The notes under the pieces: generated by a model
Database searches by the model: none
What the model was told of the DNA's origin: nothing
What the model saw: the letters and a program-made list of their open reading frames with translations, nothing else
Assembly: GCF_030499515.1 (NCBI RefSeq)
Contig: NZ_JASTWJ010000001.1
Coordinates: 2,522,001-2,586,000 of the forward strand
Origin: Streptomyces sp. DT2A-34
GTDB lineage: Bacteria > Actinomycetota > Actinomycetes > Streptomycetales > Streptomycetaceae
Direction of reading: 5' to 3'
Length of the DNA: 64,000 nucleotides
Shown here: positions 1-64,000 of the stretch, piece after piece
Layout of the letters: each line of letters starts with the position of its first letter
How positions within the stretch are numbered: position 1 is the first letter of the stretch
Translations under genes and position numbers: made by a program

Positions 1-249
1 CGTGCCACTCAGGCAGTAGAGGTCGTATCCGTACTGCCGGCCGTACCAGACAATCTGCTCGATGGTCATACCCGTACCGCTCCAACGGACGCGCACTTCA
101 TCTCTGCCGTCAAAGGCGGTCATCACGTTGTCCTGGCGCTGCAGGTGCAGCTGCCGTGTCCCCACGTGATCACGGAAGTTGGAAATGAGGAAATAGACGA
201 CGAGCAACGCGCCAGCCAACGCGGCAAGCACAAACCAGATGAAATCCAT
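1..249 (-). CDS. Membrane-anchored protein, N-terminal part only (runs off the window)
   Basis: The frame opens with ATG at 249 and stays open to base 1, giving 83 residues of a longer protein. Residues 2-22 (DFIWFVLAALAGALLVVYFLI) form one strong hydrophobic segment, so the product is probably an N-in, single-pass membrane protein with an exported or surface-exposed remainder. The rest is soluble, with Arg/Gln-rich and Tyr-rich stretches (EQIVWYGRQYGYDLY). I recognise no family. It begins 12 bp after the stop of the 410-aa type VII effector candidate upstream, so the two are probably co-transcribed. A dedicated partner or immunity role is possible only from position. The start is not certain because no strong ribosome-binding site is visible. 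Confidence 0.6.
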   Translation of the reverse strand, partial: MDFIWFVLAALAGALLVVYFLISNFRDHVGTRQLHLQRQDNVMTAFDGRDEVRVRWSGTGMTIEQIVWYGRQYGYDLYCLSGT

Positions 250-261
250 CGGGCTGTCTCC

Positions 262-1494
262 TCACTGTCCCGCGCGTTGTTCGGCAGCTGCGACATCCTT
301 CTCCGAGCCCTTTTCCCAAGCATCCTCGAATGCCATACCGAGGCCAACCACCGGGCCGAGTCCTGGCACCAGCATCGAGCCGCCGAGCACTCCCGCTTCA
401 GTTGCGCTGTCCGGGACGAAGTAGCCAAGGGCTGTGCTGTCCTTGAGGTAGTCCTGCCCCGTCATGGCGATCGATGTCCAGCCCGCCCCATGTTCTGCAG
501 ACTTGAGTCCCCTGTAGATCGCGACGGGAGCTTCAACGATATCGTCGGCTTTGGACGCAACCTTCCCAATCCCAAATGAGGCGAGTCCCAACGCGTCTTC
601 GGTGAGAGTCCGGTCGCTTACATCAGCGCCCGCGGCTTTGGCAGTGAGGTGTAGTCCGAGGCCGACGCCCGCCGTGACCCCGGAGACAATGCCCAATGGA
701 ACACCCACGACGCCACCGATGCCGGTGGCATCAAGAGCAAGTCCGACGACGCCTGTCACGGTACTGATCGTTGAGAAGACGTCACCGACCGCGGAGATGG
801 CATTTGCGTGGTCCTTGACCCAGTCCCAGGCTTCGTTGGCGAGTTGGGCGTGAGCCTCGACGAGGGATTCGAGACCGTCGAAGAGACGGTCCCAGAAGCC
901 GGGTTCGTCGGGGGCCTGTTCGCATGCCTTCTTGATGAGTTCGGCAGCGGAGTCTGCGATCTCGTCGTGGCGAGCCAGGAGCTGCTTCGCGTCGGCGATG
1001 ATCGCGTCGAGGTCCCGACGTGCGGCGTTGAGCTCCGCGATCGCGTTGTCCAGGCGGCGCTGGGCCTGGTCGGCTTCCTCCTGGGAGGGAAACTGCTGAC
1101 CGGCAAGGTTGAGGTCGGGATTGCTTTCGGCGGTCCGTATTCGTCCGCGTACGGATGCAGCCTGGTCTTCGTAGGCAATGGCCTGCTGTTTCATATGGGC
1201 GAGCCGGTCTTGCCAATCCAGTAGTGCGCCGGCCGCACGCTGGAAACTGGCTGTCGCGTCGTCCAGGAGCTTCGGCAGTTCCTTGACCTTGGCGGTGAAG
1301 GCATCGGCTGCGATGCCGGTCCATCCGCCCGTGCCCTTGATGATGCCGGTGAGAATGTCGTCCGCGGCCTTGAGTTTGCTGTACGTCCCGTTGATGTCCT
1401 GGGCGAGCGTGGAAACGGCGGCGGGAGAACCAGGGGCGGGGTCAAAGCCGAGCGACGGGTAGCCCTCGACAGTGGTCGTGGCAGGGGTAGCCAA
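262..1494 (-). CDS. Candidate type VII secreted protein with WXG-like N-terminal domain
   Basis: This 410-aa protein begins with TTG at 1494, preceded by AGGAG at ideal spacing. Residues 25-110 are helical and carry a WXG-like turn (GGWTGIAADAF, W58-T-G60), as in WXG100/LXG-type proteins exported by type VII systems. Residues 110-200 are charged and probably coiled coil. Residues 230-300 and 365-400 are Gly/Ala/Val-rich and hydrophobic (for example STVTGVVGLALDATGIGGVVG), as in membrane-acting effectors. There is no Sec signal peptide. Its position after a WXG-like gene and a second mycosin gene in the same direction supports a secreted substrate. Enzymatic activity is not recognisable. An effector or toxin role is inference; a structural T7SS protein is the alternative. 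Confidence 0.7.
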   Translation of the reverse strand: MATPATTTVEGYPSLGFDPAPGSPAAVSTLAQDINGTYSKLKAADDILTGIIKGTGGWTGIAADAFTAKVKELPKLLDDATASFQRAAGALLDWQDRLAHMKQQAIAYEDQAASVRGRIRTAESNPDLNLAGQQFPSQEEADQAQRRLDNAIAELNAARRDLDAIIADAKQLLARHDEIADSAAELIKKACEQAPDEPGFWDRLFDGLESLVEAHAQLANEAWDWVKDHANAISAVGDVFSTISTVTGVVGLALDATGIGGVVGVPLGIVSGVTAGVGLGLHLTAKAAGADVSDRTLTEDALGLASFGIGKVASKADDIVEAPVAIYRGLKSAEHGAGWTSIAMTGQDYLKDSTALGYFVPDSATEAGVLGGSMLVPGLGPVVGLGMAFEDAWEKGSEKDVAAAEQRAGQ

Positions 1495-1582
1495 GATCTT
1501 CTCCTAAACGGGCTACTGCGGTCGGCGACTATGCTATGAAGACCGGTGCGGGAAACGTCAGCCAAGGTGCCTTCGTCGGCTG

Positions 1583-1975
1583 TCAGCCAAAGTCGGCGGC
1601 CAAGCTGTAATTCTGCCCACCCGCTTCCGTGCTCGTGCTGCCCGATGCGGCAGATCCGCCACCGGTTTCTCCGCCGCCCCCGGCAAAGAACTCTCCGATC
1701 CGGCGATCGGTCTCCGCGTAGTTCTCCGCGGTCTTTCGCACTCCGCCCTGGATCGCGTCAGTGAGCTTCGAGAGCTGCTGAATTCCGTACTTCCACGCAT
1801 CGCGGAACTCGCCACAGCGTTCCTCAAGGTCGGCATGACCGATTTCACGAACGGACGCCTGCTCCATCTTGTAACCGGCAGACTTCATCTCAGAGGCACA
1901 GTCCTCCAAATGTCCAGCGAGCCGGCTGAGCTGCTGGACGTCCACGCGAAACGTCCCAGGAAGTGACTCGGGCAT
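1583..1975 (-). CDS. WXG100-like (Esx family) small protein
   Basis: The product is 130 aa, starting at ATG 1975. Residues 8-95 are predicted helix-turn-helix, with the turn at EFRDAWKYGIQQL (W61-K-Y-G64), a WXXG variant of the canonical WXG turn. Conserved features of small type VII substrates are present: no signal peptide, no Cys pair of functional appearance, and an acidic/polar surface. The C-terminal 35 residues are Gly/Ser-rich and probably disordered. Its position just upstream of the 410-aa effector candidate resembles loci in which a small Esx partner escorts a larger LXG/WXG substrate. Partner function is inferred from order and family only. Confidence 0.7.
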   Translation of the reverse strand: MPESLPGTFRVDVQQLSRLAGHLEDCASEMKSAGYKMEQASVREIGHADLEERCGEFRDAWKYGIQQLSKLTDAIQGGVRKTAENYAETDRRIGEFFAGGGGETGGGSAASGSTSTEAGGQNYSLAADFG

Positions 1976-2007
1976 TATCCGCCGTCCTCGGTTGCTTGAG
2001 TTGGAAA

Positions 2008-2229
2008 CTACCGCTCGTACGGGTTGATTTGGTGGGGGGCCTGCCCCGGAGGGGCGGGGTACTGCTGCTGAGCGGGTGAATGGATCGGCTGCTGGGGCGG
2101 GTAGCCCATGTTCTGGGGGTAGGTTCCAGGGCCGTAGTTACGGCGGCTGCGTAGTACAGCGAAGACGACGACGGCGCCGATTACGGCTCCAAGGCCGATC
2201 ACGCCAACCACAAGGACGACGAGGCCCAT
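2008..2229 (-). CDS. Small membrane protein with Pro/Gln/Tyr-rich cytoplasmic tail
   Basis: I chose ATG 2229 because the hydrophobic segment starts immediately (MGLVVLVVGVIGLGAVIGAV) and AAGGGA lies upstream. The frame could extend further upstream, but that extension overlaps the preceding gene. The 73-aa product has one transmembrane helix (residues 2-25), then RSRRN, then a tail with GYPPQQP, YPAPPGQAP and NPYER. The same layout, a hydrophobic helix, RSRRN and a GYPPQ-type tail, forms the C-terminus of the mycosin encoded at 2596-3945, so this gene looks like a free-standing copy of that module. Function is unknown; a scaffold or docking role in the secretion apparatus is possible. Confidence 0.6.
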   Translation of the reverse strand: MGLVVLVVGVIGLGAVIGAVVVFAVLRSRRNYGPGTYPQNMGYPPQQPIHSPAQQQYPAPPGQAPHQINPYER

Positions 2230-2263
2230 TGAGGAGGATCCCTTCTCGTTCTCGGCTTCTAGG

Positions 2264-2524
2264 TCACTGCAGAATCTGGGCAATGACGATACAGAGCAGC
2301 AGGGTCGTAGCATGAGTCCCGGCTCCCCACCTTTTCAAGGCTCGATTGTCATCGTGGTACCCACGCAGCATGACCAAGAGAGCCACATGCGTGCCGATCA
2401 AATTGAGCGCTGTCAGCCACCAGAGCGTGCCAGACATGATCGACATAACGAAGAGCAGCCAAGGAACAAGGATTCCCAGCCCGAGCAAGATGGTGGTGAA
2501 GTGGCTCGCTGTGCGCGCCGTCAT
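2264..2524 (-). CDS. Small multi-pass membrane protein, unknown function
   Basis: This 86-aa frame begins at ATG 2524. It shows three hydrophobic stretches: residues 8-32 (TTILLGLGILVPWLLFVMSIM), 35-54 (WWLTALNLIGTHVALLVML) and 70-86 (THATTLLLCIVIAQILQ), separated by a short polar loop with YHDDNRALKRW. No family is recognised. It lies between the divergent mycosin and a single-pass tail protein, all in one direction with short gaps, so it probably belongs to the same transcript. The ribosome-binding site is weak. The hydropathy pattern and codon bias are the main evidence that it is real. Confidence 0.5.
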   Translation of the reverse strand: MTARTASHFTTILLGLGILVPWLLFVMSIMSGTLWWLTALNLIGTHVALLVMLRGYHDDNRALKRWGAGTHATTLLLCIVIAQILQ

Positions 2525-2595
2525 CTCATCGGCAGGGGATTAGGAATTCAGGTCCGGTAGTTCCGAGCTCACGGGCTCTCCGAGGGGAGTTACCC

Positions 2596-3945
2596 CTACT
2601 GTCCTTGGTGCGGGGGCTGTTGGGCGTAGGGGTGGGGGTGCTGCGGGGACTGTCCCGGAGGCGTGGGGTAGCCCTGGTTGGGAGCCGCGTGGGGGTGCTG
2701 CTGATAGCCCGTGGGAGGCTGGGGCGGGTAGCCCGTGCTGGCGGGGGGCATTCCTCCACCGGAACCGCCGTTGCGGCGGCTGCGGATTACCGCGATGGCG
2801 ATGCCGATGACGACCACGGCGGCTGCGATGCCGGCGATGAGGAGGAAGCTGCCCGAGGAGGACTTCTTCTTTTTCTTGGCCAGGCTTGTGCCGTCGTTGT
2901 CGTCGGGGGCGGCGCCGGAATTTGTGGACGTGGACGGGGAGGAGTGCGCGAGGGGGCCCTGCTTGGAGCCCTTGGGGATGTCCATCGTCAAGGCAGTACC
3001 GGGGCGGGCGATCCCGTAGCCGAGTTCCCTGTCCGGGGCCGTCCTGCCCTTGTTGTTCAGGAAGGACGCCGACTTGATCAGGCGGTTGATGATCTGGCCT
3101 GCGGTTAGGTCGGGGTACTTGGAGCGGAGGAGCGCAACGATGGCTGAGACGTAAGCGCTGGAGCCAGAGGTTCCGTCTGCCACCGAATAACCACTACCTG
3201 TGGTCGGGTCAGCCTGGGCCACCTCCACTCCGGGGGCTGCGACAATCACGTTCCCGGTGTTTGACTTAGACCAAGGGTTGAGGTCCTTGTCCACAGCAGC
3301 GGCAGCCACCACGCCTGGGAGAGCGGCCGGATAATTGACCGTCCCTGCGTCGTTGCCCGTACTCGCTACAACCACGACGTCGTGCGCTTGCGCATATTCA
3401 ATTGCCTTGGCAGCTTTCGAGCCAGGGTAGGCGGAAGAATCATCGAGAGACAGGTTGATTACTTCCGCACCCTGCTCAACCGCAAAGCGGACTCCAGCGA
3501 CCCAACCCGCCGTATCAATCTTGCCATCAGTCTCATCCACCCCCCGCGTCACGCTCACCCGCACCGGGAGAATCTTCGCTTTGGGCGCAAGACCCATCAC
3601 GCCCGCAGAAGCATTTATCCCATGCCCGTGTCCAGCGATGAGACTAGCCATTGCAGTGCCATGTCCAACATTGTCTTCATGAGGGTTTCCAGCTCCGGTG
3701 AAGTCCTTACCAGGCAGAACTTGTCCGGTGAGATCCGGATGACTGGAATCTACGCCTGAGTCAATTACAGCAACCGTGACGCCCGCGCCTTGCGAGGTTT
3801 TCCAGACCTTTTCTGCGCCATACACCGTCAGCGGCCACTGAGCCTCTCGGACTTGATCCGCCGACGCCATTGGGGCCGAAGTGAGGAGCAAGGCTCCTGT
3901 CAACGTCACGACTCCTGTCGTGGACCAGAATCGCTTGACACCCAA
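2596..3945 (-). CDS. mycP: Second mycosin-type subtilisin-like serine protease (S8), type VII secretion
   Basis: A membrane-anchored S8 protease of about 450 aa. Numbered from an in-frame GTG at 3960, the triad is D67 (VAVIDSGVD), H100 (GHGTAMASLIAG) and S265 (DGTSGSSAYVSA), with the oxyanion Asn in ASTGN (203). The Ser motif departs from the usual GTSFAAPYV. TTG at 3945 is preferred because AGGAG precedes it by 7 nt; the GTG at 3960 has no visible site. A Sec signal peptide (residues 10-34, cleavage near SASA-DQ) leads in. A transmembrane helix near 375-397 is followed by RSRRN and a cytoplasmic tail rich in GYPPQ, HPH and QQP. Mycosins anchor and stabilise the ESX channel and process substrates. 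This one sits with its own WXG-like genes, downstream of a canonical mycosin. Confidence 0.88.
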   Translation of the reverse strand: MGVKRFWSTTGVVTLTGALLLTSAPMASADQVREAQWPLTVYGAEKVWKTSQGAGVTVAVIDSGVDSSHPDLTGQVLPGKDFTGAGNPHEDNVGHGTAMASLIAGHGHGINASAGVMGLAPKAKILPVRVSVTRGVDETDGKIDTAGWVAGVRFAVEQGAEVINLSLDDSSAYPGSKAAKAIEYAQAHDVVVVASTGNDAGTVNYPAALPGVVAAAAVDKDLNPWSKSNTGNVIVAAPGVEVAQADPTTGSGYSVADGTSGSSAYVSAIVALLRSKYPDLTAGQIINRLIKSASFLNNKGRTAPDRELGYGIARPGTALTMDIPKGSKQGPLAHSSPSTSTNSGAAPDDNDGTSLAKKKKKSSSGSFLLIAGIAAAVVVIGIAIAVIRSRRNGGSGGGMPPASTGYPPQPPTGYQQHPHAAPNQGYPTPPGQSPQHPHPYAQQPPHQGQ

Positions 3946-4028
3946 TTCCTTGCTCCTCACTCAACTAAGACTGGTTTCACCAGACTTCACAGCGGACCGG
4001 AACCAATGGCTCCGGTCCGCTTGCCTGC

Positions 4029-5573
4029 CTATTCGATGGTTCGGGGCACGTTCCGGTTGCGTTCCTCCTCCGAGATCCAGGTCTCTTCGTCCTCGACCAA
4101 GTAGTCGGGACGGTCACCCCGGCTGTTCTCGTCCTCGGACCGTCGGCCATTGCGACCAGCCATGCCGCCGGCCCCGCCCGCCATAGCGCCGCGCTGGCTT
4201 CCGCCACGGCTGCCGTGGAGGCCTGCACCGCCACCGGCACCCTTGCCAGTGACTCCCTTCGCCGCGCCGACCACGCCGCCACGGGACTTCGCAAGGGCTC
4301 CCCGGCCGCCAGCACCAGCACCGCCTCGGCCAGCTGCGCCAGCTCCGGCGCCACCCATACCGCCCATACCGGATCGTCCTCCAGCGCCGCGGCCTGCTGC
4401 CGCACCGCCACCAGTCAGACCACCGCGACCGCCAACAGCGCCAATGCCGCCGCGTGCGGCAGCACCGCCCGCCAGGCCAGATGCTCCGCCAGGGGCCACG
4501 ATGCCGGAACCTTGAGCTCCGCTGGTGCCGAAGTTGCCACCACCGACGCCTGGTCCGCCAACGCCCGTGCTGGGGCCAGTCCCTGTCAAGCCTGGGGAGA
4601 TGCTGTCAACCTTCGTTCCAGCTGTCGGGAGCTGGGAACCGCCGGTGATGCCAGGGTTACGGGGCACCGTAGGCGTCGGCTTAATGTTCGTCGTCGGCCC
4701 CGCGCTCCACGGCTTGGCCGTGGCGCCTCCCCTACTCGGACTTGAGCCGCCACCAGACGGCACAGGGATAGGGGGAGGCATCGGCGTTTGAGGGTTCGGG
4801 GGCTGGAAGGGATCCCTCGGGTCAGTTTCTCGAAGATTTCCGCTCGAGTAAGCCTTGTAATTGACCCCCAACTGCTCCATGATCGCCACCCCCTTCAGCT
4901 GCGCTTCCTTGCCCGCAGACAGGGAGTCTGCATTCGCCTTGGCGGCGGCCTCAGTACTCACGCCCTTGTTGATGTCTGCCAGCAATTGCTCATCGCTGCG
5001 CTCATCGTCCGTGAGTTTGTCCCAGGCCCTGTCCCAGCCAGAAGGTTCTTCGACCTCCCGCATCTGGGTCATGGAGTTCCGCAGATCGTTCTGGACGGCG
5101 TGCATGGTTTCCCCGTAGTGGTTCGCCCACGCAGCGCCGTTCCGAATGTTCTGCATGATCTCGTTGGCCTTCTTACGGAACGCCTCGGCCGCGTCGCCCT
5201 CCCAGTGTTCAAGGACGTTTTCCACTGCGCTTTGCATCATGCCCGCGACGCTGTCCTTCGCGGATACCGAGTCCACACCGCCGCTTTTGCCGTCGCCGTC
5301 ACCGCCGGACAGGATGTTGTGGACCGACTTCCAGTGCTGGCTGACCTCGTAGATCCGGCCGGGGTCCGCGTCCAGGATCATGGATCGCAGCTCCGGGATA
5401 CTCATCTTCATGAAATCCGAGTCGAGTTTGCTGCGGTCCGGCCCCCCCATACCGCCGTCCTTGGTCGACTCAAGCCTTTGGTCGTGCTTGTCCTGGATGC
5501 GCTGCTGCTGTGCCTTCTGCTGAGCCTCGTAGTACTCAGGGCTGTTGTAGTAACCGCCGTAGCCGTAGCCCAT
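4029..5573 (-). CDS. WXG-domain protein with long Gly/Ala-rich region, PPE-like T7SS substrate
   Basis: A 514-aa protein starting at ATG 5573. The N-terminus is Tyr/Gln-rich (GYGYGGYYNSPEYYEAQQ). Residues 75-200 are helical with a WXG turn at LEHWEGDAAEAF (W124-E-G126). Residues 255-480 are low complexity: Pro-rich first, then Gly/Ala/Arg-rich (GGRGG, GAGAGG). The C-terminus ends in RPDYLVEDEETWI followed by an acidic stretch, a tail I recall as recurrent in large streptomycete WXG proteins. There is no signal peptide. It resembles mycobacterial PPE/EspB-type substrates in plan, not in sequence. The 115-aa Esx-like gene 42 bp upstream is the likely partner. Secretion is inferred. Confidence 0.75.
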   Translation of the reverse strand: MGYGYGGYYNSPEYYEAQQKAQQQRIQDKHDQRLESTKDGGMGGPDRSKLDSDFMKMSIPELRSMILDADPGRIYEVSQHWKSVHNILSGGDGDGKSGGVDSVSAKDSVAGMMQSAVENVLEHWEGDAAEAFRKKANEIMQNIRNGAAWANHYGETMHAVQNDLRNSMTQMREVEEPSGWDRAWDKLTDDERSDEQLLADINKGVSTEAAAKANADSLSAGKEAQLKGVAIMEQLGVNYKAYSSGNLRETDPRDPFQPPNPQTPMPPPIPVPSGGGSSPSRGGATAKPWSAGPTTNIKPTPTVPRNPGITGGSQLPTAGTKVDSISPGLTGTGPSTGVGGPGVGGGNFGTSGAQGSGIVAPGGASGLAGGAAARGGIGAVGGRGGLTGGGAAAGRGAGGRSGMGGMGGAGAGAAGRGGAGAGGRGALAKSRGGVVGAAKGVTGKGAGGGAGLHGSRGGSQRGAMAGGAGGMAGRNGRRSEDENSRGDRPDYLVEDEETWISEEERNRNVPRTIE

Positions 5574-5615
5574 TGCCGTAACGTCCCCTCTGTCAGTGAC
5601 CTGTCGCTGAACCGA

Positions 5616-5963
5616 TTAGTAGGCCGAGCCCGTAGACCCGCCGTCGGGAGCAGCGCTCACGCCCTGCTTGTTCGCCTGCTCCTGGTTGCTGTACTTGTCC
5701 CTGACCTTCGAGGTGCTTGTACTGAAGTCGTCGATCAATTTGTGCAGATCTCGGATGATGTTCTCGATCCGGGTCTTCTGCTTCTGGTGAGCCTGATGAA
5801 GCTCGTTGGACTCCAGGAACTTCATACTTCCGAAAGCAGTACTCGGGATGTCCGTCTCGTACTTGGCCTTGGTGTTGGCCTTGTCCATGTCTGAGAGAAG
5901 GCCGTTGAGCTTGCGGATGACGTTATCCAGCTCGCTCAGATCAACCCGCATTCCGTTACTCAT
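5616..5963 (-). CDS. Esx-like small helical protein (type VII secretion)
   Basis: The product is 115 aa from ATG 5963, with GAGGAC upstream. It is all-helical and polar, with two long amphipathic helices (residues 8-40 and 52-98) and a Ser/Gly tail. A clear WXG turn is missing; the region AFGSMKFLESNELHQAH occupies its place. Its size, lack of signal peptide and position between a mycosin and a large WXG protein fit an Esx-family partner. It could pair with the 514-aa protein downstream as PE pairs with PPE. Confidence in the family is moderate because the signature is degenerate. Confidence 0.65.
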   Translation of the reverse strand: MSNGMRVDLSELDNVIRKLNGLLSDMDKANTKAKYETDIPSTAFGSMKFLESNELHQAHQKQKTRIENIIRDLHKLIDDFSTSTSKVRDKYSNQEQANKQGVSAAPDGGSTGSAY

Positions 5964-6019
5964 ACCCCGTTGTCCTCTCCCCTGTTCCTCAAGTTGTCAG
6001 CACCCACTCGGTGCTCAAA

Positions 6020-7387
6020 TCATCGCCCACGTCGGCTGACGGACTGCCCAGCCCGTCCAACCGGCCCAGCCAACGCATCCCGCCGACTACGCCAGTCCCG
6101 CAAAGCCACCCCACTCCCCGCAACCACCAACGCCAGAGCCATCCCCGTGCCCAACACATAGATAGCTACCCGGCGTTCCCGCTCAGCCTCACTCTCCCCC
6201 ATGGTCACAGCCATCGGAACGACTCCGCCCGCTCCGGGCGCGACCGGCGGATCCGGCTCCGGAGACTCGCCCGGTGTCGACTCCTCCTGCAACGCGGCGA
6301 CCGGGTCGACGACGCCCCACCCGATGTAGGGGTTGGGCTCGCGCCCCGGGCGTTGTGCGGTTTCCTCGATGCGGGTGGCGATCTGGGCGGCGTTCCACTC
6401 CGGGTACTTGTCCATCAGCAGAGCCGCGACACCCGCGACATACGGCGCCGCGAAGCTCGTGCCGTCCGCGGTGCACTGGCCGCCGAGGGGGACCGTGGAG
6501 ACCATGCTGACGCCCGGTGCCGCGACGTCGACGAAGTTGCCCGACTGTGAGAAGGGGGCGCGTTCGTCGTTGCGGTCGGAGGCCGCCACCGCCAGGACGC
6601 CGTCGTAGGCCGCGGGGTAGGTCTTCGCGAGCTTGCCGTCGGCGCCGTCGTTGCCAGCGGCTGCCACGATCAGGGCGCCCGCATCCACCGCGTCCGCCAC
6701 GGCGGCCGCGAGTGTCGGGTCGTCCTTCTTGTTCTGGGTGTCCGAGGAGATGTTGATGATCTTCGCGTCCTGGGCGACCGCGTAACGGATCGCCGCCGCC
6801 ATCGTCCCCGCGTCGCCCTGCTTCTCCTGCCCGCCCGTGTAACGGAGGGAGAGGATCTTGGCCTCCGGTGCGATGCCCACGAAGCCCGTGCCCTTGAGCG
6901 GACGGGCCGCGATGATGCCTGCGACCCGGGTGCCGTGTCCTTCGATGTCCTTGGTGGCGGCGCCGTCGACGAAGGTCTTGCTGCCCGGGGCCATGGCGTT
7001 GGTCAGTTGGCGGTTGGAGGCGTCGACACCCGTGTCGATCACCGCGACCGTGACGCCCTTGCCCTTCGCCTGTCCCCACAGCTGGTCCAGCAGGATCCGC
7101 TGGAGCGACCACGGCGTGGACTTGATGACCTTGCCGCCGAAGACGCATTCCGTGCTGTCCGCCAGGCCGAATTCCGTGCCGGCCGACACGGTGCCGCTCG
7201 AACCAAGGGCGCCTGCCGCCGTGTGGCGCGTAGGTACCGACGGGTCAGCGAATGCCGGCGTCACCAACGCCGACGTACAGCAGATCCCCGTCACCGCGAG
7301 CACACCAAAAACCCGCTGCAGTGCGCGGGTTCCACTGTTACGGCTACGCGAGCGGGCTGTCCGGCCCTTCACGCTCAGGCCCCCCAT
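6020..7387 (-). CDS. mycP: Canonical mycosin, type VII secretion subtilisin-like protease
   Basis: From ATG 7387 the protein is 455 aa. Its signal peptide (about residues 20-47) has hydrophobic core FGVLAVTGICCTSALV and cleavage near PAFA-DP. The catalytic triad is textbook: D118 (VAVIDTGVD), H151 (GHGTRVAGIIA) and S311 (DGTSFAAPYVAG). The mycosin cysteines are at STECVFG and GGQCTADG. A Pro-rich linker precedes the C-terminal transmembrane helix (VAIYVLGTGMALALVVAGSGVAL) and a short basic tail. The frame stays open to 7639, but the extra 84 residues are low-complexity Ser/Thr and would bury the signal peptide. A GTG at 7372 is a second plausible start. It lies just downstream of esxB-esxA, the standard ESX arrangement. 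Confidence 0.93.
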   Translation of the reverse strand: MGGLSVKGRTARSRSRNSGTRALQRVFGVLAVTGICCTSALVTPAFADPSVPTRHTAAGALGSSGTVSAGTEFGLADSTECVFGGKVIKSTPWSLQRILLDQLWGQAKGKGVTVAVIDTGVDASNRQLTNAMAPGSKTFVDGAATKDIEGHGTRVAGIIAARPLKGTGFVGIAPEAKILSLRYTGGQEKQGDAGTMAAAIRYAVAQDAKIINISSDTQNKKDDPTLAAAVADAVDAGALIVAAAGNDGADGKLAKTYPAAYDGVLAVAASDRNDERAPFSQSGNFVDVAAPGVSMVSTVPLGGQCTADGTSFAAPYVAGVAALLMDKYPEWNAAQIATRIEETAQRPGREPNPYIGWGVVDPVAALQEESTPGESPEPDPPVAPGAGGVVPMAVTMGESEAERERRVAIYVLGTGMALALVVAGSGVALRDWRSRRDALAGPVGRAGQSVSRRGR

Positions 7388-7666
7388 GTTCAGGCCCCCA
7401 GGGCTTCCTTGCTTCTCTCGAAGCTGGGTCATGTGTATGTGACGGATGTCGTGGATGTAGCTGGTGTCGTGGCTGTAGCGACACTTGTGAAGATTTGCGG
7501 GATTTGCTGCATGCAGGTCCACAGAAGTCGTCTGCGATCCCACAGAAGCTGTCCGCGATCCCGCAGAAGTTGTGTACGACCCCGAAGCAGAGGTCGGCCC
7601 AGCCGACGCCGTGGCGTCAGCTGGGCCGATTCTCTTCATCTCAAGCCCCTCGGGCCGCCGACGGGC

Positions 7667-7951
7667 TCAGGCCCAGGTGTTGGCGTTGCTCTTCTCAGTG
7701 GCCTGGTAGTTCTCGGCCGCGCTCTGCAGCGCGGTGGAGATCTTCAGCAGGGTCGCGTGCAGGTCGGCGGCGGTCTGGTCCCACTCGCGCTGCTTGCGCT
7801 GGTAACCCTCCTGCGCCTCGCCTTCCCAGGTGCTGGCGACGCGCTTCACCGCGGCCTCGATGTCGTCGAGCTGCTGCTTGATGCGGCCGGCCGTGGACTT
7901 CACGTCCGTGGACGCGTTGGTGATGGTTGCGTAATTGACGAGGATCGACAT
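7667..7951 (-). CDS. esxA: WXG100 family protein, EsxA-like
   Basis: A 94-aa WXG100 protein starting at ATG 7951, with AAAGGG 6-8 nt upstream. Two helices flank the turn ASTWEGEAQEGY (W42-E-G44). The second helix carries QRKQREWDQTAADLHATLLKIS and the protein ends in NTWA. This is the usual plan of EsxA proteins, which dimerise with EsxB and leave by the type VII channel. It is preceded by the esxB gene and followed by mycosin. The 143-bp gap to esxB is long for an esx pair and holds an 18-bp repeat. Confidence 0.93.
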   Translation of the reverse strand: MSILVNYATITNASTDVKSTAGRIKQQLDDIEAAVKRVASTWEGEAQEGYQRKQREWDQTAADLHATLLKISTALQSAAENYQATEKSNANTWA

Positions 7952-8026
7952 CGTCGTTCCCTTTCAGGAAGAATCGAAGGAAGTCTGTGGAAGTCGGGAG
8001 GAAGTGGAGAACTTCAGCCCGACCAG

Positions 8027-8080
8027 CTTGATCGGATCGAACGGCTTGATCGGATCGAACGGCTTGATCAGCCCGAACGG
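8027..8080 (-). repeat. 18-bp tandem repeat between esxB and esxA
   Basis: Two perfect copies of CTTGATCGGATCGAACGG (8027-8044 and 8045-8062) are followed by a degenerate third copy (8063-8080). The repeat fills the middle of the esxB-esxA spacer. On the coding strand one frame of the spacer reads through without a stop from just before the esxB stop to the bases just before the esxA ribosome-binding site, giving the hexapeptide pattern IKPFDP. No start codon serves it. Confidence 0.8.
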
Positions 8081-8094
8081 ACCAAACGGCTCGA

Positions 8095-8406
8095 TCAGCC
8101 GAAGTCCGACATGATCTTGCTGATCTCGGCGTTCTGCTGCTCTTCCGACGCCGAGTAGTTGCTCCGCGTGGAGTCCACGGCTTCCTTGATGTCGTTGAGG
8201 ATGTCGCTCATCCTCTTCGCGTCCGCGTTCCAGCGGTCCTGGAGCTGGCGGTAGGACTGGGCCGCCTGGCCCTTCCAGCCGCCGGCGATCTGGTCGATCA
8301 CTCCGTTGAGGCGGCGGATCTCGCCCTGGAGCTGGCCGTTGACGGTGTTGATGTCACCGGAGAGCTTGGTGAGTTCGTCCTCTGTTACCCGGAACTGGCC
8401 GGCCAT
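8095..8406 (-). CDS. esxB: WXG100 family protein, EsxB-like
   Basis: A 103-aa WXG100 protein from ATG 8406, with GGAAGG upstream. The helix-turn-helix has its turn at IAGGWKGQAAQSY (W44-K-G46). The C-terminal segment SNYSASEEQQNAEISKIMSDFG is the flexible tail that in EsxB proteins carries the export signal recognised by EccC. It is the first gene of the esxB-esxA-mycP set. A promoter is expected in the 218-bp gap to eccB (8407-8624), which holds no gene. A TAGAGT hexamer on the minus strand near 8490 is a weak -10 candidate, but no -35 could be assigned. Confidence 0.93.
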   Translation of the reverse strand: MAGQFRVTEDELTKLSGDINTVNGQLQGEIRRLNGVIDQIAGGWKGQAAQSYRQLQDRWNADAKRMSDILNDIKEAVDSTRSNYSASEEQQNAEISKIMSDFG

Positions 8407-8624
8407 GATGAACCTTCCCCCATGTCGTCGTTGATCCGGGAAACCTGCACTGGTGCCCGGAGAAGCTTCGCACCGTTGAGCGCTGCAAACACTCTATCGC
8501 CAGCCTGTCACCAGACCACAGGCACGGCCAATCAGTTACACGGCTCACACACTTGAGCGATCATCTTGTGACGCTCACGCCGTCTTACTGTCAAGTGCGC
8601 CTGCCCGCAAGCCTGTTGGTCAGG

Positions 8625-10229
8625 TCACTGACTCTGTTCCTGCGCCGCGCTTCCGGTGTCCAGGGTGGGCCCCTTCGGGATGAATGTCGCCCACGTCTGC
8701 GGCACGATCGCGGGCTGGGAGACGTCCTCGTAACCCAGCCGCGTGCGCGCCTTGTCCGTCTCGCTCGCGTCACCGTTCGAAGAGCCCGAGGCGTCCGAGG
8801 ACGAGTCGCTGCCGCTCTCCTCCGCCTTCGCCGCGCTGTCGTTGCCCTTCGGCAGCGAGTACCGCAGGCCCGTGTCCGTCAGCAGGTACTGCGCGCCGCC
8901 GCCCCCTGCCGCACCGGTGACCTCCGTGAAGAGCAGGCCCGAGCCGGACGAGACGTAGGCGCTGAGCGAGTCGGCGATGACCCTCTTCGGGTACGCCGTT
9001 CCGGCCCAGGCGGCGAGCTGCGGCTTGTTGCCCTCGCCGATGGTGCCGTCGTAGACGCTGCACGAGGTGTTACGGGCCTCGCCGTTCGGCGTGGTCGCGG
9101 GGTTGGCCTGCTGCGGAACGGTCTGGGGCCAGCCCTTGTTCTGGTAGAAGCGGTTCGCCGGGCCGTTGTTGGCTGTGGTGATGTCCTGGGGGGCGACCTT
9201 GATGTCTTCGATCGCGTCCTGGCCGTACGCCTCCTCGGCGGCGGGCGATGCCTTGATCAGGGCTGCGACGAAGGGCGTGATGGCGGCGATCTCGTTCTTG
9301 AGGACGACGTAGTACTGCTCGCCCTGCGCGTCCTGCGCCTTGAGCACCCGGCCCACCGTGCTCGCGTTGGCGGGGAGTCCCTGGACCGAGGTCGCCTCGC
9401 CGACGTTCGGGACCGTCGGGAAGGTGATGACGCTGCCCTTGTTGAGGGTGCGCAGCCACTCGGCGCTCACCGGTTGCGGCTCGGCATCCCGGCCGACCAC
9501 GGCGTTGCGCAGCAGTTCCATGGTGACGTTGTCGAGACCCGCCGTATCGCCCAGCAAGAAGAGGTTGCCCTTGCTGTCGACCAGGAACTGCCGTCCGGTC
9601 TGGCGCTCTACGACGTAGAGAGCCTCGCTGGGGTTGACTTTCCCCGCGTTGTTCAGCGACTTGGCGTCGTCGGCGTCGAGGACGAAGACGGCACGGTCGA
9701 TGGCGCCGGTCTCCGATCCCGGGGTCGGACGCTCGCACACCGCCCAGGTCTTCGGCGTCTCCGCGTCCTCCTTGGCGGGCAGCCGGTCGGGAGCGTAGGG
9801 GATGCCGATCGTCGCGCCGTGCCGGATGCCGCTCTTGTCGATCTCCTTGCCGGGGACCTCGAGAACGGTGCCCTTGCCCTTGTCGAGCAGCAGCTTCGCG
9901 GAGGCGTAGTTGAGGACCGGGTGGAGGACCTTCTCCACCTTGCTGTCGTCCGGGTCCGGATCGAGGACCACGTACCGCGTCGTGGAGTCGCTGTCGACGA
10001 TGATGTACTCGCCCGGCGTGTCCCAGCCCTTGGGTGCCGTGGGCTTGATCACGCCCCAGGCGATGAAGCCGAGCACCAGTACCAGGCCCACGCCGAGGCT
10101 GGGCATCACCGTACGAATGGGACGCGGGGCGCCTTCCTCCGAGCCGCCCGGTGACGGCGCCAGGAACGCCGCGACGGTGCGCTTGCGAGCGAACGTGTAG
10201 GCGGCGAGCTCATCCCGACGCTTTGCCAT
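8625..10229 (-). CDS. eccB: Type VII secretion membrane protein EccB
   Basis: A 534-aa protein from ATG 10229. The family N-terminus is present (MAKRRDELAAYTFARKRTVAAFLAP), followed by one transmembrane helix at about residues 42-62 (VMPSLGVGLVLVLGFIAWGVIK) and a large extracytoplasmic domain with R1-R4-like repeats and conserved cysteines (CERP, TSCSVYDG). Length and layout match EccB, a structural component of the ESX membrane complex. A Ser-rich acidic stretch at about 465-500 (AEESGSDSSSDASGSSNGDASE) is a local peculiarity. The gene faces away from eccE across a 468-bp region and precedes esxB-esxA. EccC and EccD are not in the window. Confidence 0.92.
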   Translation of the reverse strand: MAKRRDELAAYTFARKRTVAAFLAPSPGGSEEGAPRPIRTVMPSLGVGLVLVLGFIAWGVIKPTAPKGWDTPGEYIIVDSDSTTRYVVLDPDPDDSKVEKVLHPVLNYASAKLLLDKGKGTVLEVPGKEIDKSGIRHGATIGIPYAPDRLPAKEDAETPKTWAVCERPTPGSETGAIDRAVFVLDADDAKSLNNAGKVNPSEALYVVERQTGRQFLVDSKGNLFLLGDTAGLDNVTMELLRNAVVGRDAEPQPVSAEWLRTLNKGSVITFPTVPNVGEATSVQGLPANASTVGRVLKAQDAQGEQYYVVLKNEIAAITPFVAALIKASPAAEEAYGQDAIEDIKVAPQDITTANNGPANRFYQNKGWPQTVPQQANPATTPNGEARNTSCSVYDGTIGEGNKPQLAAWAGTAYPKRVIADSLSAYVSSGSGLLFTEVTGAAGGGGAQYLLTDTGLRYSLPKGNDSAAKAEESGSDSSSDASGSSNGDASETDKARTRLGYEDVSQPAIVPQTWATFIPKGPTLDTGSAAQEQSQ

Positions 10230-10697
10230 GGTCCCCGTTTCTCCCGTTTGTGATGCTCGATGGTGTTGCGACGTTCCGGCCGCGTCTGCCGCGTCTGTAC
10301 TGCTCGATCACGGTCGTGATGCTTCGATCGCGGTCGTGGTGTTTCGGGCGTGATCGCGATACTTCGACCGCGCTCGACAGGCCGATCCGGCCGCGCAGGC
10401 ACCTACTATGCCCTGCGCCACGGGGCGACGATCCATCAGGTGTGCGGCCGACCCCGCATCTTCACAGAGCTTCACGACAGCGCTCCACCACGCGGGGCCG
10501 GTCCATGACAGGCTGACCACCTGGGTTTTGGGTGTCCCCTGTGTCGCCCGGTGTTCCGCAGCGGGTACCGTGAGCCACCCGCATGGATGTTGAGGGCCAT
10601 CGGTGCCCCTGGCCCGTCGCCGGGATCGCGGACCTCTCGGAACAGAGGATCCCGCCCGGCCAACGGCCACTACTTCGCGAAAGGGATGTCCCGGGGG
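10230..10697. promoter_or_regulatory. Divergent eccB/eccE promoter region with 20-bp imperfect direct repeats
   Basis: This 468-bp gene-free stretch separates the eccB and eccE starts and must contain promoters for both wings of the secretion locus. At 10306-10365 three imperfect 20-bp units occur in tandem (first unit GATCACGGTCGTGATGCTTC, second GATCGCGGTCGTGGTGTTTC, third more diverged), and a fourth half-unit follows at 10366. They could be a repeated operator, but no regulator is identified. An open frame reaches into the region ahead of eccE, but it lacks a ribosome-binding site there. Confidence 0.45.
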
Positions 10698-12020
10698 ATG
10701 ACCAGCGCTACGAGCACTCGGCGCGGACGCCGCGCACAGCAGCAACAGGGAGGTCCGGGCGGCAGACGTTCGTCGACTGCCCCGGCCGCCCCCGCCGCCG
10801 CGTCGCCGCGCACGCTGCCGCGCCCCGGCGGTCTGGGCCCGGTGCGGTTGCAGCAGCTCATCCTGGTGGAGCTCGCGGCGGCGGTCATGCTGGCCGCCTG
10901 GGCCGCCGACACGTCCTGGCTGCTCGTACCGGCCGGTGTCGTGGCGGCGTTGCTGCTGCTCCTGGCGGTTCTGCGCCGGGGTCGCCGTCCGTTGCCCGAG
11001 TGGTACGAGACGACCCGCGCGCTGAGGCAGCGCCGGCGCGACGCCAAGCAGCCCGTGTCGCCCGGGACGGACGCGATGCTGGCAGCGGTCGTCGAATGCG
11101 ACCCCGCCCTGCGGACGTACTCCTTCGTCTCCCGTGACGACCGCTCGATCGGCATGATCGGCGACGGTTCCTTCCTGACCGCCGTCCTGTTCGTGCAGCC
11201 GGGAGACCAGCCGTTGCGTCCCGGCGCCGCCGAGCGGCAGCTGCCGCTGCGGCTGATCCAGGACGCCCTCGAGGTCGACGGGATCCGTCTCGCCTCCGTA
11301 CAGGTCGTGCAGCACACGCAGCCGGCGCCGGCGCCGCATCTGCCGCAGCAGTCGCTGGCCGCGCGGTCGTACGGCCCCCTCCAGGCGCAGTCCGGTTCGC
11401 CCGCGCTCCGGCTCACGTGGGTCGCCCTCAAGCTCGACCCGGAGCTGTGCCCGGAGGCGGTCCAGGCCCGCGGTGACGGCGTCCCCGGCGCGCAGCGCGC
11501 CCTGCTGCGCGTGGCCGACCAGTTGGCGAGCCGGCTGGCCGGCGCCGGCTTCAAGGCGACCATCCTGGACGAGACCGAGCTGGTGCAGGCGCTCGCGACG
11601 TCCAGCTGCCTGAACCCGCGCGCCAACGCCCAGCACGCCCAGGACGGGCGGACTCCCCAGCGCCGTACGGTCGAGTCGGTGCGGACCTGGCGGGTCGACG
11701 ACCGGTACCACACGACGTACTGGGTCTCCCGCTGGCCGCAGTTGGGGAGCGGTGGTGTGGCGCTGCCCGAACTGGTCACGCGGTTCACCTCGCTGCCGGT
11801 GCTCGCCACGACGTTCAGCATGACCCTGAGCAAGGCCGGCAACCGGGGTGTCGCCCTCACCGGGCACGTCCGCGTCACCGCTCGCGGTGACAGTGAAGTC
11901 GGCCAGGTGGGGCGGGAGTTGGAGCGGGCCGCGAGTGCCGCGAAGGTCGGTCTGGTCCGTCTCGACCGGGAGCAGGTCCCCGGTGCTCTCGCCACTCTGC
12001 CGCTCGGAGGTACGTACTGA
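10698..12020 (+). CDS. eccE: Type VII secretion protein EccE
   Basis: About 440 aa from ATG 10698, chosen because AAAGGG lies 12 nt upstream and the conserved region follows; ATG 10686 is the alternative. After a basic, Gln/Pro-rich leader there are two adjacent transmembrane helices (LQQLILVELAAAVMLAAWAAD and WLLVPAGVVAALLLLLAVL) and then PLPEWYETTRALR. A soluble domain of about 320 residues follows, typical of EccE, the peripheral subunit of the ESX membrane complex. The stop overlaps the next start (TGATG), with GGAGGT before it, so the two are translationally coupled. Sequence conservation in this family is low; the call rests on layout plus context. Confidence 0.85.
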   Translation: MTSATSTRRGRRAQQQQGGPGGRRSSTAPAAPAAASPRTLPRPGGLGPVRLQQLILVELAAAVMLAAWAADTSWLLVPAGVVAALLLLLAVLRRGRRPLPEWYETTRALRQRRRDAKQPVSPGTDAMLAAVVECDPALRTYSFVSRDDRSIGMIGDGSFLTAVLFVQPGDQPLRPGAAERQLPLRLIQDALEVDGIRLASVQVVQHTQPAPAPHLPQQSLAARSYGPLQAQSGSPALRLTWVALKLDPELCPEAVQARGDGVPGAQRALLRVADQLASRLAGAGFKATILDETELVQALATSSCLNPRANAQHAQDGRTPQRRTVESVRTWRVDDRYHTTYWVSRWPQLGSGGVALPELVTRFTSLPVLATTFSMTLSKAGNRGVALTGHVRVTARGDSEVGQVGRELERAASAAKVGLVRLDREQVPGALATLPLGGTY

Positions 12021-12862
12021 TGTCCCACCCCGCCTCGACCATGCCCCCGGGGCAGCAGGGCCGGGCCCCCGGGCGCACGCCGGCACACGTGGCCTCGCCC
12101 ACCGACACCGGCATGATCCCCATCATCCGGCAGCCGGAGACCCCGCAGCAGCAACGCCGCATCGTCAGCCCGGGGTTCGGGCTGCGCGGGCCGCGCCGCA
12201 ACCGCCATGTCGTCACCGCCGACGAGCTCGCGGCGATCAGCATGCCGATCGGTGACGACGGCGTGATCATCGGCACCGACCCGGAACAGCAGCCGGCCGT
12301 GCTGGGTCTGTCCCGTCCGACCGCCTTCGACGTCGTGCTCGTGGGTGGCCTCTGGCTCGCCCAGGTGCTGGCGTTGCGCGCCGCCGCGACGGGCGCGCGC
12401 GTGGGCGTCGAGACCGGACGTCCGCAGGCCTGGCAGCAGTTGGCCCAGGCGGCCGGCGGCGGTCAGCAGTGCGTGACGGTCTATCCGGTGGGCCGGGTTC
12501 CCGCGCAGGGACCGTCGGTGTCCAGTCCGGTGGTGTTGTTCCGGGACTGCGGCATCCGACCGCCGCGCGGGCGGGTGACGTCCGTGCCGTGGCAGGCGGT
12601 GGTGACGGTGTTGCCGTTCGTCAGTGAGCATGCGCCGCGCTGGCTGGCTCAGGCCCATCTGGTCGGGATCCAGCGCATCTCGCCCTACGAGACCGAGGCC
12701 GTACGGGACACGCTCGGGATCCCGGAGGAACAACTCCAGCACCTGCCGACCCTTCACGACGGCGTCGCCCTGTGGTGCACTCGCAAGCATCAGAAGTTCG
12801 TCATGACCGAACCCACCGATGCGGAGACGGGCCTGCTCGGCGTGGCCCGTCGTATGGACTGA
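12020..12862 (+). CDS. Conserved T7SS-locus protein of unknown function, coupled to eccE
   Basis: A 280-aa protein from ATG 12020, whose A is shared with the eccE stop. It has a Pro/Gln-rich N-terminus (residues 1-60), then an alpha/beta domain with a Rossmann-like strand-helix (AFDVVLVGGLWLAQVLALRAAATGARVGVETGRP). Later come a hydrophobic strand (PWQAVVTVLPFV) and VGIQRISPYETEAVRDTLGI. The pattern suggests a degenerate nucleotide-binding or NTPase-like fold, but no Walker lysine is visible. There is no signal peptide or transmembrane helix. It sits between eccE and the EspI-like ATPase in the same direction. A cytoplasmic accessory role in secretion is inferred only from position. Confidence 0.75.
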   Translation: MSHPASTMPPGQQGRAPGRTPAHVASPTDTGMIPIIRQPETPQQQRRIVSPGFGLRGPRRNRHVVTADELAAISMPIGDDGVIIGTDPEQQPAVLGLSRPTAFDVVLVGGLWLAQVLALRAAATGARVGVETGRPQAWQQLAQAAGGGQQCVTVYPVGRVPAQGPSVSSPVVLFRDCGIRPPRGRVTSVPWQAVVTVLPFVSEHAPRWLAQAHLVGIQRISPYETEAVRDTLGIPEEQLQHLPTLHDGVALWCTRKHQKFVMTEPTDAETGLLGVARRMD

Positions 12863-13115
12863 CACGTCGTCGTCTTCGGGCGGGGCGCGAACGAGGCCTC
12901 GCCCAGGGGGCTTTCCGTCCGCGCCCATGCGGCACTTCCGTCCACGCGACCGGGGCTATAGCGTCCGCGCCCGTGGGGGCTTTTCCGTCCCGCCATGCGA
13001 GTGATTAGGCTTCTGGTGGTGCGGTGACGATCGCAGTCGCGTGGGACTAGCCACTCGGTCCGCCCGGCCGCGACGACGACCAGCTCAGCAGCAGTGGCTG
13101 ACCAGGAGGCAAGCA

Positions 13116-16100
13116 GTGAACAGGGATCGGTCCGAGTACAACGGCGGGAGCCCTTCCTCGGACGGGGACGATCACGAGGTGGATCTCACCGGCGAGTTCG
13201 AAATCGTCTACACACCTCCCGCCTGGTACGCCCAAAGTACGCAAAGTGGTTCCGCGGCCGGTGAACAGCAGGACGGCGGGCAGCCGTCGCCGCCACCGCC
13301 GACGGGATCGCCCGTCGGGTCGCCCACCGGTCCGCCCGGCGTTCCCGCACCGCCCGCTCCCGGACCGGCTCAGCCGCCGGCCCAGGGTGCGCCACAGCAG
13401 CCCGCCCAGCCCCCGCACCCGGCCCAGCCCGCGCAGCCCACTCCGGCTCAGGGCACGCCCAGCCCGCACCAGCAGGGCCCCGCCACGGGTGGCTACGGTT
13501 TTCCGCAGCAGCAGTCCGCGCCGGGCGCCCCCGCGGCCGGCGGGTACGGCTATCCCCAGCAGACCGGAGCCGGAGCGCCGCAGCCGGCGCAGGACACGTC
13601 CGGTGGCTTCGGCGTACCGCAGCAGGACACCTCGGGTGGTTTCACCGCCCCGCAGCAGGGCGCGCCTGCCCAGCCGCCCGCCGCGCCCCCACAGCACACG
13701 CCTGCCCAGCCGCCCGCCGCACCCGGCTTCCCCGTGCTGCGTCCGGTCGACACGGACGCCCAGGCCGGCCCGGCCCCGACCGCCACCCCGGCGGCCGGCG
13801 TCCCGGCAGCGCCCGCGCCCGAACAGCCCGCCCCCGCACAGCCGGTGGCGGAGCCGGAGCCCGAGCTCAACCACGCCGCCGCCGACGCCGAGGCGGCGCT
13901 GCTGTTCGGCGGTGCCGACGACGACGTGGACGAGCAGCCGGGCGACGAGGCGGAGCCGGGTGACTCCACCGGTTCCGTCCCCGGTGCCGAGGGCGACGAG
14001 TCGGCGCCCGTCCAGGCCGACGCGGACTCCCCCGGGCATGCCGATTCCGAGGCCGCTGCGGCGACGGCGGAGGCAGAGCCGCAGGCCCCCGCGGACCCGG
14101 CGACGGCTCAAGGACAGCAGCCGCAGGCACAGCCCACCGGGCAGGCCCCGGAGGCACCTCAGGCACAGCCCGCCGGCCAGGCCCCCACGCCGCCCCAGAC
14201 CGGGCAGCCGCTTCCCCCGCTGCCCCAGGGCTTCGCCCCCGCGCACCCCGGCCAGGGCATGCCGCAGCAGGCGGGACAGCCGGACCAGCAGGCCGCGGCC
14301 GCCGCCGCACAGGCTGCCGCCGCCCAAGCCGCCGCCGCACAGGCGGGCGGATACGGCTACCCCCAGCCTCCCGCCCAGCAGCAGCCCGCACCTCCGGCAC
14401 ACCAGACCCCGCCGCAAGGCACGTTCGGCCCGGCCCAGCAGGCCGGCTACCCGGCGCCGCAGGCCGGACAGCCCGCCGTCGACCCGCGGCAGGCGCCTCA
14501 GCCCGGACAGCCGCATCCCGGACAGCCGCAGGCCGCCGGATACGGCTACCCCCAGCAGGCACCGCAGGCCGCACAGCCGCAGCCCGGACAGCCCCAGCCG
14601 GGGCACCCCCAGGCCGGACAACCGCAGGCGGACGGGTACGGCTACCCCCAGCAGCCGCAGCACCCCGCACAGCCCGGCTACGGCTACCCGCCCCAGCAGG
14701 CCGGTTACGGCTACCCGCAGCCCGCGCAGCCGCAGCAGCCCGCCCCCCAACAGCAGCCCCCGGCCCAGCCCCAGCAGCAGGCCCCTCAGCAGCAGGCGCC
14801 GCAGCAGCCCGCGCCGCAGCAGAACCCCGCTGTGCCGCCCGCCGCTTACGGCAACCCGGGCGCCCAGGGCAACCAGGGCTGGAGCGCCCCTCCCGGCCCC
14901 CAGGCCGGCCCCGGTGCTCCCCAGCAGCAGCAAGCCGCGCCCGGGACTCCGCTCGGCTACAACGCCGCCGTGGAGCTCTCCTCCGACCGGTTGCTGCGCA
15001 ACCAGCCCAAGGCCCGCAAGAACAACCAGGCCCCGTCCCGGTTCAAGCTCGGCGCCAAGAAGGAGGCGGCGGAGCGGGAGCGGAAGCTGGGTCTGATCCG
15101 TACGCCGGTGATGTCCTGCTACCGGATCGCGGTGATCAGCCTCAAGGGCGGCGTCGGCAAGACCACGACGACCATGGCGCTCGGCGCCACGCTCGCCACC
15201 GAGCGTCAGGACAAGATCCTGGCGATCGACGCCAACCCGGACGCCGGCACCCTCGGCCGACGGGTCCGGCGCGAGACGGGCGCGACCATCCGTGACCTGG
15301 TGCAGGCGATCCCGCAGCTGCACAGCTACATGGACATCCGCCGCTTCACCTCGCAGGCGCCCTCCGGTCTCGAGATCATCGCCAACGACGTGGACCCGGC
15401 GGTCTCCACCACCTTCAACGACGAGGACTACCGCAGCGCGCTGGACGTGCTGGGCCGGCAGTACCCGATCATCCTCACGGACTCGGGTACCGGTCTGCTC
15501 TACAGCGCGATGCGTGGAGTCCTGGACCTCGCCCACCAGTTGATCATCATCTCCACCCCGTCGGTGGACGGCGCGAGCAGCGCCTCGACCACGCTCGACT
15601 GGCTGTCGGCGAACGGCTTCGCCGACCTCGTCCAGCGGTCGGTCACCGTGATCTCCGGTGTCCGCGAGACGGGCAAGATGATCAAGGTGGAGGACATCGT
15701 CGCGCACTTCGAGACGCGTTGCCGCGGTGTCGTCGTGATCCCGTTCGACGAGCACCTGGCGGCCGGTGCCGAGGTGGACCTCGACATGATGCGTCCCAAG
15801 ACCCGCGAGGCCTACTTCGACCTCGCCGCCCTCATCGCCGAGGACATCGCGCGGACGCAGCAGGGCTTCGGCAACCCGAACATGCAGTACCAGCAGCAGC
15901 CCCAGCAGGGGTACCCGCCCCAGCAGGAGTACCCGCAGCAGCAGGAGTACCCGCAGCAGCAGGAGTACCCGCAGCAGCAGCCCCAGCAGCCCTACGCCCA
16001 GCCCGGCGGCGCCCCGCAGCCGGGTCAGGGCTGGGGGCAGGCCCCGCAGCAGCCCGCGCCGGGCCAGGGCTGGCAGCAGCAGGCGCCGCCGCCGCAGGAT

Positions 16101-16163
16101 CCGCAGCAGGGTCAGCCGAACCAGCAGCCGGGCGTCGTACCGCCCGGCTGGACGCAGCAGTAG
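13116..16163 (+). CDS. Pro/Gln-rich MinD/ParA-like ATPase of the type VII locus (EspI-like)
   Basis: From GTG 13116 (AGGAGG 7 nt upstream) the protein is 1015 aa. Residues 1-640 are low complexity, dominated by Pro, Gln, Ala and Gly with recurring [14 protein letters not shown] blocks and an acidic patch. The C-terminal 300 residues are a MinD/ParA-like ATPase: deviant Walker A in [37 protein letters not shown], and a switch-like [10 protein letters not shown] further Gln/Pro tail holds three identical QQEYPQ units. Mycobacterial EspI (ESX-1) has the same Pro-rich plus MinD-like layout. It probably acts in the cytoplasm on EccC or substrates, which is inference. The large minus-strand frame opposite is a shadow of the GC-rich repeats. 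Confidence 0.85.
15921..15974 (+). repeat. Three perfect 18-bp tandem repeats inside the EspI-like gene
   Basis: The unit CAGCAGGAGTACCCGCAG occurs three times without change and encodes QQEYPQ three times near the C-terminus. Perfect identity at the DNA level indicates recent expansion, so copy number may differ between strains. Confidence 0.9.
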
Positions 16164-16181
16164 CGGACGGCTGGAAAAGGG

Positions 16182-16214
16182 AGAGGGCCGGCACCTTCAC
16201 GGTGCCGGCCCTCT
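16182..16214. terminator. Bidirectional terminator hairpin
   Basis: A perfect 14-bp stem (AGAGGGCCGGCACC with its complement) closes a 5-nt loop TTCAC. It lies 18 bp after the ATPase stop and 13 bp beyond the ribF stop on the other strand, so it can end both convergent transcripts. There is no long U tract, as is usual in streptomycetes. Confidence 0.9.
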
Positions 16215-16227
16215 GTCGTCGTGCCGT

Positions 16228-17175
16228 TCAGCCCGCGGCAGCGATCAGCTCCCGGCAGCGCTTCACGTCCTCGGCCATCTGCTCCAGCAGGGCCTCGAGC
16301 GACTCGAACTTCGCCTGGCCGCGGACGAAGGCGAGGAAGTCGACGGCGACATGCAGGCCGTACAGGTCCAGGCCCACGCGGTCGATGGCGTACGCCTCCA
16401 CCGTGCGCTCGGTGCCGTCGAACTGCGGGTTCGTGCCGACGGAGATCGCGGCCGGCATCACCTCGCCCTGGGCGTGCAGCCAGCCGGCGTAGACGCCGTC
16501 GGCGGGGATGGCGGTGTGCGGCAGCGTCTCGACGTTGGCGGTCGGGAAGCCGAGCTCTCGCCCCCGCTGAGCACCCCGTACGACCACGCCCTCCACGCGG
16601 TGCGGGCGGCCCAGGATCTCGGCGGCGCCGGTGACGTCGCCCTCGGCGACCAGGCGCCGGGTCAGAGTCGAGGAGAAGGGCTCGCCGCCGCCCGCCTCAC
16701 CGGTCACGTACAGGTCGACGACCTCGACCTCGAAGTCGTAGGTCTTGCCCTGTTCGGCGAGGAAGTCCACGTTGCCCGCCGCGCGGTGGCCGAAGCGGAA
16801 GTTGGGGCCCTCGACGACCGCCTTGGCGTGCAGCTTGTCGACCAGGACCTTGACCACGAACTCGGCCGGCGACAGCTTCGAGAACTCGGTCGTGAAGGGG
16901 AGGATCAGCACCGCGTCCACGCCCAGCTCGGCCATGAGGTCGGCGCGGCGGTGGTGCGGGGCCAGCAGGGGCGGGTGGCTGCCGGGGCGGACGACCTCGC
17001 TGGGGTGCGGGTCGAAGGCGACGACGACGGCCGGAACGCCCAGCTCACGGGCGCGGTCGACGGCGTGCCGGATGATCAGCTGGTGCCCGCGGTGGACCCC
17101 GTCGTAGGAGCCGATGGTGACGACGCTGCGCCCCCAGTCCTCGGGGATGTCCTCCAAGCCACGCCAGCGCTGCAC
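16228..17175 (-). CDS. ribF: Bifunctional riboflavin kinase / FAD synthetase
   Basis: A 315-aa protein from GTG 17175, chosen for the AAGGAG 8 nt upstream; the frame extends 7 codons further without a site. The N-terminal nucleotidyltransferase domain has GSYDGVHRGHQ, VVAFDPHP and FRFGHRAAGN. The C-terminal riboflavin kinase domain has GRELGFPTANV and GTNPQFDGTERTVEAY. It phosphorylates riboflavin to FMN and adenylates it to FAD in the cytoplasm. Location downstream of truB is the usual actinomycete order, here interrupted by one large gene. Its flavin products are relevant to the ApbE-containing operon about 15 kb away, but no physical link is seen. Confidence 0.96.
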   Translation of the reverse strand: MQRWRGLEDIPEDWGRSVVTIGSYDGVHRGHQLIIRHAVDRARELGVPAVVVAFDPHPSEVVRPGSHPPLLAPHHRRADLMAELGVDAVLILPFTTEFSKLSPAEFVVKVLVDKLHAKAVVEGPNFRFGHRAAGNVDFLAEQGKTYDFEVEVVDLYVTGEAGGGEPFSSTLTRRLVAEGDVTGAAEILGRPHRVEGVVVRGAQRGRELGFPTANVETLPHTAIPADGVYAGWLHAQGEVMPAAISVGTNPQFDGTERTVEAYAIDRVGLDLYGLHVAVDFLAFVRGQAKFESLEALLEQMAEDVKRCRELIAAAG

Positions 17176-17328
17176 TGTGCCTGCTCCTTGTCGCAAACTC
17201 GTCGAACCCGTGTCCGTCTGTGCCTCGGACGCTCTTACGCAGGTCTAAGGGTGCCATGCCGGGCGCCTCGGGCCCGCATCGGCATGGGGCTGTGACCGGG
17301 TGCACGTAGGGACGCGCTGGTCAGCTGC

Positions 17329-20300
17329 TCATGCGGGAACTCGTACGCCGGCCAGGCTCTCGATCATCCGGCGGGTGCTCGGCCCCACGACCGTCGCCCA
17401 TTCCTGCGGGGTGTCGTTCAGCCAGCCGGCGATGCGCGCGGCGAAGCCGGGGACGTGGCGGCCGAGATCGACCAGTCCGCGGTCGAAGCGGGCCGCGCCG
17501 TCCGGGGTGCGGACGAGGAGCACTCCCGTGTGGTGGACCAGATCGCGGAGGTGACCGTCGCCCTGCTCGCCGCTCTGCCGGACGGAGGCGTGCAGGAAGG
17601 CGTCCAGCACGGCGGGGCTGCGCTCGTGGTCCAGCAGGAAGTCCAGGAGCTCGCGGCGCAGGGCGCGCGAGGCGGGGGTGCCGGGAGCGGCGAGTACGGC
17701 GGCGAGGGCGGCCCGCACCTCTTCCGGACCGCCCGCCAGCAGGCCGGTGACCAGCGGGAGGAGTACGGCGCGGGCGATGGGGCCGTGGTCGAGGCGCCGG
17801 CCGACGTACGCGGCCATGTCCTCGGCGGCCTCGGGGTGCCGCTCCACCGCCTCCCCCACGAGGGCGGCGACCCGGCCGGCGAGGCCGGGCGGGGTGACGT
17901 CGGCGAGGGTGCGCAGCGCCTCCGTGGCGTCCGGTCGGTGCAGGCGCGCGCGGAAGGCGTCGAGGACCGGCTCGGGGTGCGTGGTCAGGGCGGTGACCAG
18001 GGCGCTGGGCGGCAGCTGCGGGTCACCGGCCGCGAAGTGCCGTACCGCCTGCGGGAGATGACGGGCACGGGTGCGGGGGTCACGCACCAGCATGGCGAGC
18101 GCGCCGCCGTGCAGGGTGCCGTCGGTGGGGCGGTCGAGCAGCGCGAGGGCCGCGTGGCGCAGAAGCTCGCGGTCGGCCTCGGTGCGGGCATGGGGCGCGG
18201 CGCGCGGCCCGTACACCACCGCGGCGACGCGTCGGGCGGGCCTCTCGTCGTGCGCCCAGCGGTCGACGGCGCGGCACAGGGCGGACGGTTCTTCTTCGGC
18301 CAGCACGGCGAGCAGCTCGTCGGCCCGGCGGTGCGCGCTGTCGACCAGCGTCTCGGTGAGCTCGTCCGGCGCGCGGTCGCGGTGGGCGTACAGCAGGGCC
18401 TGGGCGGCGCGGCCGACGGTCGCGTCGGGGGTGGCGGGGAGCGGGCGGTCGTCGTCGAACCAGCGGGTGAGGTGGGGCTGTACGGCGGTGGGGTCGGCGG
18501 CGAGGAGCTGGGCCACGGCGTCGAGGTAGCGGGGATGCCGGGGCGCTGCGGCGTCGGTCGGCGGGCCGTCGGCGAGGACGAGGCGGCGGAGCAGGTCGAG
18601 GCGCTCGCCGTCCGGGACCGGCAGCGCGGTCCAGAAGTCGGGGCCGAGCTCGGGGGGCACGCTGCCGTGGTGCCGGCTCCAGGCCACGATCCGGTCGGTG
18701 AGGAGGCGCAGTACGTCCTGGTACGGCGTCGCGTCGGGGACGCGCAGCAGGGTCTCGGTGAGGAGCCGGGCGGCCCACCAGGAGTGCCGGTCGGCGTCCA
18801 GCGCTTGCGCCAACTCCTCCAGCCGGAGGGCGAGTTGGTCGGCACCCTGGTGACGCGCCAGCAGGAGGAGGGCCTGGACGACGGGACCGATGCGGTGGTG
18901 CGGTACGGGCACGGGGTGAGCGGCGTCGGGGTCGGTGCGGCGGCGGTGGACCAGGGCGTGCAGGGCCTCGTCGAGGTCGAGGTGCATGCCCTGGATCCAG
19001 TCGGCGAGTTCCTCGTGGGCGAAGCGGTAGCCGTTGCCCGCGGGGACCAGGAGGCCCTCGGTGAGCACGGCGGACGCCCAGCCGGTGCCGCCGCCGAGCC
19101 TCGCGGGGGCGGTGCCCCAGGGGAACACGGCCTCGAAGGACGCGCGGTCCAGCTCCCCCTGGCCGGGGCCGAGGCTGCGGCGGGCGGCCTCGTGTACCTG
19201 GCCGGAGACCTTGGCGGCGAGGCGGCGTACGGCGGTGCCGCGCAGGCCGTTCTGGGCGGCGAGGCGGACGGCGATGCGCAGGCACATGAGGTCGAGGTGG
19301 GCGGAGAGGACGTCGTCGCGGTCGAGCCGGGGGTGGGGCGTGTCGGGGAGGGCGGCGCGGACCTCGGAGAGGAGGCGGAGGGTGAGGGGGTGGCGGGCGT
19401 CGGGGCCGGCGAGGGCGCCCTCCGGGATGCCGTAACGGATTCGGGCGTGCCGGGCCTCGTCGGGGGTGAGGTCGTCGAGCCGTACGCAGGGCGGAAACCA
19501 CCCGGACGTGCCGTGCACCGCCCGATCGGCGGAGCCGTACAGCACTTCCTCCGGGAACTCGGCGCCCGCCCGTTCCCAGTACTCCGCCCTGCACGCCACC
19601 ACCAGCCGCGCCCCCGTCACCCGCAGCCACTCCTCCGTGCCCTCGGTCCACTCCGTGAGGCGGTGGGCCAGGACGGGAGGCATCTCCTCCGGGCCGTCCA
19701 GGAGGAGCAGGAGGGGGCGGCCGGTGCTGCGGGAGAGGTGGGCCAGGCGCTCGGGGGTCGTGTCGCCCAGGGCGGCGAGGTCGGACGAGGCCGCCGCCGC
19801 CACGATGCGGGCCGCCCGGGTCAGAGCCCGACCTGCGGCGTCGGCCACCGAGGTGTCGTCGTCCTTCAGGTCGGCGCCGCGCAGCCACAGGGTGGGGGCC
19901 GGTTCCGGATCGCGGTGGCGGCGGGCGGCCAGGGCCGCGAGTTCGGTCGTACGGCCGCTGCCCGGGGGCCCGACCAGGCCCAGCACCGCTGCCCCGCTCT
20001 CGGTGAAGGCGTTGAACTCCCGTACCACCGAGGCCCGTTGGACCGGGGCCACCGCCCCCACTCCCCCGGCCTCCACACCGCCGACGCAGCCTGCCGGAAC
20101 CCCCGCCGGACCGTCCTGGCCGACCGACGTGGCCGTCAGTTCCAGTACGCCGGCCAGGTTCAGGTCGGCGCCGTACGCCGGCACGGTCGCCGCGTTCTCG
20201 GCGAGCAGCTCGGCCAGCGGCCCGTCGGCCGTGACGGGAGGCAGCAGCGGCACGGCGAACCCGGCGTCGCGGTGGCCGGACCGCAGTGCCGTGCCGAGGA

Positions 20301-20946
20301 CGCCCACCACCGCGCCGGTCCCGGCGTCGAGCACGGGGCCCCCGGCCGCCCCTCCGCCCGGCCGCAGCGCGTCCCGGCCGGCGGTGCCGATCGCCAACTC
20401 CAGGGCGTCGTCGAGGAGATGGCAGCGGTCCGTCGCCGGGTACGTCACGGACGTCGCGCCCAGCACCCGCGCCTCCCGCCAGCCACCGGCCGCGATCCGG
20501 ACGTACGCCCCGGTTTCGACCCGGTCCCGCACGGTCACCGGCAGCGGGTCCACGCCCAGCCCTTCGGTGCGTACGAGCGCCAGGTCGAGGGCGGGCAACG
20601 GGGTCACCGCGCTCTCGGGCACCACACAGCTGCGGTCGCCCTCGGCGGCGTGCAGGACCAGACGGGACAGGCCGTCGACGGCCTCGTGGCTGGTGACGAC
20701 CGTGCCGCGGTGGTCGGCGACGAAGCCGAGGCCGCGGGGCCGACCGGCCGGGTCGTGGATGCGCACCAGGGCCGCGTCGCGGACACGGGCGCCGATGCCG
20801 TCCGACATGTCCCGCGGGCCCGATGGATCCGGGCCCTCGGCGCCCCACGCCTCCCCCGTCACCCGCGCCCCGTCAGCCATCCCCGGCATCCCCTGCATCC
20901 CCGGCATCCGGCGGTCGCCGCCCGCCCGCGGGCCCCGTCCCGCCAT
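17329..20946 (-). CDS. Large protein: degenerate trypsin-like domain fused to P-loop NTPase and helical repeats
   Basis: A 1205-aa protein from ATG 20946 (GGAGGT 6 nt upstream). Residues 50-235 look like a trypsin/HtrA-fold domain: H87 in VVTSHEAVDG and D121 in LPALDLALV. The nucleophile position, expected as GxSGGP, reads GAAGGP, with A201 for Ser. A linker leads to a P-loop at 326-333 (VGPPGSGRTTEL), in which the usual Lys is Arg332, and a Walker B-like RPLLLLLDGPEE. The C-terminal 600 residues are Ala/Leu/Arg-rich helical repeats. Such trypsin-STAND architectures occur in actinobacteria. Here both catalytic sites are altered, so a scaffold or sensor seems more likely than a protease. No signal peptide or transmembrane helix is seen. 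The role is unknown. Confidence 0.75.
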   Translation of the reverse strand: MAGRGPRAGGDRRMPGMQGMPGMADGARVTGEAWGAEGPDPSGPRDMSDGIGARVRDAALVRIHDPAGRPRGLGFVADHRGTVVTSHEAVDGLSRLVLHAAEGDRSCVVPESAVTPLPALDLALVRTEGLGVDPLPVTVRDRVETGAYVRIAAGGWREARVLGATSVTYPATDRCHLLDDALELAIGTAGRDALRPGGGAAGGPVLDAGTGAVVGVLGTALRSGHRDAGFAVPLLPPVTADGPLAELLAENAATVPAYGADLNLAGVLELTATSVGQDGPAGVPAGCVGGVEAGGVGAVAPVQRASVVREFNAFTESGAAVLGLVGPPGSGRTTELAALAARRHRDPEPAPTLWLRGADLKDDDTSVADAAGRALTRAARIVAAAASSDLAALGDTTPERLAHLSRSTGRPLLLLLDGPEEMPPVLAHRLTEWTEGTEEWLRVTGARLVVACRAEYWERAGAEFPEEVLYGSADRAVHGTSGWFPPCVRLDDLTPDEARHARIRYGIPEGALAGPDARHPLTLRLLSEVRAALPDTPHPRLDRDDVLSAHLDLMCLRIAVRLAAQNGLRGTAVRRLAAKVSGQVHEAARRSLGPGQGELDRASFEAVFPWGTAPARLGGGTGWASAVLTEGLLVPAGNGYRFAHEELADWIQGMHLDLDEALHALVHRRRTDPDAAHPVPVPHHRIGPVVQALLLLARHQGADQLALRLEELAQALDADRHSWWAARLLTETLLRVPDATPYQDVLRLLTDRIVAWSRHHGSVPPELGPDFWTALPVPDGERLDLLRRLVLADGPPTDAAAPRHPRYLDAVAQLLAADPTAVQPHLTRWFDDDRPLPATPDATVGRAAQALLYAHRDRAPDELTETLVDSAHRRADELLAVLAEEEPSALCRAVDRWAHDERPARRVAAVVYGPRAAPHARTEADRELLRHAALALLDRPTDGTLHGGALAMLVRDPRTRARHLPQAVRHFAAGDPQLPPSALVTALTTHPEPVLDAFRARLHRPDATEALRTLADVTPPGLAGRVAALVGEAVERHPEAAEDMAAYVGRRLDHGPIARAVLLPLVTGLLAGGPEEVRAALAAVLAAPGTPASRALRRELLDFLLDHERSPAVLDAFLHASVRQSGEQGDGHLRDLVHHTGVLLVRTPDGAARFDRGLVDLGRHVPGFAARIAGWLNDTPQEWATVVGPSTRRMIESLAGVRVPA

Positions 20947-21255
20947 CGTCGAACCTCCCCGCCGTACGTCCACACGCCCATACGCCCGCGCCCTGTTTTT
21001 TCGACGGTAGGTGCGATGTGATCAGCGGGACAGCTCGCGCGGTGAACGCGCCCCCTTCCGCTCCCTCGGTTCACTCCGAGCGCCCGCACGGACGGGTGAA
21101 CAGACGGGGGTCGCTGGATACACCCTAGGGGTGGGGGAACCGAGGGGGGACCGTGGAGCGGCGGGCAGAGGACCACCCCGTGACCGCCGCTCCACGGGCG
21201 GACTTCCGAAGGAGGCCGGAGGCCGGGCGCCTCAGCCGGCCCCTCTGCCTGCCCC
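20947..21255. other. 309-bp intergenic region between truB and the large NTPase gene
   Basis: No gene is supported here. The right part holds the truB-side stem-loop (21151-21197). The left part should hold the promoter of the large NTPase gene on the minus strand, but no convincing -35/-10 pair was found. Short frames crossing it have no ribosome-binding site. Confidence 0.5.
21151..21197 (-). terminator. Stem-loop downstream of truB
   Basis: CCGTGGAGCGGCGG at 21151-21164 pairs perfectly with 21184-21197 (14 bp, 19-nt loop). It lies about 60 bp beyond the truB stop on the minus strand and is the natural end of the rimP-to-truB transcript. Because the next gene is in the same direction, some readthrough is possible. 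Confidence 0.65.
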
Positions 21256-22161
21256 TCAGACGAAGATGGCGAGGCTCTTCGCCTTGCCCTTGTGCTGCTC
21301 CACGAGCGCCAGGAAACGGCCCTCGGGGTCGAAGACGGCGACGGGGCCGCTGCCCGCGTACTCGTCGGGCATGTCGAGGCGGACGCCGTTCGTCAGCAGA
21401 CGGGCGCGCCTGGCGTCCACGTCCCAGCGCGGGAAGGCGGCCGCCGCGGCCTCGGCGATCGGCATCACGGTCAGCTCCTGCTGGAGCTGGTCCAATGTCT
21501 TGGCGGCGTCCAGCTTGTAGGGGCCGACGCGGGTGCGGCGCAGCGCCGTGAGGTGGCCGCCGACGCCCAGGTCGGCGCCGAGGTCACGGGCGAGGGCCCG
21601 GATGTAGGTGCCGGAGGAGCAGACCACCGACACGACCAGGTCGAGAACGGCGGTGCCGTCGTCGGCGACGGCGTCCCGGACGTCGTACACCGAGAACGAC
21701 GAGACGGTGACCGGCCGCGCGGGGATGTCGAAGTCCTCGCCGTCCCGCGCCCGTTTGTAGGAGCGCACGCCGTCGATCTTGATGGCGCTGACCTTGGACG
21801 GCACCTGCATGATGTCGCCGGTCAGCTTGGCGATCCCGGCGTCGATGGCCTCGCGGGTGACCTTCGAGGCGTCGGCCGACGCCGTGATCTCGCCCTCGGC
21901 GTCGTCGGTGACCGTGGTCTGGCCCAGGCGGATGGTGCCCAGGTACTCCTTCTCGGTCAGGGCCAGATGACCGAGGAGCTTGGTCGCCTTCTCGACGCCG
22001 AGGACGAGCACGCCCGTCGCCATGGGGTCGAGGGTGCCGGCGTGCCCGACGCGGCGGGTGCGGGCGATGCCGCGCATCTTGGCGACCACGTCGTGCGAAG
22101 TGAAGCCCGACGGCTTGTCGACGATGACAAGGCCGTCGGGCGTGGTGTGCTTCTGCGTCAT
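21256..22161 (-). CDS. truB: tRNA pseudouridine(55) synthase
   Basis: A 301-aa protein from ATG 22161, which overlaps the rbfA stop as ATGA. The catalytic motif GHAGTLDPMATG has the essential Asp at D45, and GLVIVDKPSGFTSHDVV opens the fold. KVSAIKIDGVRSYKRAR and CSSGTYIRALARDLG are further TruB motifs, and a short PUA-like C-terminus follows. It converts U55 to pseudouridine in the T-loop of tRNAs. Translational coupling to rbfA and the upstream infB block is standard. Confidence 0.97.
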   Translation of the reverse strand: MTQKHTTPDGLVIVDKPSGFTSHDVVAKMRGIARTRRVGHAGTLDPMATGVLVLGVEKATKLLGHLALTEKEYLGTIRLGQTTVTDDAEGEITASADASKVTREAIDAGIAKLTGDIMQVPSKVSAIKIDGVRSYKRARDGEDFDIPARPVTVSSFSVYDVRDAVADDGTAVLDLVVSVVCSSGTYIRALARDLGADLGVGGHLTALRRTRVGPYKLDAAKTLDQLQQELTVMPIAEAAAAAFPRWDVDARRARLLTNGVRLDMPDEYAGSGPVAVFDPEGRFLALVEQHKGKAKSLAIFV

Positions 22162-22613
22162 TCCGCGGTGTCGCCGTCCGTCTCGTCCTCGGCACCCGGC
22201 TTGCGGTACGGGTCCGCCTCACCGGCGTACTTCGCGCCCGCGGACACCTCGCGCACCTTCTCGTCGGACTGGCGCGCCTTGTCGAGGAGGTCCTCGATGG
22301 TGCGTGCGGTGTCCGGCAGGGCGTCGGCGACGAAGGTGAGGGTCGGCGTGAACTTCACGCCCGCGGCCGCCCCGACGGCCGAGCGGAGCACGCCCTTGGC
22401 GCTCTCCAGTCCGGCGGCCGCGGCCTTGCGCTCCTCGTCGTCCCCGTACACCGTGTAGAAGACGGTCGCCTCCCGCAGATCACCCGTGACGCGGGTGTCC
22501 GTGATGGTGACGTGCGAGCCGAGCCGCGGGTCCTTGATCCCGCGCTGCAGCTTCTGGGCCACCACCTCTCGGATGAGGTCCGCCAGCTTTTTCGCCCGCG
22601 CGTTGTCGGCCAC
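22158..22613 (-). CDS. rbfA: Ribosome-binding factor A
   Basis: A 151-aa protein from GTG 22613 (GGGAG upstream). It shows the RbfA KH-like fold sequence: RAKKLADLIREVVAQKLQRGIKDPRLG, VTITDTRVTGDLREATVFYTVYG and LRSAVGAAAGVKFTPTLTFVAD. The last 35 residues are acidic and disordered. RbfA binds the 30S subunit near the 16S rRNA 5' helix during maturation. Its stop overlaps the truB start. DUF503 and infB lie upstream in the same direction. Confidence 0.96.
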   Translation of the reverse strand: MADNARAKKLADLIREVVAQKLQRGIKDPRLGSHVTITDTRVTGDLREATVFYTVYGDDEERKAAAAGLESAKGVLRSAVGAAAGVKFTPTLTFVADALPDTARTIEDLLDKARQSDEKVREVSAGAKYAGEADPYRKPGAEDETDGDTAE

Positions 22614-22661
22614 TGGTCCGTCTCCCGTTCTTTCTTCTTCTACGTTCTTGGCTGTTGGTCG

Positions 22662-22958
22662 TCAGTCGTCGTGCTCACCGTGGAAGCGCCGCCGTACCGA
22701 CAGCAGTTCCACTTCGGGACGCCCGGCGACCAGCCGTTCGCACCGGTCCAGTACGTCGGTGAGGTGACCGGCGTCGCCGGACACCATGGCGATGCCGATC
22801 TCGGCCCGCCGGTAGAGGTCCATGTGGTCCACCTCGGCCGCGCTCACCGCGTACTTGCGCTGGAGCTCGGCGACGATCGGGCGGACGACGGAGCGCTTCT
22901 CCTTCAGCGACCGTACGTCGCCGAGGAGGAGGTCGAAGGACAGCGTCCCCACGTACAT
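22662..22958 (-). CDS. ylxP: DUF503 (YlxP-like) family protein
   Basis: A 98-aa protein from ATG 22958, MYVGTLSFDLLLGDVRSLKEKRSVVRPIVAELQRKYAVSA being its start region (split here: LSFDLLLGDVRSLKEKR, then VRPIVAELQRKY). This is the DUF503 signature. The rest, AEVDHMDLYRRAEIGIAMVSGD and LSVRRRFHG, also fits. The frame runs far upstream inside infB, but that part is a shadow. YlxP-like proteins are found between infB and rbfA in many Gram-positives and have been tied to ribosome maturation; the exact biochemical role here is not established. A 217-bp gap separates it from infB. Confidence 0.9.
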   Translation of the reverse strand: MYVGTLSFDLLLGDVRSLKEKRSVVRPIVAELQRKYAVSAAEVDHMDLYRRAEIGIAMVSGDAGHLTDVLDRCERLVAGRPEVELLSVRRRFHGEHDD

Positions 22959-23175
22959 GTGTAACCGGTTCACCCGCCGGTACGGGATCGATGGTCCTGC
23001 CGGCCGTGTGGCCAGGGACATCAGAAACCGTACAACGAAGGGGCCGGGCGGATCGACGGATATTACGCTCCGTGGACCGTGCGGCCCGGCGTCCCCGTGC
23101 CGGTCGGACACTCTCCGCAAACGGCGCGCTGGCCGACAGGACCGAAGTCCCGCCGGCCAGCACGAACCGTCGGCT

Positions 23176-26310
<3,135 letters not shown>

Positions 26311-26457
26311 TTCGCTCCTTTTAGGTCCGGGTTGCGGCCGGACCGTCGCTACTTCATGGGCGTACTCATCGCGTGCTCATCGAGTGCTCATCGCAATCTC
26401 GACCTACTTCCAACTCGCGGGGTACCTGGGCCGCACGGGGGTTCCGCGCGACGCTTC

Positions 26458-26754
26458 TTACGGTGTTGCCTGCTCAGCAACTGTTGTCCGCTCGACGTAC
26501 TGGCGCAACGCCTTTGTGTCGAGCGCTCCCGGGGCGCGCAACGCCCGCGTGAACGCCCGGCGGCGTACCGCCTGGTCGAGACAGACCAGTGCGGGGTGCA
26601 CATACGCACCCCGGCCGGGCAGCGTACCGCGAAGATCAGGGACGCATTCATCCTTGATCGCCACGATGCGCAGCAGATCAGCCTTGGCCGCTCGCTCCCG
26701 GCACCCCACACAGGTGCGTTCAGGGCATGCGCGGACGCGTGTCCGGCCAGACAC
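26458..26754 (-). CDS. ylxR: YlxR (DUF448) RNA-binding-type protein
   Basis: A 98-aa protein from GTG 26754 with GGGAGGT upstream. The family core is RTCVGCRERAAKADLLRIV and the conserved GRGAYVH. Two cysteines (CVGC) sit in the first loop. YlxR lies between nusA and infB in most Gram-positive bacteria and has been linked to nucleic-acid binding and transcriptional effects; here the assignment rests on sequence signature and locus order. Gaps of 102 bp to nusA and 147 bp to infB contain no recognisable gene. Confidence 0.95.
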   Translation of the reverse strand: MSGRTRVRACPERTCVGCRERAAKADLLRIVAIKDECVPDLRGTLPGRGAYVHPALVCLDQAVRRRAFTRALRAPGALDTKALRQYVERTTVAEQATP

Positions 26755-26856
26755 TCTTAAGTCTACCTCCCCGCACCGACCTCACCCCTTCGGGGCAGGA
26801 TCCGAACAGTTGTCGCGCAGTAACCTGACGTGATCTAAGCGGCCTGCGGCCGGGAT

Positions 26857-27843
26857 CTATTCCCCGGGCTGCTCGGTGTCCGGACGGATGTCGATCCGCC
26901 AGCCGGTGAGCCGGGCGGCAAGCCGGGCATTCTGCCCTTCCTTCCCGATCGCCAGCGACAGCTGGTAGTCGGGCACCGTCACGCGGGCCGAGCGGGCCGC
27001 CATGTCCACGACCTCCACCTTGGAGACCCGGGCCGGCGACAGCGCGTTCGCCACCATCTCGGCCGGGTCGTCCGACCAGTCGACGATGTCGATCTTCTCG
27101 CCGTTCAGCTCGCCCATGACATTGCGCACACGGCCGCCCATGGGGCCGATGCAGGCACCCTTGGCGTTCAGGCCGCTGCGGGTGGACCGTACGGCGATCT
27201 TGGTGCGGTGGCCGGCCTCGCGGGCGATGGCGGCGATCTCGACGGAGCCGTCGGCGATCTCCGGCACCTCCAGGGCGAAGAGCTTCTTCACCAGATTGGG
27301 GTGCGTGCGCGAGAGGGTCACGGAGGGACCGCGGACGCCCTTCGCCACCCGTACGACGTACGACCGCAGCCGCATCCCGTGCGGATAGGTCTCGCCGGGC
27401 ACCTGCTCCTGCACGGGCAGGATGGCCTCCAGCTTGCCGATGTCCACGAGCACGTTCTTCGGGTCGCGGCCCTGCTGGACCACGCCGGTGACGATGTCGC
27501 CCTCACGGCCGGCATACTCGCCGAGCGTCGCGTCGTCCTCGGCGTCGCGCAGCCGCTGCAGGATGACCTGCTTGGCGGTGGTGGCGGCGATACGGCCGAA
27601 GCCGGACGGGGTGTCGTCGAACTCGCGGGCCTCCTGGCCCTCCTCCAGATCCTCGGGATCCTCCTTCGCCCACACGGTCACATGGCCGGTCTCCCGGTTC
27701 AGCTCCACGCGCGCGTGGCGGCGGCTTCCCTCGGTGCGGTGGTAGGCGATGAGGAGGGCCGACTCGATCGCCTCGACCAGCAGGGGGAAGGAGATCTCCT
27801 TCTCCCGTACCAAGCCCCGCAGGGCACTCATGTCGATGTCCAC
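26857..27843 (-). CDS. nusA: Transcription termination/antitermination factor NusA
   Basis: A 328-aa protein from GTG 27843 (GAGGAGG upstream), or ATG 4 codons later. The domains are NTD ([31 protein letters not shown]), S1 ([22 protein letters not shown]), KH1 ([23 protein letters not shown]) and KH2 ([23 protein letters not shown]). It ends in a short acidic tail, without the C-terminal repeats of enterobacterial NusA. It binds RNA polymerase and modulates pausing. The rimP stop lies 2 bp before its start, so the two are in one transcript. Confidence 0.98.
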
Positions 27844-27845
27844 GG

Positions 27846-28361
27846 CTACGCCTCCTCTTCCTTCTCGTCCTTGTTGTCTTTGCTGTCCTTGCGGCTGAAC
27901 TCGACCTGCACGCGCGCCTTGTCGATCTCCGGGAAGCCGAGTCTGCGGGAGGTGGCCTTGCGGCCCTTCACTCCGGGCACTTCGAGGTCGAGACCGTTGT
28001 CGTCGACCTTCAGGATTCGGGCCACCAGCTCGCCGCCCTCGGCCAGTTGGAACTTCACCAGCCGGTCGACGGCACGGACGTAGTGCCGGTGTTCCGTGAG
28101 GGGGCGCTCCGCGCCGGGGGTGCCGACCTCGAGGGTGTACTCGCCCTCGCCCATCGCGTCCGTCTCGTCCAGCTTCGCCGAGAGCGCACGGCTCGCATCG
28201 GCGATCTGGTCCAGGTCCGCCCCGGTGTCGGAGTCGACGACGACGCGCAGCACTCGCTTGCGTCCGACCGATTCCACCGCGATCTCTTCGAGGTCCAGGC
28301 CCTGGGAGGTGACGAGCGGTTCCAGCAGTTCTCGCAGCCTCTCGCTCTGGGTGGTGCTCAT
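27846..28361 (-). CDS. rimP: Ribosome maturation factor RimP
   Basis: A 171-aa protein from ATG 28361. RimP features are [41 protein letters not shown], and [20 protein letters not shown]. It ends in a charged Lys/Glu/Asp tail ([12 protein letters not shown]). RimP acts in 30S assembly. It is the first gene of the nusA-ylxR-infB-rbfA-truB block; the 257-bp divergent region upstream should hold the operon promoter. Confidence 0.97.
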
Positions 28362-28618
28362 CCGGGTGACTCCTCGGCCGCGTGTGCTGTTGTGGGATGG
28401 GTCGCGTGTCTGGTCAAAGGGTATCCGGTCGCGAGGGCTGTTGCCGTCACGTGTGCCTCCGGCGGTGGGGCCGCCGCGCCCAAGAGCTCGGGGACTGCGC
28501 GCCCCTTGGGCGGTCCACGAGCCGGTGACATGAGTCTCGGGGGTTCGCGGGTACCGTGATCAGCGGCGGGCCGGTGTTCCCCGCCCGCGTGTTCGTACGA
28601 GCCCCGAGGACGTCTGCC

Positions 28619-29152
28619 GTGCCGTACCCCCCGCCCTCGCGCATCCCCTCGGGGCCGCGCAGAAGGACTCTGCTCGCCTCGGCTGCCGGGGCCGCCCTGT
28701 TGGTGGGCTGCTCGTCCGGTTCCGAGGACTCCGACGGCGGCACGAGCGGCAGCCCGTCGGTCGCCGAGCGGGCACGCGCGCGTGCGGCACGGGACAGCGA
28801 GGGGCTGGTCGAGCGGTACGACGCGGTGCTCGCCGCCCATCCGGCGCTGGCGGAGCTGGTGGGGCCGTTGCGGGCGGAGGCCGTACGGCATGTGGAGGCG
28901 TTCGGAGGCGGCCGTAAGGCCTCGGACAGTCCGTCACCTTCCGCGTCGCCGTCACCTTCCGGTTCGCCGTCGGCCGCCGTGCCCCTCGACGAGAAGGAGG
29001 CCCTCGCCGACCTCGCCGCCGCCGAACGGGCTCTCGCGGATCGGCGGGCCAAGGCGCTGCTGGACCTGCCGGGTGAGCCGGCGCGGCTGCTGGCCTCGGT
29101 GGCCGCGGCGGGGGCGGCGCACGCGTATCTGCTGACGGAGGGGGCCAAGTGA
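28619..29152 (+). CDS. Small lipoprotein, unknown function
   Basis: From GTG 28619 (GAGGA 9 nt upstream) this is a 177-aa protein. A basic n-region (RRR) and hydrophobic core lead to a lipobox ALLVGC, so it should be exported, cleaved and lipid-anchored. The mature part has Ser/Asp/Gly linkers, a helical segment (ERYDAVLAAHPALAELVGPLRAEAVRHVEAF), a Pro/Ser repeat (SPSPSASPSPSGSPS) and a second helical segment. Its stop overlaps the GTG of the DUF4439 gene (GTGA), so translation is coupled. The alternate upstream start at 28556 lacks a ribosome-binding site. Function is unknown; it may form a complex with the following ferritin-like protein. Confidence 0.8.
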   Translation: MPYPPPSRIPSGPRRRTLLASAAGAALLVGCSSGSEDSDGGTSGSPSVAERARARAARDSEGLVERYDAVLAAHPALAELVGPLRAEAVRHVEAFGGGRKASDSPSPSASPSPSGSPSAAVPLDEKEALADLAAAERALADRRAKALLDLPGEPARLLASVAAAGAAHAYLLTEGAK

Positions 29153-29613
29153 GCGAGGCGAAGAAGCAGCGGCTGACGGCGCTGCAGGCGGCGCTCGCCG
29201 CCGAGCACGCGGCGGTGTACGGATACGGCGTCGTCGGCGGCCGGATCCGCGAGGGACGGCGCGCTGAAGCGCGCGCGGCGTACGACGCGCACCGGGCGCG
29301 GCGGGACGCGCTGGCGCGCGAGGTACGCGACCTGGGCGCCGAGCCTGCCGCCGCGAGCGCCGCGTACGCGCTGCCCTTCCCGGTGCCGGACTCGGCCGCG
29401 GCCGTCCGGCTCGCCGCCGAACTGGAGGACCGGGTGGCCGGGGTGTACTCCGACCTGGTGCGGGCAGCCGAGGGTGAGCTGCGGGGTACGGCCGCCGAGG
29501 CGCTGCGGGAGGCCGCGGTGCGGGCGGTGCGCTGGCGGGGCGAGAGCGTAGCCTTCCCTGGGCTCGCCGAGCGGGCGGCCACGGCGTCGGCATCGGCGGC
29601 GCCCACCGCCTGA
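29149..29613 (+). CDS. DUF4439 ferritin-like domain protein
   Basis: A 154-aa all-alpha protein from GTG 29149, overlapping the lipoprotein stop. Its start region, LQAALAAEHAAVYGYGVVGGRI, with E/H-containing helices, and later DRVAGVYSDLVRAAEGELR, matches the ferritin-like DUF4439 pattern. In related families the Glu/His residues bind metal, but a complete di-iron set cannot be confirmed by eye. It has no signal peptide. The pairing with a lipoprotein next to rimP is a recurrent streptomycete arrangement in my recollection. Confidence 0.75.
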   Translation: MSEAKKQRLTALQAALAAEHAAVYGYGVVGGRIREGRRAEARAAYDAHRARRDALAREVRDLGAEPAAASAAYALPFPVPDSAAAVRLAAELEDRVAGVYSDLVRAAEGELRGTAAEALREAAVRAVRWRGESVAFPGLAERAATASASAAPTA

Positions 29614-29655
29614 CGCCGGGCCGGCGAACACGTACGGGAGTACGGGAGTACCGGA

Positions 29656-29696
29656 ACGGGACACGGGACACGGGACACGGGACACGGGACACGGGA
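29656..29696 (+). repeat. Heptamer tandem repeat (ACGGGAC)n
   Basis: Five perfect ACGGGAC units (29656-29690) plus a partial sixth lie in the leader of the phosphotransferase-like gene. Just upstream, around 29635-29650, TACGGGAG occurs twice. It is not CRISPR-like because it has no spacers. Copy number could vary by slippage. Confidence 0.9.
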
Positions 29697-29712
29697 AGGG
29701 AACGACTCGCGC

Positions 29713-30612
29713 ATGGCTTTCGAACCGCCGCAGCGTCTGGTCAGGGCGCTCGGTGAGACGGCACCGGACGGTGACGACTGGTTGGAGAAGCTGCCGCAGG
29801 CGGCCCACCAGGCCGTCGCGCTACGCGAGTTGACCGTTGAGCGGGTGCAGGTGCCGGGCGGCCGCAGCAGCCTGGTGGTGCTGGTACGGCGCCCGGACGG
29901 CACTCCCGCCGTGCTGAAGCTGGCCCCGCCCCGGGCCCGTCCGGAGAGCGAGCGGGCGGCGCTGGCGCACTGGGGTGGCGTGGGCGCCGTACAACTGCTC
30001 GACGAGCCTTCCGTCGAGGGTGTGCTGTTGCTGGAGCGGCTTCACCCGGATGTGTCGGTGCGGTCGTTGCCGGAGGCGAAGGCGCTGCTGGAGGCGGCGG
30101 GGACGCTGCGGCGGCTGTGGGTGGAGCCCCCTGGTGAGCATCCCTTCGAGACCGTCGCCGGGCGGACGGGTCGGCAGGCCGAGGCGATGCGGGCGACTGC
30201 GTCTGCGGATGCCGAGGTGACGGCGCTCGTCGACGCCGCGCTTGCCGCGCGCGAGGAGTTGTTGGCCGCGCCGCCTGAGCGGCGGTTGCTGCATGGGACG
30301 TTTCGGCAGAGCAAGGTGCTGGCCGGGGAGCGGATGCCGTGGCTGGCGGTGGGGCCGGATCCGGTGGTGGGTGAGTGCGCGTTCGATCTGGCTCGGCTGG
30401 TGCGGGATCGGGTGGAGGATCTGATTGCCTCGCCTTCGGGGGCGGCGACTACGCGGCGGCGGGTCAAGCGGCTTGCGGAGTCGTTGGAGGTGGATCAGGA
30501 CCGGTTGCGGGGGTGGACGCTGTTTCGGGCCGTGGAGTCCGGGGTGCGGGCGGTCAGGGTTGGGCGGCCGAAGGATGCTGAGTTGTTGTTGGAGTTTGCC
30601 GGGTGGCTTTGA
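29713..30612 (+). CDS. Aminoglycoside phosphotransferase-like protein with degenerate active site
   Basis: A 299-aa protein from ATG 29713. The fold is that of APH/choline kinase-type enzymes: ATP-site Lys K69 (PAVLKL), a hinge region, then the catalytic-loop equivalent LLHGTFRQSKVL and AVGPDPVVGECAFDLARLV. In active relatives these read HGDxxxxNVL and IDPxxxxGDPAFDLA. Here the catalytic Asp is T196, the metal-binding Asn is K201, and the second metal Asp position is occupied by V213-G214 (a D216 follows). Kinase activity is therefore doubtful. It may be a regulatory pseudokinase. No antibiotic-resistance role should be assumed. Confidence 0.75.
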   Translation: MAFEPPQRLVRALGETAPDGDDWLEKLPQAAHQAVALRELTVERVQVPGGRSSLVVLVRRPDGTPAVLKLAPPRARPESERAALAHWGGVGAVQLLDEPSVEGVLLLERLHPDVSVRSLPEAKALLEAAGTLRRLWVEPPGEHPFETVAGRTGRQAEAMRATASADAEVTALVDAALAAREELLAAPPERRLLHGTFRQSKVLAGERMPWLAVGPDPVVGECAFDLARLVRDRVEDLIASPSGAATTRRRVKRLAESLEVDQDRLRGWTLFRAVESGVRAVRVGRPKDAELLLEFAGWL

Positions 30613-30627
30613 GGAGCCCCGCGCCCC

Positions 30628-30837
30628 TTAGGGGGTTGGGCTCGCCATCAGCTTCAAGGCCAGCGCAGGACAGTCCGTCGCTGCTCTGCGTGCTCGTTTG
30701 ACCGTTCTGGCGGGGACGGGAGTGTCGGCGACGAACGGGTAGCCCCACTCGTCCAGCGTGATGTGGTCCGGCAGGAGTTCCGCACACAAACCGTGGCCCT
30801 CGCAGGACGTCCAGTCGATGTCGATCCGCTGGTCCAT
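30628..30837 (-). CDS. Small ferredoxin ([3Fe-4S] type)
   Basis: A 69-aa ferredoxin from ATG 30837. Cysteines lie in CEGHGLC and TDCPALAL, a three-Cys pattern (CX5C...CP) as in actinobacterial P450-type [3Fe-4S] ferredoxins. The middle EWGYPFVADTPVP is typical. It is the last gene of the redox operon, starting 1 bp after the NuoF-like stop. It probably passes single electrons between the NuoF-like flavoprotein and the membrane cytochrome; a nearby P450 gene, the usual partner of such ferredoxins, is absent from the window. Confidence 0.88.
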   Translation of the reverse strand: MDQRIDIDWTSCEGHGLCAELLPDHITLDEWGYPFVADTPVPARTVKRARRAATDCPALALKLMASPTP

Positions 30838-30838
30838 G

Positions 30839-32054
30839 TCAGGTCTCCTGGGGTACGGGCAGTAGCGGCGTGCGGTCGGTCGCGGTGCAGAAGCCGCTTG
30901 CGTGGGCGTCGAGTTCGGGCGCGAAGGTCGTCAGGGCGCTGCGGACCAGGCGGACCGTGCCGTCGGGGTGGTGGCAGGCGCCGCGGCCCTCCACCAGGCC
31001 GGCCCAGCGGGCCACGTCGGTGCGGGTGCTGCCCTGGGGCCCGGCGGTGGCCAGGGTGGCGAAGGCGGCGGCGATGCGGGGCAGGCCGTTGAGGCAGGGG
31101 CCGCACTGGCCGGCCGACTGGAGGGCCAGGTGGCGCAGCACTCGGGAGGTTTCCGCGAGGCCGCAGCGGTCGGCGGGGAGGGCGGCGAGGACACCGGCGC
31201 CCAAGTGCGCCGAGTCCACGGTGAGTCGGGCCGCATCGGCGGCCGGGATCCAGGTGCCGTGGTAGCCGCCGAGCAGGACGGCCGACATGCCGTCGAGGGG
31301 CAGCAGCCGGTGCAGCGGCATACCGAACGGGGCCTCCAGGACCCGGGGTCCGCGTCCCGGCACATGCACCGTGCACAGGGCGCTGCCGGGCTGGGCAGGG
31401 GTGCCGGCGGAGCGGAACCAGTCGGCGCCGTAGCGGGCGATCAGGGCGAGGTGGGACAGGGTCTCGACGTTCTGGACCAGGGTCGGGGCCCGGTGGACGC
31501 CGCGTTCGCGAACCGGCGGGCTCTGGTACGTGGGCAGGGCGGCGCCTGACGAGACGTACCGGACGAGGGCCGAGGACTCGCCGGACAGGAACCGTTTGGG
31601 GAGCCGTACGACTCGCACGGGCACGGGGTCGTACCCGCTGGCCGAGGGCCGACTCGAGGTAGGACGCGCCGTCCTCCACCGCCAGATGGGCTTCCCCCGC
31701 GCCGACCGCGGCGGCGGCCAACTGCAGGCCGTCCAGGACGAGATGGGGTGACAGGCGCAGCAGCGTCCGGTCCTTGCGGCTCGCGGGCTCGCTCTCGGCG
31801 CCGTTGGCCACGACGACCGGCGTACGGCCCGAGCGCCGGCCCGCCTCGGTCACCGACAGCAGCTTGCGGTAGACGGGGAACGCCGCTCCCCCGCGACCGG
31901 TGAGGCCGGACTCGGCGACCTCCCGCAGCAGGCCGGCGGGATCGCCGTACGGCACGGGGCCGTAGCGCTTTTCGTGCGTGGTGAAGTCGGCCGGGGCGCC
32001 GCCGGGGGCGAGCAGCCGGGGGGACATGTGGACGTCGGTGAAGGTCATGGTCAC
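30839..32054 (-). pseudogene. NuoF-like NADH-binding flavoprotein gene, interrupted by a +1 frameshift
   Basis: The first part, from GTG 32054 (AAGGAG upstream), shows FMN/NADH-site motifs GRGGAAFPVYRKLL and NGAESEPASRKDRTLLRLSPHL. Near 31634-31636 the frame shifts: CAGCGGGTACGACC has one more G than needed to continue as QR-YDPVPVRVVRLPKRF. The second part continues in another frame to 30839 with APTLVQNVETLSHLALI, an SLBB-like region and an Fe-S segment (QSAGQCGPCLNG and GACHHPDG). The first of the usual NuoF cysteines (ESCGxC) is Ala here. If intact it would be about 404 aa. A natural inactivating mutation and a sequencing error in a G-run cannot be told apart. Both ends overlap neighbouring genes. 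Confidence 0.85.
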
Positions 32055-32632
32055 GGTCGGGCTCCTTCAGCCGTGCGGAGCAGGGCGGCGGGCGTGCGGC
32101 GGGCGGCGCGTGCGGAGTGGGCGAGGCGGAGACCGAAGGCGGTGACCACGGCGGCCACGCAAGCGACGGTGAGCCAGGTCATCCAGTCGCTGCCGGTGTC
32201 CGTGCCGATGCCGACGCCGTGGATCAGGGCGATGGGCCAGGAGGCGTACGCCAGCCAGTGCACGGCCCGCCAGGTGCGGTGGCCGACGCGTTCCCGCAGG
32301 AGGCTGGTGACCAGTACCGCGAGCATCAGGTCGAAGGCGACCGTGCCCAGGCCCAGCCACAGGGGCTGGTGCTCGGAGGCGAAGGGGACGAGGACGTCGA
32401 GGACGGTGATGTCGACGTAGTCGTCGATCACCGCGAACGCGATGTGCGGGGCCAGGAAGGCCGTGGCGGAGAGGGAGAGGGTGCGGTGGAGGGTGACGGT
32501 GCCGAAGCGGGGCAGGCCGGGGATCCTTCCGCGCAGGCGTACCGCGATGCCGAGCAGGACGACGACCGTGAACAGGACCAGGCAGACGGCGCCGGTGGCG
32601 CGGTTGGCGTACCAGAGGGTTTCGGAGGTCAT
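32051..32632 (-). CDS. Ferric reductase-like transmembrane cytochrome
   Basis: A 193-aa integral membrane protein from ATG 32632, overlapping the apbE stop (ATGA); its own stop overlaps the next GTG (GTGA). Hydrophobic helices include AVCLVLFTVVVLLGIAVRL, LHRTLSLSATAFLAPHIAFAVI, LGTVAFDLMLAVLVTSLL, VHWLAYASWPIALIHGVGIGT and WLTVACVAAVVTAFGLRL. The histidines LHR, APH, RAVHW and LIHG lie within or beside helices and can be haem b ligands, as in the ferric-reductase/YedZ-like domain. It probably carries electrons across the membrane between the ferredoxin/NuoF-like proteins and an outer-face flavin. Confidence 0.88.
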   Translation of the reverse strand: MTSETLWYANRATGAVCLVLFTVVVLLGIAVRLRGRIPGLPRFGTVTLHRTLSLSATAFLAPHIAFAVIDDYVDITVLDVLVPFASEHQPLWLGLGTVAFDLMLAVLVTSLLRERVGHRTWRAVHWLAYASWPIALIHGVGIGTDTGSDWMTWLTVACVAAVVTAFGLRLAHSARAARRTPAALLRTAEGARP

Positions 32633-33597
32633 GCGGCCGGCTCCGGATCGGAGGCGGCAGCGGTCGGCCAGCCCGGTGTCGTGACCACGGTCCCGTCCTG
32701 CGCGACCAGCCGTGCCGGGAGGCCCAGCCGCGTCAGCCGGCGCTCCGCGCCCGCGCCCTTCACCAGGGCCGCCGTGCTCGCCGCGTTGGCGTCGGCGCAG
32801 GTGGCCGCGGCGACCGAGACGGTGCGCCAGGGCGAGCGGACGGGCAGGCCGGTGCGCGGGTCGACGATGTGGTGGAGGGCGTGGCCGCCGCGGCGCCAGT
32901 TGCGGGCCGCCGTGCCCGAGGTCGCGAGGCCTCCGCTGTGCAGGCCCACCGTGGCGTACGGCCCTTGCGTGGGCGTCTCGTCGACCGGGCCCGTGACGTC
33001 CTGGACGCGGATCTGCCAGCCGCCCGCCGGGGGTTCGCCCGCGACGGCCGTGTCGCCGCCGAGGCTCACGAGCACTCCGCAGCCGGCCGCTTCGGCGAGC
33101 ATCGCGGCGGCCCTGTCGGCCGCCCAGGCCTTGGCCGTGGCGCCCAGGTCCAGGCGGACCCCGGCCGGGACGCTGACCGTGCCGGTCTCCCGGTCCAGCC
33201 GCACCTGACGCCGGCCGGGAGCGCGCCGCACCCTCAGCCGTACCGGCCGGTCGTCCTCGCTGACCAGGGTGAAGTCCCGGTCGTAGCCGATCACTTCCAT
33301 CGCCGAGCCGACCGTCGGGTCGACGTCGCCGTCCGTGGTCTCGGCCGCGCGCAGGGCGACCGCGAGGGCCTCGGCGAGCAGGGGGCTGACCCTGACCGGG
33401 CGGCCTGCCGAGTCGTCGAGGGAGGCGAGTTCCGAGTCCGTACGGAAGCGGCTGCACGCGGCGTCGACCTCGGCCAGGTGCCGGGCCAGGAGGAGGTTGC
33501 AGGAGTCCAGCAGTGCCGGGTCGGTGACGACGAGCCGGACGCTCGTGCCGAGGGCACGCCAGTCGGTGGCGGCGGTCGTGCGCAGGGCTGTGCTCAT
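32629..33597 (-). CDS. apbE: FAD:protein FMN transferase
   Basis: A 322-aa protein from ATG 33597, sharing one base with the stop of the Ser-rich gene (TGATG). Family motifs are LGTSVRLVV, VDPTVGSAMEVIGYD, LDLGATAKAWAADRAA, VSLGGDTAVAG, HSGGLATSG and HHIVDPRTGLP. ApbE splits FAD and attaches FMN by a phosphoester to Ser or Thr of an exported or membrane target, in a motif of the type Dxx(S/T)GA(T/S), using Mg2+. No signal peptide is obvious, so the compartment is uncertain. Its target should be encoded nearby, and the directly coupled upstream gene ends in DSASGAS. Confidence 0.95.
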   Translation of the reverse strand: MSTALRTTAATDWRALGTSVRLVVTDPALLDSCNLLLARHLAEVDAACSRFRTDSELASLDDSAGRPVRVSPLLAEALAVALRAAETTDGDVDPTVGSAMEVIGYDRDFTLVSEDDRPVRLRVRRAPGRRQVRLDRETGTVSVPAGVRLDLGATAKAWAADRAAAMLAEAAGCGVLVSLGGDTAVAGEPPAGGWQIRVQDVTGPVDETPTQGPYATVGLHSGGLATSGTAARNWRRGGHALHHIVDPRTGLPVRSPWRTVSVAAATCADANAASTAALVKGAGAERRLTRLGLPARLVAQDGTVVTTPGWPTAAASDPEPAA

Positions 33598-34004
33598 CAC
33601 GACGCCCCCGAGGCGGAGTCGGCGGAGCCGCTGCCGGAGGTCAGGCCGGAGGAGGACGAACTCGACGAGGACGAACTCGATGAGGAGGAGTCCGACGCGG
33701 AGGAGTCCGACGCGGAACTGCTCGATGAGGACGAGGAGTTGTCGGTCGACGAGGAGTTGTCGGTCGACGATGTCGAGGACGTCGATTCCGTGCCGCCGCT
33801 CGACGTGCTGCTGGAAGTGCTCGTGCTGCTGGAGCTGCTCGACCCCGCGCTGCCGCTCGCCGTCGTGTCGGCGTCCGTCTGCATGGTGCCGATCAGGGCG
33901 AAGACCCCCGCGGTGGCCGCGAGCGTGATCGCCACCGCGGTCGCCGCCGTGCGCTGTGCTCCTCTGCGGACCGCTGCCGCGGCGCCTCTTTCCCTGGTAC
34001 GCAA
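33597..34004 (-). CDS. Membrane-anchored Ser-rich protein ending in a flavinylation-like motif
   Basis: A 135-aa protein, probably from TTG 34004 (GGAGG upstream). Residues 1-18 are basic, 19-41 form one transmembrane helix (TAATAVAITLAATAGVFALIG), and 45-135 are an extracytoplasmic tail more than half Ser. The last seven residues are DSASGAS, which fits the Dxx(S/T)GA(T/S) sites modified by ApbE, whose gene is translationally coupled. No FMN-binding (PF04205-like) fold is visible, unlike known small targets. Tandem DNA repeats (15 and 18 bp) within the tail suggest expansion. The opposite strand reads as an acidic frame but lacks gene features. That this is an FMN carrier is inference. Confidence 0.75.
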   Translation of the reverse strand: MRTRERGAAAAVRRGAQRTAATAVAITLAATAGVFALIGTMQTDADTTASGSAGSSSSSSTSTSSSTSSGGTESTSSTSSTDNSSSTDNSSSSSSSSASDSSASDSSSSSSSSSSSSSSGLTSGSGSADSASGAS

Positions 34005-34021
34005 GACCGTTCCCCTCCGTA

Positions 34022-34036
34022 GTGACGCTCTGTCAC
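34022..34036 (-). promoter_or_regulatory. Inverted repeat GTGAC-N5-GTCAC upstream of the redox operon
   Basis: A symmetric 5-bp half-site pair lies 18 nt before the TTG start of the first operon gene, where an operator or leader hairpin could act. No matching regulator gene is adjacent. Statistical support for so short a repeat is weak. Confidence 0.35.
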
Positions 34037-34072
34037 GTCCTACGGTCGGGGAACGGCCTGAGGAATAGCTGT

Positions 34073-34126
34073 GAGGCGCCTTTAGGCCCCCGGAGAAGAT
34101 TCTGAGGGGTTCCTTTAAGGCGCCTC
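34073..34126 (-). terminator. Inverted repeat downstream of proS
   Basis: GAGGCGCCTT at 34073-34082 pairs with AAGGCGCCTC at 34117-34126. It begins 9 bp beyond the proS stop, so it may end the proS transcript. The 34-nt loop is long for a terminator, and each arm contains its own GGCGCC palindrome. Confidence 0.5.
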
Positions 34127-34134
34127 CGGCGGTA

Positions 34135-35838
34135 CTACGCCGTCAGGCGAGCGATCGCCTCGTCCACCGTGAGCTCCTCGCGCTCACCGGTCCTGCGGTC
34201 CTTGAGCTCGACGACGCCCTCGGCCGCGCGCCGCCCGGCCACCAGGATCTGCGGTACGCCGATCAGCTCCGAGTCGGTGAACTTCACGCCCGGCGAGACG
34301 CCCGCCCGGTCGTCGCACAGGACGCGCAGACCGGCCGCGGAGAGCTTCTCGGAGACGTCGAGGGCGAGTTCGGTCTGCAGGGCCTTGCCCGCGGCGACCA
34401 CGTGGACGTCGGCCGGGGCGACCTCCGCGGGCCAGCACAGGCCCTTGTCGTCGGCGGTCTGCTCGGCGAGGGCCGCGACCGCGCGGGAGACGCCGATGCC
34501 GTAGGAGCCCATGGTGACGCGGACCGGCTTGCCGTTCTGGCCGAGGACGTCGAGCTTGAGGGCGTCGGCGTACTTGCGGCCCAGCTGGAAGATGTGGCCG
34601 ATCTCGATGGCGCGGTCGAGCTTGAGGCCGGTGCCGCAGTTCGGGCAGGGGTCGCCGTCCTGCACGACCACGACGTCGACGTACTCGCCGACCTCGAAGT
34701 CACGGCCGGCGACGACGTTCTTGGCGTGGGTGGCGTCCTTGTTGGCGCCGGTGATCCAGGAGGTGCCGGGGGCCACGCGCGGGTCGGCGATGTACTTGAC
34801 CTTCTCGCCCAGGCCCTGCGGGCCGACGTAGCCGCGGACCAGGTCCGGGCGGCCCGCGAAGTCCGCCTCGGTGACCATCTCGACGACGGCCGGGGCGAAG
34901 TGGGCCTCGACCTTGTCCATGTCGACCTCGCGGTCGCCGGGAACACCGACGGCGACGATCTCGCCGTCGACCTTCACCAGGAGGTTCTTGAGGGTGGCGG
35001 AGGCCGGGACGCCGAGGTGGGCGGCGAGGGTCTCGATGGTGGGGGTGTCCGGGGTGGGGATCTCTTCGAGAGCGGCCACGCCGTCGGCGTCCACCGGCTT
35101 CAGCTCGTACGCGACCGCCTCGGTGTTGGCCGCGAAGTCGCAGTTCGGGCAGTCCGCGAAGGTGTCCTCACCGGCGCCGGCCGGGGCGAGGAACTCCTCC
35201 GACTTGGAGCCGCCCATCGCGCCGGCGGTGGCGGCGCAGATGCGGTAGTCGAGGCCGAGGCGCGCGAAGATCTTCTGGTACGCCTCGCGGTGCAGGGCGT
35301 AGGACTGGGCGAGGCCCTCGTCCTCGGTGTCGAAGGAGTAGGAGTCCTTCATGAGGAACTCGCGGCCGCGCAGGATGCCGGCCCGGGGACGGGCCTCGTC
35401 ACGGTACTTGTGCTGGATCTGGTAGAGGATGACCGGCAGGTCCTTGTAGGAGGATGCCTGGTCCTTCACCAGCAGGGTGAAGATCTCCTCGTGGGTGGGG
35501 CCGAGCAGGTAGTCGCCGCCCTTGCGGTCCTTGAGCCGGAACAGTTCCTGGCCGTACTCGTCCCAGCGGCCGGTCGCGTCGTACGGCTCGCGCGGCAGCA
35601 GCGCGGGGAGCAGCACCTCCTGGGCGCCGATCGCGTCCATCTCCTCGCGGACGATGCGCTCGACGTTGGCGAGGACCCGCTTGCCGAGGGGCAGCCACGA
35701 CCAGATGCCGGCCGCCGTGCGGCGGACGTAGCCGGCGCGGACGAGCAGCTTGTGGCTGAGGACCTCGGCGTCCGCCGGGTCGTCGCGCAGCGTCTTCGCC
35801 ATCAACTGGGACATGCGCTGGACCGGTGCGTTCGCCAT
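34135..35838 (-). CDS. proS: Prolyl-tRNA synthetase (bacterial type)
   Basis: A 567-aa class II synthetase from ATG 35838. The catalytic core includes [80 protein letters not shown] and [16 protein letters not shown]. Between motifs 2 and 3 is the editing insertion domain (INS) with a CPNC pair, and the anticodon-binding domain follows at about 475-567. It charges tRNA-Pro and edits mischarged alanine. It stands alone between the redox operon and an acetyltransferase gene. Confidence 0.98.
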
Positions 35839-35909
35839 GGTTCTCGTACTCCTGCTGGTTTGGGTTATGGCAGGAGGTTAGCCGGGGGGTACGGGGCGGT
35901 GGAAATCGG

Positions 35910-36476
35910 TTATCGGCGGCGCAGCGGCAGAGGGGCGCCCATCACGGCGTACGGCTTGGGGGCGCTGGGGAAGAGGACCTGGCGGGCGAGGTCCTGGTAG
36001 CCGAGGGAGCGGTAGAGGCCGCGGGCCGGGCTTTCGACGTCGATCGCCGAGAGGATCGAGCGGGGTTCGGTGGCGCCGTCCGTGATCGTGGTGATCAGGG
36101 AGCGGCCGACGCCTCGGTTCTGGTAGCGCGGGTGGACGTGGAGTTCCGTGATGACGAAGGAGTTGTCGAGCCAGTCGTCGTAACCCTGGGCTCGGAGGTA
36201 GGGCTCCACGACGGTGGACCACCAGTGGGTGCGGTCATTTGGCATGCCGTACACGAACCCGACGAGGCGCCCGGCGGTGGTGGCGCCGAGGGAGCGGGCG
36301 CCTGGGTAGGTCATGTGGCGCAGGACGATTTGGCGGCGTACGGCTACCTCGTCGGGGCCCAGGCCGAAGGCGACGGCTTGGACGGCCAGGGCCTCATCGA
36401 CTCGGGCTGAGAGGTCCAGGGGGGCGATCACGATGTCGTCGGGCCGGCGGCGGTGTCCGTGACCGGGAAGGCGCAT
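35910..36476 (-). CDS. GNAT family N-acetyltransferase
   Basis: About 188 aa from ATG 36476. The acetyl-CoA site is visible in ITELHVHPRYQNRGVGRSLITTI (the RxxGxG/A loop as QNRGVG), followed by LSAIDVESPARGLYRSLGYQDL, a typical end of a GNAT domain. The frame is open for 36 more codons upstream, but those lie across a dispersed intergenic repeat and have no ribosome-binding site. The substrate is unknown. It is transcribed towards proS with a 71-bp gap to it. Confidence 0.85.
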   Translation of the reverse strand: MRLPGHGHRRRPDDIVIAPLDLSARVDEALAVQAVAFGLGPDEVAVRRQIVLRHMTYPGARSLGATTAGRLVGFVYGMPNDRTHWWSTVVEPYLRAQGYDDWLDNSFVITELHVHPRYQNRGVGRSLITTITDGATEPRSILSAIDVESPARGLYRSLGYQDLARQVLFPSAPKPYAVMGAPLPLRRR

Positions 36477-36520
36477 GTGGGGAGCGTACAGGGGGCTACA
36501 GGTTGTAGTTCGGCCGCGGG

Positions 36521-36582
36521 TTGGGCTGGTCTCGCCCACGCGGCGGAGCCGCATATCGATACAGTCCCGCGCCCCTTGCGGC
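36521..36582 (-). repeat. Dispersed intergenic repeat, copy A
   Basis: Core on the plus strand: GCTGGTCTCGCCCACGCGG, then CGGAGCCGCATATCGATA, then CAGTCCCGCGCCCCTTG. The same element recurs at 37575-37636 and, inverted, at 56726-56780, always outside genes. The GCGGCGGAGCCGC part can fold into a small hairpin. Confidence 0.85.
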
Positions 36583-36585
36583 ACT

Positions 36586-37434
36586 TCAGAACAGGACGCT
36601 CATGAATGCGCCGACCTCTTGGAAGCCCACCGTGGTGTACGTCCTTCTCGCCGCCGTGTTGAAGTCGTTGACGTAGAGGCTGACCACCGGGGCGACATCC
36701 GCCAAGGCGTAGCGCAGTACGGCCGCCATTCCGGGGGCCGCCAGGCCCTGGCCTCGGTACTCCGGGGCCACCCACACGCCCTGGATCTGGCAGGCCCTGT
36801 CCGTCGCGGCGCCGATTTCCGCCTTGAAGACGACCTTGCCGTTCTGGTCGAGGCGGGCGAAGGAGCGGCCGGAGCCCACGAGTTCGGCGACGCGGGCCTG
36901 GTACAACAGCCCGCCGTCGCCTGCCAGCGGCGATACGCCGACCTCCTCGGTGAACATCGCCACGCACGCCGGCATGATCGTCTCCATCTCGTCCTTGCGG
37001 ATGCGGCGGACGTACGGATCCGGGGTGATGTCGGCGGGCATGCGGTCGGTGACCATGAGGGGCTGGTGGCGGCGGACCTCGCGGGCCGGGCCCCAGCTGG
37101 GCTCCAGCAGGCGCCACAGCTGGGCGGTGGATTCGGCGGGGCCGACGATGGAGGAGCAGCGGCGGCCCGCGCGCCGGGCCCGGTCGGCGAAGGCCCGTAC
37201 CGCCCGTGGGGTGGCGCAGATCGGGACGAGGTTGGCGCCCGCGTAGCACAGGGATGTCAGCATGCCGCCGTCGTACCAGCCCCACATCTCGCCGCCGAGG
37301 CGCCAGGGGTCGAGGCCGGCGATCTGGACACGGGACGTCACGAAGGCGTTCGCGACCGGCTCGCGGTCGAGGACGGCGAGCGCGGCGTCCAGGTCGCTCG
37401 GTTCGAGCACCCGTGAGGTGGTCTGGGTCAACAC
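36586..37434 (-). CDS. GNAT acetyltransferase with DUF4081-type N-terminal domain
   Basis: 282 aa from GTG 37434, with GTGAGG about 8 nt upstream. The N-terminal half (VLEPSDLDAALAVLDREPVANAFVTSRV...GGEMWGWYDGG) resembles the DUF4081 domain found fused to GNAT enzymes in actinobacteria. The C-terminal half is a GNAT domain with IQGVWVAPEYRGQGLAAPGMAAVLRYAL and SLYVNDFNTAARRTYTTVGF. The acyl acceptor is unknown. The gene lies just downstream of ispG, a common Streptomyces order. Upstream extension of the frame crosses repeat copy B and is not coding. Confidence 0.88.
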   Translation of the reverse strand: MLTQTTSRVLEPSDLDAALAVLDREPVANAFVTSRVQIAGLDPWRLGGEMWGWYDGGMLTSLCYAGANLVPICATPRAVRAFADRARRAGRRCSSIVGPAESTAQLWRLLEPSWGPAREVRRHQPLMVTDRMPADITPDPYVRRIRKDEMETIMPACVAMFTEEVGVSPLAGDGGLLYQARVAELVGSGRSFARLDQNGKVVFKAEIGAATDRACQIQGVWVAPEYRGQGLAAPGMAAVLRYALADVAPVVSLYVNDFNTAARRTYTTVGFQEVGAFMSVLF

Positions 37435-37574
37435 GTACGGGGCCTCACGCTGGGGTTCTGCTGATCCCCGCACTGTACCTGCGGAAGCTGAGCCACGCCG
37501 CCCCTCGGCTGCGCCGCTGGGCCGGACGCCTACGAGCTCGGGCCGCTCCGAGAGGTTGGCGACTGCGGGTGGGT

Positions 37575-37636
37575 GGGGGCTGGTCGCGCCCACGCGGCGG
37601 AGCCGCAGATCGATACAGTCCCGCGCCCCTTGGGGG
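37575..37636 (-). repeat. Dispersed intergenic repeat, copy B
   Basis: Reads GCTGGTCGCGCCCACGCGG, CGGAGCCGCAGATCGATA, CAGTCCCGCGCCCCTTG, differing from copy A at only a few positions. It lies in the ispG-acetyltransferase gap (37435-37694), which otherwise contains nothing recognised. Confidence 0.85.
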
Positions 37637-37694
37637 ACTGCGGCCCCCACATCCCATCCGGCGTTTGAGGACGAGGCCCGTTCAGGGCCGAACC

Positions 37695-38852
37695 TCAGCC
37701 CGCCACCGAGACCGAAGGCTCGCCCGAGGTGGCGCCGTCCGCCTCCATCTGTTCGGCCAGCTTCATGGCCTCCTCGATGAGGGTCTCGACGATCTTGGAC
37801 TCGGGGACGGTCTTGATGACCTCGCCCTTGACGAAGATCTGGCCCTTGCCGTTGCCGGAGGCGACGCCGAGGTCGGCCTCGCGGGCCTCGCCGGGGCCGT
37901 TCACCACGCAGCCCATGACGGCCACCCGCAGCGGGACCTCCATGCCGGTCAGGCCCGCCGTGACCTCCTCGGCCAGCTTGTAGACGTCGACCTGGGCGCG
38001 GCCGCAGGACGGGCAGGAGACGATCTCCAGGCCGCGCTGCTTGAGGTTCAGGGACTCCAGGATCTGGATGCCGACCTTCACTTCCTCGGCGGGGGGAGCC
38101 GACAGGGACACGCGGATCGTGTCGCCGATGCCCTGGGAGAGGAGGGCGCCGAAGGCGACAGCGGACTTGATCGTGCCCTGGAAGGCCGGGCCCGCCTCGG
38201 TGACGCCGAGGTGGAGCGGGTAGTCGCACTGGGCGGCGAGCTGCTTGTACGCCTCGATCATGATGACCGGGTCGTTGTGCTTGACCGAGATCTTGATGTC
38301 CCGGAAGTCGTGCTCCTCGAAGAGCGAGGCCTCCCAGAGCGCCGATTCGACCAGGGCCTCGGGCGTCGCCTTGCCGTACTTCTGCAGCAGGCGCCGGTCC
38401 AGGGAGCCGGCGTTGACGCCGATGCGGATCGGGGTGCCGTGGTCCTTGGCGGCCCGCGCGATCTCCTTGACCTTGTCGTCGAACTGCTTGATGTTGCCGG
38501 GGTTCACGCGGACCGCGGCGCAGCCGGCCTCGATGGCCGCGAAGACGTACTTGGGCTGGAAGTGGATGTCCGCGATCACCGGGATCTGGGACTTGCGGGC
38601 AATCGTCGCGAGGGCGTCGGCGTCGTCCTGGGTCGGGCAGGCCACGCGCACGATCTGGCAGCCGGAGGCCGTGAGCTCGGCGATCTGCTGGAGGGTGGCG
38701 CCGATGTCGGACGTACGGGTCGTGGTCATCGACTGCACGGACACCGGGGCGTCTCCGCCTACCGCCACGGAGCCGACCTGGATCTGCCGGCTCTTCCGGC
38801 GCTCGGCAACCCTGGTCGGAACGGACGGCATGCCGAGAGAAATCGCAGTCAT
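37695..38852 (-). CDS. ispG: 4-hydroxy-3-methylbut-2-en-1-yl diphosphate synthase (flavodoxin/ferredoxin)
   Basis: 385 aa from ATG 38852. Family motifs are [58 protein letters not shown] and NPGNIK. The [4Fe-4S] ligands lie in [13 protein letters not shown] and [12 protein letters not shown]. IspG converts MEcPP to HMBPP in the MEP isoprenoid pathway and needs an electron donor. dxr of the same pathway lies just upstream, separated by rseP. The frame could start 59 codons earlier, but that part overlaps no ribosome-binding site and lacks conserved sequence. Confidence 0.97.
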
Positions 38853-39008
38853 CTGCTGTGCAACCCCAAGTCGTGGATCAAGGTCCGGTCCCGTCAGCAG
38901 CGGGCTCCAGGCTTCGAGATTACGGCACGGGCCCTCACCCCAGCACTCCCCCACCTCGAATGCACTCGGCGGGGGGACCCCCATCGGCCCGTAAACCCAC
39001 TCAATGGA

Positions 39009-39044
39009 AGGCGGCCCGGGACTCCCCATGATCCCGGGCCGCCT
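39009..39044 (-). terminator. Terminator hairpin after rseP
   Basis: A 13-bp perfect stem (AGGCGGCCCGGGA with its complement) around a 10-nt loop lies 15 bp beyond the rseP stop. It should end the dxr-rseP transcript before ispG, which then needs its own promoter in 38853-39008; none was identified by eye. Confidence 0.85.
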
Positions 39045-39058
39045 CGAACTCCGTGTGA

Positions 39059-40363
39059 CTAGGAGATTCTGACCGGGTTAACCACGTCCGCGACCAGTAC
39101 GAGGAGTGTGAAGCAGATGAAGATTCCGGCGACGACGTAAGCCACCGGCATCAGCTTCGCCACATCGAACGGACCCGGGTCCGGGCGGCGCAGCACCTTC
39201 GCCGTGTTGCGGCGCAGCGACTCCCACAGGGCGCCCGCGATGTGGCCGCCGTCGAGCGGCAGCAGCGGGAGCATGTTGAACAGGAACAGGGAGAGGTTGA
39301 AGCCGGCCAGGAGGAACACGAAGGTGGCCAGCTGCTGCGAGGCGGGGATGTCCAGCGTGGCGATCTCACCGCTCACCCGTGCCGCGCCGACGATGCCCAT
39401 CGGGGAGTCCGGTTCGCGCGGGCCGTCACCGAAGGCCGCGTCCCACAGTGCGGGGATCTTGGAGGGCAGGGCGACGAGGGAGTCGACGGCCTCGCCGACC
39501 CGGTCGGTCATCCAGGTCACCGAGTCGCCGAAGTCCTGTTTGACGACGCCGGTGGCCGCGCTGAAGCCGAGGAAGCCGGCCTGGACGTACTTGCCCTCGA
39601 CATACGCGCCGCCGGAGTCCTTCTGCACGACCCAGTTGGTGGCGATCTTCGCGTGCAGGGTCAGTTCCTCGCCCTTGCGGTCGACGACGATCGGGACGCT
39701 CTCGCCGGCGCTGCCGCGGATGAGGTCGGAGAGGGTGTTCCAGTCCTCGGTCCGGACCCCGTCGAAGGAGACGATCTTGTCGCCGGCCTTCATGCCCGCG
39801 GCCGCGGCCGGGGACTTGTCGTCGGACGCCTTGCAGTCCTCGCGCTTCTCCTTCTGGTCGATGACACACTGGGAGACCGAGCTGACGGTGGTGGTCTGCT
39901 GCTGGATGCCGAAGCCCATCAGCACGGTGAGGAACAGGGCCACCGCGAGGACGAGGTTCATGAAGGGGCCCGCGAACATCACGATCACGCGCTTCCACGG
40001 CTTGCGCGTGTAGAACAGGCGGCTCTCGTCGCCGGGGCGCAGCTCCTCGTAGGACTGTGCGCGGGCGTCCTCGATCATGCCGCGCCAGGGCGAGGTGGAG
40101 CGGGCTTCGAGGCGGCCGTCGGGGCCGGGCGGGAACATGCCGATCATGCGGATGTAGCCGCCGAACGGGATCGCCTTGATGCCGTACTCGGTCTCGCCCT
40201 TGTTCCGCGACCAGATGGTCGGGCCGAAGCCGACCATGTACTGCGGCACCCGGATGCCGAACAGCTTGGCCGTGGACAGGTGGCCCAGCTCGTGCCATGC
40301 GATCGAGAAGAGCAGCCCGACCGCGAACAGCACTATGCCGAGGATGAACATCAGGGTCGTCAT
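39059..40363 (-). CDS. rseP: Site-2 intramembrane zinc metalloprotease (RseP/M50 family)
   Basis: 434 aa from ATG 40363, overlapping the dxr stop (ATGA), with GGAGG upstream. H24-E-L-G-H28 in the first transmembrane helix ([19 protein letters not shown]) and the LDG motif in [19 protein letters not shown] are the zinc-site signatures. [14 protein letters not shown] is the membrane-reentrant region, and a PDZ domain lies at about 175-270 ([18 protein letters not shown]). It cleaves membrane-embedded substrates such as anti-sigma factors. Terminal helices complete four membrane spans. Coupling to dxr is common in bacteria. Confidence 0.95.
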
Positions 40364-41616
40364 GCACGGGCCTCCGCCGTGTGTACCGCCAGTTCCTGTG
40401 CCCGCCTGCGGGCCCAGGTCTCCGCTTCGAGGACGTCCGCGACGGTGAGTGAGGTTCCCGCCCGCGGGGCGCCGTGTTCCTCCACCACCCGCGTCACGGT
40501 CTCCATGATCCCGTTGAACGGCAGTGCGCCGGCCCGGAAGGCCTCCACGCACTCCTCGTTGGCCGCATTGAACACCGCGGGCGCGGTGCCCGCGAGCTCG
40601 CCCACGTGGCGCGCCAGGTCGACCGACGGGAACGCGTCGTTGTCGAGCGGGAAGAACTCCCAGGTCGACGCCTTGCTCCAGTCGAACGTGGGGGCGGCGT
40701 CGGGGACGCGCTCCGGCCAGCCGAGGCCGATGGCGATCGGCCCACGCATGTCGGGGGGCGTCGCCTGGGCGATCGTGGATCCGTCCGTGAACTCAACCAT
40801 CGAGTGAACATACGACTGGGGATGCACGACCACCTCAATGCGGTCGAAGGAAATGTCGTAGAGCAGGTGCGCCTCGATGACCTCCAGACCCTTGTTGACG
40901 AGGGTCGCGGAGTTGATCGTGATGACCGGGCCCATGGCCCAGGTGGGGTGGGCGAGGGCGTCCTCGACCGTCACGTGGGCCAGCTCGGCCTTCGTGCGGC
41001 CGCGGAAGGGGCCGCCGGACGCCGTGACGACAAGCTTGCGGACGTCCGCGCGCGTGCCGGACGCCAGCGCCTGGAACAGGGCCGCGTGCTCGGAGTCGAC
41101 CGGGATGATCTGCCCGGGCTTGGCGAGGGCCTTGACCAGCGGGCCGCCGACGATGAGCGACTCCTTGTTGGCGAGCGCGAGGGTGCGGCCCGCCTCCAGG
41201 GCGGCGAGGGTGGGCGCGAGGCCGATGGAGCCGGTGATGCCGTTCAGGACGGTGTGGCAGTCGGAGGCGGCGACCTGTGTGGCGGCGTCCGGGCCGGACA
41301 GGATCTCGGGGAGCGGCTCCCCCGTGCCGTACTGGGCCGTCAGAGCTTCCCGCAGTGCCGGTACGACGTCCTCGCGGGCGACCGCGACGGTCCGCGCCCT
41401 CAGCCGGTACGCCTGCTCGGCGAGGAGGGCGACCCGGCCGCCGTTGGCGGACAGGGCGGTGACCCGGAACCGGTCGGGGTTGCGCAGCACGAGGTCGATG
41501 GCCTGGGTGCCGATCGAGCCGGTGGAGCCGAGGATCACCACGTCCTTGGGGCCGTCGCCCGCCACGGGGTCGTAGACGAGATGCGGGTCGGCGAGGGGGG
41601 CTGGACTGTCGCTCAT
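40360..41616 (-). CDS. dxr: 1-deoxy-D-xylulose 5-phosphate reductoisomerase
   Basis: 418 aa from ATG 41616, with a G-run just before it; a longer frame upstream shows no conservation. The NADPH site is [18 protein letters not shown]. Active-site sequences are [62 protein letters not shown] and [18 protein letters not shown]. It makes MEP from DXP with NADPH and a divalent metal, the first committed step of the pathway. It is the first gene of dxr-rseP, behind a terminator that isolates it from the acyl-CoA dehydrogenase. Confidence 0.98.
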
Positions 41617-41684
41617 CCCCCCATTGTGGCCGTAAGGGCCGACAGGAAGGACAGGGCGTCCCCATCGGCGGGTAACAGGACGGT

Positions 41685-41712
41685 GAGGGGTCACTGCGGG
41701 CAGTGACCCCTC
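41685..41712 (-). terminator. Terminator hairpin after the acyl-CoA dehydrogenase gene
   Basis: A 12-bp perfect stem (GAGGGGTCACTG with its complement) encloses the tetraloop CGGG. It lies 10 bp beyond the acyl-CoA dehydrogenase stop on the minus strand and upstream of dxr. Confidence 0.88.
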
Positions 41713-41722
41713 GGGGTGTCCG

Positions 41723-43657
41723 TCACCTGATCGGGCGGTGCACGTTCTCCCGCCGGCTCGGGCCCGGTGTCGCGTCGGCGATCCACGGGGCGCCGTCGTC
41801 CGACGGGTCGACGATCCCTTGCTCCAGCCACTCGTACGTGCCCGACATCACGCCCTTGACGACCTTGCGGTCGAGGTCGTCGGTGTTGGACCACAGGCGG
41901 CCGAAGAGCTCCTCGATGCGCAGGCGGGCCTGGTGGCAGAAGGCGTCGGCGAGCTGGTAGGCCTCGCGGCCGTGCTCGCCCTGGCCGCGCAGGTGCTCGG
42001 CGCGGACACAGGCCGCGCTCATGGCGAACAACTCGGCGCCGATGTCCACGACCCGGCCGAGGAAGCCCTGCTTGGTCTCCATGCGGCCCTGCCAGCGGGA
42101 CATGCCGTAGAAGGTGGAGCGGGCGAGCTTGCGGGACGTTCGTTCGACGTAGCGCAGGTGAGCGGACAGGTCGACGCCGCGTTTGAACTCGCCGAACGAG
42201 TACGGCAGTTGCCCCTGCCCCGCGACCAGCTTCGGCAGCCACTTGGCGTAGAAGACGCCGGCGTTCGCGCCCGCCTTCGCCTTGTCCTGGAGGGACTTTT
42301 CGGGGTCGATGAGGTCGCCGGCGACCGAGAGGTGGGCGTCGACGGCCTCGCGGGCGATCAGGAGGTGCATGATCTCCGTCGAGCCCTCGAAGATGCGGTT
42401 GATGCGCAGGTCGCGCAGGACCTGCTCGGCGGCGACGGCGCGCTCGCCGCGGGCCCGCAGCGACTCGGCCGTCTCGAAGCCGCGGCCGCCGCGGATCTGC
42501 ACGAGTTCGTCGGCGATCGTCCAGGCCATCTCGGAGGCGTAGAGCTTGGCGAGGGCGCCTTCGATACGGATGTCGTTGCGGTCCTCGTCGGCCATCTGCG
42601 AGGCGAGGTCGGTGACGGCCTCCAGGGCGAAGGTGGTGGCCGCGATGAAGGAGATCTTCGAGCCGACGGCCTCGTGGTGCGCGAGCGGCTTGCCCCACTG
42701 CTCGCGCGCCGCCGACCACTCGCGGGCGATCTTCAGGCACCACTTGCCGGCGGCGACGCAGGAGGCGGGGAGCGAGAGCCGCCCTGTGTTGAGGGTGGTG
42801 AGGGCGATCTTCAGGCCGGCGCCCTCGGGGCCGATGCGGTTGGCGGCGGGGACGCGGACCTGGTGGAAGCGGGTGACGCCGTTCTCGATGCCGCGCAGGC
42901 CCATGAAGGCGTTGCGGTTCTCGACCGTGATGCCGGGCGAGTTGGTCTCGACGACGAAGGCGGTGATGCCGCCCTTGTGGCCCTCGGACTTGGGCACGCG
43001 GGCCATGACGACGAGGAGGTCGGCGACGACGCCGTTGGTCGTCCACAGCTTGACCCCGTCGAGGACGTAGTCGTCCCCGTCCGGTACGGCGGAGGTGGCG
43101 AGGCGGGCCGGGTCGGAGCCCACGTCGGGCTCGGTCAGCAGGAAGGCGCTGATGTCGGTGCGGGCGCAGCGCGGCAGGAACCGCTCCTTCTGTTCCGGGG
43201 TGCCGAAGAGCTTGAGCGGCTGGGGTACGCCGATCGACTGATGGGCGGAGAGCAGGACGCCGATCGCCGGGGACGCCGAGCCGGCCAGGGCGAGGGCCTT
43301 GTTGTAGTAGACCTGGCCGAGGCCGAGCCCGCCGTACTTGGTGTCGATCTTCATGCCGAAGGCGCCGAGCTCCTTGAGCCCGTCGATCACGTCGTCGGGG
43401 ATGCGGGCCTCGCGCTCGATGAGGGCGCCGTCGACCTTCGTCTCGACGAAGTCGCGCAGTTTGGCGAGGAACTCCTCGCCGCGCTGGGCGGCCTCGTCGG
43501 TGGGCATCGGGTGGGGGTGGATGAGGTCGAGGCGGAAGCGGCCGAGGAACAGTTCCTTGGCGAAGCTGGGCTTGCGCCATTCCTGTTGCCGGGCGGCCTC
43601 CGCCACCTGGCGGGCCTCACGCTCACTGACAGTAGGCTTCGGGGGTGCTGCGGACAT
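41723..43657 (-). CDS. Acyl-CoA dehydrogenase, long (about 640 aa) type
   Basis: 644 aa from ATG 43657 (GAGGTG 6 nt upstream); a GTG three codons earlier is the alternative. The ACAD core shows FLLTEPDVGSDPARLAT, WTTNGVVADLLVVMARV, GLRGIENGVTRFHQVRVP, GRLSLPASCVAAGKWCL, QIRGGRGFETAESLR and RIFEGSTEIMHLLIAREA. A C-terminal extension of about 180 residues resembles the longer VLCAD-like enzymes. It would oxidise acyl-CoA with FAD; chain length is unknown. The gene is monocistronic by its terminator. The region 43658-43767 holds its promoter, including a GGGTACATAC...GGGTAGC element of unclear meaning. Confidence 0.93.
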   Translation of the reverse strand: MSAAPPKPTVSEREARQVAEAARQQEWRKPSFAKELFLGRFRLDLIHPHPMPTDEAAQRGEEFLAKLRDFVETKVDGALIEREARIPDDVIDGLKELGAFGMKIDTKYGGLGLGQVYYNKALALAGSASPAIGVLLSAHQSIGVPQPLKLFGTPEQKERFLPRCARTDISAFLLTEPDVGSDPARLATSAVPDGDDYVLDGVKLWTTNGVVADLLVVMARVPKSEGHKGGITAFVVETNSPGITVENRNAFMGLRGIENGVTRFHQVRVPAANRIGPEGAGLKIALTTLNTGRLSLPASCVAAGKWCLKIAREWSAAREQWGKPLAHHEAVGSKISFIAATTFALEAVTDLASQMADEDRNDIRIEGALAKLYASEMAWTIADELVQIRGGRGFETAESLRARGERAVAAEQVLRDLRINRIFEGSTEIMHLLIAREAVDAHLSVAGDLIDPEKSLQDKAKAGANAGVFYAKWLPKLVAGQGQLPYSFGEFKRGVDLSAHLRYVERTSRKLARSTFYGMSRWQGRMETKQGFLGRVVDIGAELFAMSAACVRAEHLRGQGEHGREAYQLADAFCHQARLRIEELFGRLWSNTDDLDRKVVKGVMSGTYEWLEQGIVDPSDDGAPWIADATPGPSRRENVHRPIR

Positions 43658-43767
43658 GAGGCTCACCTCGCCGCGAATCGGGATCTTGGGCCGTTTGGTT
43701 ACCGACGGGTGCTACCCGATCGTATGTACCCGATTCCGGGCGACCCCACCACCCCGCGCGCGTCCGT

Positions 43768-44577
43768 TCAGCCGATGTTGACGGAGTACGCCTTGGTGTC
43801 CAGGCGGCCGGTTCCCTTGAAGACCTCGGTGCCGGACTCGATGCCGGAGACGTACTTGTCGTTGCTGAGCAGGTTGCGCCGGACGAGTGCCTGGGTGAAG
43901 TCGTCGAGGTTGAGCGTGGCCTTGGTGGTGTTGGCGCGGCGGACGAAGGAGTGGACCTTCCAGCCGATGTCGCCCTCGTAGATGTCCCACATCGCGCCGC
44001 CCAGGCTGACGCTGCCGTATTTGGTGCCCAGCGGGCCCGCGCCGCCCTGGCGGTTGAGCCAGATCATGACCTCGTCGGTGGGCTGGTCCTGCCAGTCGGC
44101 GGTGTTCTTGGTGTGCAGCCACAGGTCGTAGGCGACGTTCATGGTGCCGGGGTTGGAGCTGACCGAGAACTCCCAGCTCGTCCGGACCGGCTTGCGGTCG
44201 CCGACGCGGATCGGCAGGCCGGTCGTCGCCTTGTCGACCTTCCAGCCCCAGTGCCAGCCGAGGACGGTGGAGGCGTACGTCTTGACGTCGTAGTCCTTGC
44301 CCGTGGCGCTGTTGGCCAGGCTGTAGTCCGTGCCCCAGGAGATCGTCGAGCCCGACCGGGAGTTGTCCCAGACGCACTGGGTGCCGGTGAACTTGCCCTC
44401 GTTCCAGAGGTTGTTGTTCACGTAGTACTTGCCGAGCGTGATCGTGTCGAAGGCCGCGCACTTCTTGCTCGACTCGTCCGCCTGGGCGACGGTGACACCG
44501 GCGGCGGCCGCGAGGGCGACCGCGGCGGAGACGAGGGTCTTCGCCTTCTTGGACAGGCGGGGGCGGCGGTGCTGCAT
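43768..44577 (-). CDS. Secreted GH12 endoglucanase/xyloglucanase
   Basis: 269 aa from ATG 44577. A signal peptide (KKAKTLVSAAVALAAAAGVTVAQA) precedes a single GH12 domain: CAAFDTITLGKYYVNNNLWNEG, QCVWDNSR, SWEFSVSSNPGTMNVAYDLWLH. The nucleophile Glu is E168 (TDEVMIWLN), and the acid/base is probably E246 (VSGIESGTEVF). It should hydrolyse internal beta-1,4-glucan bonds of xyloglucan or cellulose outside the cell. It faces away from the LacI gene across a region with two palindromic operators, so it is likely repressed by that protein. Confidence 0.93.
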   Translation of the reverse strand: MQHRRPRLSKKAKTLVSAAVALAAAAGVTVAQADESSKKCAAFDTITLGKYYVNNNLWNEGKFTGTQCVWDNSRSGSTISWGTDYSLANSATGKDYDVKTYASTVLGWHWGWKVDKATTGLPIRVGDRKPVRTSWEFSVSSNPGTMNVAYDLWLHTKNTADWQDQPTDEVMIWLNRQGGAGPLGTKYGSVSLGGAMWDIYEGDIGWKVHSFVRRANTTKATLNLDDFTQALVRRNLLSNDKYVSGIESGTEVFKGTGRLDTKAYSVNIG

Positions 44578-44826
44578 GGGGGACGGTCCTTCCGGGGCTG
44601 GATCGCTTACGTCCCCTCAGTGGCCGCCGCCTCCGGGAAAGGTTCCGTCACCGGCGCGTCCCCCGGCCCGCGCACCGCCGACACCGCATCGGTCGTCATG
44701 GTAGGGAGGAAGCCGCGCCCCGGAAGCCCATCGCGGACACGCGCCCCGGAAAGCCGTCCCGGGCACGCGGCGCGGAGGGCCGGCGTACCCGCCGAGGCCC
44801 GCGTCGGCACCCTCGGGAAACTCTGA

Positions 44827-44842
44827 GTCGAAGCGCTTCGAC
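44827..44842. promoter_or_regulatory. LacI-type operator O1
   Basis: GTCGAAGCGCTTCGAC is a perfect 16-bp palindrome with the central CG typical of LacI-family sites. It lies just upstream of the rightward promoter of the lacI-type gene and about 250 bp before the GH12 start on the other strand. Confidence 0.88.
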
Positions 44843-44848
44843 AACCTA

Positions 44849-44877
44849 TGGACACCCACCCCCGGTGGAGCTACTGT
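44849..44877 (+). promoter_or_regulatory. Predicted promoter of the LacI-type gene
   Basis: TGGACA (44849-44854) and TACTGT (44872-44877) are separated by 17 bp, a good spacing for a housekeeping sigma factor. The spacer starts with CCCACCCCCGG, identical to the one upstream of the GH3 gene. Transcription would start near 44884, between operators O1 and O2. Confidence 0.5.
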
Positions 44878-44916
44878 CGAACCACCCACACACCTGCCCC
44901 TATTCGCACCGCGCAC

Positions 44917-44933
44917 TGTCGAAGCGCTTCACA
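44917..44933. promoter_or_regulatory. LacI-type operator O2
   Basis: TGTCGAAGCGCTTCACA has the same GAAGCGCTTC core as the other three sites, with less symmetric flanks. It ends 16 nt before the start codon of the LacI gene, which suggests autoregulation. Confidence 0.85.
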
Positions 44934-44949
44934 AAGCTTGGAGAGCTGG

Positions 44950-45966
44950 ATGGTCACCCTCGCCGAGGTCGCCCAGCACGCCGGAGTCTCGGCGAGCACG
45001 GTGAGCTATGTCCTCAGCGGCAAGCGGTCCATCTCCGCGACCACCCGGACGCGGGTCGAGCAGAGCATCCGCGAACTCGGCTACCACCCGAACGCGGGCG
45101 CCCGTGCCCTGGCCAGCAGCAAGTCGAACATCATCGCGCTGATGATCCCGCTGCGCACCGACATGTATGTGCCGGTGATGATGGAGATCGCCATCGCGGT
45201 GGCCACCACGGCCCGTACGCACGGATACGACGTGCTGCTGCTGACCGGCGAGGAGGGCCCCGACGCCGTACGCCGGGTCACCGGCAGCGGGCTGGCCGAC
45301 GCGATGATCCTGATGGACGTCCAGCTGGACGACGAGCGGCTGCCGCTGCTGCGCGGCACCGACCAGCCGTCCGTGCTGATCGGGCTGCCGGCCGACACCT
45401 CCGGGCTGACCTGCGTCGATCTCGACTTCAAGGCGACCGGCGCGCTGTGTGTGGAGCATCTGGCGATGCTGGGGCACCGGGACATCGCTGTCATAGGCGA
45501 GGCCCCGGCCGTGTACGAGCGGCACACCGGTTTCGCCGAGCGCACGCTGGACGGACTCCGGCTGCGTTCCCAGGAGTTGGGGATGCGGCTGCTGCACCGG
45601 CCCTGCGAGGGCGGGTACGACGCGATGGCCGTCACCCTGGCCCGGATACTCGACGAGCGGCCGAGCACCACGGGGTTCGTCGTGCAGAACGAGTCGGCGG
45701 TCGAGCCGCTGCTCGCCCTGCTCCGCCAGCAGGGCCGGGCCGTGCCGGAGGACGTGTCGGTGGTCGGCATCTGCCCCGACCAGGTCGCCACCCAGGCCTC
45801 GGTGCGGCTGACGTCCGTCTCCATTCCCGCGCAGGAGATGGGCCGGCATGCCGTGCAGCAGCTGGTCGCCAAGCTGGAGGGACGCGGCAGCGACGAAGTC
45901 GTGCTGATCGCACCCGAGTTGACCCAGCGGGCGAGCACGGGCCCGGCGCCGTCCGCCACCCACTGA
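44950..45966 (+). CDS. LacI family transcriptional regulator of the xyloglucan locus
   Basis: 338 aa from ATG 44950 (GGAGAG upstream). The N-terminal helix-turn-helix is VTLAEVAQHAGVSASTVSYVLSGKRSIS, with the hinge helix region at GYHPNAGARALASSKSN. The periplasmic-binding-protein-like effector domain follows (IALMIPLRTDMYVPVMMEIAIA, ADAMILMDVQLDD, LGHRDIAVIGE, DVSVVGICPDQ). Its own promoter region carries two palindromes of the CGAAGCGCTTCG type, and the same palindrome flanks the ABC transporter/GH3 promoters 16 kb away. The inducer is probably a xyloglucan fragment or cello-oligosaccharide. It resembles CebR-type regulators, but the operator sequence differs from the classical CebR box. 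Confidence 0.92.
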   Translation: MVTLAEVAQHAGVSASTVSYVLSGKRSISATTRTRVEQSIRELGYHPNAGARALASSKSNIIALMIPLRTDMYVPVMMEIAIAVATTARTHGYDVLLLTGEEGPDAVRRVTGSGLADAMILMDVQLDDERLPLLRGTDQPSVLIGLPADTSGLTCVDLDFKATGALCVEHLAMLGHRDIAVIGEAPAVYERHTGFAERTLDGLRLRSQELGMRLLHRPCEGGYDAMAVTLARILDERPSTTGFVVQNESAVEPLLALLRQQGRAVPEDVSVVGICPDQVATQASVRLTSVSIPAQEMGRHAVQQLVAKLEGRGSDEVVLIAPELTQRASTGPAPSATH

Positions 45967-46076
45967 CCGTTTCCCCACCCGCTCTCCCACCCCCGTTCTC
46001 CCGCCTCCTTTCCGCACCGAGCCCTTACCGGGCACCCCCATGTCTGCCCCCGCCGCCCTCTTCAGGAGCGCCTCTC

Positions 46077-48128
46077 GTGAATCAGTCTGCCGACAACCAG
46101 CCTCAGCCAGGCACGGTCAGCCTCGCGCAGTCGTCCCCGACCGTCGGCACGTTCCGTGAGCGGGACGGTGCGCTGGAGTGGAGCGGCCGCCAGGAGACGC
46201 TGCGCGTCGAGCCGTGGGGTCCGGACGCGGTCCGGGTGCGTGCCCGGCTCGGCGGCCCCATCCTCGACGGACTGCCCGGCGCGCTCCTGGAGTCCGCCCC
46301 GGCGACCGAGTCGACGGTCAAGATCGAGGACGGGCTGGGGGTGCTGACCGTCGGCGCGCTGACCGTCGAGGTCGACGCCGAGGGCCTGATCCGCTTCCTG
46401 CGCACCGAGGACGGCACCGAGGTGCTCGCCGAGGAGCGCGCCCACTTCTGGTGGCCGGGCTCGCGGCTCTACACCGCCGTCGGCAACGGCTACCACCGCC
46501 TGGAGCAGCGCTTCGCCGCGTACGACGACGAGAAGCTGTACGGCCTCGGCCAGCACCAGCACGGCCGCCTCGACCAGAAGGGCCTGGTCCTGGACCTGGT
46601 CCAGCGCAACGCCGAGGTCGGCATCCCGGTGCTGGCCTCCAGCCGTGGCTACACCCTGCTGTGGAACAACCCGGCGATCGGCCGCGTGGAGCTCGCGCAC
46701 AACGGCACCCGGTGGGTGGCCGACTCCGCCCGCCAGATCGACTACTGGATCACCGCGGGCACTCCGGCCGACGGCCAGCGCCGCTACAGCGCGGTGACCG
46801 GCCGTACGCCCATGCTGCCGGAGTGGGCGGCGGGCTTCTGGCAGTGCAAGCTGCGCTACCGCACGCAGGACGAACTCCTCTCCGTCGCGCGGGAGTACAA
46901 GCGCCGCGGTCTGCCCATCGACGTCATCGTCTGCGACTTCTTCCACTGGACCCACCTGGGCGAGTGGAAGTTCGACCCGAAGGAGTGGCCGGACCCGGCG
47001 GCGATGGTGCGCGAGCTGGACGAGCTCGGCATCAAGCTGGTGGTCAGTGTCTGGCCTTCGGTCTCCCCCCTCTCCGAGAACCACCCGGTCATGGAGCAGC
47101 GCGGCTACTTCATCGGCACCCAGTACGGCCCGATGGCACACGCCGACTGGCCCGACAAGGAGGTGGCGTCGACGGTCCAGGTGGCCTTCTACGACGCCAC
47201 CAACCCCGAGGCCCGCGAGTTCGTGTGGTCCAAGGTCAAGCAGAACTACCTCGACCCGTACGGCATCACGGCCTTCTGGCTGGACGCCTGCGAGCCGGAG
47301 CTGAAGCCGGGCTTCCAGGAGAACCTGCGCTACTGGACGGGCCCGGGCCTGGAGGTCGGCAACATCTACCCCGCCGAGAACGCCCGCACCTTCTACGAGG
47401 GCCTGCGCGCGACCGGCGAGGACGAGATCATCACCCTCAACCGCTCGGCGTGGGCGGGCAGTCAGCGCTACGGCGCCGCCCTGTGGTCCGGTGACATCGG
47501 CACCGACTTCCCGACCCTGCGCCGCCAGATCGCCGCCGGCCTCAACACCGCGCTGTCCGGCATCCCCTGGTGGAACACCGACATCGGCGGCTTCCACGGC
47601 GGCGACCCGGACGACCCGGCGTACCGCGAGGTGATGGTCCGCTGGTTCCAGTTCGGCGCGCTGTCCCCGCTGATGCGACTGCACGGCTTCCGCGACCCGG
47701 GCATGCCGCTGGGCCCGCAGATGACCGGCGGCCCGAACGAGGTGTGGTCGTACGGCGAGGAGGCCGGCGCCATCCTGGAGCAGTACCTGCGGCTGCGCGA
47801 GCGCATGAAGCCGTATGTCCTGCAGGTCATGCGCGAGGCCCACGAGGAGGGCCTGCCGGTGATGCGCCCGCTGTTCCTGGAGTTCCCCGAGGACCAGGCG
47901 GCCTGGTCGGTCGACGACTCGTACCTGTTCGGCCACGACCTGCTCGTCGCGCCGGTGCTGACGGCGGGCGCGACGGCCCGGACGGTGTACCTCCCGGCGG
48001 GGGCGCGCTGGACGGACGCGTGGACCGGGGAGACGTACGAGGGCGGTACGACCGTGACGGTCGACGCCCCGCTGGACCGCATCCCGCTGTTCCTGCGGGA
48101 CGGGGCACGGCTGCCTGTAGCGGAGTAG
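46077..48128 (+). CDS. GH31 family alpha-xylosidase/alpha-glucosidase, probably intracellular
   Basis: 683 aa from GTG 46077 (AGGAG 8 nt upstream). An N-terminal beta-sandwich is followed by the TIM barrel: DVIVCDFFHWTHLGEWKFD, the nucleophile Asp D403 in FWLDACEPELKP, and acid/base Asp D473 in LWSGDIGTDF, then WWNTDIGGFHGG and MRLHGFRDPGMP. There is no signal peptide. The FWLDACEPE form is typical of YicI-like alpha-xylosidases, which remove xylose from the non-reducing end of xyloglucan oligosaccharides. It lies 110 bp downstream of the LacI gene in the same direction, so it may share its operators. Confidence 0.93.
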   Translation: MNQSADNQPQPGTVSLAQSSPTVGTFRERDGALEWSGRQETLRVEPWGPDAVRVRARLGGPILDGLPGALLESAPATESTVKIEDGLGVLTVGALTVEVDAEGLIRFLRTEDGTEVLAEERAHFWWPGSRLYTAVGNGYHRLEQRFAAYDDEKLYGLGQHQHGRLDQKGLVLDLVQRNAEVGIPVLASSRGYTLLWNNPAIGRVELAHNGTRWVADSARQIDYWITAGTPADGQRRYSAVTGRTPMLPEWAAGFWQCKLRYRTQDELLSVAREYKRRGLPIDVIVCDFFHWTHLGEWKFDPKEWPDPAAMVRELDELGIKLVVSVWPSVSPLSENHPVMEQRGYFIGTQYGPMAHADWPDKEVASTVQVAFYDATNPEAREFVWSKVKQNYLDPYGITAFWLDACEPELKPGFQENLRYWTGPGLEVGNIYPAENARTFYEGLRATGEDEIITLNRSAWAGSQRYGAALWSGDIGTDFPTLRRQIAAGLNTALSGIPWWNTDIGGFHGGDPDDPAYREVMVRWFQFGALSPLMRLHGFRDPGMPLGPQMTGGPNEVWSYGEEAGAILEQYLRLRERMKPYVLQVMREAHEEGLPVMRPLFLEFPEDQAAWSVDDSYLFGHDLLVAPVLTAGATARTVYLPAGARWTDAWTGETYEGGTTVTVDAPLDRIPLFLRDGARLPVAE

Positions 48129-48236
48129 CCGTGTCGGAGGGGGTGGCCGGGGGGGTGGAGGTCTTCCGGTCACTCCCTCGACAGGTCGACCAACTCGCCG
48201 CTCGTGCAAGTGAGTTAGGCGGGATAGAGTCGCCGC

Positions 48237-49424
48237 GTGTCCACGTCTCCGATAGCCCTCACCCTGGCCGATCTGCTGCTGCGTCCGACCTTCGGCTCCC
48301 GTCACGGGCACGAGCGGGTCTTCGACCGGATCGCGGTGGAGGCCGGGGAGTCTCCGGGAGACCGGCAGTTCGTGGACGACTTCCGGTCGCTGCTGGGCTG
48401 GTGGGCGAAGGCCGAGAACCTCACCCCGGTCGGCTGGCAGTCCGCGCAGGTCTTCGTGCGCCGGCATCTCACCAACCGGGCCCGCGTACGGCGGTTGATC
48501 GCCGAGCATCCCGGGATCGAGCGGGAGCCGATCGAGAAGCCGGTGTTCGTCGTGGGCCTGCCGCGCACCGCGACCACCGTCACGCACGCCGTCCTGTCGC
48601 TCTCGGCCGAGCACCGAGGCCCGCTGCTGTGGGAACTGCTCACACCCGACCTGGAGTTGCCGCCCCGGCAGCGCCGCAAGGCGGTCACGGCGGGGCGTCG
48701 TCTGGTCCAGGGCACCAACCTGTTCGCGCCGCGCTTCCGCGACATCCACGCGATGGCCGCCGAGGGCCCGGAGGAGTGCACCTTCGCCCTGCCGCACGCC
48801 CTGATGCCGCTGTCGCAGGCGGTGATCCCCGAGTACGCGGCGTGGTACCGCGAGCGGGAGTTCGTCGACGACTACCGGTATCTCAAGCAGGTGTTCCAGG
48901 TCCTGCAGTACGGCCGCCCGCGCCGCCGCTGGGTCCTCAAGTCACCCATGCACCTGGGCAACCTCGACGCGCTGCGCACGGTCTTCCCGGACGCCACGAT
49001 CGTGTGGTGCCACCGCGACCCGGTGACCGTCGTGGCCTCCTTCTGCAGTCTGGTCGAGCACGGCATGGCCGTCAGCACCCGCCCCCTGGACCTGCACCGC
49101 ATCGGCACCCTCTGGCTCGACCTGCTGAGCCACGCCATGACGCGCGGCCTCGCGGCCCGCGCCGCCATCCCGCCCCACGCCCTGGTGGACGCCCCGTACG
49201 CCTGGCTCGCCTCCGAGCCGGCCACGGGCGCCCCCAAGCTGTACGACGCGATCGGCGCCCGCTGGACCGACGCCGAGGCCACCCGGCTCCCCGGGGCCGT
49301 GGCCCGCCCGAAGGGCACCCGCCCGCACCGCTACGACCTGGCCCGCTACGGCCTGACCCGCGCCGACGTGGAGTCCGCCTTCGCCGACTACAACGCGCTG
49401 CGGGCCGAGGTCGACCGCGCCTGA
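48237..49424 (+). CDS. Sulfotransferase family protein
   Basis: 395 aa from GTG 48237. The PAPS-binding 5'-phosphosulfate loop is PVFVVGLPRTATTVTHAVL, and the 3'-phosphate region is RWVLKSPMHLGNLDALRTVFPDATIVWCHRDPVTVVAS. This matches the Sulfotransfer_3-type family. Its substrate is unknown, and nothing links it to sugar catabolism although it lies inside that locus. A TAGAGT hexamer ends about 8 nt before the GTG and no ribosome-binding site is seen, so the mRNA may be leaderless. It converges on the second GH12 gene, with 36 bp between stops. Confidence 0.88.
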   Translation: MSTSPIALTLADLLLRPTFGSRHGHERVFDRIAVEAGESPGDRQFVDDFRSLLGWWAKAENLTPVGWQSAQVFVRRHLTNRARVRRLIAEHPGIEREPIEKPVFVVGLPRTATTVTHAVLSLSAEHRGPLLWELLTPDLELPPRQRRKAVTAGRRLVQGTNLFAPRFRDIHAMAAEGPEECTFALPHALMPLSQAVIPEYAAWYREREFVDDYRYLKQVFQVLQYGRPRRRWVLKSPMHLGNLDALRTVFPDATIVWCHRDPVTVVASFCSLVEHGMAVSTRPLDLHRIGTLWLDLLSHAMTRGLAARAAIPPHALVDAPYAWLASEPATGAPKLYDAIGARWTDAEATRLPGAVARPKGTRPHRYDLARYGLTRADVESAFADYNALRAEVDRA

Positions 49425-49460
49425 GAACGGACGCGGACCGACCCCGGCCCTGATGAGACG

Positions 49461-50174
49461 TCAGCTGCTGCTGACGGTCAGGTTGTTGGTGGTGAAGTCC
49501 AGACCGCCGGACGACGAGGTGATCTCGTAGCCGAACTGGACGTCACCGATGGTCTCGTTGCTGGACATCCAGCCCTTGCCCGCGATCCAGCTGAGGATGG
49601 GCTTGATGTTCACGGTGCCGGAGGAGGAGTCGGACGTCCGCAGGAACGAGAAGACCTCGTTGACGCCGTTGGTGCCCTTGTAGACGGTCCAGGTGTGGCC
49701 GCCGAGCGTGACGTTGCCCTGCGAGGTGCCGAGCGGGCCGACGGCCCCGTTGTAGTTGACCCAGAGCATGATCTCGTAGTCGTAGTCGGTGTCCCAGATG
49801 TCGTACGACGTGTTGTACGCGCCGGACGACGGGACGCTGACGTTGTAGCTGCTGGTGAGCGAGCCGAGGGAGGCGATCGTCTTGTTGATCACCTTCTTGG
49901 AGTTGGGGTAGGACTTGATGCCGCCGGTGTTGGGGTGGTTGGCCCAGACACCCCAGTTGGTGCCGGAGTTGGCCCATACGCACTGGCTGCCGGCGCCGGA
50001 GCCCCAGATGTTGTTGTAGAGCGTGTAGCCGTTCAGGCTGGTGTTGCCCCACTGGTCGCAGGAGTTCCAGACCGCGGCCGAGGCGGGGGCGGAGGCGAGA
50101 CCGACGACGGCACCGAGGGCCATCGCCGGGGCCAGCACGGCCGTGGTGATCTTGCGCAGAGCTGTCTTTGCCAT
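49461..50174 (-). CDS. Second secreted GH12 endoglucanase/xyloglucanase
   Basis: 237 aa from ATG 50174 (GAAAGGGAC upstream). The signal peptide (KITTAVLAPAMALGAVVGLASAPASA) is followed by a classic GH12 domain: WNSCDQWGNTSLNGYTLYNNIWG and SQCVWANSGTNWGVWANHP. The nucleophile is E134 (DYEIMLWVN) and the acid/base E217 (QFGYEITSSSGG). It differs strongly from the GH12 at 43768, which has a longer catalytic region, so the two are not recent duplicates. It is the last gene of the GH74-GH42-GH95-GH12 run, 39 bp after GH95. Confidence 0.95.
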   Translation of the reverse strand: MAKTALRKITTAVLAPAMALGAVVGLASAPASAAVWNSCDQWGNTSLNGYTLYNNIWGSGAGSQCVWANSGTNWGVWANHPNTGGIKSYPNSKKVINKTIASLGSLTSSYNVSVPSSGAYNTSYDIWDTDYDYEIMLWVNYNGAVGPLGTSQGNVTLGGHTWTVYKGTNGVNEVFSFLRTSDSSSGTVNIKPILSWIAGKGWMSSNETIGDVQFGYEITSSSGGLDFTTNNLTVSSS

Positions 50175-50213
50175 GGTGTCCCTTTCCATGGGTGGGGGGA
50201 ATTGCGGGGGGAG

Positions 50214-52439
50214 TTACCACGCCCCCAAGGTGAGGACGTGGTCTTCTCCGGCGACGAGGTCGAGCGGTCGTACATCGCCGTCGCCGGAGGAAGTCCGGAG
50301 TTCGATGCGGACGGTGCGAGACGGTCTCAGGACGGCGGTCGCCCCGTCGGGCGTCCAGGTCAGGTCGACCTCCGCGCCGAACCGCGTCCGTACGCCCCGG
50401 AGGCGGCCCTGCGGGAGCGTCGGCGGCAGCGCGGGCAGCAGGACCAGCCGGTCCGGGGTCGACTGCACCAGCATCTCGATCAGTACGGCGGGCAGGGTGT
50501 GCGCGGCGTCCGCGTTGTAGACGTCGCGCTTCGGGTAGTGCGCGCTCATCAGGGAGGCGTGGAAGAAGTCGCCGCCCAGCACCTGGTCGAGGGCGTGGGC
50601 GACCCGGGCGGCGTCCCTGAGGCGGGCCGCGATCAGGGCGTGGTGGAGGTGGCCGTGCGCCGAGTCGTTCTCGGCGCCGCGCAGTTCGAGGGCGCGGTGG
50701 GCGGCCGCCGCGAGGGCGGGGGTGTCGTACGGGGTGATCTCGTCGAGCGGCCAGACGCCGTAGAGGTGGCTGAGGTGGCGGTGGTCGTAGGTGTCCGCCA
50801 GGCCGGGCCAGGCCCATTCGGCGAGGGCGCCGTCCTCGTTGATCCGGTGGGGCGGGAGGCGGTCGGCGAGGGTGCGCCAGCGGTCGGCGTCCGGGGTGTC
50901 CGGGTGGTAGTCGGCCGCCGTGAGCAGGGCGTGCCGGGCCGCCGAGAGGTCCATGGCGGCGTTGAGGGTGACCCAGCTCGCGTTCGCCGGGCGGTTCTCG
51001 GGTGAGTAGGAGGGGACGACGACCACATGGCCGTCGTCGTCGCTCCGGGTGAGGAAGTCCTCGTAGAACCGGGCCGCTTCGGCGAGAACGGCGGCGGTGC
51101 GCGAATCGCGGTCGCCGCGTGTCTCGTCGTGGTCGACGAGGGGCTTGAGGAGCCAGTCGGCGCCCGCGGTCCACAGGTGCAGGGGGTATTCGCGGCTGAA
51201 GTGGTAGAGGTGCCCGGACTCGCCGTCGGTGTGGGCGGGGGCCACGACGCCCCGGGTGCCGAAGATCGTGCGGGCGTTGTCGCGCCAGTGGTCCAACTGG
51301 CCGTGGATGAGGGCGGCGTGGGCCTCCGTGACCTCCGGGAGCGCGGCCGCGGCGGCCGACGCGGTCTGGAGGTTGAGGTTGGCGTCGGTGGTGAACGCGC
51401 CCGACCACGCCGTGTTCCAGTCGCCGGTCCACAGGCCGGTGAGCCGGGGCGGCAGCATTCCGGCGGCGGACAGGAGGTGGTAGCGGCCGGCCGCGAAGAG
51501 GCGTTCCAGGAGGGCGGGGCTCTTCGGGCTGCTGGCCAACTCCGAGCCGGGAAGGGCGCGTTCGGCGTCGTCGGCGCCGAGGTCGAGGCCTGCGCGGAGG
51601 TAGGCCGGGCGGTGCAGGGCGGTGTGGCGGGCGAGGAGGCGGTCGTACGGGTCCTCGTCGCCGTCGGGGAGCAGGGCGCGCAGCGCTCGCGCCTCGGCGA
51701 GGGCGTCCAGCTCGCCGGTGTGCCGCTGGACCCGGGTGAGGAGGAGCAGCGAGCGGGCACCCTCGACGCGGATGCCGGGCAGGGAGGTGCGGGTGCTGCC
51801 GCCGGTGACCAGGGCGAGGGTGACGCCCGTGTACGCGCGGTCGCTGCCGGGGTAGCGGACGCGGAGGGTGAGGAGCGCGCCGTCGGGGGTGAGGACTGCG
51901 CTGTGTCCGACGGCCAAGCCATAGGGTGCGCCGGGCAGTTGAGGGTCCAGGGTGACGTCGGCGGTGAGGCCGGGCTCGGTGACGTACTGGACGATGACGT
52001 CGTCGGCGCGCGAGACGAAGACCTGGCTCCGCCAGCCGCCCCGCATGGCGGTGCAGACGCCGGTGGCGAAGTCGACCTCGCGGCGGTAGTCCTCGCGGTT
52101 CTCGCGCTCCTCTGCGACCGGACGACGCAGCCGTATCTGGAAGGCGGGATGGAAGGGCTGCACCCACTGCAGCTCCCGCCCGTCGGTGAACCGCTCGGCC
52201 GCCATGACGTCTCCGGCGAGCAACCGGTCCTGGAGCTGCGGGAGTTCGGCGGCGAGGGCCGGTGGGCGGGCGTGTTCGCTGCCGTTGGGGCGGACCAGGG
52301 TGTGGTGGTTGACGATGATCCGGTCGGCGTTCGGATCTCCGAACACCATGACGCCGTGTCGGCCGTTCCCGCTCAGGAAGGCGTCCTCCCAGCGGGCGGC
52401 GGGGGTGGGGTCCCAGATGCCGTGTACCGGTCCGCTCAT
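50214..52439 (-). CDS. GH95 family glycosidase, probable alpha-L-fucosidase
   Basis: 741 aa from ATG 52439, overlapping the GH42 stop (ATGA). Features are WEDAFLSGNGRHGVMVFGDP at the N-terminus, LPPRLTGLWTGDWNTAWSGAFTTDANLNLQ in the (alpha/alpha)6 barrel and NADAAHTLPAVLIEMLVQS near the C-terminus. The usual GH95 block with NIN...MNYWPAE is replaced by NLNLQTASAAAAALPE, so this is a diverged member. There is no signal peptide. In xyloglucan breakdown a GH95 removes alpha-1,2-fucose from galactose side chains; L-galactose is a possible alternative substrate. The frame runs on upstream, but that is a shadow of GH42. Confidence 0.88.
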   Translation of the reverse strand: MSGPVHGIWDPTPAARWEDAFLSGNGRHGVMVFGDPNADRIIVNHHTLVRPNGSEHARPPALAAELPQLQDRLLAGDVMAAERFTDGRELQWVQPFHPAFQIRLRRPVAEERENREDYRREVDFATGVCTAMRGGWRSQVFVSRADDVIVQYVTEPGLTADVTLDPQLPGAPYGLAVGHSAVLTPDGALLTLRVRYPGSDRAYTGVTLALVTGGSTRTSLPGIRVEGARSLLLLTRVQRHTGELDALAEARALRALLPDGDEDPYDRLLARHTALHRPAYLRAGLDLGADDAERALPGSELASSPKSPALLERLFAAGRYHLLSAAGMLPPRLTGLWTGDWNTAWSGAFTTDANLNLQTASAAAAALPEVTEAHAALIHGQLDHWRDNARTIFGTRGVVAPAHTDGESGHLYHFSREYPLHLWTAGADWLLKPLVDHDETRGDRDSRTAAVLAEAARFYEDFLTRSDDDGHVVVVPSYSPENRPANASWVTLNAAMDLSAARHALLTAADYHPDTPDADRWRTLADRLPPHRINEDGALAEWAWPGLADTYDHRHLSHLYGVWPLDEITPYDTPALAAAAHRALELRGAENDSAHGHLHHALIAARLRDAARVAHALDQVLGGDFFHASLMSAHYPKRDVYNADAAHTLPAVLIEMLVQSTPDRLVLLPALPPTLPQGRLRGVRTRFGAEVDLTWTPDGATAVLRPSRTVRIELRTSSGDGDVRPLDLVAGEDHVLTLGAW

Positions 52440-54454
52440 GAGGCGGCCTCCAGCACGGCCACGCCGTACCGCCCCAGCTCCACCCCGTCGGTGACGTCCG
52501 CGCCGGTCAGCAGGTCGCGGTGGCGGCCGGGCACCGGCACGGTGACGCCGTCGCGCCCGTGGTTGAGCAGGAACAGCAGCCCGCCCCGGCGGACCGCCTC
52601 CACGCCGGCCGGGAGCCCGGTGAGGGTCGGCCGTACGCCCGCGCCGGCGGCGATGTCGGCGAGCAGGGTGCGCAGGGCGTGCGGCTCGGGGAGGGTGGAG
52701 ACGTACCAGGCACGGCCCTTGCGCAGGACGGCCGGCAGCCCGTCCAGCTCGCCGCCCTTGTAGGGCGTCACGGCGTCCACGTCGTCCGCCGCCTCGATCT
52801 CCTCGGACCACAGGGTGCCGTGGAAGCCCTCGACGTCGGCCTTCTCGCCCGCGTCGAGCGGCCACCACTCGTGCAGGACGCGGATGCCGAAGAGGTCGCG
52901 AAGACGGGCGTCCATGCCACCCGCGCGCACCCGGTCGTCCTCGTCGGCGACGCCGGTCTGGAAGCCGGCGACGAGGGTGCCGCCGCCCTCGACGTAGGCG
53001 ACGAGGCGGTCGATGGCCGCGTCCGTCATCAGGTACAGCTGCGGGACGACGACCAGCTTGTACGCGGACAGGTCGTGCTCGGGGTGGGCGAAGTCCGCGA
53101 CGGTCTGCGCCTCCCACAGGGCGCGGTGCCAGGCCCGGACCACCTGCGGGTGGTCGACCTCGGTAGACAGCCGCCCGTCCTGCTGGCTCGCCCACCAGGC
53201 GTTCCAGTCGAGGAGTACGGCGACCTCGGCGGCCTCGACGCGGCTGTCGGCCACCTTCTCGCTCAGCAGGGCGAGTTCGGCGCCGATCCGCTTGACCTCC
53301 TGGAAGGTACGGCCCTGCTCCCCCGCGTGGCTGACCATCCCGGAGTGGAACTTCTCCGAGCCCTGCCGGGACTGCCGCCACTGGAAGTAGCAGACGGCGT
53401 CGGCGCCGCGGGCCACGGCCTGGAGGGACCAGAGGCGGTTGAGGCCGGCGGGCTTGGGATGGTTGACCCCGCGCCAGTTGACCGGCCCGGCGGCCTGCTC
53501 CATGACCATCCAGGGGCCGCCGCGGGCCTGCGAACGCGTCATGTCATGCACCAGCGCCCCGTACTGCCCGCCGAACGGATCACGCGGATCCGGATAGATG
53601 TCGACGGAGACGACGTCCTCCCGCTCGGCCCAGACCCACGCGTCCTGCCCCTGCCAGAACGGCATGAAGTTGGTCGTCACCGGGATGTGCGGGGTGTGCC
53701 GGGCGACGATGTCGCGCTCGGCGAGGTAGCACTCCAGCAGCGCGTCGGAGGTGAACCGCTTGAAGTCGAGAACCTGGCCGGGGTTCTTCATGTAGTGCGC
53801 CCGGCGCGGCGGCAGGACCTCGTACCAGTCGCCGTAGCCCTGGCTCCAGAAGGCGGTCCCCCAGGCCTCGTTGAGGGCGTCGAGGGTGCCGTACTTCTCC
53901 CGCAGCCAGCGGCGGAAGGCGGCCTCGGCCTCGTCGCCCCAGTCATAGGTGCAGTACTCGTTGTTGATGTGCCACATCCGCAGGGCCGGGTGGCCGCCGT
54001 AGCGGGCGGCGAGGTCCTCGGTGATGGCGGCGGCGTAGCGGCGGTAGGTGGCGCTGGAGTGCGAGAAGTGCTGGCGGGAGCCCCACCACTCGGTCCGGCC
54101 GTCCTCGTCGCGCGGGAGCGTCTCGGGGTGCAGACGTCCCATCCACGGCGGGGGCGAGGAGGTCGGGGTGGCGAGGACGACCCCGATGCCGTTCTCGTGC
54201 ATCAGGTCCATCAGCCGGTCCAGCCACCCGAACTCCCGCTCCCCGGGCCGGGGTTCGAGCTTCGCCCAGGAGAAGACGCCGAGGGTGACCGAGTTGACCC
54301 CGGCGTCCTTCATCAGCCGGACGTCCTCGTGCCAGGTCTCCTCGGGCCACTGCTCGGGGTTGTAGTCGCCGCCGAAGAGGATGCGGCCACGGGTGGCGTC
54401 GGACAGGGAGGGGCCAGAGGGGCCCTTCCCCGCGAGTTCGTTGCGCTCCGGCAT
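52436..54454 (-). CDS. GH42 beta-galactosidase, intracellular
   Basis: 672 aa from ATG 54454, sharing one base with the GH74 stop (TGATG). The TIM barrel begins ILFGGDYNPEQWPEETWHEDVRLMKDAGVNSVTLG. The acid/base is E166 (MWHINNEYC) and the nucleophile E319 (PWMVMEQAAG). A trimerisation/Rossmann-like domain B (KLVVVPQLYLMTDAAIDRL) and C-terminal beta domain follow. It would remove beta-1,2-galactose from xyloglucan oligosaccharides once fucose is gone. There is no signal peptide. It is translationally coupled on both sides. Confidence 0.95.
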   Translation of the reverse strand: MPERNELAGKGPSGPSLSDATRGRILFGGDYNPEQWPEETWHEDVRLMKDAGVNSVTLGVFSWAKLEPRPGEREFGWLDRLMDLMHENGIGVVLATPTSSPPPWMGRLHPETLPRDEDGRTEWWGSRQHFSHSSATYRRYAAAITEDLAARYGGHPALRMWHINNEYCTYDWGDEAEAAFRRWLREKYGTLDALNEAWGTAFWSQGYGDWYEVLPPRRAHYMKNPGQVLDFKRFTSDALLECYLAERDIVARHTPHIPVTTNFMPFWQGQDAWVWAEREDVVSVDIYPDPRDPFGGQYGALVHDMTRSQARGGPWMVMEQAAGPVNWRGVNHPKPAGLNRLWSLQAVARGADAVCYFQWRQSRQGSEKFHSGMVSHAGEQGRTFQEVKRIGAELALLSEKVADSRVEAAEVAVLLDWNAWWASQQDGRLSTEVDHPQVVRAWHRALWEAQTVADFAHPEHDLSAYKLVVVPQLYLMTDAAIDRLVAYVEGGGTLVAGFQTGVADEDDRVRAGGMDARLRDLFGIRVLHEWWPLDAGEKADVEGFHGTLWSEEIEAADDVDAVTPYKGGELDGLPAVLRKGRAWYVSTLPEPHALRTLLADIAAGAGVRPTLTGLPAGVEAVRRGGLLFLLNHGRDGVTVPVPGRHRDLLTGADVTDGVELGRYGVAVLEAAS

Positions 54455-56679
54455 CAGACCGGCTCCCCGTACTGCACGCCGCGCCCGTTGGTGGCCAGGT
54501 AGACACGGCCATGGACGCGCGGGTCGCCGGTGATCGTCTCGCCGGTCCAGCCCCACTGGTGCTGGTCGTCGTTGATCCGCACCCAGGTCTTCGCCTCGTC
54601 GTCCGAGCGGTGGACGGCGGTGATCGTCTCGGTGGAGCCGACCATGTAGATCGCCGGGTAGTCGGCGCCGTCGGCGGCCTTGCCGAAGCCGAGGGTGTAC
54701 GAGGCCCAGCAGCTGGCGACCTTCGAGAAGCCGGCCCCGCCGTCGGTGGACCGGTAGAGCCCGTTCCCCTTGGTGGAGAGCCAGAGGTCCCCGGAGCGCC
54801 CGGGCGCCGCGACCAGCTCGAACTGGCTGTCACCGGAGGGCAGTCCGCTCGCCCGGGCGGTGAAGGTACGGCCACTGTCAGTGCTGGCGAGCAGCGTTCC
54901 GGTGTCGGTGTCGTACGCGTAGAAGCGCGTCGGGTCGGCCGGGTCGGCGACCGGCGTGGCGCCCTTCGGGAAGGAGGAGACCTCGGACCAGGTGGCACCG
55001 TTGTCCGCCGAGCGGTAGGCCGGGTACTTGGTGCCGTCCCAGTGCACGAAGACCCACAGCAGCACGCTGCCGTCGGCATTGGTGGCGATCGGCCCCGGTG
55101 CGTCCTTGGCGATGGAGGGCTGGGCCGCGAAGGGCGCCCAGGTCTGCCCGCCGTCGTTCGAGTAGGCGCCGTTGCCGTTGTCGCCCCAGCCGGCCCGGAC
55201 GACATACGCCGGCCTGGCCGCGGCCTGGGCGAGTCCCGTCGCCGACCCGAACACGGGGTTCGACGCCATGCCGCGCGAGGGGGAGGCCGTGAGCGACTCG
55301 TGGTACATCACGCCGATGTCCCCGTTGCCGCTGATCAGATGCGCCTCGCCGACCGGCGGCGAGATCAGCTGGCGCACCGATGTCTCCTCCAGGCCGCGGA
55401 TCTGCGGGGCCCAGTTCTTCAGGTCCCGGGTGCCGTAGAGGGTCGCGCCGGTGCCGTAGACGATGTGCCGGGAGTCGTACGGGTCGAGGGCGACGGCCTG
55501 GATCCACCAGCCGAACTTGGGCTTGTCGTTACCCCACTTGAGGTAGGGGGTCTCGGAGACGTCGAGGACGGCCGTGTCCTTCAGGGACGTCCAGGTGCGG
55601 CCGCCGTCGGTGCTGCGGTACACCGTGTCGACCGCCGCCCAGCGGTTGTTGGTGGAGACGACGAGCGTGCCGGGCCGACGGGCGTCGACGGCGACACCGC
55701 CGTAGCCGAAGTCGTCGGCGGACCCGTCGGCCGTGGTCCCGCCCGGCTTCACGGGCGTGACCTCGGTCCACTTGCCGTTGAGGGTGCACAGCTTGTGCAC
55801 GCTGCCGTCGGACTGGCCGTTGGGGCCGGGCGCGTTGGCATACGTCACGTACAGGTGGCTGGTGCCCCGGTCGTAGGCGGCGCGGATCGGGACCTTGGCG
55901 GCGGTGCCGGTGGGCTGGCCGGGGACGGCTTCCCAGGTGGTGCCGTCGCTGGTCCGGTACAGGTTCTTCGTCCCCGAGGTGCCGTCGCCGTCGCCCCACC
56001 CTGCGTAGAGGGTGCGTCCGGCGGCGACGAGGAGGGTGACGCCCTGGCCGCTCGCGCTCGGGGTGCCCGGGAAACCGGAGGCGGCGGCCCAAGTGGCCCC
56101 TCGGTCGGTGGACTTCAGCAGCCCGTCGTGCCGGGTGCCCAGCCACAGCGTGTTGCCGTCCCTCGGATCGACGAGCAGCCGCTCACCCGTACCCCGGCCG
56201 TCCTCATTGCCGCCGAGCTTCACGGTGAGGTCGGTGCGGGACCAGGTGGCGCCGCGGTCGTCGGAGCGCAGGACGGCGCCGTTGGAGGCCCACGACTGGG
56301 CGTAGGTGCCGAGGGCGAGGTAGAGGCGGTTGGGGTGGGCCGGGTCGACGGCCATGGCCTCGACGCCGAGGAGGTTCCAGTCGTCCCAGCCGAGGTGGTC
56401 GGTCAGCGGGACCCAGTTCGCGGTGCGGTCGTCCCAGCGGTAGGCGCCCCCGATGTCCGTACGGGCGTAGGCGAGGCCGCGGACGGAGGGGTGGAACAGG
56501 ACGCCGGTGACGAAACCGGTGCCGCCCATGACGGCGGTGCGCCAGCGGTACGCCTGGCCGGCGGCGGCAGAGGGCTCGGCGGCGGAGGCGTGCGCTGTGA
56601 GGGACGGGAGGGTGGTGAGCGCGGCGGCGGCCGCGGTGCCGGCGAGGACGGTTCGTCTGCTGGGGCGGGACGCGTGCAT
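54454..56679 (-). CDS. Secreted GH74 xyloglucanase
   Basis: 741 aa from ATG 56679 (GAGGT 7 nt upstream). A twin-arginine-like signal (SRRTVLAGTAAAAALTTLPS) indicates export, perhaps by Tat. The two seven-bladed propellers are marked by Asp-box-like repeats (SDDRGATW, STDRGATW, STDGGRTW, SNDGGQTW, SADNGATW). D75 in YARTDIGGAYRW is the expected catalytic Asp, and GWWIQAVALDPYDSRH and HQWGWTGETITGDP fit the family. GH74 enzymes cut the xyloglucan backbone. No cellulose-binding module is attached. The gene is first in the GH74-GH42-GH95-GH12 run, 154 bp after the ABC permease. Confidence 0.95.
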   Translation of the reverse strand: MHASRPSRRTVLAGTAAAAALTTLPSLTAHASAAEPSAAAGQAYRWRTAVMGGTGFVTGVLFHPSVRGLAYARTDIGGAYRWDDRTANWVPLTDHLGWDDWNLLGVEAMAVDPAHPNRLYLALGTYAQSWASNGAVLRSDDRGATWSRTDLTVKLGGNEDGRGTGERLLVDPRDGNTLWLGTRHDGLLKSTDRGATWAAASGFPGTPSASGQGVTLLVAAGRTLYAGWGDGDGTSGTKNLYRTSDGTTWEAVPGQPTGTAAKVPIRAAYDRGTSHLYVTYANAPGPNGQSDGSVHKLCTLNGKWTEVTPVKPGGTTADGSADDFGYGGVAVDARRPGTLVVSTNNRWAAVDTVYRSTDGGRTWTSLKDTAVLDVSETPYLKWGNDKPKFGWWIQAVALDPYDSRHIVYGTGATLYGTRDLKNWAPQIRGLEETSVRQLISPPVGEAHLISGNGDIGVMYHESLTASPSRGMASNPVFGSATGLAQAAARPAYVVRAGWGDNGNGAYSNDGGQTWAPFAAQPSIAKDAPGPIATNADGSVLLWVFVHWDGTKYPAYRSADNGATWSEVSSFPKGATPVADPADPTRFYAYDTDTGTLLASTDSGRTFTARASGLPSGDSQFELVAAPGRSGDLWLSTKGNGLYRSTDGGAGFSKVASCWASYTLGFGKAADGADYPAIYMVGSTETITAVHRSDDEAKTWVRINDDQHQWGWTGETITGDPRVHGRVYLATNGRGVQYGEPV

Positions 56680-56725
56680 GACACATACCTCGTTGTTCTG
56701 AATGGAAGGGGAGTGGAGCGCACCT

Positions 56726-56780
56726 GAGGGGCGCGGGGCTGTGTCGATATGCGGCTCCGCCGCGTGGGCGCGACCAGCCA
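56726..56780 (+). repeat. Dispersed intergenic repeat, copy C (inverted relative to A and B)
   Basis: Plus strand reads GGGGCGCGGGGCTGTGTCG, ATATGCGGCTCCGCCGCGT, GGGCGCGACCAGCC, the reverse complement of copies A and B with few changes. It occupies the 154-bp gap between the ABC permease and GH74 genes. The rest of that gap holds nothing recognised. Confidence 0.85.
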
Positions 56781-56833
56781 CGAACAACCCGCAGCCGCGA
56801 TCCGACCGATGCACCCCGTTGAAAAGGCGCCAA

Positions 56834-57769
56834 TCAGCCCTTGACGGCCCCGGTGAGCATGCCCTTCTTGAAGTGCTTCTGGACGAAGGGCGACAACACA
56901 GCCACCGGCAGCAGAGCCATCACCATGACCGCCATCTGTACAGCCAGACCCGAAAGCTGCCCCGTCTTGATGGCCTGCCCCAGTCCCACCGGGGCCTCTT
57001 GCTTCTGCACAAGCTGGATCATGACGTTCTGCAACGGCATCATGTCCTGGTCGTTCAAGTACAACGACGCGTTGAACCAGGCGCTCCAGTACCCGACGGC
57101 ATAGAACAGGGTGATCACCGCGATCACCGCTCGGGACAACGGCATGACGATCTGCCACAGAATCCGGAAGTCCCCGGCGCCGTCAATGCGCGCGCTGTCG
57201 ACGAGTTCCTGCGAAATCCCCATGAAGAACCCGCGCAGCACAAGGATGTTGAACACGGACACCGCGCTCGGCAGGATCAGCGCCAGATAGGAATCCGTCA
57301 GCCCCAGGGTCTGCACCAGCAGATACGTCGGAATGAGCCCGGCGCTGAAGAACATCGTCGCCAGCAGTGTCATCAGAATCCAGCGATGCCCCAGCGACCC
57401 GGTCCGGGACAGCCCGTACGCACACAGCACGGACACGGCCATGGAGAACACCGTGCCGACGAGAGTGACGACGATGCTGATGATCGCCGCACGGGTGACC
57501 TGTCCCCCGTTCAGCAGTTCCTGGTAGGCGATGAAGGTGATGTCCTTCGGCACCATCACCAGCCCACCCGCCTCGTCGATCGTCTTGCGCGACGAGAGGC
57601 TGGTGACGACGACGATCCACAGCGGGAAGAGGATCCCGAGGCAGGCCAGCGTCAGGGCGAGGCCCTTGCCGGCGAGGCCGGCCCGGGAGGGCGCTTCCTC
57701 CCAGCTCGGCCGGGGTGGCGCCGCCCACCGACGGGGTTCGCGCACCGGCTTGTCGATGACGGCGGTCAC
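56834..57769 (-). CDS. ABC sugar transporter permease (second, CUT1-type)
   Basis: 311 aa from GTG 57769, overlapping the first permease stop (GTGA). Six transmembrane helices are visible, starting LALTLACLGILFPLWIVVVTSL. The EAA loop that contacts the ATPase is ELVDSARIDGAGDFRILWQIVMPLSRAV. It ends FVQKHFKKGMLTGAVKG, the usual end of MalG/AraQ-type permeases. No ATP-binding subunit is encoded in the window, so a shared MsiK-type ATPase elsewhere is expected, as in other Streptomyces oligosaccharide importers. Confidence 0.95.
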   Translation of the reverse strand: MTAVIDKPVREPRRWAAPPRPSWEEAPSRAGLAGKGLALTLACLGILFPLWIVVVTSLSSRKTIDEAGGLVMVPKDITFIAYQELLNGGQVTRAAIISIVVTLVGTVFSMAVSVLCAYGLSRTGSLGHRWILMTLLATMFFSAGLIPTYLLVQTLGLTDSYLALILPSAVSVFNILVLRGFFMGISQELVDSARIDGAGDFRILWQIVMPLSRAVIAVITLFYAVGYWSAWFNASLYLNDQDMMPLQNVMIQLVQKQEAPVGLGQAIKTGQLSGLAVQMAVMVMALLPVAVLSPFVQKHFKKGMLTGAVKG

Positions 57770-58809
57770 TTCTTGTACACCCCCTGCTCGCCCATGAGAT
57801 GGGCCACCTTGTTCGCGGCGAGGACCAGCCCGAGGCTGACGACGCCCTTGACCAGGCCGGCCGCGGCCGCGTAGCCGAAGTCCTGGTTGCGCACACCGTT
57901 CCACCACACGAAGGTGTCGAGGACCTCCGCGGCACCCGGTCCCACCATGTCCCGTTGCAGCAGGATCTGTTCGAAGCCGACAGTGAGGGCGTCACCGACG
58001 CGCAGCACCAGCAACAGGGCGATCACCGGGCGCAGCGCGGGCAGGGTGACGTGCCACATACGGCGCCAGCGGCCCGCGCCGTCCATCGCGGCGGCCTCGT
58101 ACAGGTCGGGAGGCACCGAGGCGAGCGCGGCGAGGAAGACGATGATCCCCCACCCGGCGTCCTTCCAGACGCTCTGCGCGGTGATCAGCAGCGGGAAGGT
58201 GTTCGGGTCGGTCATGAAGTCGAGGCCGTCGTACCCGTGTTGCCGCAGCAGCTGGGAGAAGATCCCGGCGCCGCCGAACAACTGCTGGAAGACGGCGATG
58301 ACCAGCACCCAGGAGAAGAAGTGCGGCAGGTAGAGGATCGCCTGCGAGACCGCCCGCACCCGGGGCCTGACCACACTGTTGATGAGCAGTGCGAGCAGGA
58401 TCGGGATCGGGAAGAACAGCACGAGCTGGAGGATGAACAGAATCAGGGTGTTCTGGACGGCGTTCCAGAAGGCCGAGTCCTCGAAGATCCGCTGGAAGTT
58501 CTCCATGCCCACGAAGGGGCTGTTCAGCATGGAGACGACGCCGTTGTCGCTGATGTACGGGTCGTAGTCCTGGAAGGCGACGACGTTGCCGAGGATCGGT
58601 ACGTAGTTGAAGAGCAGGACCAGCACGACGGCCGGCAGCGTCATCAGAAGCAGCAGCCTGTCGCGTCTGAGCCTGACCTTGAGGCTCAGCCTGCCCGACG
58701 GGCGCTTCCCCGCCGATCCGGTGGCACCGTCGGACGCCACCGGAGTCTCGTCACGCGGGGTCTTACTCTTCGCCTCGGCACTGCTCCGAGGCACCGTGCT
58801 GTGGGACAC
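57766..58809 (-). CDS. ABC sugar transporter permease (first, CUT1-type)
   Basis: 347 aa from GTG 58809 (GGAGAAGG upstream). A polar Ser/Thr-rich N-terminus of about 45 residues precedes membrane helices (LLLLMTLPAVVLVLLFNYVPILG, LILFILQLVLFFPIPILLALLIN and others). The EAA motif is LYEAAAMDGAGRWRRMWHVTLPALRPV. It is of the LplB type, often paired with large binding proteins for oligosaccharides. The binding-protein gene lies 26 bp upstream, the second permease overlaps its end. Confidence 0.95.
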   Translation of the reverse strand: MSHSTVPRSSAEAKSKTPRDETPVASDGATGSAGKRPSGRLSLKVRLRRDRLLLLMTLPAVVLVLLFNYVPILGNVVAFQDYDPYISDNGVVSMLNSPFVGMENFQRIFEDSAFWNAVQNTLILFILQLVLFFPIPILLALLINSVVRPRVRAVSQAILYLPHFFSWVLVIAVFQQLFGGAGIFSQLLRQHGYDGLDFMTDPNTFPLLITAQSVWKDAGWGIIVFLAALASVPPDLYEAAAMDGAGRWRRMWHVTLPALRPVIALLLVLRVGDALTVGFEQILLQRDMVGPGAAEVLDTFVWWNGVRNQDFGYAAAAGLVKGVVSLGLVLAANKVAHLMGEQGVYKK

Positions 58810-58835
58810 GGCCTTCTCCTTGCCTCAGCCCCGGA

Positions 58836-60530
58836 TCAGTTGGCCGCGTTGCCGTTCTCGTCGAGGATCTGCTTGTACCAGTCGCGCAGCTTGTCGCCGC
58901 CCTTGCTCTTCCACTCCGAGACGAACTGCTGCATGTCGCTGATCTTCTTGCGGCCGCGGACGATGTCGTCCTCCAGCTGCTCCATGTCGTTGGAGAGGTT
59001 CGTGTACCGGGCAGGCTCGGTGATCTGCATGCCCCAGAAGGTCGACTTCTTGGTGAGGGCACCCATCCGCTGCTGCCACTCCACCTGCGCCTTGGCGACG
59101 TCCGGGAAGTCCGGGTGGGCGAGGGTCGAGGCGGGGCTGGCGACCATGATGTAGGCGTTGGTGACCTCGTTGTTGCCCTTGTCGGTCTTGACCGGGACAC
59201 CGTTCTTGAGGGTGTAGTGGGTGCCCTCGACGCCGTAGTTGGTGAGCATGTGCTCCTTGGTGCCGTACGGTGCCGCGGTCACGTTGGCGACGGCCAGCGC
59301 GTCGCGGATGACGGACTCGGAGGCATTCTTGTTGATGAAGGCGAAGATGTTGGCGGGCTGCACGGCCCACGGCAGCGGCTTGCTGCCACCGGCGCCGAAG
59401 ATGTCCATGCCCGAGACCTTGAGGTCCGGGTTCTGGGTGGCCTGGGAGGCGGTCAGGCCGTACCAGCTGGAGATGTCGTTGTTGTACATCAGGAACTCAC
59501 CGGCCGCGAACTTGGTCTGCGGGTCGGTGGCCTGGCTCTTGCCCAGCTTGAAGTCGGGGTGGACGACCCCGGCTTCGAACAGCTTGCGCGTCCATTCCAG
59601 CGCCTCGAGGTACTCCTCGGTCTCGATGCGGTAGATCAGCTTGCCGTCGACCAGGTTCCAGCCGAGCGGCTTCTCCGAGCCCGAGAGCACCCCGAAGGAG
59701 TTGAACGCGGTCCACTTCATGTCGCCACACGCCCACACCTTGGCCTTGGCGTTGGTGATGTCCTTGGCCAGTGCCATGAACTCGTCGGTGGTCCTGGGGA
59801 CTTCGTACCCCTCCTTCTCGAAGAGGTCCTGGCGGTACAGGGGCACGAGGTTGGTGACGTACGAGGCCGGCATGGGCAGGCCGCGCAGCGCACCGCCGAA
59901 GATGGAGCGCTGCCAGGCCTCCGTCGGGATCGCCGCGAGGTTCGGGTACTCCTTGACCTTGTCCCCGGAGAGGTAGGGGCCCAGGTCGGCGAACTTGCTG
60001 ATGATGGCGCTGGGTATCTTGCCGCCCATGTTCCAGCCGGGGACCACCACGACGTCCGGGACGTCGCTGGAGGCGAGGACCGCGCCGAGCTTCTGGTCGT
60101 AGGTGTTGCCGTCCTGGTTCTGCCACTGGACGTCGACGCCGATCAGGTCGTTCATCGCCGTGTAGTAGGGGTTGTTCCCCTTCGGAGGCGAGCCCCAGAA
60201 CGGCGACATGACGGTGACCTTGCCGCCCTTGCCGAGCTTCTTCTCCACCGACGTCTTCAGGCCGGCAATGTCCAGCTTGCGGGTGAAGCCGATCGACGAG
60301 CCGTTCTTCGACGGGATGTCCGGCGTCACCACGTTGCTGGCCACGTACGTCGGAAGGATCTTCTTCGCGTCCTTGCCCGACGTGGCACCCTCCCGCGACC
60401 CGCTCTCCGACCCACCGCAGGCGGAGAGCAACGGCATCCCACCCGCCACCGCTGCGGTGGCGACCGCCGTAGAGGCGAGGAAGCTTCTCCGGCTGGGTCC
60501 GGAGGAGGCGGAGGCGGCGTTCGGCGTCAT
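58836..60530 (-). CDS. Extracellular sugar-binding lipoprotein of the ABC importer
   Basis: 564 aa from ATG 60530. SRRSFLASTAVATAAVAGGMPLLSACGG is a twin-arginine-like signal with a lipobox (LLSAC), giving a membrane-anchored lipoprotein. The mature part of about 530 residues is longer than usual for group-1 solute-binding proteins and resembles LipO-type binding proteins of complex oligosaccharides (MSPFWGSPPKGNNPYYTAMN, NMGGKIPSAIISKFADLGPYL, LYRQDLFEKEGYEVPRTTDEFMALAKDI). Context points to xyloglucan oligosaccharides. Its promoter region carries operator O3 about 140 bp upstream. Confidence 0.93.
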   Translation of the reverse strand: MTPNAASASSGPSRRSFLASTAVATAAVAGGMPLLSACGGSESGSREGATSGKDAKKILPTYVASNVVTPDIPSKNGSSIGFTRKLDIAGLKTSVEKKLGKGGKVTVMSPFWGSPPKGNNPYYTAMNDLIGVDVQWQNQDGNTYDQKLGAVLASSDVPDVVVVPGWNMGGKIPSAIISKFADLGPYLSGDKVKEYPNLAAIPTEAWQRSIFGGALRGLPMPASYVTNLVPLYRQDLFEKEGYEVPRTTDEFMALAKDITNAKAKVWACGDMKWTAFNSFGVLSGSEKPLGWNLVDGKLIYRIETEEYLEALEWTRKLFEAGVVHPDFKLGKSQATDPQTKFAAGEFLMYNNDISSWYGLTASQATQNPDLKVSGMDIFGAGGSKPLPWAVQPANIFAFINKNASESVIRDALAVANVTAAPYGTKEHMLTNYGVEGTHYTLKNGVPVKTDKGNNEVTNAYIMVASPASTLAHPDFPDVAKAQVEWQQRMGALTKKSTFWGMQITEPARYTNLSNDMEQLEDDIVRGRKKISDMQQFVSEWKSKGGDKLRDWYKQILDENGNAAN

Positions 60531-60670
60531 TGCGTCAACCCTTCATGGCGCACCTGGACACCCGGCGGTGGGCCGTCGGCTGCGGTGTCTTAAGTGGATC
60601 TGGCTGAGCTGAAGCGATCCTCGAGCCACTGCCGAGGCCTGCGCACTCCTTTAGCGGGCGGACCTCGTAG

Positions 60671-60684
60671 TCGAAGCGCTTCGA
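60671..60684. promoter_or_regulatory. LacI-type operator O3
   Basis: TCGAAGCGCTTCGA, a perfect 14-bp palindrome identical in core to O1 and O4, lies 140 bp upstream of the binding-protein start on the minus strand. Confidence 0.88.
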
Positions 60685-60824
60685 TGTTGCTGCGAGGTTA
60701 AGTGAAGGCATGGGGGCGCACAAGGGTCGATTCCAAGATTCCTGTGGGGCGCGCAGGATCCGCCCGTTCTCACGCAGTGCTTGAAATAACGGTCAGGAGT
60801 CGGAGTTGTTGCGCCGGGGTGTCT

Positions 60825-60853
60825 TGACACCCACCCCCGGATCGAATGAGCAT
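60825..60853 (+). promoter_or_regulatory. Predicted promoter of the GH3 gene
   Basis: TTGACA at 60825-60830 is a perfect -35 hexamer; with 17-bp spacing the -10 would be TGAGCA at 60848-60853, which is weak. The -35 and spacer share GACACCCACCCCCGG with the LacI gene promoter. O4 begins at the -10 and covers the expected start site. Confidence 0.5.
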
Positions 60854-60866
60854 CGAAGCGCTTCGA
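60853..60866. promoter_or_regulatory. LacI-type operator O4
   Basis: TCGAAGCGCTTCGA, a perfect 14-bp palindrome ending 36 nt before the GTG of the GH3 gene and placed where a repressor would block initiation. Confidence 0.88.
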
Positions 60867-60902
60867 AAGCGCCTCGCCGCTCCACCGCAAGGGGATCCCC
60901 AC

Positions 60903-63740
60903 GTGACCGCACAAACGCCGCCTACGCCGCCTTTCCGTGATCAGCGACTGCCGTTCGCGAAGCGCATCGACGACCTCCTGTCGCGGCTCACGCTCGACGA
61001 GAAGATCGGATTCCTGCACCAGTTCGCCCCGGCCGTCGAGCGGCTCGGCATCGCCGCGTTCCGCACCGGCCAGGAGGCGCTGCACGGTGTGGCGTGGATG
61101 GGTCCGGCCACCGTGTTTCCCCAGGCCGTCGGCCTCGGCGCGACCTGGAACACGGATCTCGTACGACGGGTCGGCGACGCCGTCTCCAAGGAGAGCCGGG
61201 CGATGCGCGCCCGCGACGACCGTGTGGGGCTGAACGTCTGGTCGCCCACCGTCAACCTCCTGCGTCACCCCCTGTGGGGCCGCAACGAGGAGGGCTACTC
61301 GGAGGATCCGAAGCTCACCTCGGCCATCGCCACCGCCTACACCCGTGGCCTGCGCGGCGACCACCCGACGTACTGGCGCACCGCGCCCGTCCTCAAGCAC
61401 TGGCTGGCCCACAACAACGAGACGGGCCGCGACGTCACTTCCTCCTCGGTGCGCCCGCGCGTCCTGCACGAGTACGACCTGCGCGCCTTCCGCGAGACGG
61501 TCGAGGCCGGGGCGACGGCCGGGGTGATGCCGGCGTACAACCTGGTCAACGGCCGCCCCAACCACGTCTCGCCGTATCTGCGCGAGCACCTGCGGGCCTG
61601 GACCGACGAGGACCTGCTGGTCTGCTCGGACGCGGGCGCGCCGTCCAACCTGGTCGACTCCGAGCACTACTTCGACACCCACGAGGAGGCCACGGCCGCC
61701 GCGATCCTCGCCGGCGTCGACAGCTTCACCGACCACGGCACCGACGGCTCGAAGATCACCGCACGGGTCCGCGGAGCCCTCGACAAGGGCCTGCTGGCGG
61801 AGTCGGACATCGACACGGCGGTCCGCCGCCAGCTCTCGGTCCGCTTCCGCCTCGGCGAGTTCGACCCGGAGTACGACCCGCACGCGCTCACCAGGGACTT
61901 CGACACCCCGGCCCACCGCGCGCTCGCCCAGGAGGCCGCCGAGCAGTCGGTCGTCCTGCTCAAGAACAGCGGCGGCCTGCTGCCGCTCGCCCCGGACACC
62001 CGGCTCGCCGTGGTCGGCCTGCTCGCCGACGAGTGCAAGCTCGACTGGTACAGCGGCACGCTCATCCACCGCTCCACCCCGCTGGAGGGCGTGTACGAGC
62101 GGTTCGGCGCGGAGCGGGTGGAGTTCGCGGAGGGCGTCGACCGCATCCTGCTGAAGACCTCGGCCGGAACCTTCCTGCACGTCCCCGAGGCGGACGCCGA
62201 CGACGAGGTGCGCGGCGCCGAGGGCGCCCTCGACCCGGCCCTGCTCGCCGGCCGCACCGACCTGCCGCCGCTCACCACCGACCCGACCGGCACCGAGTTC
62301 GCGCTCGTCGACTGGGGCCAGGACGTGCTGACCCTGCGCGCCCCCGACGGCCGCTACCTCTCGGTCGCCGAGGACGGCCGGGTCCGCGCCTCCGCCGACC
62401 AGCCCGGAGGCTGGGTCGTCCAGGAGACATTCCGCCTGGAACCCCATGAGAACGGACACCTCCTCCGGCATCTCGGCACGGGTCGCCACGTCTCAGTCGC
62501 CGCCGACGGCGTGCGGGTTGCCGAAGCGAATCCGGAAATCTTCGAGATCATCGTCGTCGAAAGCGGCGAGGACGCAGTGACCAGGGTCACCTCGCAGGCG
62601 GACGTGGTCCTGGTGGTCGCGGGCAACGACCCGCACATCAACGGCCGCGAGACCGAGGACCGTACGACGCTCGCCCTCCCCGCCCACCAGGAGCGCCTGC
62701 TGCGCGCCGCCCGCGCGGCCAACCCGAACACGGTGCTGGCGCTGGTGTCGGCGTACCCCTACGCCGTCGACCCGGCCGCCCTCCCGGCGATCCTCTGGAT
62801 GTCCCACGGCGGCCAGGCGGCCGGCACCGCCCTCGCCCGCGTCCTGGCCGGCGACGTCTCCCCCGCCGGCCGCCTCCCGCAGACCTGGTACGCCGACGAC
62901 GCCGACCTGCCCGACCTCCTCGACTACGACGTGATCGGCGGCCGCCAGACCTACCTGTACTTCGAGGGGACCCCGCTGTTCCCGTTCGGCCACGGCCTGT
63001 CCTACGCGACCTTCTCCTACGCCGGCCTGGAGATCCGCGTGACGGACGACACGCTGCACGTCTCCTTCACGGTCACCAACACCGGTGACGTGCCGGCCGA
63101 CGAGGTCGCCCAGCTCTACACCCGTGCCGTGGAACCGACGGTGCCGCGCCCGCGACGGGAGCTGGTGGCGCACAGCCGGGTGCGGCTGGAGCCCGGCGAG
63201 CAGACGACGCTGACCTTCGAAGTCCCCTTGTCGTCCTTCGGCTTCTGGGACGTGGCGCGGGGCGGATGGCGCCGCGAGCCGGGCCCGTACGAGATCCTGG
63301 CCGGCGCCTCCAGCGAGGACATCCGGCTGCGCACGACCGTGCTCCTGGACGGCGAGGCGCCCGCACCGCGTCCGGTCCTCCGACGCGGCCTGGACGCGGC
63401 CGACTTCGACGAGCAGAGCGGCGTGGCGATCGTCGACCGCACGAAGGCGTCGGGTGACGCGGTGACACCGGCGCAGGGCAGGTCGGGCGAACTGGTCTAC
63501 CGGGGCTGCGACTTCGAAGGCGGCGTCACGGCGGTGACGGCGACCGTGTCCGGCGACGGCGTGGTCGAGGTGTCGCTGGACGGGGGCGCGGTGCTCGCCG
63601 TACTGACGTCCCAGGCGCCGGACGGGAGCCCGTACGACTACTCGACGCAGCGCGCCGAGATCATCGCCGAGGGCGTCCGGGACGTCCACCTCAGGCTGCG
63701 CGGCCCGGTGCGGCTCGCGCACGTCGGCTTCTCCGGTTGA
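60903..63740 (+). CDS. GH3 beta-glucosidase-type enzyme with inserted fascin-like domain, intracellular
   Basis: 945 aa from GTG 60903 (AAGGGG 8 nt upstream). The (beta/alpha)8 domain has VWSPTVNLLRHPLWGRNEEGYSED and the nucleophile D243 in LVCSDAGAPSNL. The alpha/beta sandwich starts near LAQEAAEQSVVLLKNSGGLLPL. Between about residues 420 and 550 an extra beta-rich segment is inserted (LRAPDGRYLSVAEDGRVRA, a fascin-like beta-trefoil pattern). The fibronectin-III-like domain follows after FPFGHGLSYATFSY, then a C-terminal beta-sandwich, perhaps a CBM6-type module (about 820-945). There is no signal peptide. It probably cleaves glucose (or xylose) from the oligosaccharides; substrate preference is uncertain. 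Confidence 0.93.
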   Translation: MTAQTPPTPPFRDQRLPFAKRIDDLLSRLTLDEKIGFLHQFAPAVERLGIAAFRTGQEALHGVAWMGPATVFPQAVGLGATWNTDLVRRVGDAVSKESRAMRARDDRVGLNVWSPTVNLLRHPLWGRNEEGYSEDPKLTSAIATAYTRGLRGDHPTYWRTAPVLKHWLAHNNETGRDVTSSSVRPRVLHEYDLRAFRETVEAGATAGVMPAYNLVNGRPNHVSPYLREHLRAWTDEDLLVCSDAGAPSNLVDSEHYFDTHEEATAAAILAGVDSFTDHGTDGSKITARVRGALDKGLLAESDIDTAVRRQLSVRFRLGEFDPEYDPHALTRDFDTPAHRALAQEAAEQSVVLLKNSGGLLPLAPDTRLAVVGLLADECKLDWYSGTLIHRSTPLEGVYERFGAERVEFAEGVDRILLKTSAGTFLHVPEADADDEVRGAEGALDPALLAGRTDLPPLTTDPTGTEFALVDWGQDVLTLRAPDGRYLSVAEDGRVRASADQPGGWVVQETFRLEPHENGHLLRHLGTGRHVSVAADGVRVAEANPEIFEIIVVESGEDAVTRVTSQADVVLVVAGNDPHINGRETEDRTTLALPAHQERLLRAARAANPNTVLALVSAYPYAVDPAALPAILWMSHGGQAAGTALARVLAGDVSPAGRLPQTWYADDADLPDLLDYDVIGGRQTYLYFEGTPLFPFGHGLSYATFSYAGLEIRVTDDTLHVSFTVTNTGDVPADEVAQLYTRAVEPTVPRPRRELVAHSRVRLEPGEQTTLTFEVPLSSFGFWDVARGGWRREPGPYEILAGASSEDIRLRTTVLLDGEAPAPRPVLRRGLDAADFDEQSGVAIVDRTKASGDAVTPAQGRSGELVYRGCDFEGGVTAVTATVSGDGVVEVSLDGGAVLAVLTSQAPDGSPYDYSTQRAEIIAEGVRDVHLRLRGPVRLAHVGFSG

Positions 63741-63765
63741 GGGTCCGGAAGAGGCCGACGCAAAG

Positions 63766-63805
63766 AAGGGGCCCGGCACCGGAAGGCATCGGTGCCGGGC
63801 CCCTT
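63766..63805. terminator. Strong bidirectional terminator hairpin
   Basis: A perfect 16-bp stem (AAGGGGCCCGGCACCG and its complement) with an 8-nt loop lies between the GH3 stop and the convergent aldehyde dehydrogenase stop. Confidence 0.93.
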
Positions 63806-63838
63806 TCGGAAAGCCTAACTGAAAATGGATCCCATTTA

Positions 63839-64000
63839 CTAGAGAGCGAGACCGGTGAGGACCAGCACCCGCTCGTAGGTGTAGTCGTCCATCGCGAACC
63901 TCACGCCCTCACGCCCCACACCGGACTGCTTGGCACCGCCGTACGGCATCTGGTCGGCGCGGTAGGAGGGCACGTCGCCGATGACGACGCCGCCGACCTC
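63839..64000 (-). CDS. Aldehyde dehydrogenase, C-terminal end only
   Basis: The last 53 codons of a minus-strand gene enter the window at 64000 and end at TAG 63839. The residues [20 protein letters not shown] and [19 protein letters not shown] are the typical C-terminus of NAD(P)-dependent aldehyde dehydrogenases (the YGGxKxSGxGxEG pattern). The catalytic Cys and Glu lie outside. It is separated from GH3 by a terminator and is probably unrelated to the sugar locus. Confidence 0.9.

Follow-up and report, generated by a model that had tools for sequence, protein, structure and literature searches.

We hypothesize that an operon of Streptomyces sp. DT2A-34 represents a likely new kind of actinobacterial flavoprotein that is covalent and foldless, carries FMN on the last residue of a membrane-anchored, unfolded tail, swings electrons from a two-haem protein into or across the cell wall, and supplies the missing substrate of many "orphan" ApbE flavin transferases. 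Taken for the operon itself, it is highly probable that the neighbouring ApbE acts on the Ser-rich tail protein, which receives FMN on the C-terminal Ser of its unfolded, membrane-anchored tail and serves in the electron chain proposed below. We found no description of such a flavin-tailed carrier in the literature. The copy described here is one member of an actinobacterial family, and the three Streptomyces locus groups seen first are part of this wider family.

The operon lies in a window of 64,000 nucleotides (the whole stretch of DNA that was analysed) and comprises five minus-strand genes between 34004 and 30628. The proposed flavin carrier (33597..34004, minus strand; 135 aa) begins at a TTG codon preceded by GGAGGGG, matches no Pfam family over the curated cut-off, and consists of a basic N-terminus, one transmembrane helix and a Ser-rich tail of ~97 residues. 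Its stop codon overlaps, as TGATG, the start of a predicted FAD:protein FMN transferase gene, apbE (32629..33600, minus strand, starting at GTG 33600 or ATG 33597; PF02424, E 2e-53). This is followed across an ATGA overlap by a ferric-reductase-like membrane protein of 193 aa (FerRed; 32051..32632, minus strand; Ferric_reduct PF01794, E 1e-9) and across a GTGA overlap by a NuoF-like gene, which is separated by 1 bp from a small ferredoxin of 69 aa (30628..30837, minus strand; Fer4_15 PF13459, E 4e-13; Cys pattern CxxHxxC...CP). The gene order and tight spacing reported in an earlier note on this DNA are thus confirmed; the NuoF-like gene as a single open frame is not, for it occupies two frames here. 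The first ~143 codons (32054 to ~31626) encode the FMN/NADH-binding half (31625..32054, minus strand; Complex1_51K PF01512), with homology stopping near 31625, and the last 261 codons, encoding the iron-sulfur region (30839..31624, minus strand; NADH_4Fe-4S PF10589), are one base out of register. In all 12 full-length relatives of locus group 1, the stretch spanning both parts is a single, stop-free frame.

Either a mistake in the assembly or a genuine mutation could account for this frame change, which bears directly on the state of the operon in this strain. With the NuoF-like gene out of frame, the full electron chain from NADH may not run here; the proposed feed of NADH electrons through this protein, suggested by gene content, may be broken in the window copy. 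It is a serious possibility, though one that we lean against, that the operon is decaying in DT2A-34 and that, irrespective of how the family fares in other strains, its proteins no longer work as a chain. In its favour, genome G104 has a frame-shifted apbE that a deletion has fused to the NuoF-like gene, removing FerRed (the fragments are 79–94% identical to the window's; L053). Against decay in the window, no frame is broken in the remaining four genes, the tail still ends in its motif, and a register change of one base could have arisen in assembly.

The tail protein has the appearance of an anchored, disordered chain. A single transmembrane segment is predicted from hydropathy and charge at residues 20–38 (33891..33947, minus strand), with its N-side positive, as it is in 125 of 128 tail proteins judged in the same way. 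AlphaFold2, run on the single sequence, returns one helix (residues 6–41) at a mean pLDDT of 48 and values below 50 over nearly all of residues 44–135; the window tail is accordingly predicted to be unfolded. No Pfam family was matched at E ≤ 0.01 by any of the 21 tail proteins scanned, which bears out the claim that the tail lacks an FMN-binding fold, and NCBIfam yielded weak matches alone, in which three unrelated families were hit by 2, 1 and 1 members, respectively. A descent of the tail from a degenerate FMN-binding protein was considered and dropped, since the terminal motif is retained throughout the phylum on tails of differing composition and no FMN-binding domain shows in any of the 21.

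As the earlier note had read it, the translated protein ends exactly in D-S-A-S-G-A-S (D129 to S135; 33600..33620, minus strand), a candidate flavinylation motif kept in relatives. This window tail is so rich in Ser that the motif of a single protein would mean little, and the argument depends on the family. We examined 148 ApbE loci (two being FMN_bind controls); an ORF with a transmembrane segment adjoins apbE in 138, and 128 tail ORFs (112 unique tails) were retained after ten were judged mis-picked. The exact ending [S/T]-x-[G/A/S]-Ser is shared by 98 of the unique tails and missing from 14, and 64 have the stricter [S/T]-G-[A/G/S]-Ser; the ten ORFs (L139, L165, L181, L142, L134, L130, L071, L180, L095, L069) were removed by hand with their ends known, and without their removal the pattern ends 117 of 138. 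A second named sample, which partly overlaps the first, gave 74/80 and 71/80 for the two patterns, respectively; among the six tails that miss, that of L308 closes with TGAT, the ApbE motif in its Thr form. The motif also occurs in distant relatives whose tails differ in composition. Among 26 loci from other classes of the phylum that were judged by eye, ten end exactly in the pattern, eight carry it a few residues earlier and eight do neither. The earlier note's proposal that homologues in the same operon context would conserve a flavinylation-type ending on an otherwise drifting tail is therefore borne out. Its motif, DxxSGA(S/T), holds for the window's own group, in which the DSASGAS-type seven residues are kept in all 14 group-1 copies (window included), and is looser across the phylum: His, Gln or Asp is commonest at position one (Asp in 15 of the 98 pattern-ending tails, His or Gln in 55), Gly stands at −2 in 64 (another residue in 34) and Ala at −1 in 32. 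We found no tail protein beside apbE at L132, L134, L139, L142, L169 and L180, and at L181 a DUF2271 gene takes its place. These gaps, the relaxed motif, the 14 tails with another ending and the mixed result in other classes weigh against the proposal. At L130, L136 and L123, which lie outside the 112-tail counts, the automatic choice likely missed a tail protein.

The enzyme encoded beside these tails has the sequence features of a flavin transferase. The ApbE profile aligns with the solved ApbEs 1vrm, 4xgw, 6nxi and others; TSG and HHI(V/I)DP are conserved, DAN is found in groups 1 and 2, and group 3 has Glu for Asp. The catalytic residues given for the Vibrio cholerae enzyme are Ser241, His257 and Asp285 (PMC12052999). 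Their counterparts appear to be present in groups 1 and 2, as judged by alignment of the conserved residues to 1vrm and 4xgw instead of the V. cholerae protein. ApbEs are typically secreted or lipidated, although cytosolic ones are also described (PMC12052999). The tail-type enzymes seem to be cytosolic, with no apparent signal peptide as judged from the available room and hydrophobic stretches: in 110 of 128 loci the gap from the tail gene to the ApbE domain has room for fewer than 25 residues, and of the remaining 18, 16 lack any strongly hydrophobic stretch ahead of the domain (L147 and L053 were not judgeable). On a tree of 78 tail-type ApbE rows and 14 control rows labelled FMN_bind (a label unproven for L188 and L194, whose loci contain no FMN_bind), 2 changes suffice to explain the pair of labels (13.2 on average after shuffling); because the deepest split is weak (76/89), we do not claim that tail-type ApbEs are monophyletic.

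The redox partners recur as well. FerRed follows apbE in 132 of 142 loci (local profile), and a NuoF-like gene and a ferredoxin are present in 59 and 61 of 84 loci, respectively. Four FerRed histidines (H49, H63, H125 and H138) are invariant in 23 homologues and occupy columns conserved at 98.5–100% in 135, suggesting two bis-His haem sites and agreeing with the His pairs in membrane helices that characterise two-haem ferric reductases, STEAP and NOX; Foldseek returned weak matches to STEAP and NOX membrane domains (probability 0.99–1.00, E 0.03–0.3). Group 3 (L065–L067) has no NuoF-like gene, and the FerRed of L065, the one group-3 member scanned, is fused to NAD-binding and 2Fe-2S domains.

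Conventional ApbE substrates were searched for as well. A local profile found no FMN_bind domain in tail-type loci, nor in 80 loci of the named sample, which rules out an FMN_bind protein in the cluster; the same profile found one beside 13 of 17 other apbE genes (L039, L040, L187–L201), a proportion that is not unbiased because the controls were often chosen near FMN_bind hits and the profile was trained on some of them. In a fourteenth control, L192 (G174), FMN_bind lies just outside the locus stretch. At the level of genomes, PF04205 gives no hit in 42 of 80 good genomes having a tail-type ApbE. Three of these (G174, G186 and G303, each with more than one ApbE match) do have FMN_bind by the more sensitive local-domain profile, to which G186 and G303 each supplied a row, leaving 39; PF04205 alone thus misses some actinobacterial FMN_bind domains. 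Neither profile found FMN_bind in the 34 genomes whose single ApbE is of the tail type, nor in G085. A clear tail protein was present in 23 of 30 inspected of these 34 (a count that leaves out L139, L181 and L165, automatic positives judged not to be tail proteins, with which it would be 26). In the 34 together with G085 (35 genomes, which do not include that of the window), NqrB/RnfD (PF03116) is absent throughout and DUF2271 exceeds the cut-off in one. The earlier note had allowed for an FMN-binding-domain target encoded elsewhere, and none was found at these loci or in the 34 single-ApbE genomes. Counting against the proposal, 25 of 26 genomes of the same genus with a tail-type ApbE also carry FMN_bind elsewhere.

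These observations bear on a reading in which the C-terminus is conserved as a signal for docking or sorting (for example by tethering ApbE, guiding export or guarding against proteolysis) and FMN goes elsewhere. An exported protein could need such a signal, and known ApbE targets vary less than these tails around the terminal Ser. We nevertheless regard this as improbable: each conserved position has its counterpart in the ApbE motif (S/T at −3, mostly Gly at −2, a small residue at −1 and a hydroxyl at 0), the last residue is Thr in one case (L308), and of the known targets searched for (FMN_bind, NqrB/RnfD and DUF2271), no FMN_bind was found in the loci and neither FMN_bind nor NqrB/RnfD in the 34 single-ApbE genomes, with DUF2271 in one.

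That the motif is a chance by-product of composition is a reasonable concern for any one tail, since Ser, Thr, Gly and Ala dominate many of them and a lone DSASGAS is weak evidence. When the last 60 residues of each tail were shuffled (2000 rounds), however, the looser pattern ended a mean of 8.1 tails (maximum 17) against 98 observed, and the stricter one a mean of 1.0 (maximum 5) against 64; among other genes of the same loci the two end 1/207 and 0/207. Tails rich in Pro, Ala and Gln share the ending (TTTGAS), and the last seven codons of the group-1 copies differ mostly synonymously (97 synonymous versus 46 non-synonymous pairwise codon differences, compared with 334 versus 1032 in the preceding 20 codons, compared unaligned). 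Shuffles, differing compositions and synonymous change together rule out chance, which we consider extremely unlikely. Selection on the DNA, with the last codons holding the ribosome-binding site or start of apbE, is suggested by the overlap of the window's stop codon with the apbE start and by TCGGGGGCG, which could act as a ribosome-binding site, but it has scarcely any probability and is largely ruled out by synonymous variation in the motif's codons and by retention of the pattern where 60–137 bases separate the stop from the point at which the ApbE domain is estimated to begin (e.g., L081, L086, L085, L127, L154, L160 and L145).

We therefore return to flavinylation of the tail. By homology of enzyme and motif, ApbE would move FMN from FAD onto the hydroxyl of the C-terminal Ser135. 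As no signal peptide is apparent on ApbE, attachment would probably be cytosolic and precede export of the tail, a step that the earlier note leaves out; the different locations of the enzyme and the presumably external tail count against the proposal. One predicted N-in/C-out helix would then anchor the protein, so that FMN would sit at the membrane's outer face, on the loose tip of the unfolded tail. Gene content suggests that electrons would pass from NADH to the NuoF-like flavoprotein and ferredoxin, then to the two-haem FerRed and the tethered flavin, whose swinging motion would bring them to a cell-wall acceptor, for which metal ions are a candidate. The flexible flavin "wire" of the earlier note does not survive this picture: with one flavin per tail, the protein would be a tethered carrier.

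Several known systems resemble parts of this arrangement. MsrQ-like (PF01794) clusters of Actinobacteria, as described by Meheust et al. (2021, PMC8238504), also pair apbE with a ferric-reductase-like membrane protein, and 31 of 1797 have a NuoF-like protein; according to that account they typically hold an FMN-binding-domain gene and entered the count only when a target gene in them encoded a signal peptide or a site for lipidation, whereas here the tail protein replaces the FMN-binding domain (none found) and apbE lacks an apparent signal peptide. PF04205 carriers (RnfG/NqrC; SaFMN3 of Streptomyces azureus, predicted to be membrane-anchored and extracellular) are likewise linked to apbE and bear FMN on Ser or Thr of an [S/T]GA[S/T]-type motif (PMC10339131), but hold it in a folded domain, while the 21 tail proteins scanned match no Pfam family and the window tail is predicted to be unfolded. 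The ApbE-modified FMN reductases of Lactococcus, as reported by Huang et al. (2024, PMC11334425), have their motif in an unstructured, flexible extension at the C-terminus, close to the reductase's own folded flavin site; the tail proteins have no recognised flavin-binding domain. The Flavin-tag establishes that a seven-residue motif suffices as an ApbE tag and works best at a terminus (PMC12052999), yet it is an engineered tool, and in the tail proteins the same design seems natural. In the natural ApbE targets described in these sources, the flavin is kept in or beside a folded domain. If the proposal is true, no binding pocket is needed for a covalent flavin to function, an unfolded tail being enough, and the class is widespread; many actinobacterial apbE genes that, in the account of Meheust et al., are now without a substrate would also gain one.

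In the window, five genes lie in series on the minus strand of a Streptomyces chromosome (contig C1; genome 10.3 Mb) with intergenic gaps of at most one base: a 135-residue Ser-rich tail protein (33597–34004), apbE (32629–33600), a 193-residue ferric-reductase-like membrane protein (FerRed; 32051–32632), a NuoF-like gene (32054–30839) and a 69-residue ferredoxin (30628–30837). The sequence bears out the DSASGAS C-terminus that the earlier note ascribed to the Ser-rich protein, as well as the tight five-gene run; the NuoF-like gene, listed there as one of the five genes, changes frame near 31625–31640. Both of its halves share one stop-free frame in 12/12 full-length close relatives, the change in the window being either an assembly error or a real mutation, and the window copy of the operon may be partly broken. 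Another genome of the genus (G104) carries a damaged locus, L053, with fragments 79–94% identical to those of the window, in which apbE is frame-shifted, a deletion fuses it to the NuoF-like gene, FerRed is lost and the tail motif is preserved.

An alignment of 12 ApbEs, used to search class and family genomes, matched 95 of 394 and 28 of 150 genomes, respectively, at the cut-offs used. Upstream open reading frames with a hydrophobic segment, picked by hydropathy and composition independently of their last residues, were present in 138 of 148 ApbE loci (two of the 148 being FMN_bind controls); 117 of the 138 end in [ST]x[GAS]S (first pattern; 9.8 expected when each tail is shuffled) and 79 in [ST]G[AGS]S (second pattern; 1.3 expected). 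Removal of identical ends and of ten frames judged mis-picked, whose ends were known when they were dropped, left 112 unique tails. The alignment of C-termini suggested previously gave a clear outcome on this set: the first pattern is kept in 98 tails (shuffled mean 8.1, maximum 17 in 2000 rounds) and the second in 64 (mean 1.0, maximum 5 in 2000 rounds), against a background of 1/207 and 0/207 among other genes of the same loci. When 21 diverse tail proteins are aligned, the residue equivalent to window Ser135 forms the sole invariant column. A second sample, overlapping the earlier genomes and obtained by searching with conserved ApbE peptides, comprised the best 80 named loci (including Streptomyces, Actinacidiphila, Streptacidiphilus, Frankia, Pseudonocardia, Amycolatopsis, Kutzneria, Goekera and metagenome-assembled genomes assigned to Acidimicrobiia and Solirubrobacterales); here the first pattern ends 74 tails and the second 71, and the six misses include one ending in TGAT (L308) and one cut by its contig (L302). 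Among 26 loci from other classes of the phylum, counted by eye, the exact first-pattern end occurs in 10, lies a few residues short of the end in 8 (such as TTGGSHP and TTGGSTPPP) and is neither at nor near the end in 8.

Within the genus, the window-type ApbE is present in 26 of 150 genomes (window genome included; window ApbE as query, E <= 1e-30), forming three locus groups. Group 1 (ApbE 77–88% identical in the complete members) has Ser-rich tails ending D-[SA]-[TA]-S-G-A-S in 14/14; group 2 (51–55%) has tails rich in Pro, Ala, Gln and acidic residues ending [HQ]-T-T-T-G-A-S in 11/11; and the three loci of group 3 (38–41%) end in TRSSGS, TRSRGS and NSRAS. Tail composition has therefore changed wholly while the final residues hold near one pattern. 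In the last seven codons of group 1, where D, S, G, A and S are unchanging, pairwise differences comprise 97 synonymous and 46 non-synonymous, and in the 20 preceding codons, compared without alignment, 334 and 1032. In two group-3 loci (L065, L066) the TRSSGS motif occurs twice, the internal copy being followed by GCG, and a P-type metal ATPase and Met-rich proteins, identified by eye, adjoin the tail protein; these neighbours hint at metal reduction.

FerRed lies no more than 600 bases beyond apbE in 132 of 142 loci, and NuoF-like and ferredoxin genes occur in 59 and 61 of the 84 loci with 2 kb of room. Of the 70 named-sample loci with 2.5 kb available, 66 have FerRed, 65 a NuoF-like gene and 66 a ferredoxin gene. 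Besides the broken L053, the ten loci lacking FerRed comprise four that have no tail protein either (L132, L134, L139, L169), two with one (L090, L103) and three (L171, L172, L176) with a lipoprotein-like protein (LAGCSS...), which is possibly a further type of ApbE target; its GWGQYGGSG region is conserved, and it ends, for example, in HGQSKSS. L142 and L180 have FerRed and no tail protein. FerRed contains four conserved His, compatible by sequence with two haems, and the best fold matches of its model, at weak E-values, are STEAP and NOX membrane domains. In several genera the operon is flanked by genes whose ends, inspected by eye, look like those of histidine kinases or OmpR-type response regulators (L054, L130, L142, L280, L288, L297, L305).

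ApbE takes FMN from FAD and attaches it to the final Ser/Thr of D-x-x-[S/T]-G-A-[S/T]; a seven-residue tag is enough and is best placed at the protein end, and one target was little affected when the Asp of the motif was replaced by Ala (PMC12052999). The tail proteins present a C-terminal end of the kind favoured there. Of 128 tail proteins, 125 carry more positive charge on the N-side, so the tail should be exposed outside the membrane, and a single-sequence model predicts the window tail to be unfolded. The stretch separating the tail gene from the ApbE domain could encode fewer than 25 residues in 110 of 128 loci, and in 16 of the other 18 hydropathy shows no strongly hydrophobic segment before the domain, which makes it likely that FMN would be loaded in the cytosol and the tail then exported. 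From gene content, we infer that electrons would pass from NADH through the NuoF-like protein, ferredoxin and FerRed to the tethered flavin.

The alternative recognized in the earlier note is that an FMN-binding-domain protein encoded elsewhere is the target. FMN_bind does occur elsewhere in 25 of the 26 genus genomes having the operon, and therefore co-occurrence alone does not exclude such a target in that set. Our local FMN_bind profile gave no hit in the tail-type loci (0/146; 0/26 in other classes; 0/80 in the named sample), although 13 of 17 apbE genes of other kinds do have the domain next to them by this profile. Two additional apbE genes are present in the window genome (G000:C1:1870404-1871593 and 8354796-8356071; L039 and L040), each adjoining a protein with two FMN_bind domains, and these presumably serve other targets. 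No match to PF04205, the FMN_bind family, was found in 42 of 80 good genomes having tail-type ApbE; a more sensitive profile recovered the domain in three of the 42 (G174, G186, G303), all with further ApbE matches, leaving the single-ApbE set intact. The domains missed by PF04205 (E <= 0.001) and found by the local profile lie at L195 (G303), L196 (G186) and G174:C1:246581-246787. All 34 genomes with a single ApbE match lack FMN_bind by both PF04205 and the more sensitive profile. The locus was inspected in 30 of them; a clear low-complexity tail protein is encoded in 23, with the pattern at the end or 1 to 4 residues from it; of the others, G263 has a DUF2271 protein (L181, G263:C29:3073-3423) standing where the tail protein would be, beside a related apbE, G194 has a lipoprotein-like protein, and G152, G300, G372, G388 and G515 have no accepted tail protein. 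Streptomyces G085 likewise combines one ApbE and a group-3 tail protein with no FMN_bind by either profile. NqrB/RnfD was not found in 35/35 genomes searched, and DUF2271 was above the cut-off in one of 35 and below it in three more.

In the account of Meheust et al., MsrQ-like clusters (31 with NuoF-like) typically include an FMN-binding-domain gene, only clusters whose target gene had a signal peptide or lipidation site were retained, and less prevalent flavinylation substrates are described as still unidentified (PMC8238504). Huang et al. describe targets that are structured, together with one C-terminal extension that is unstructured and lies close to a folded flavin site (PMC11334425). 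A search of mostly open-access literature turned up no foldless tail described as an ApbE target. The tail proteins form a real and conserved class of probable ApbE substrates, one that has apparently not been described before.
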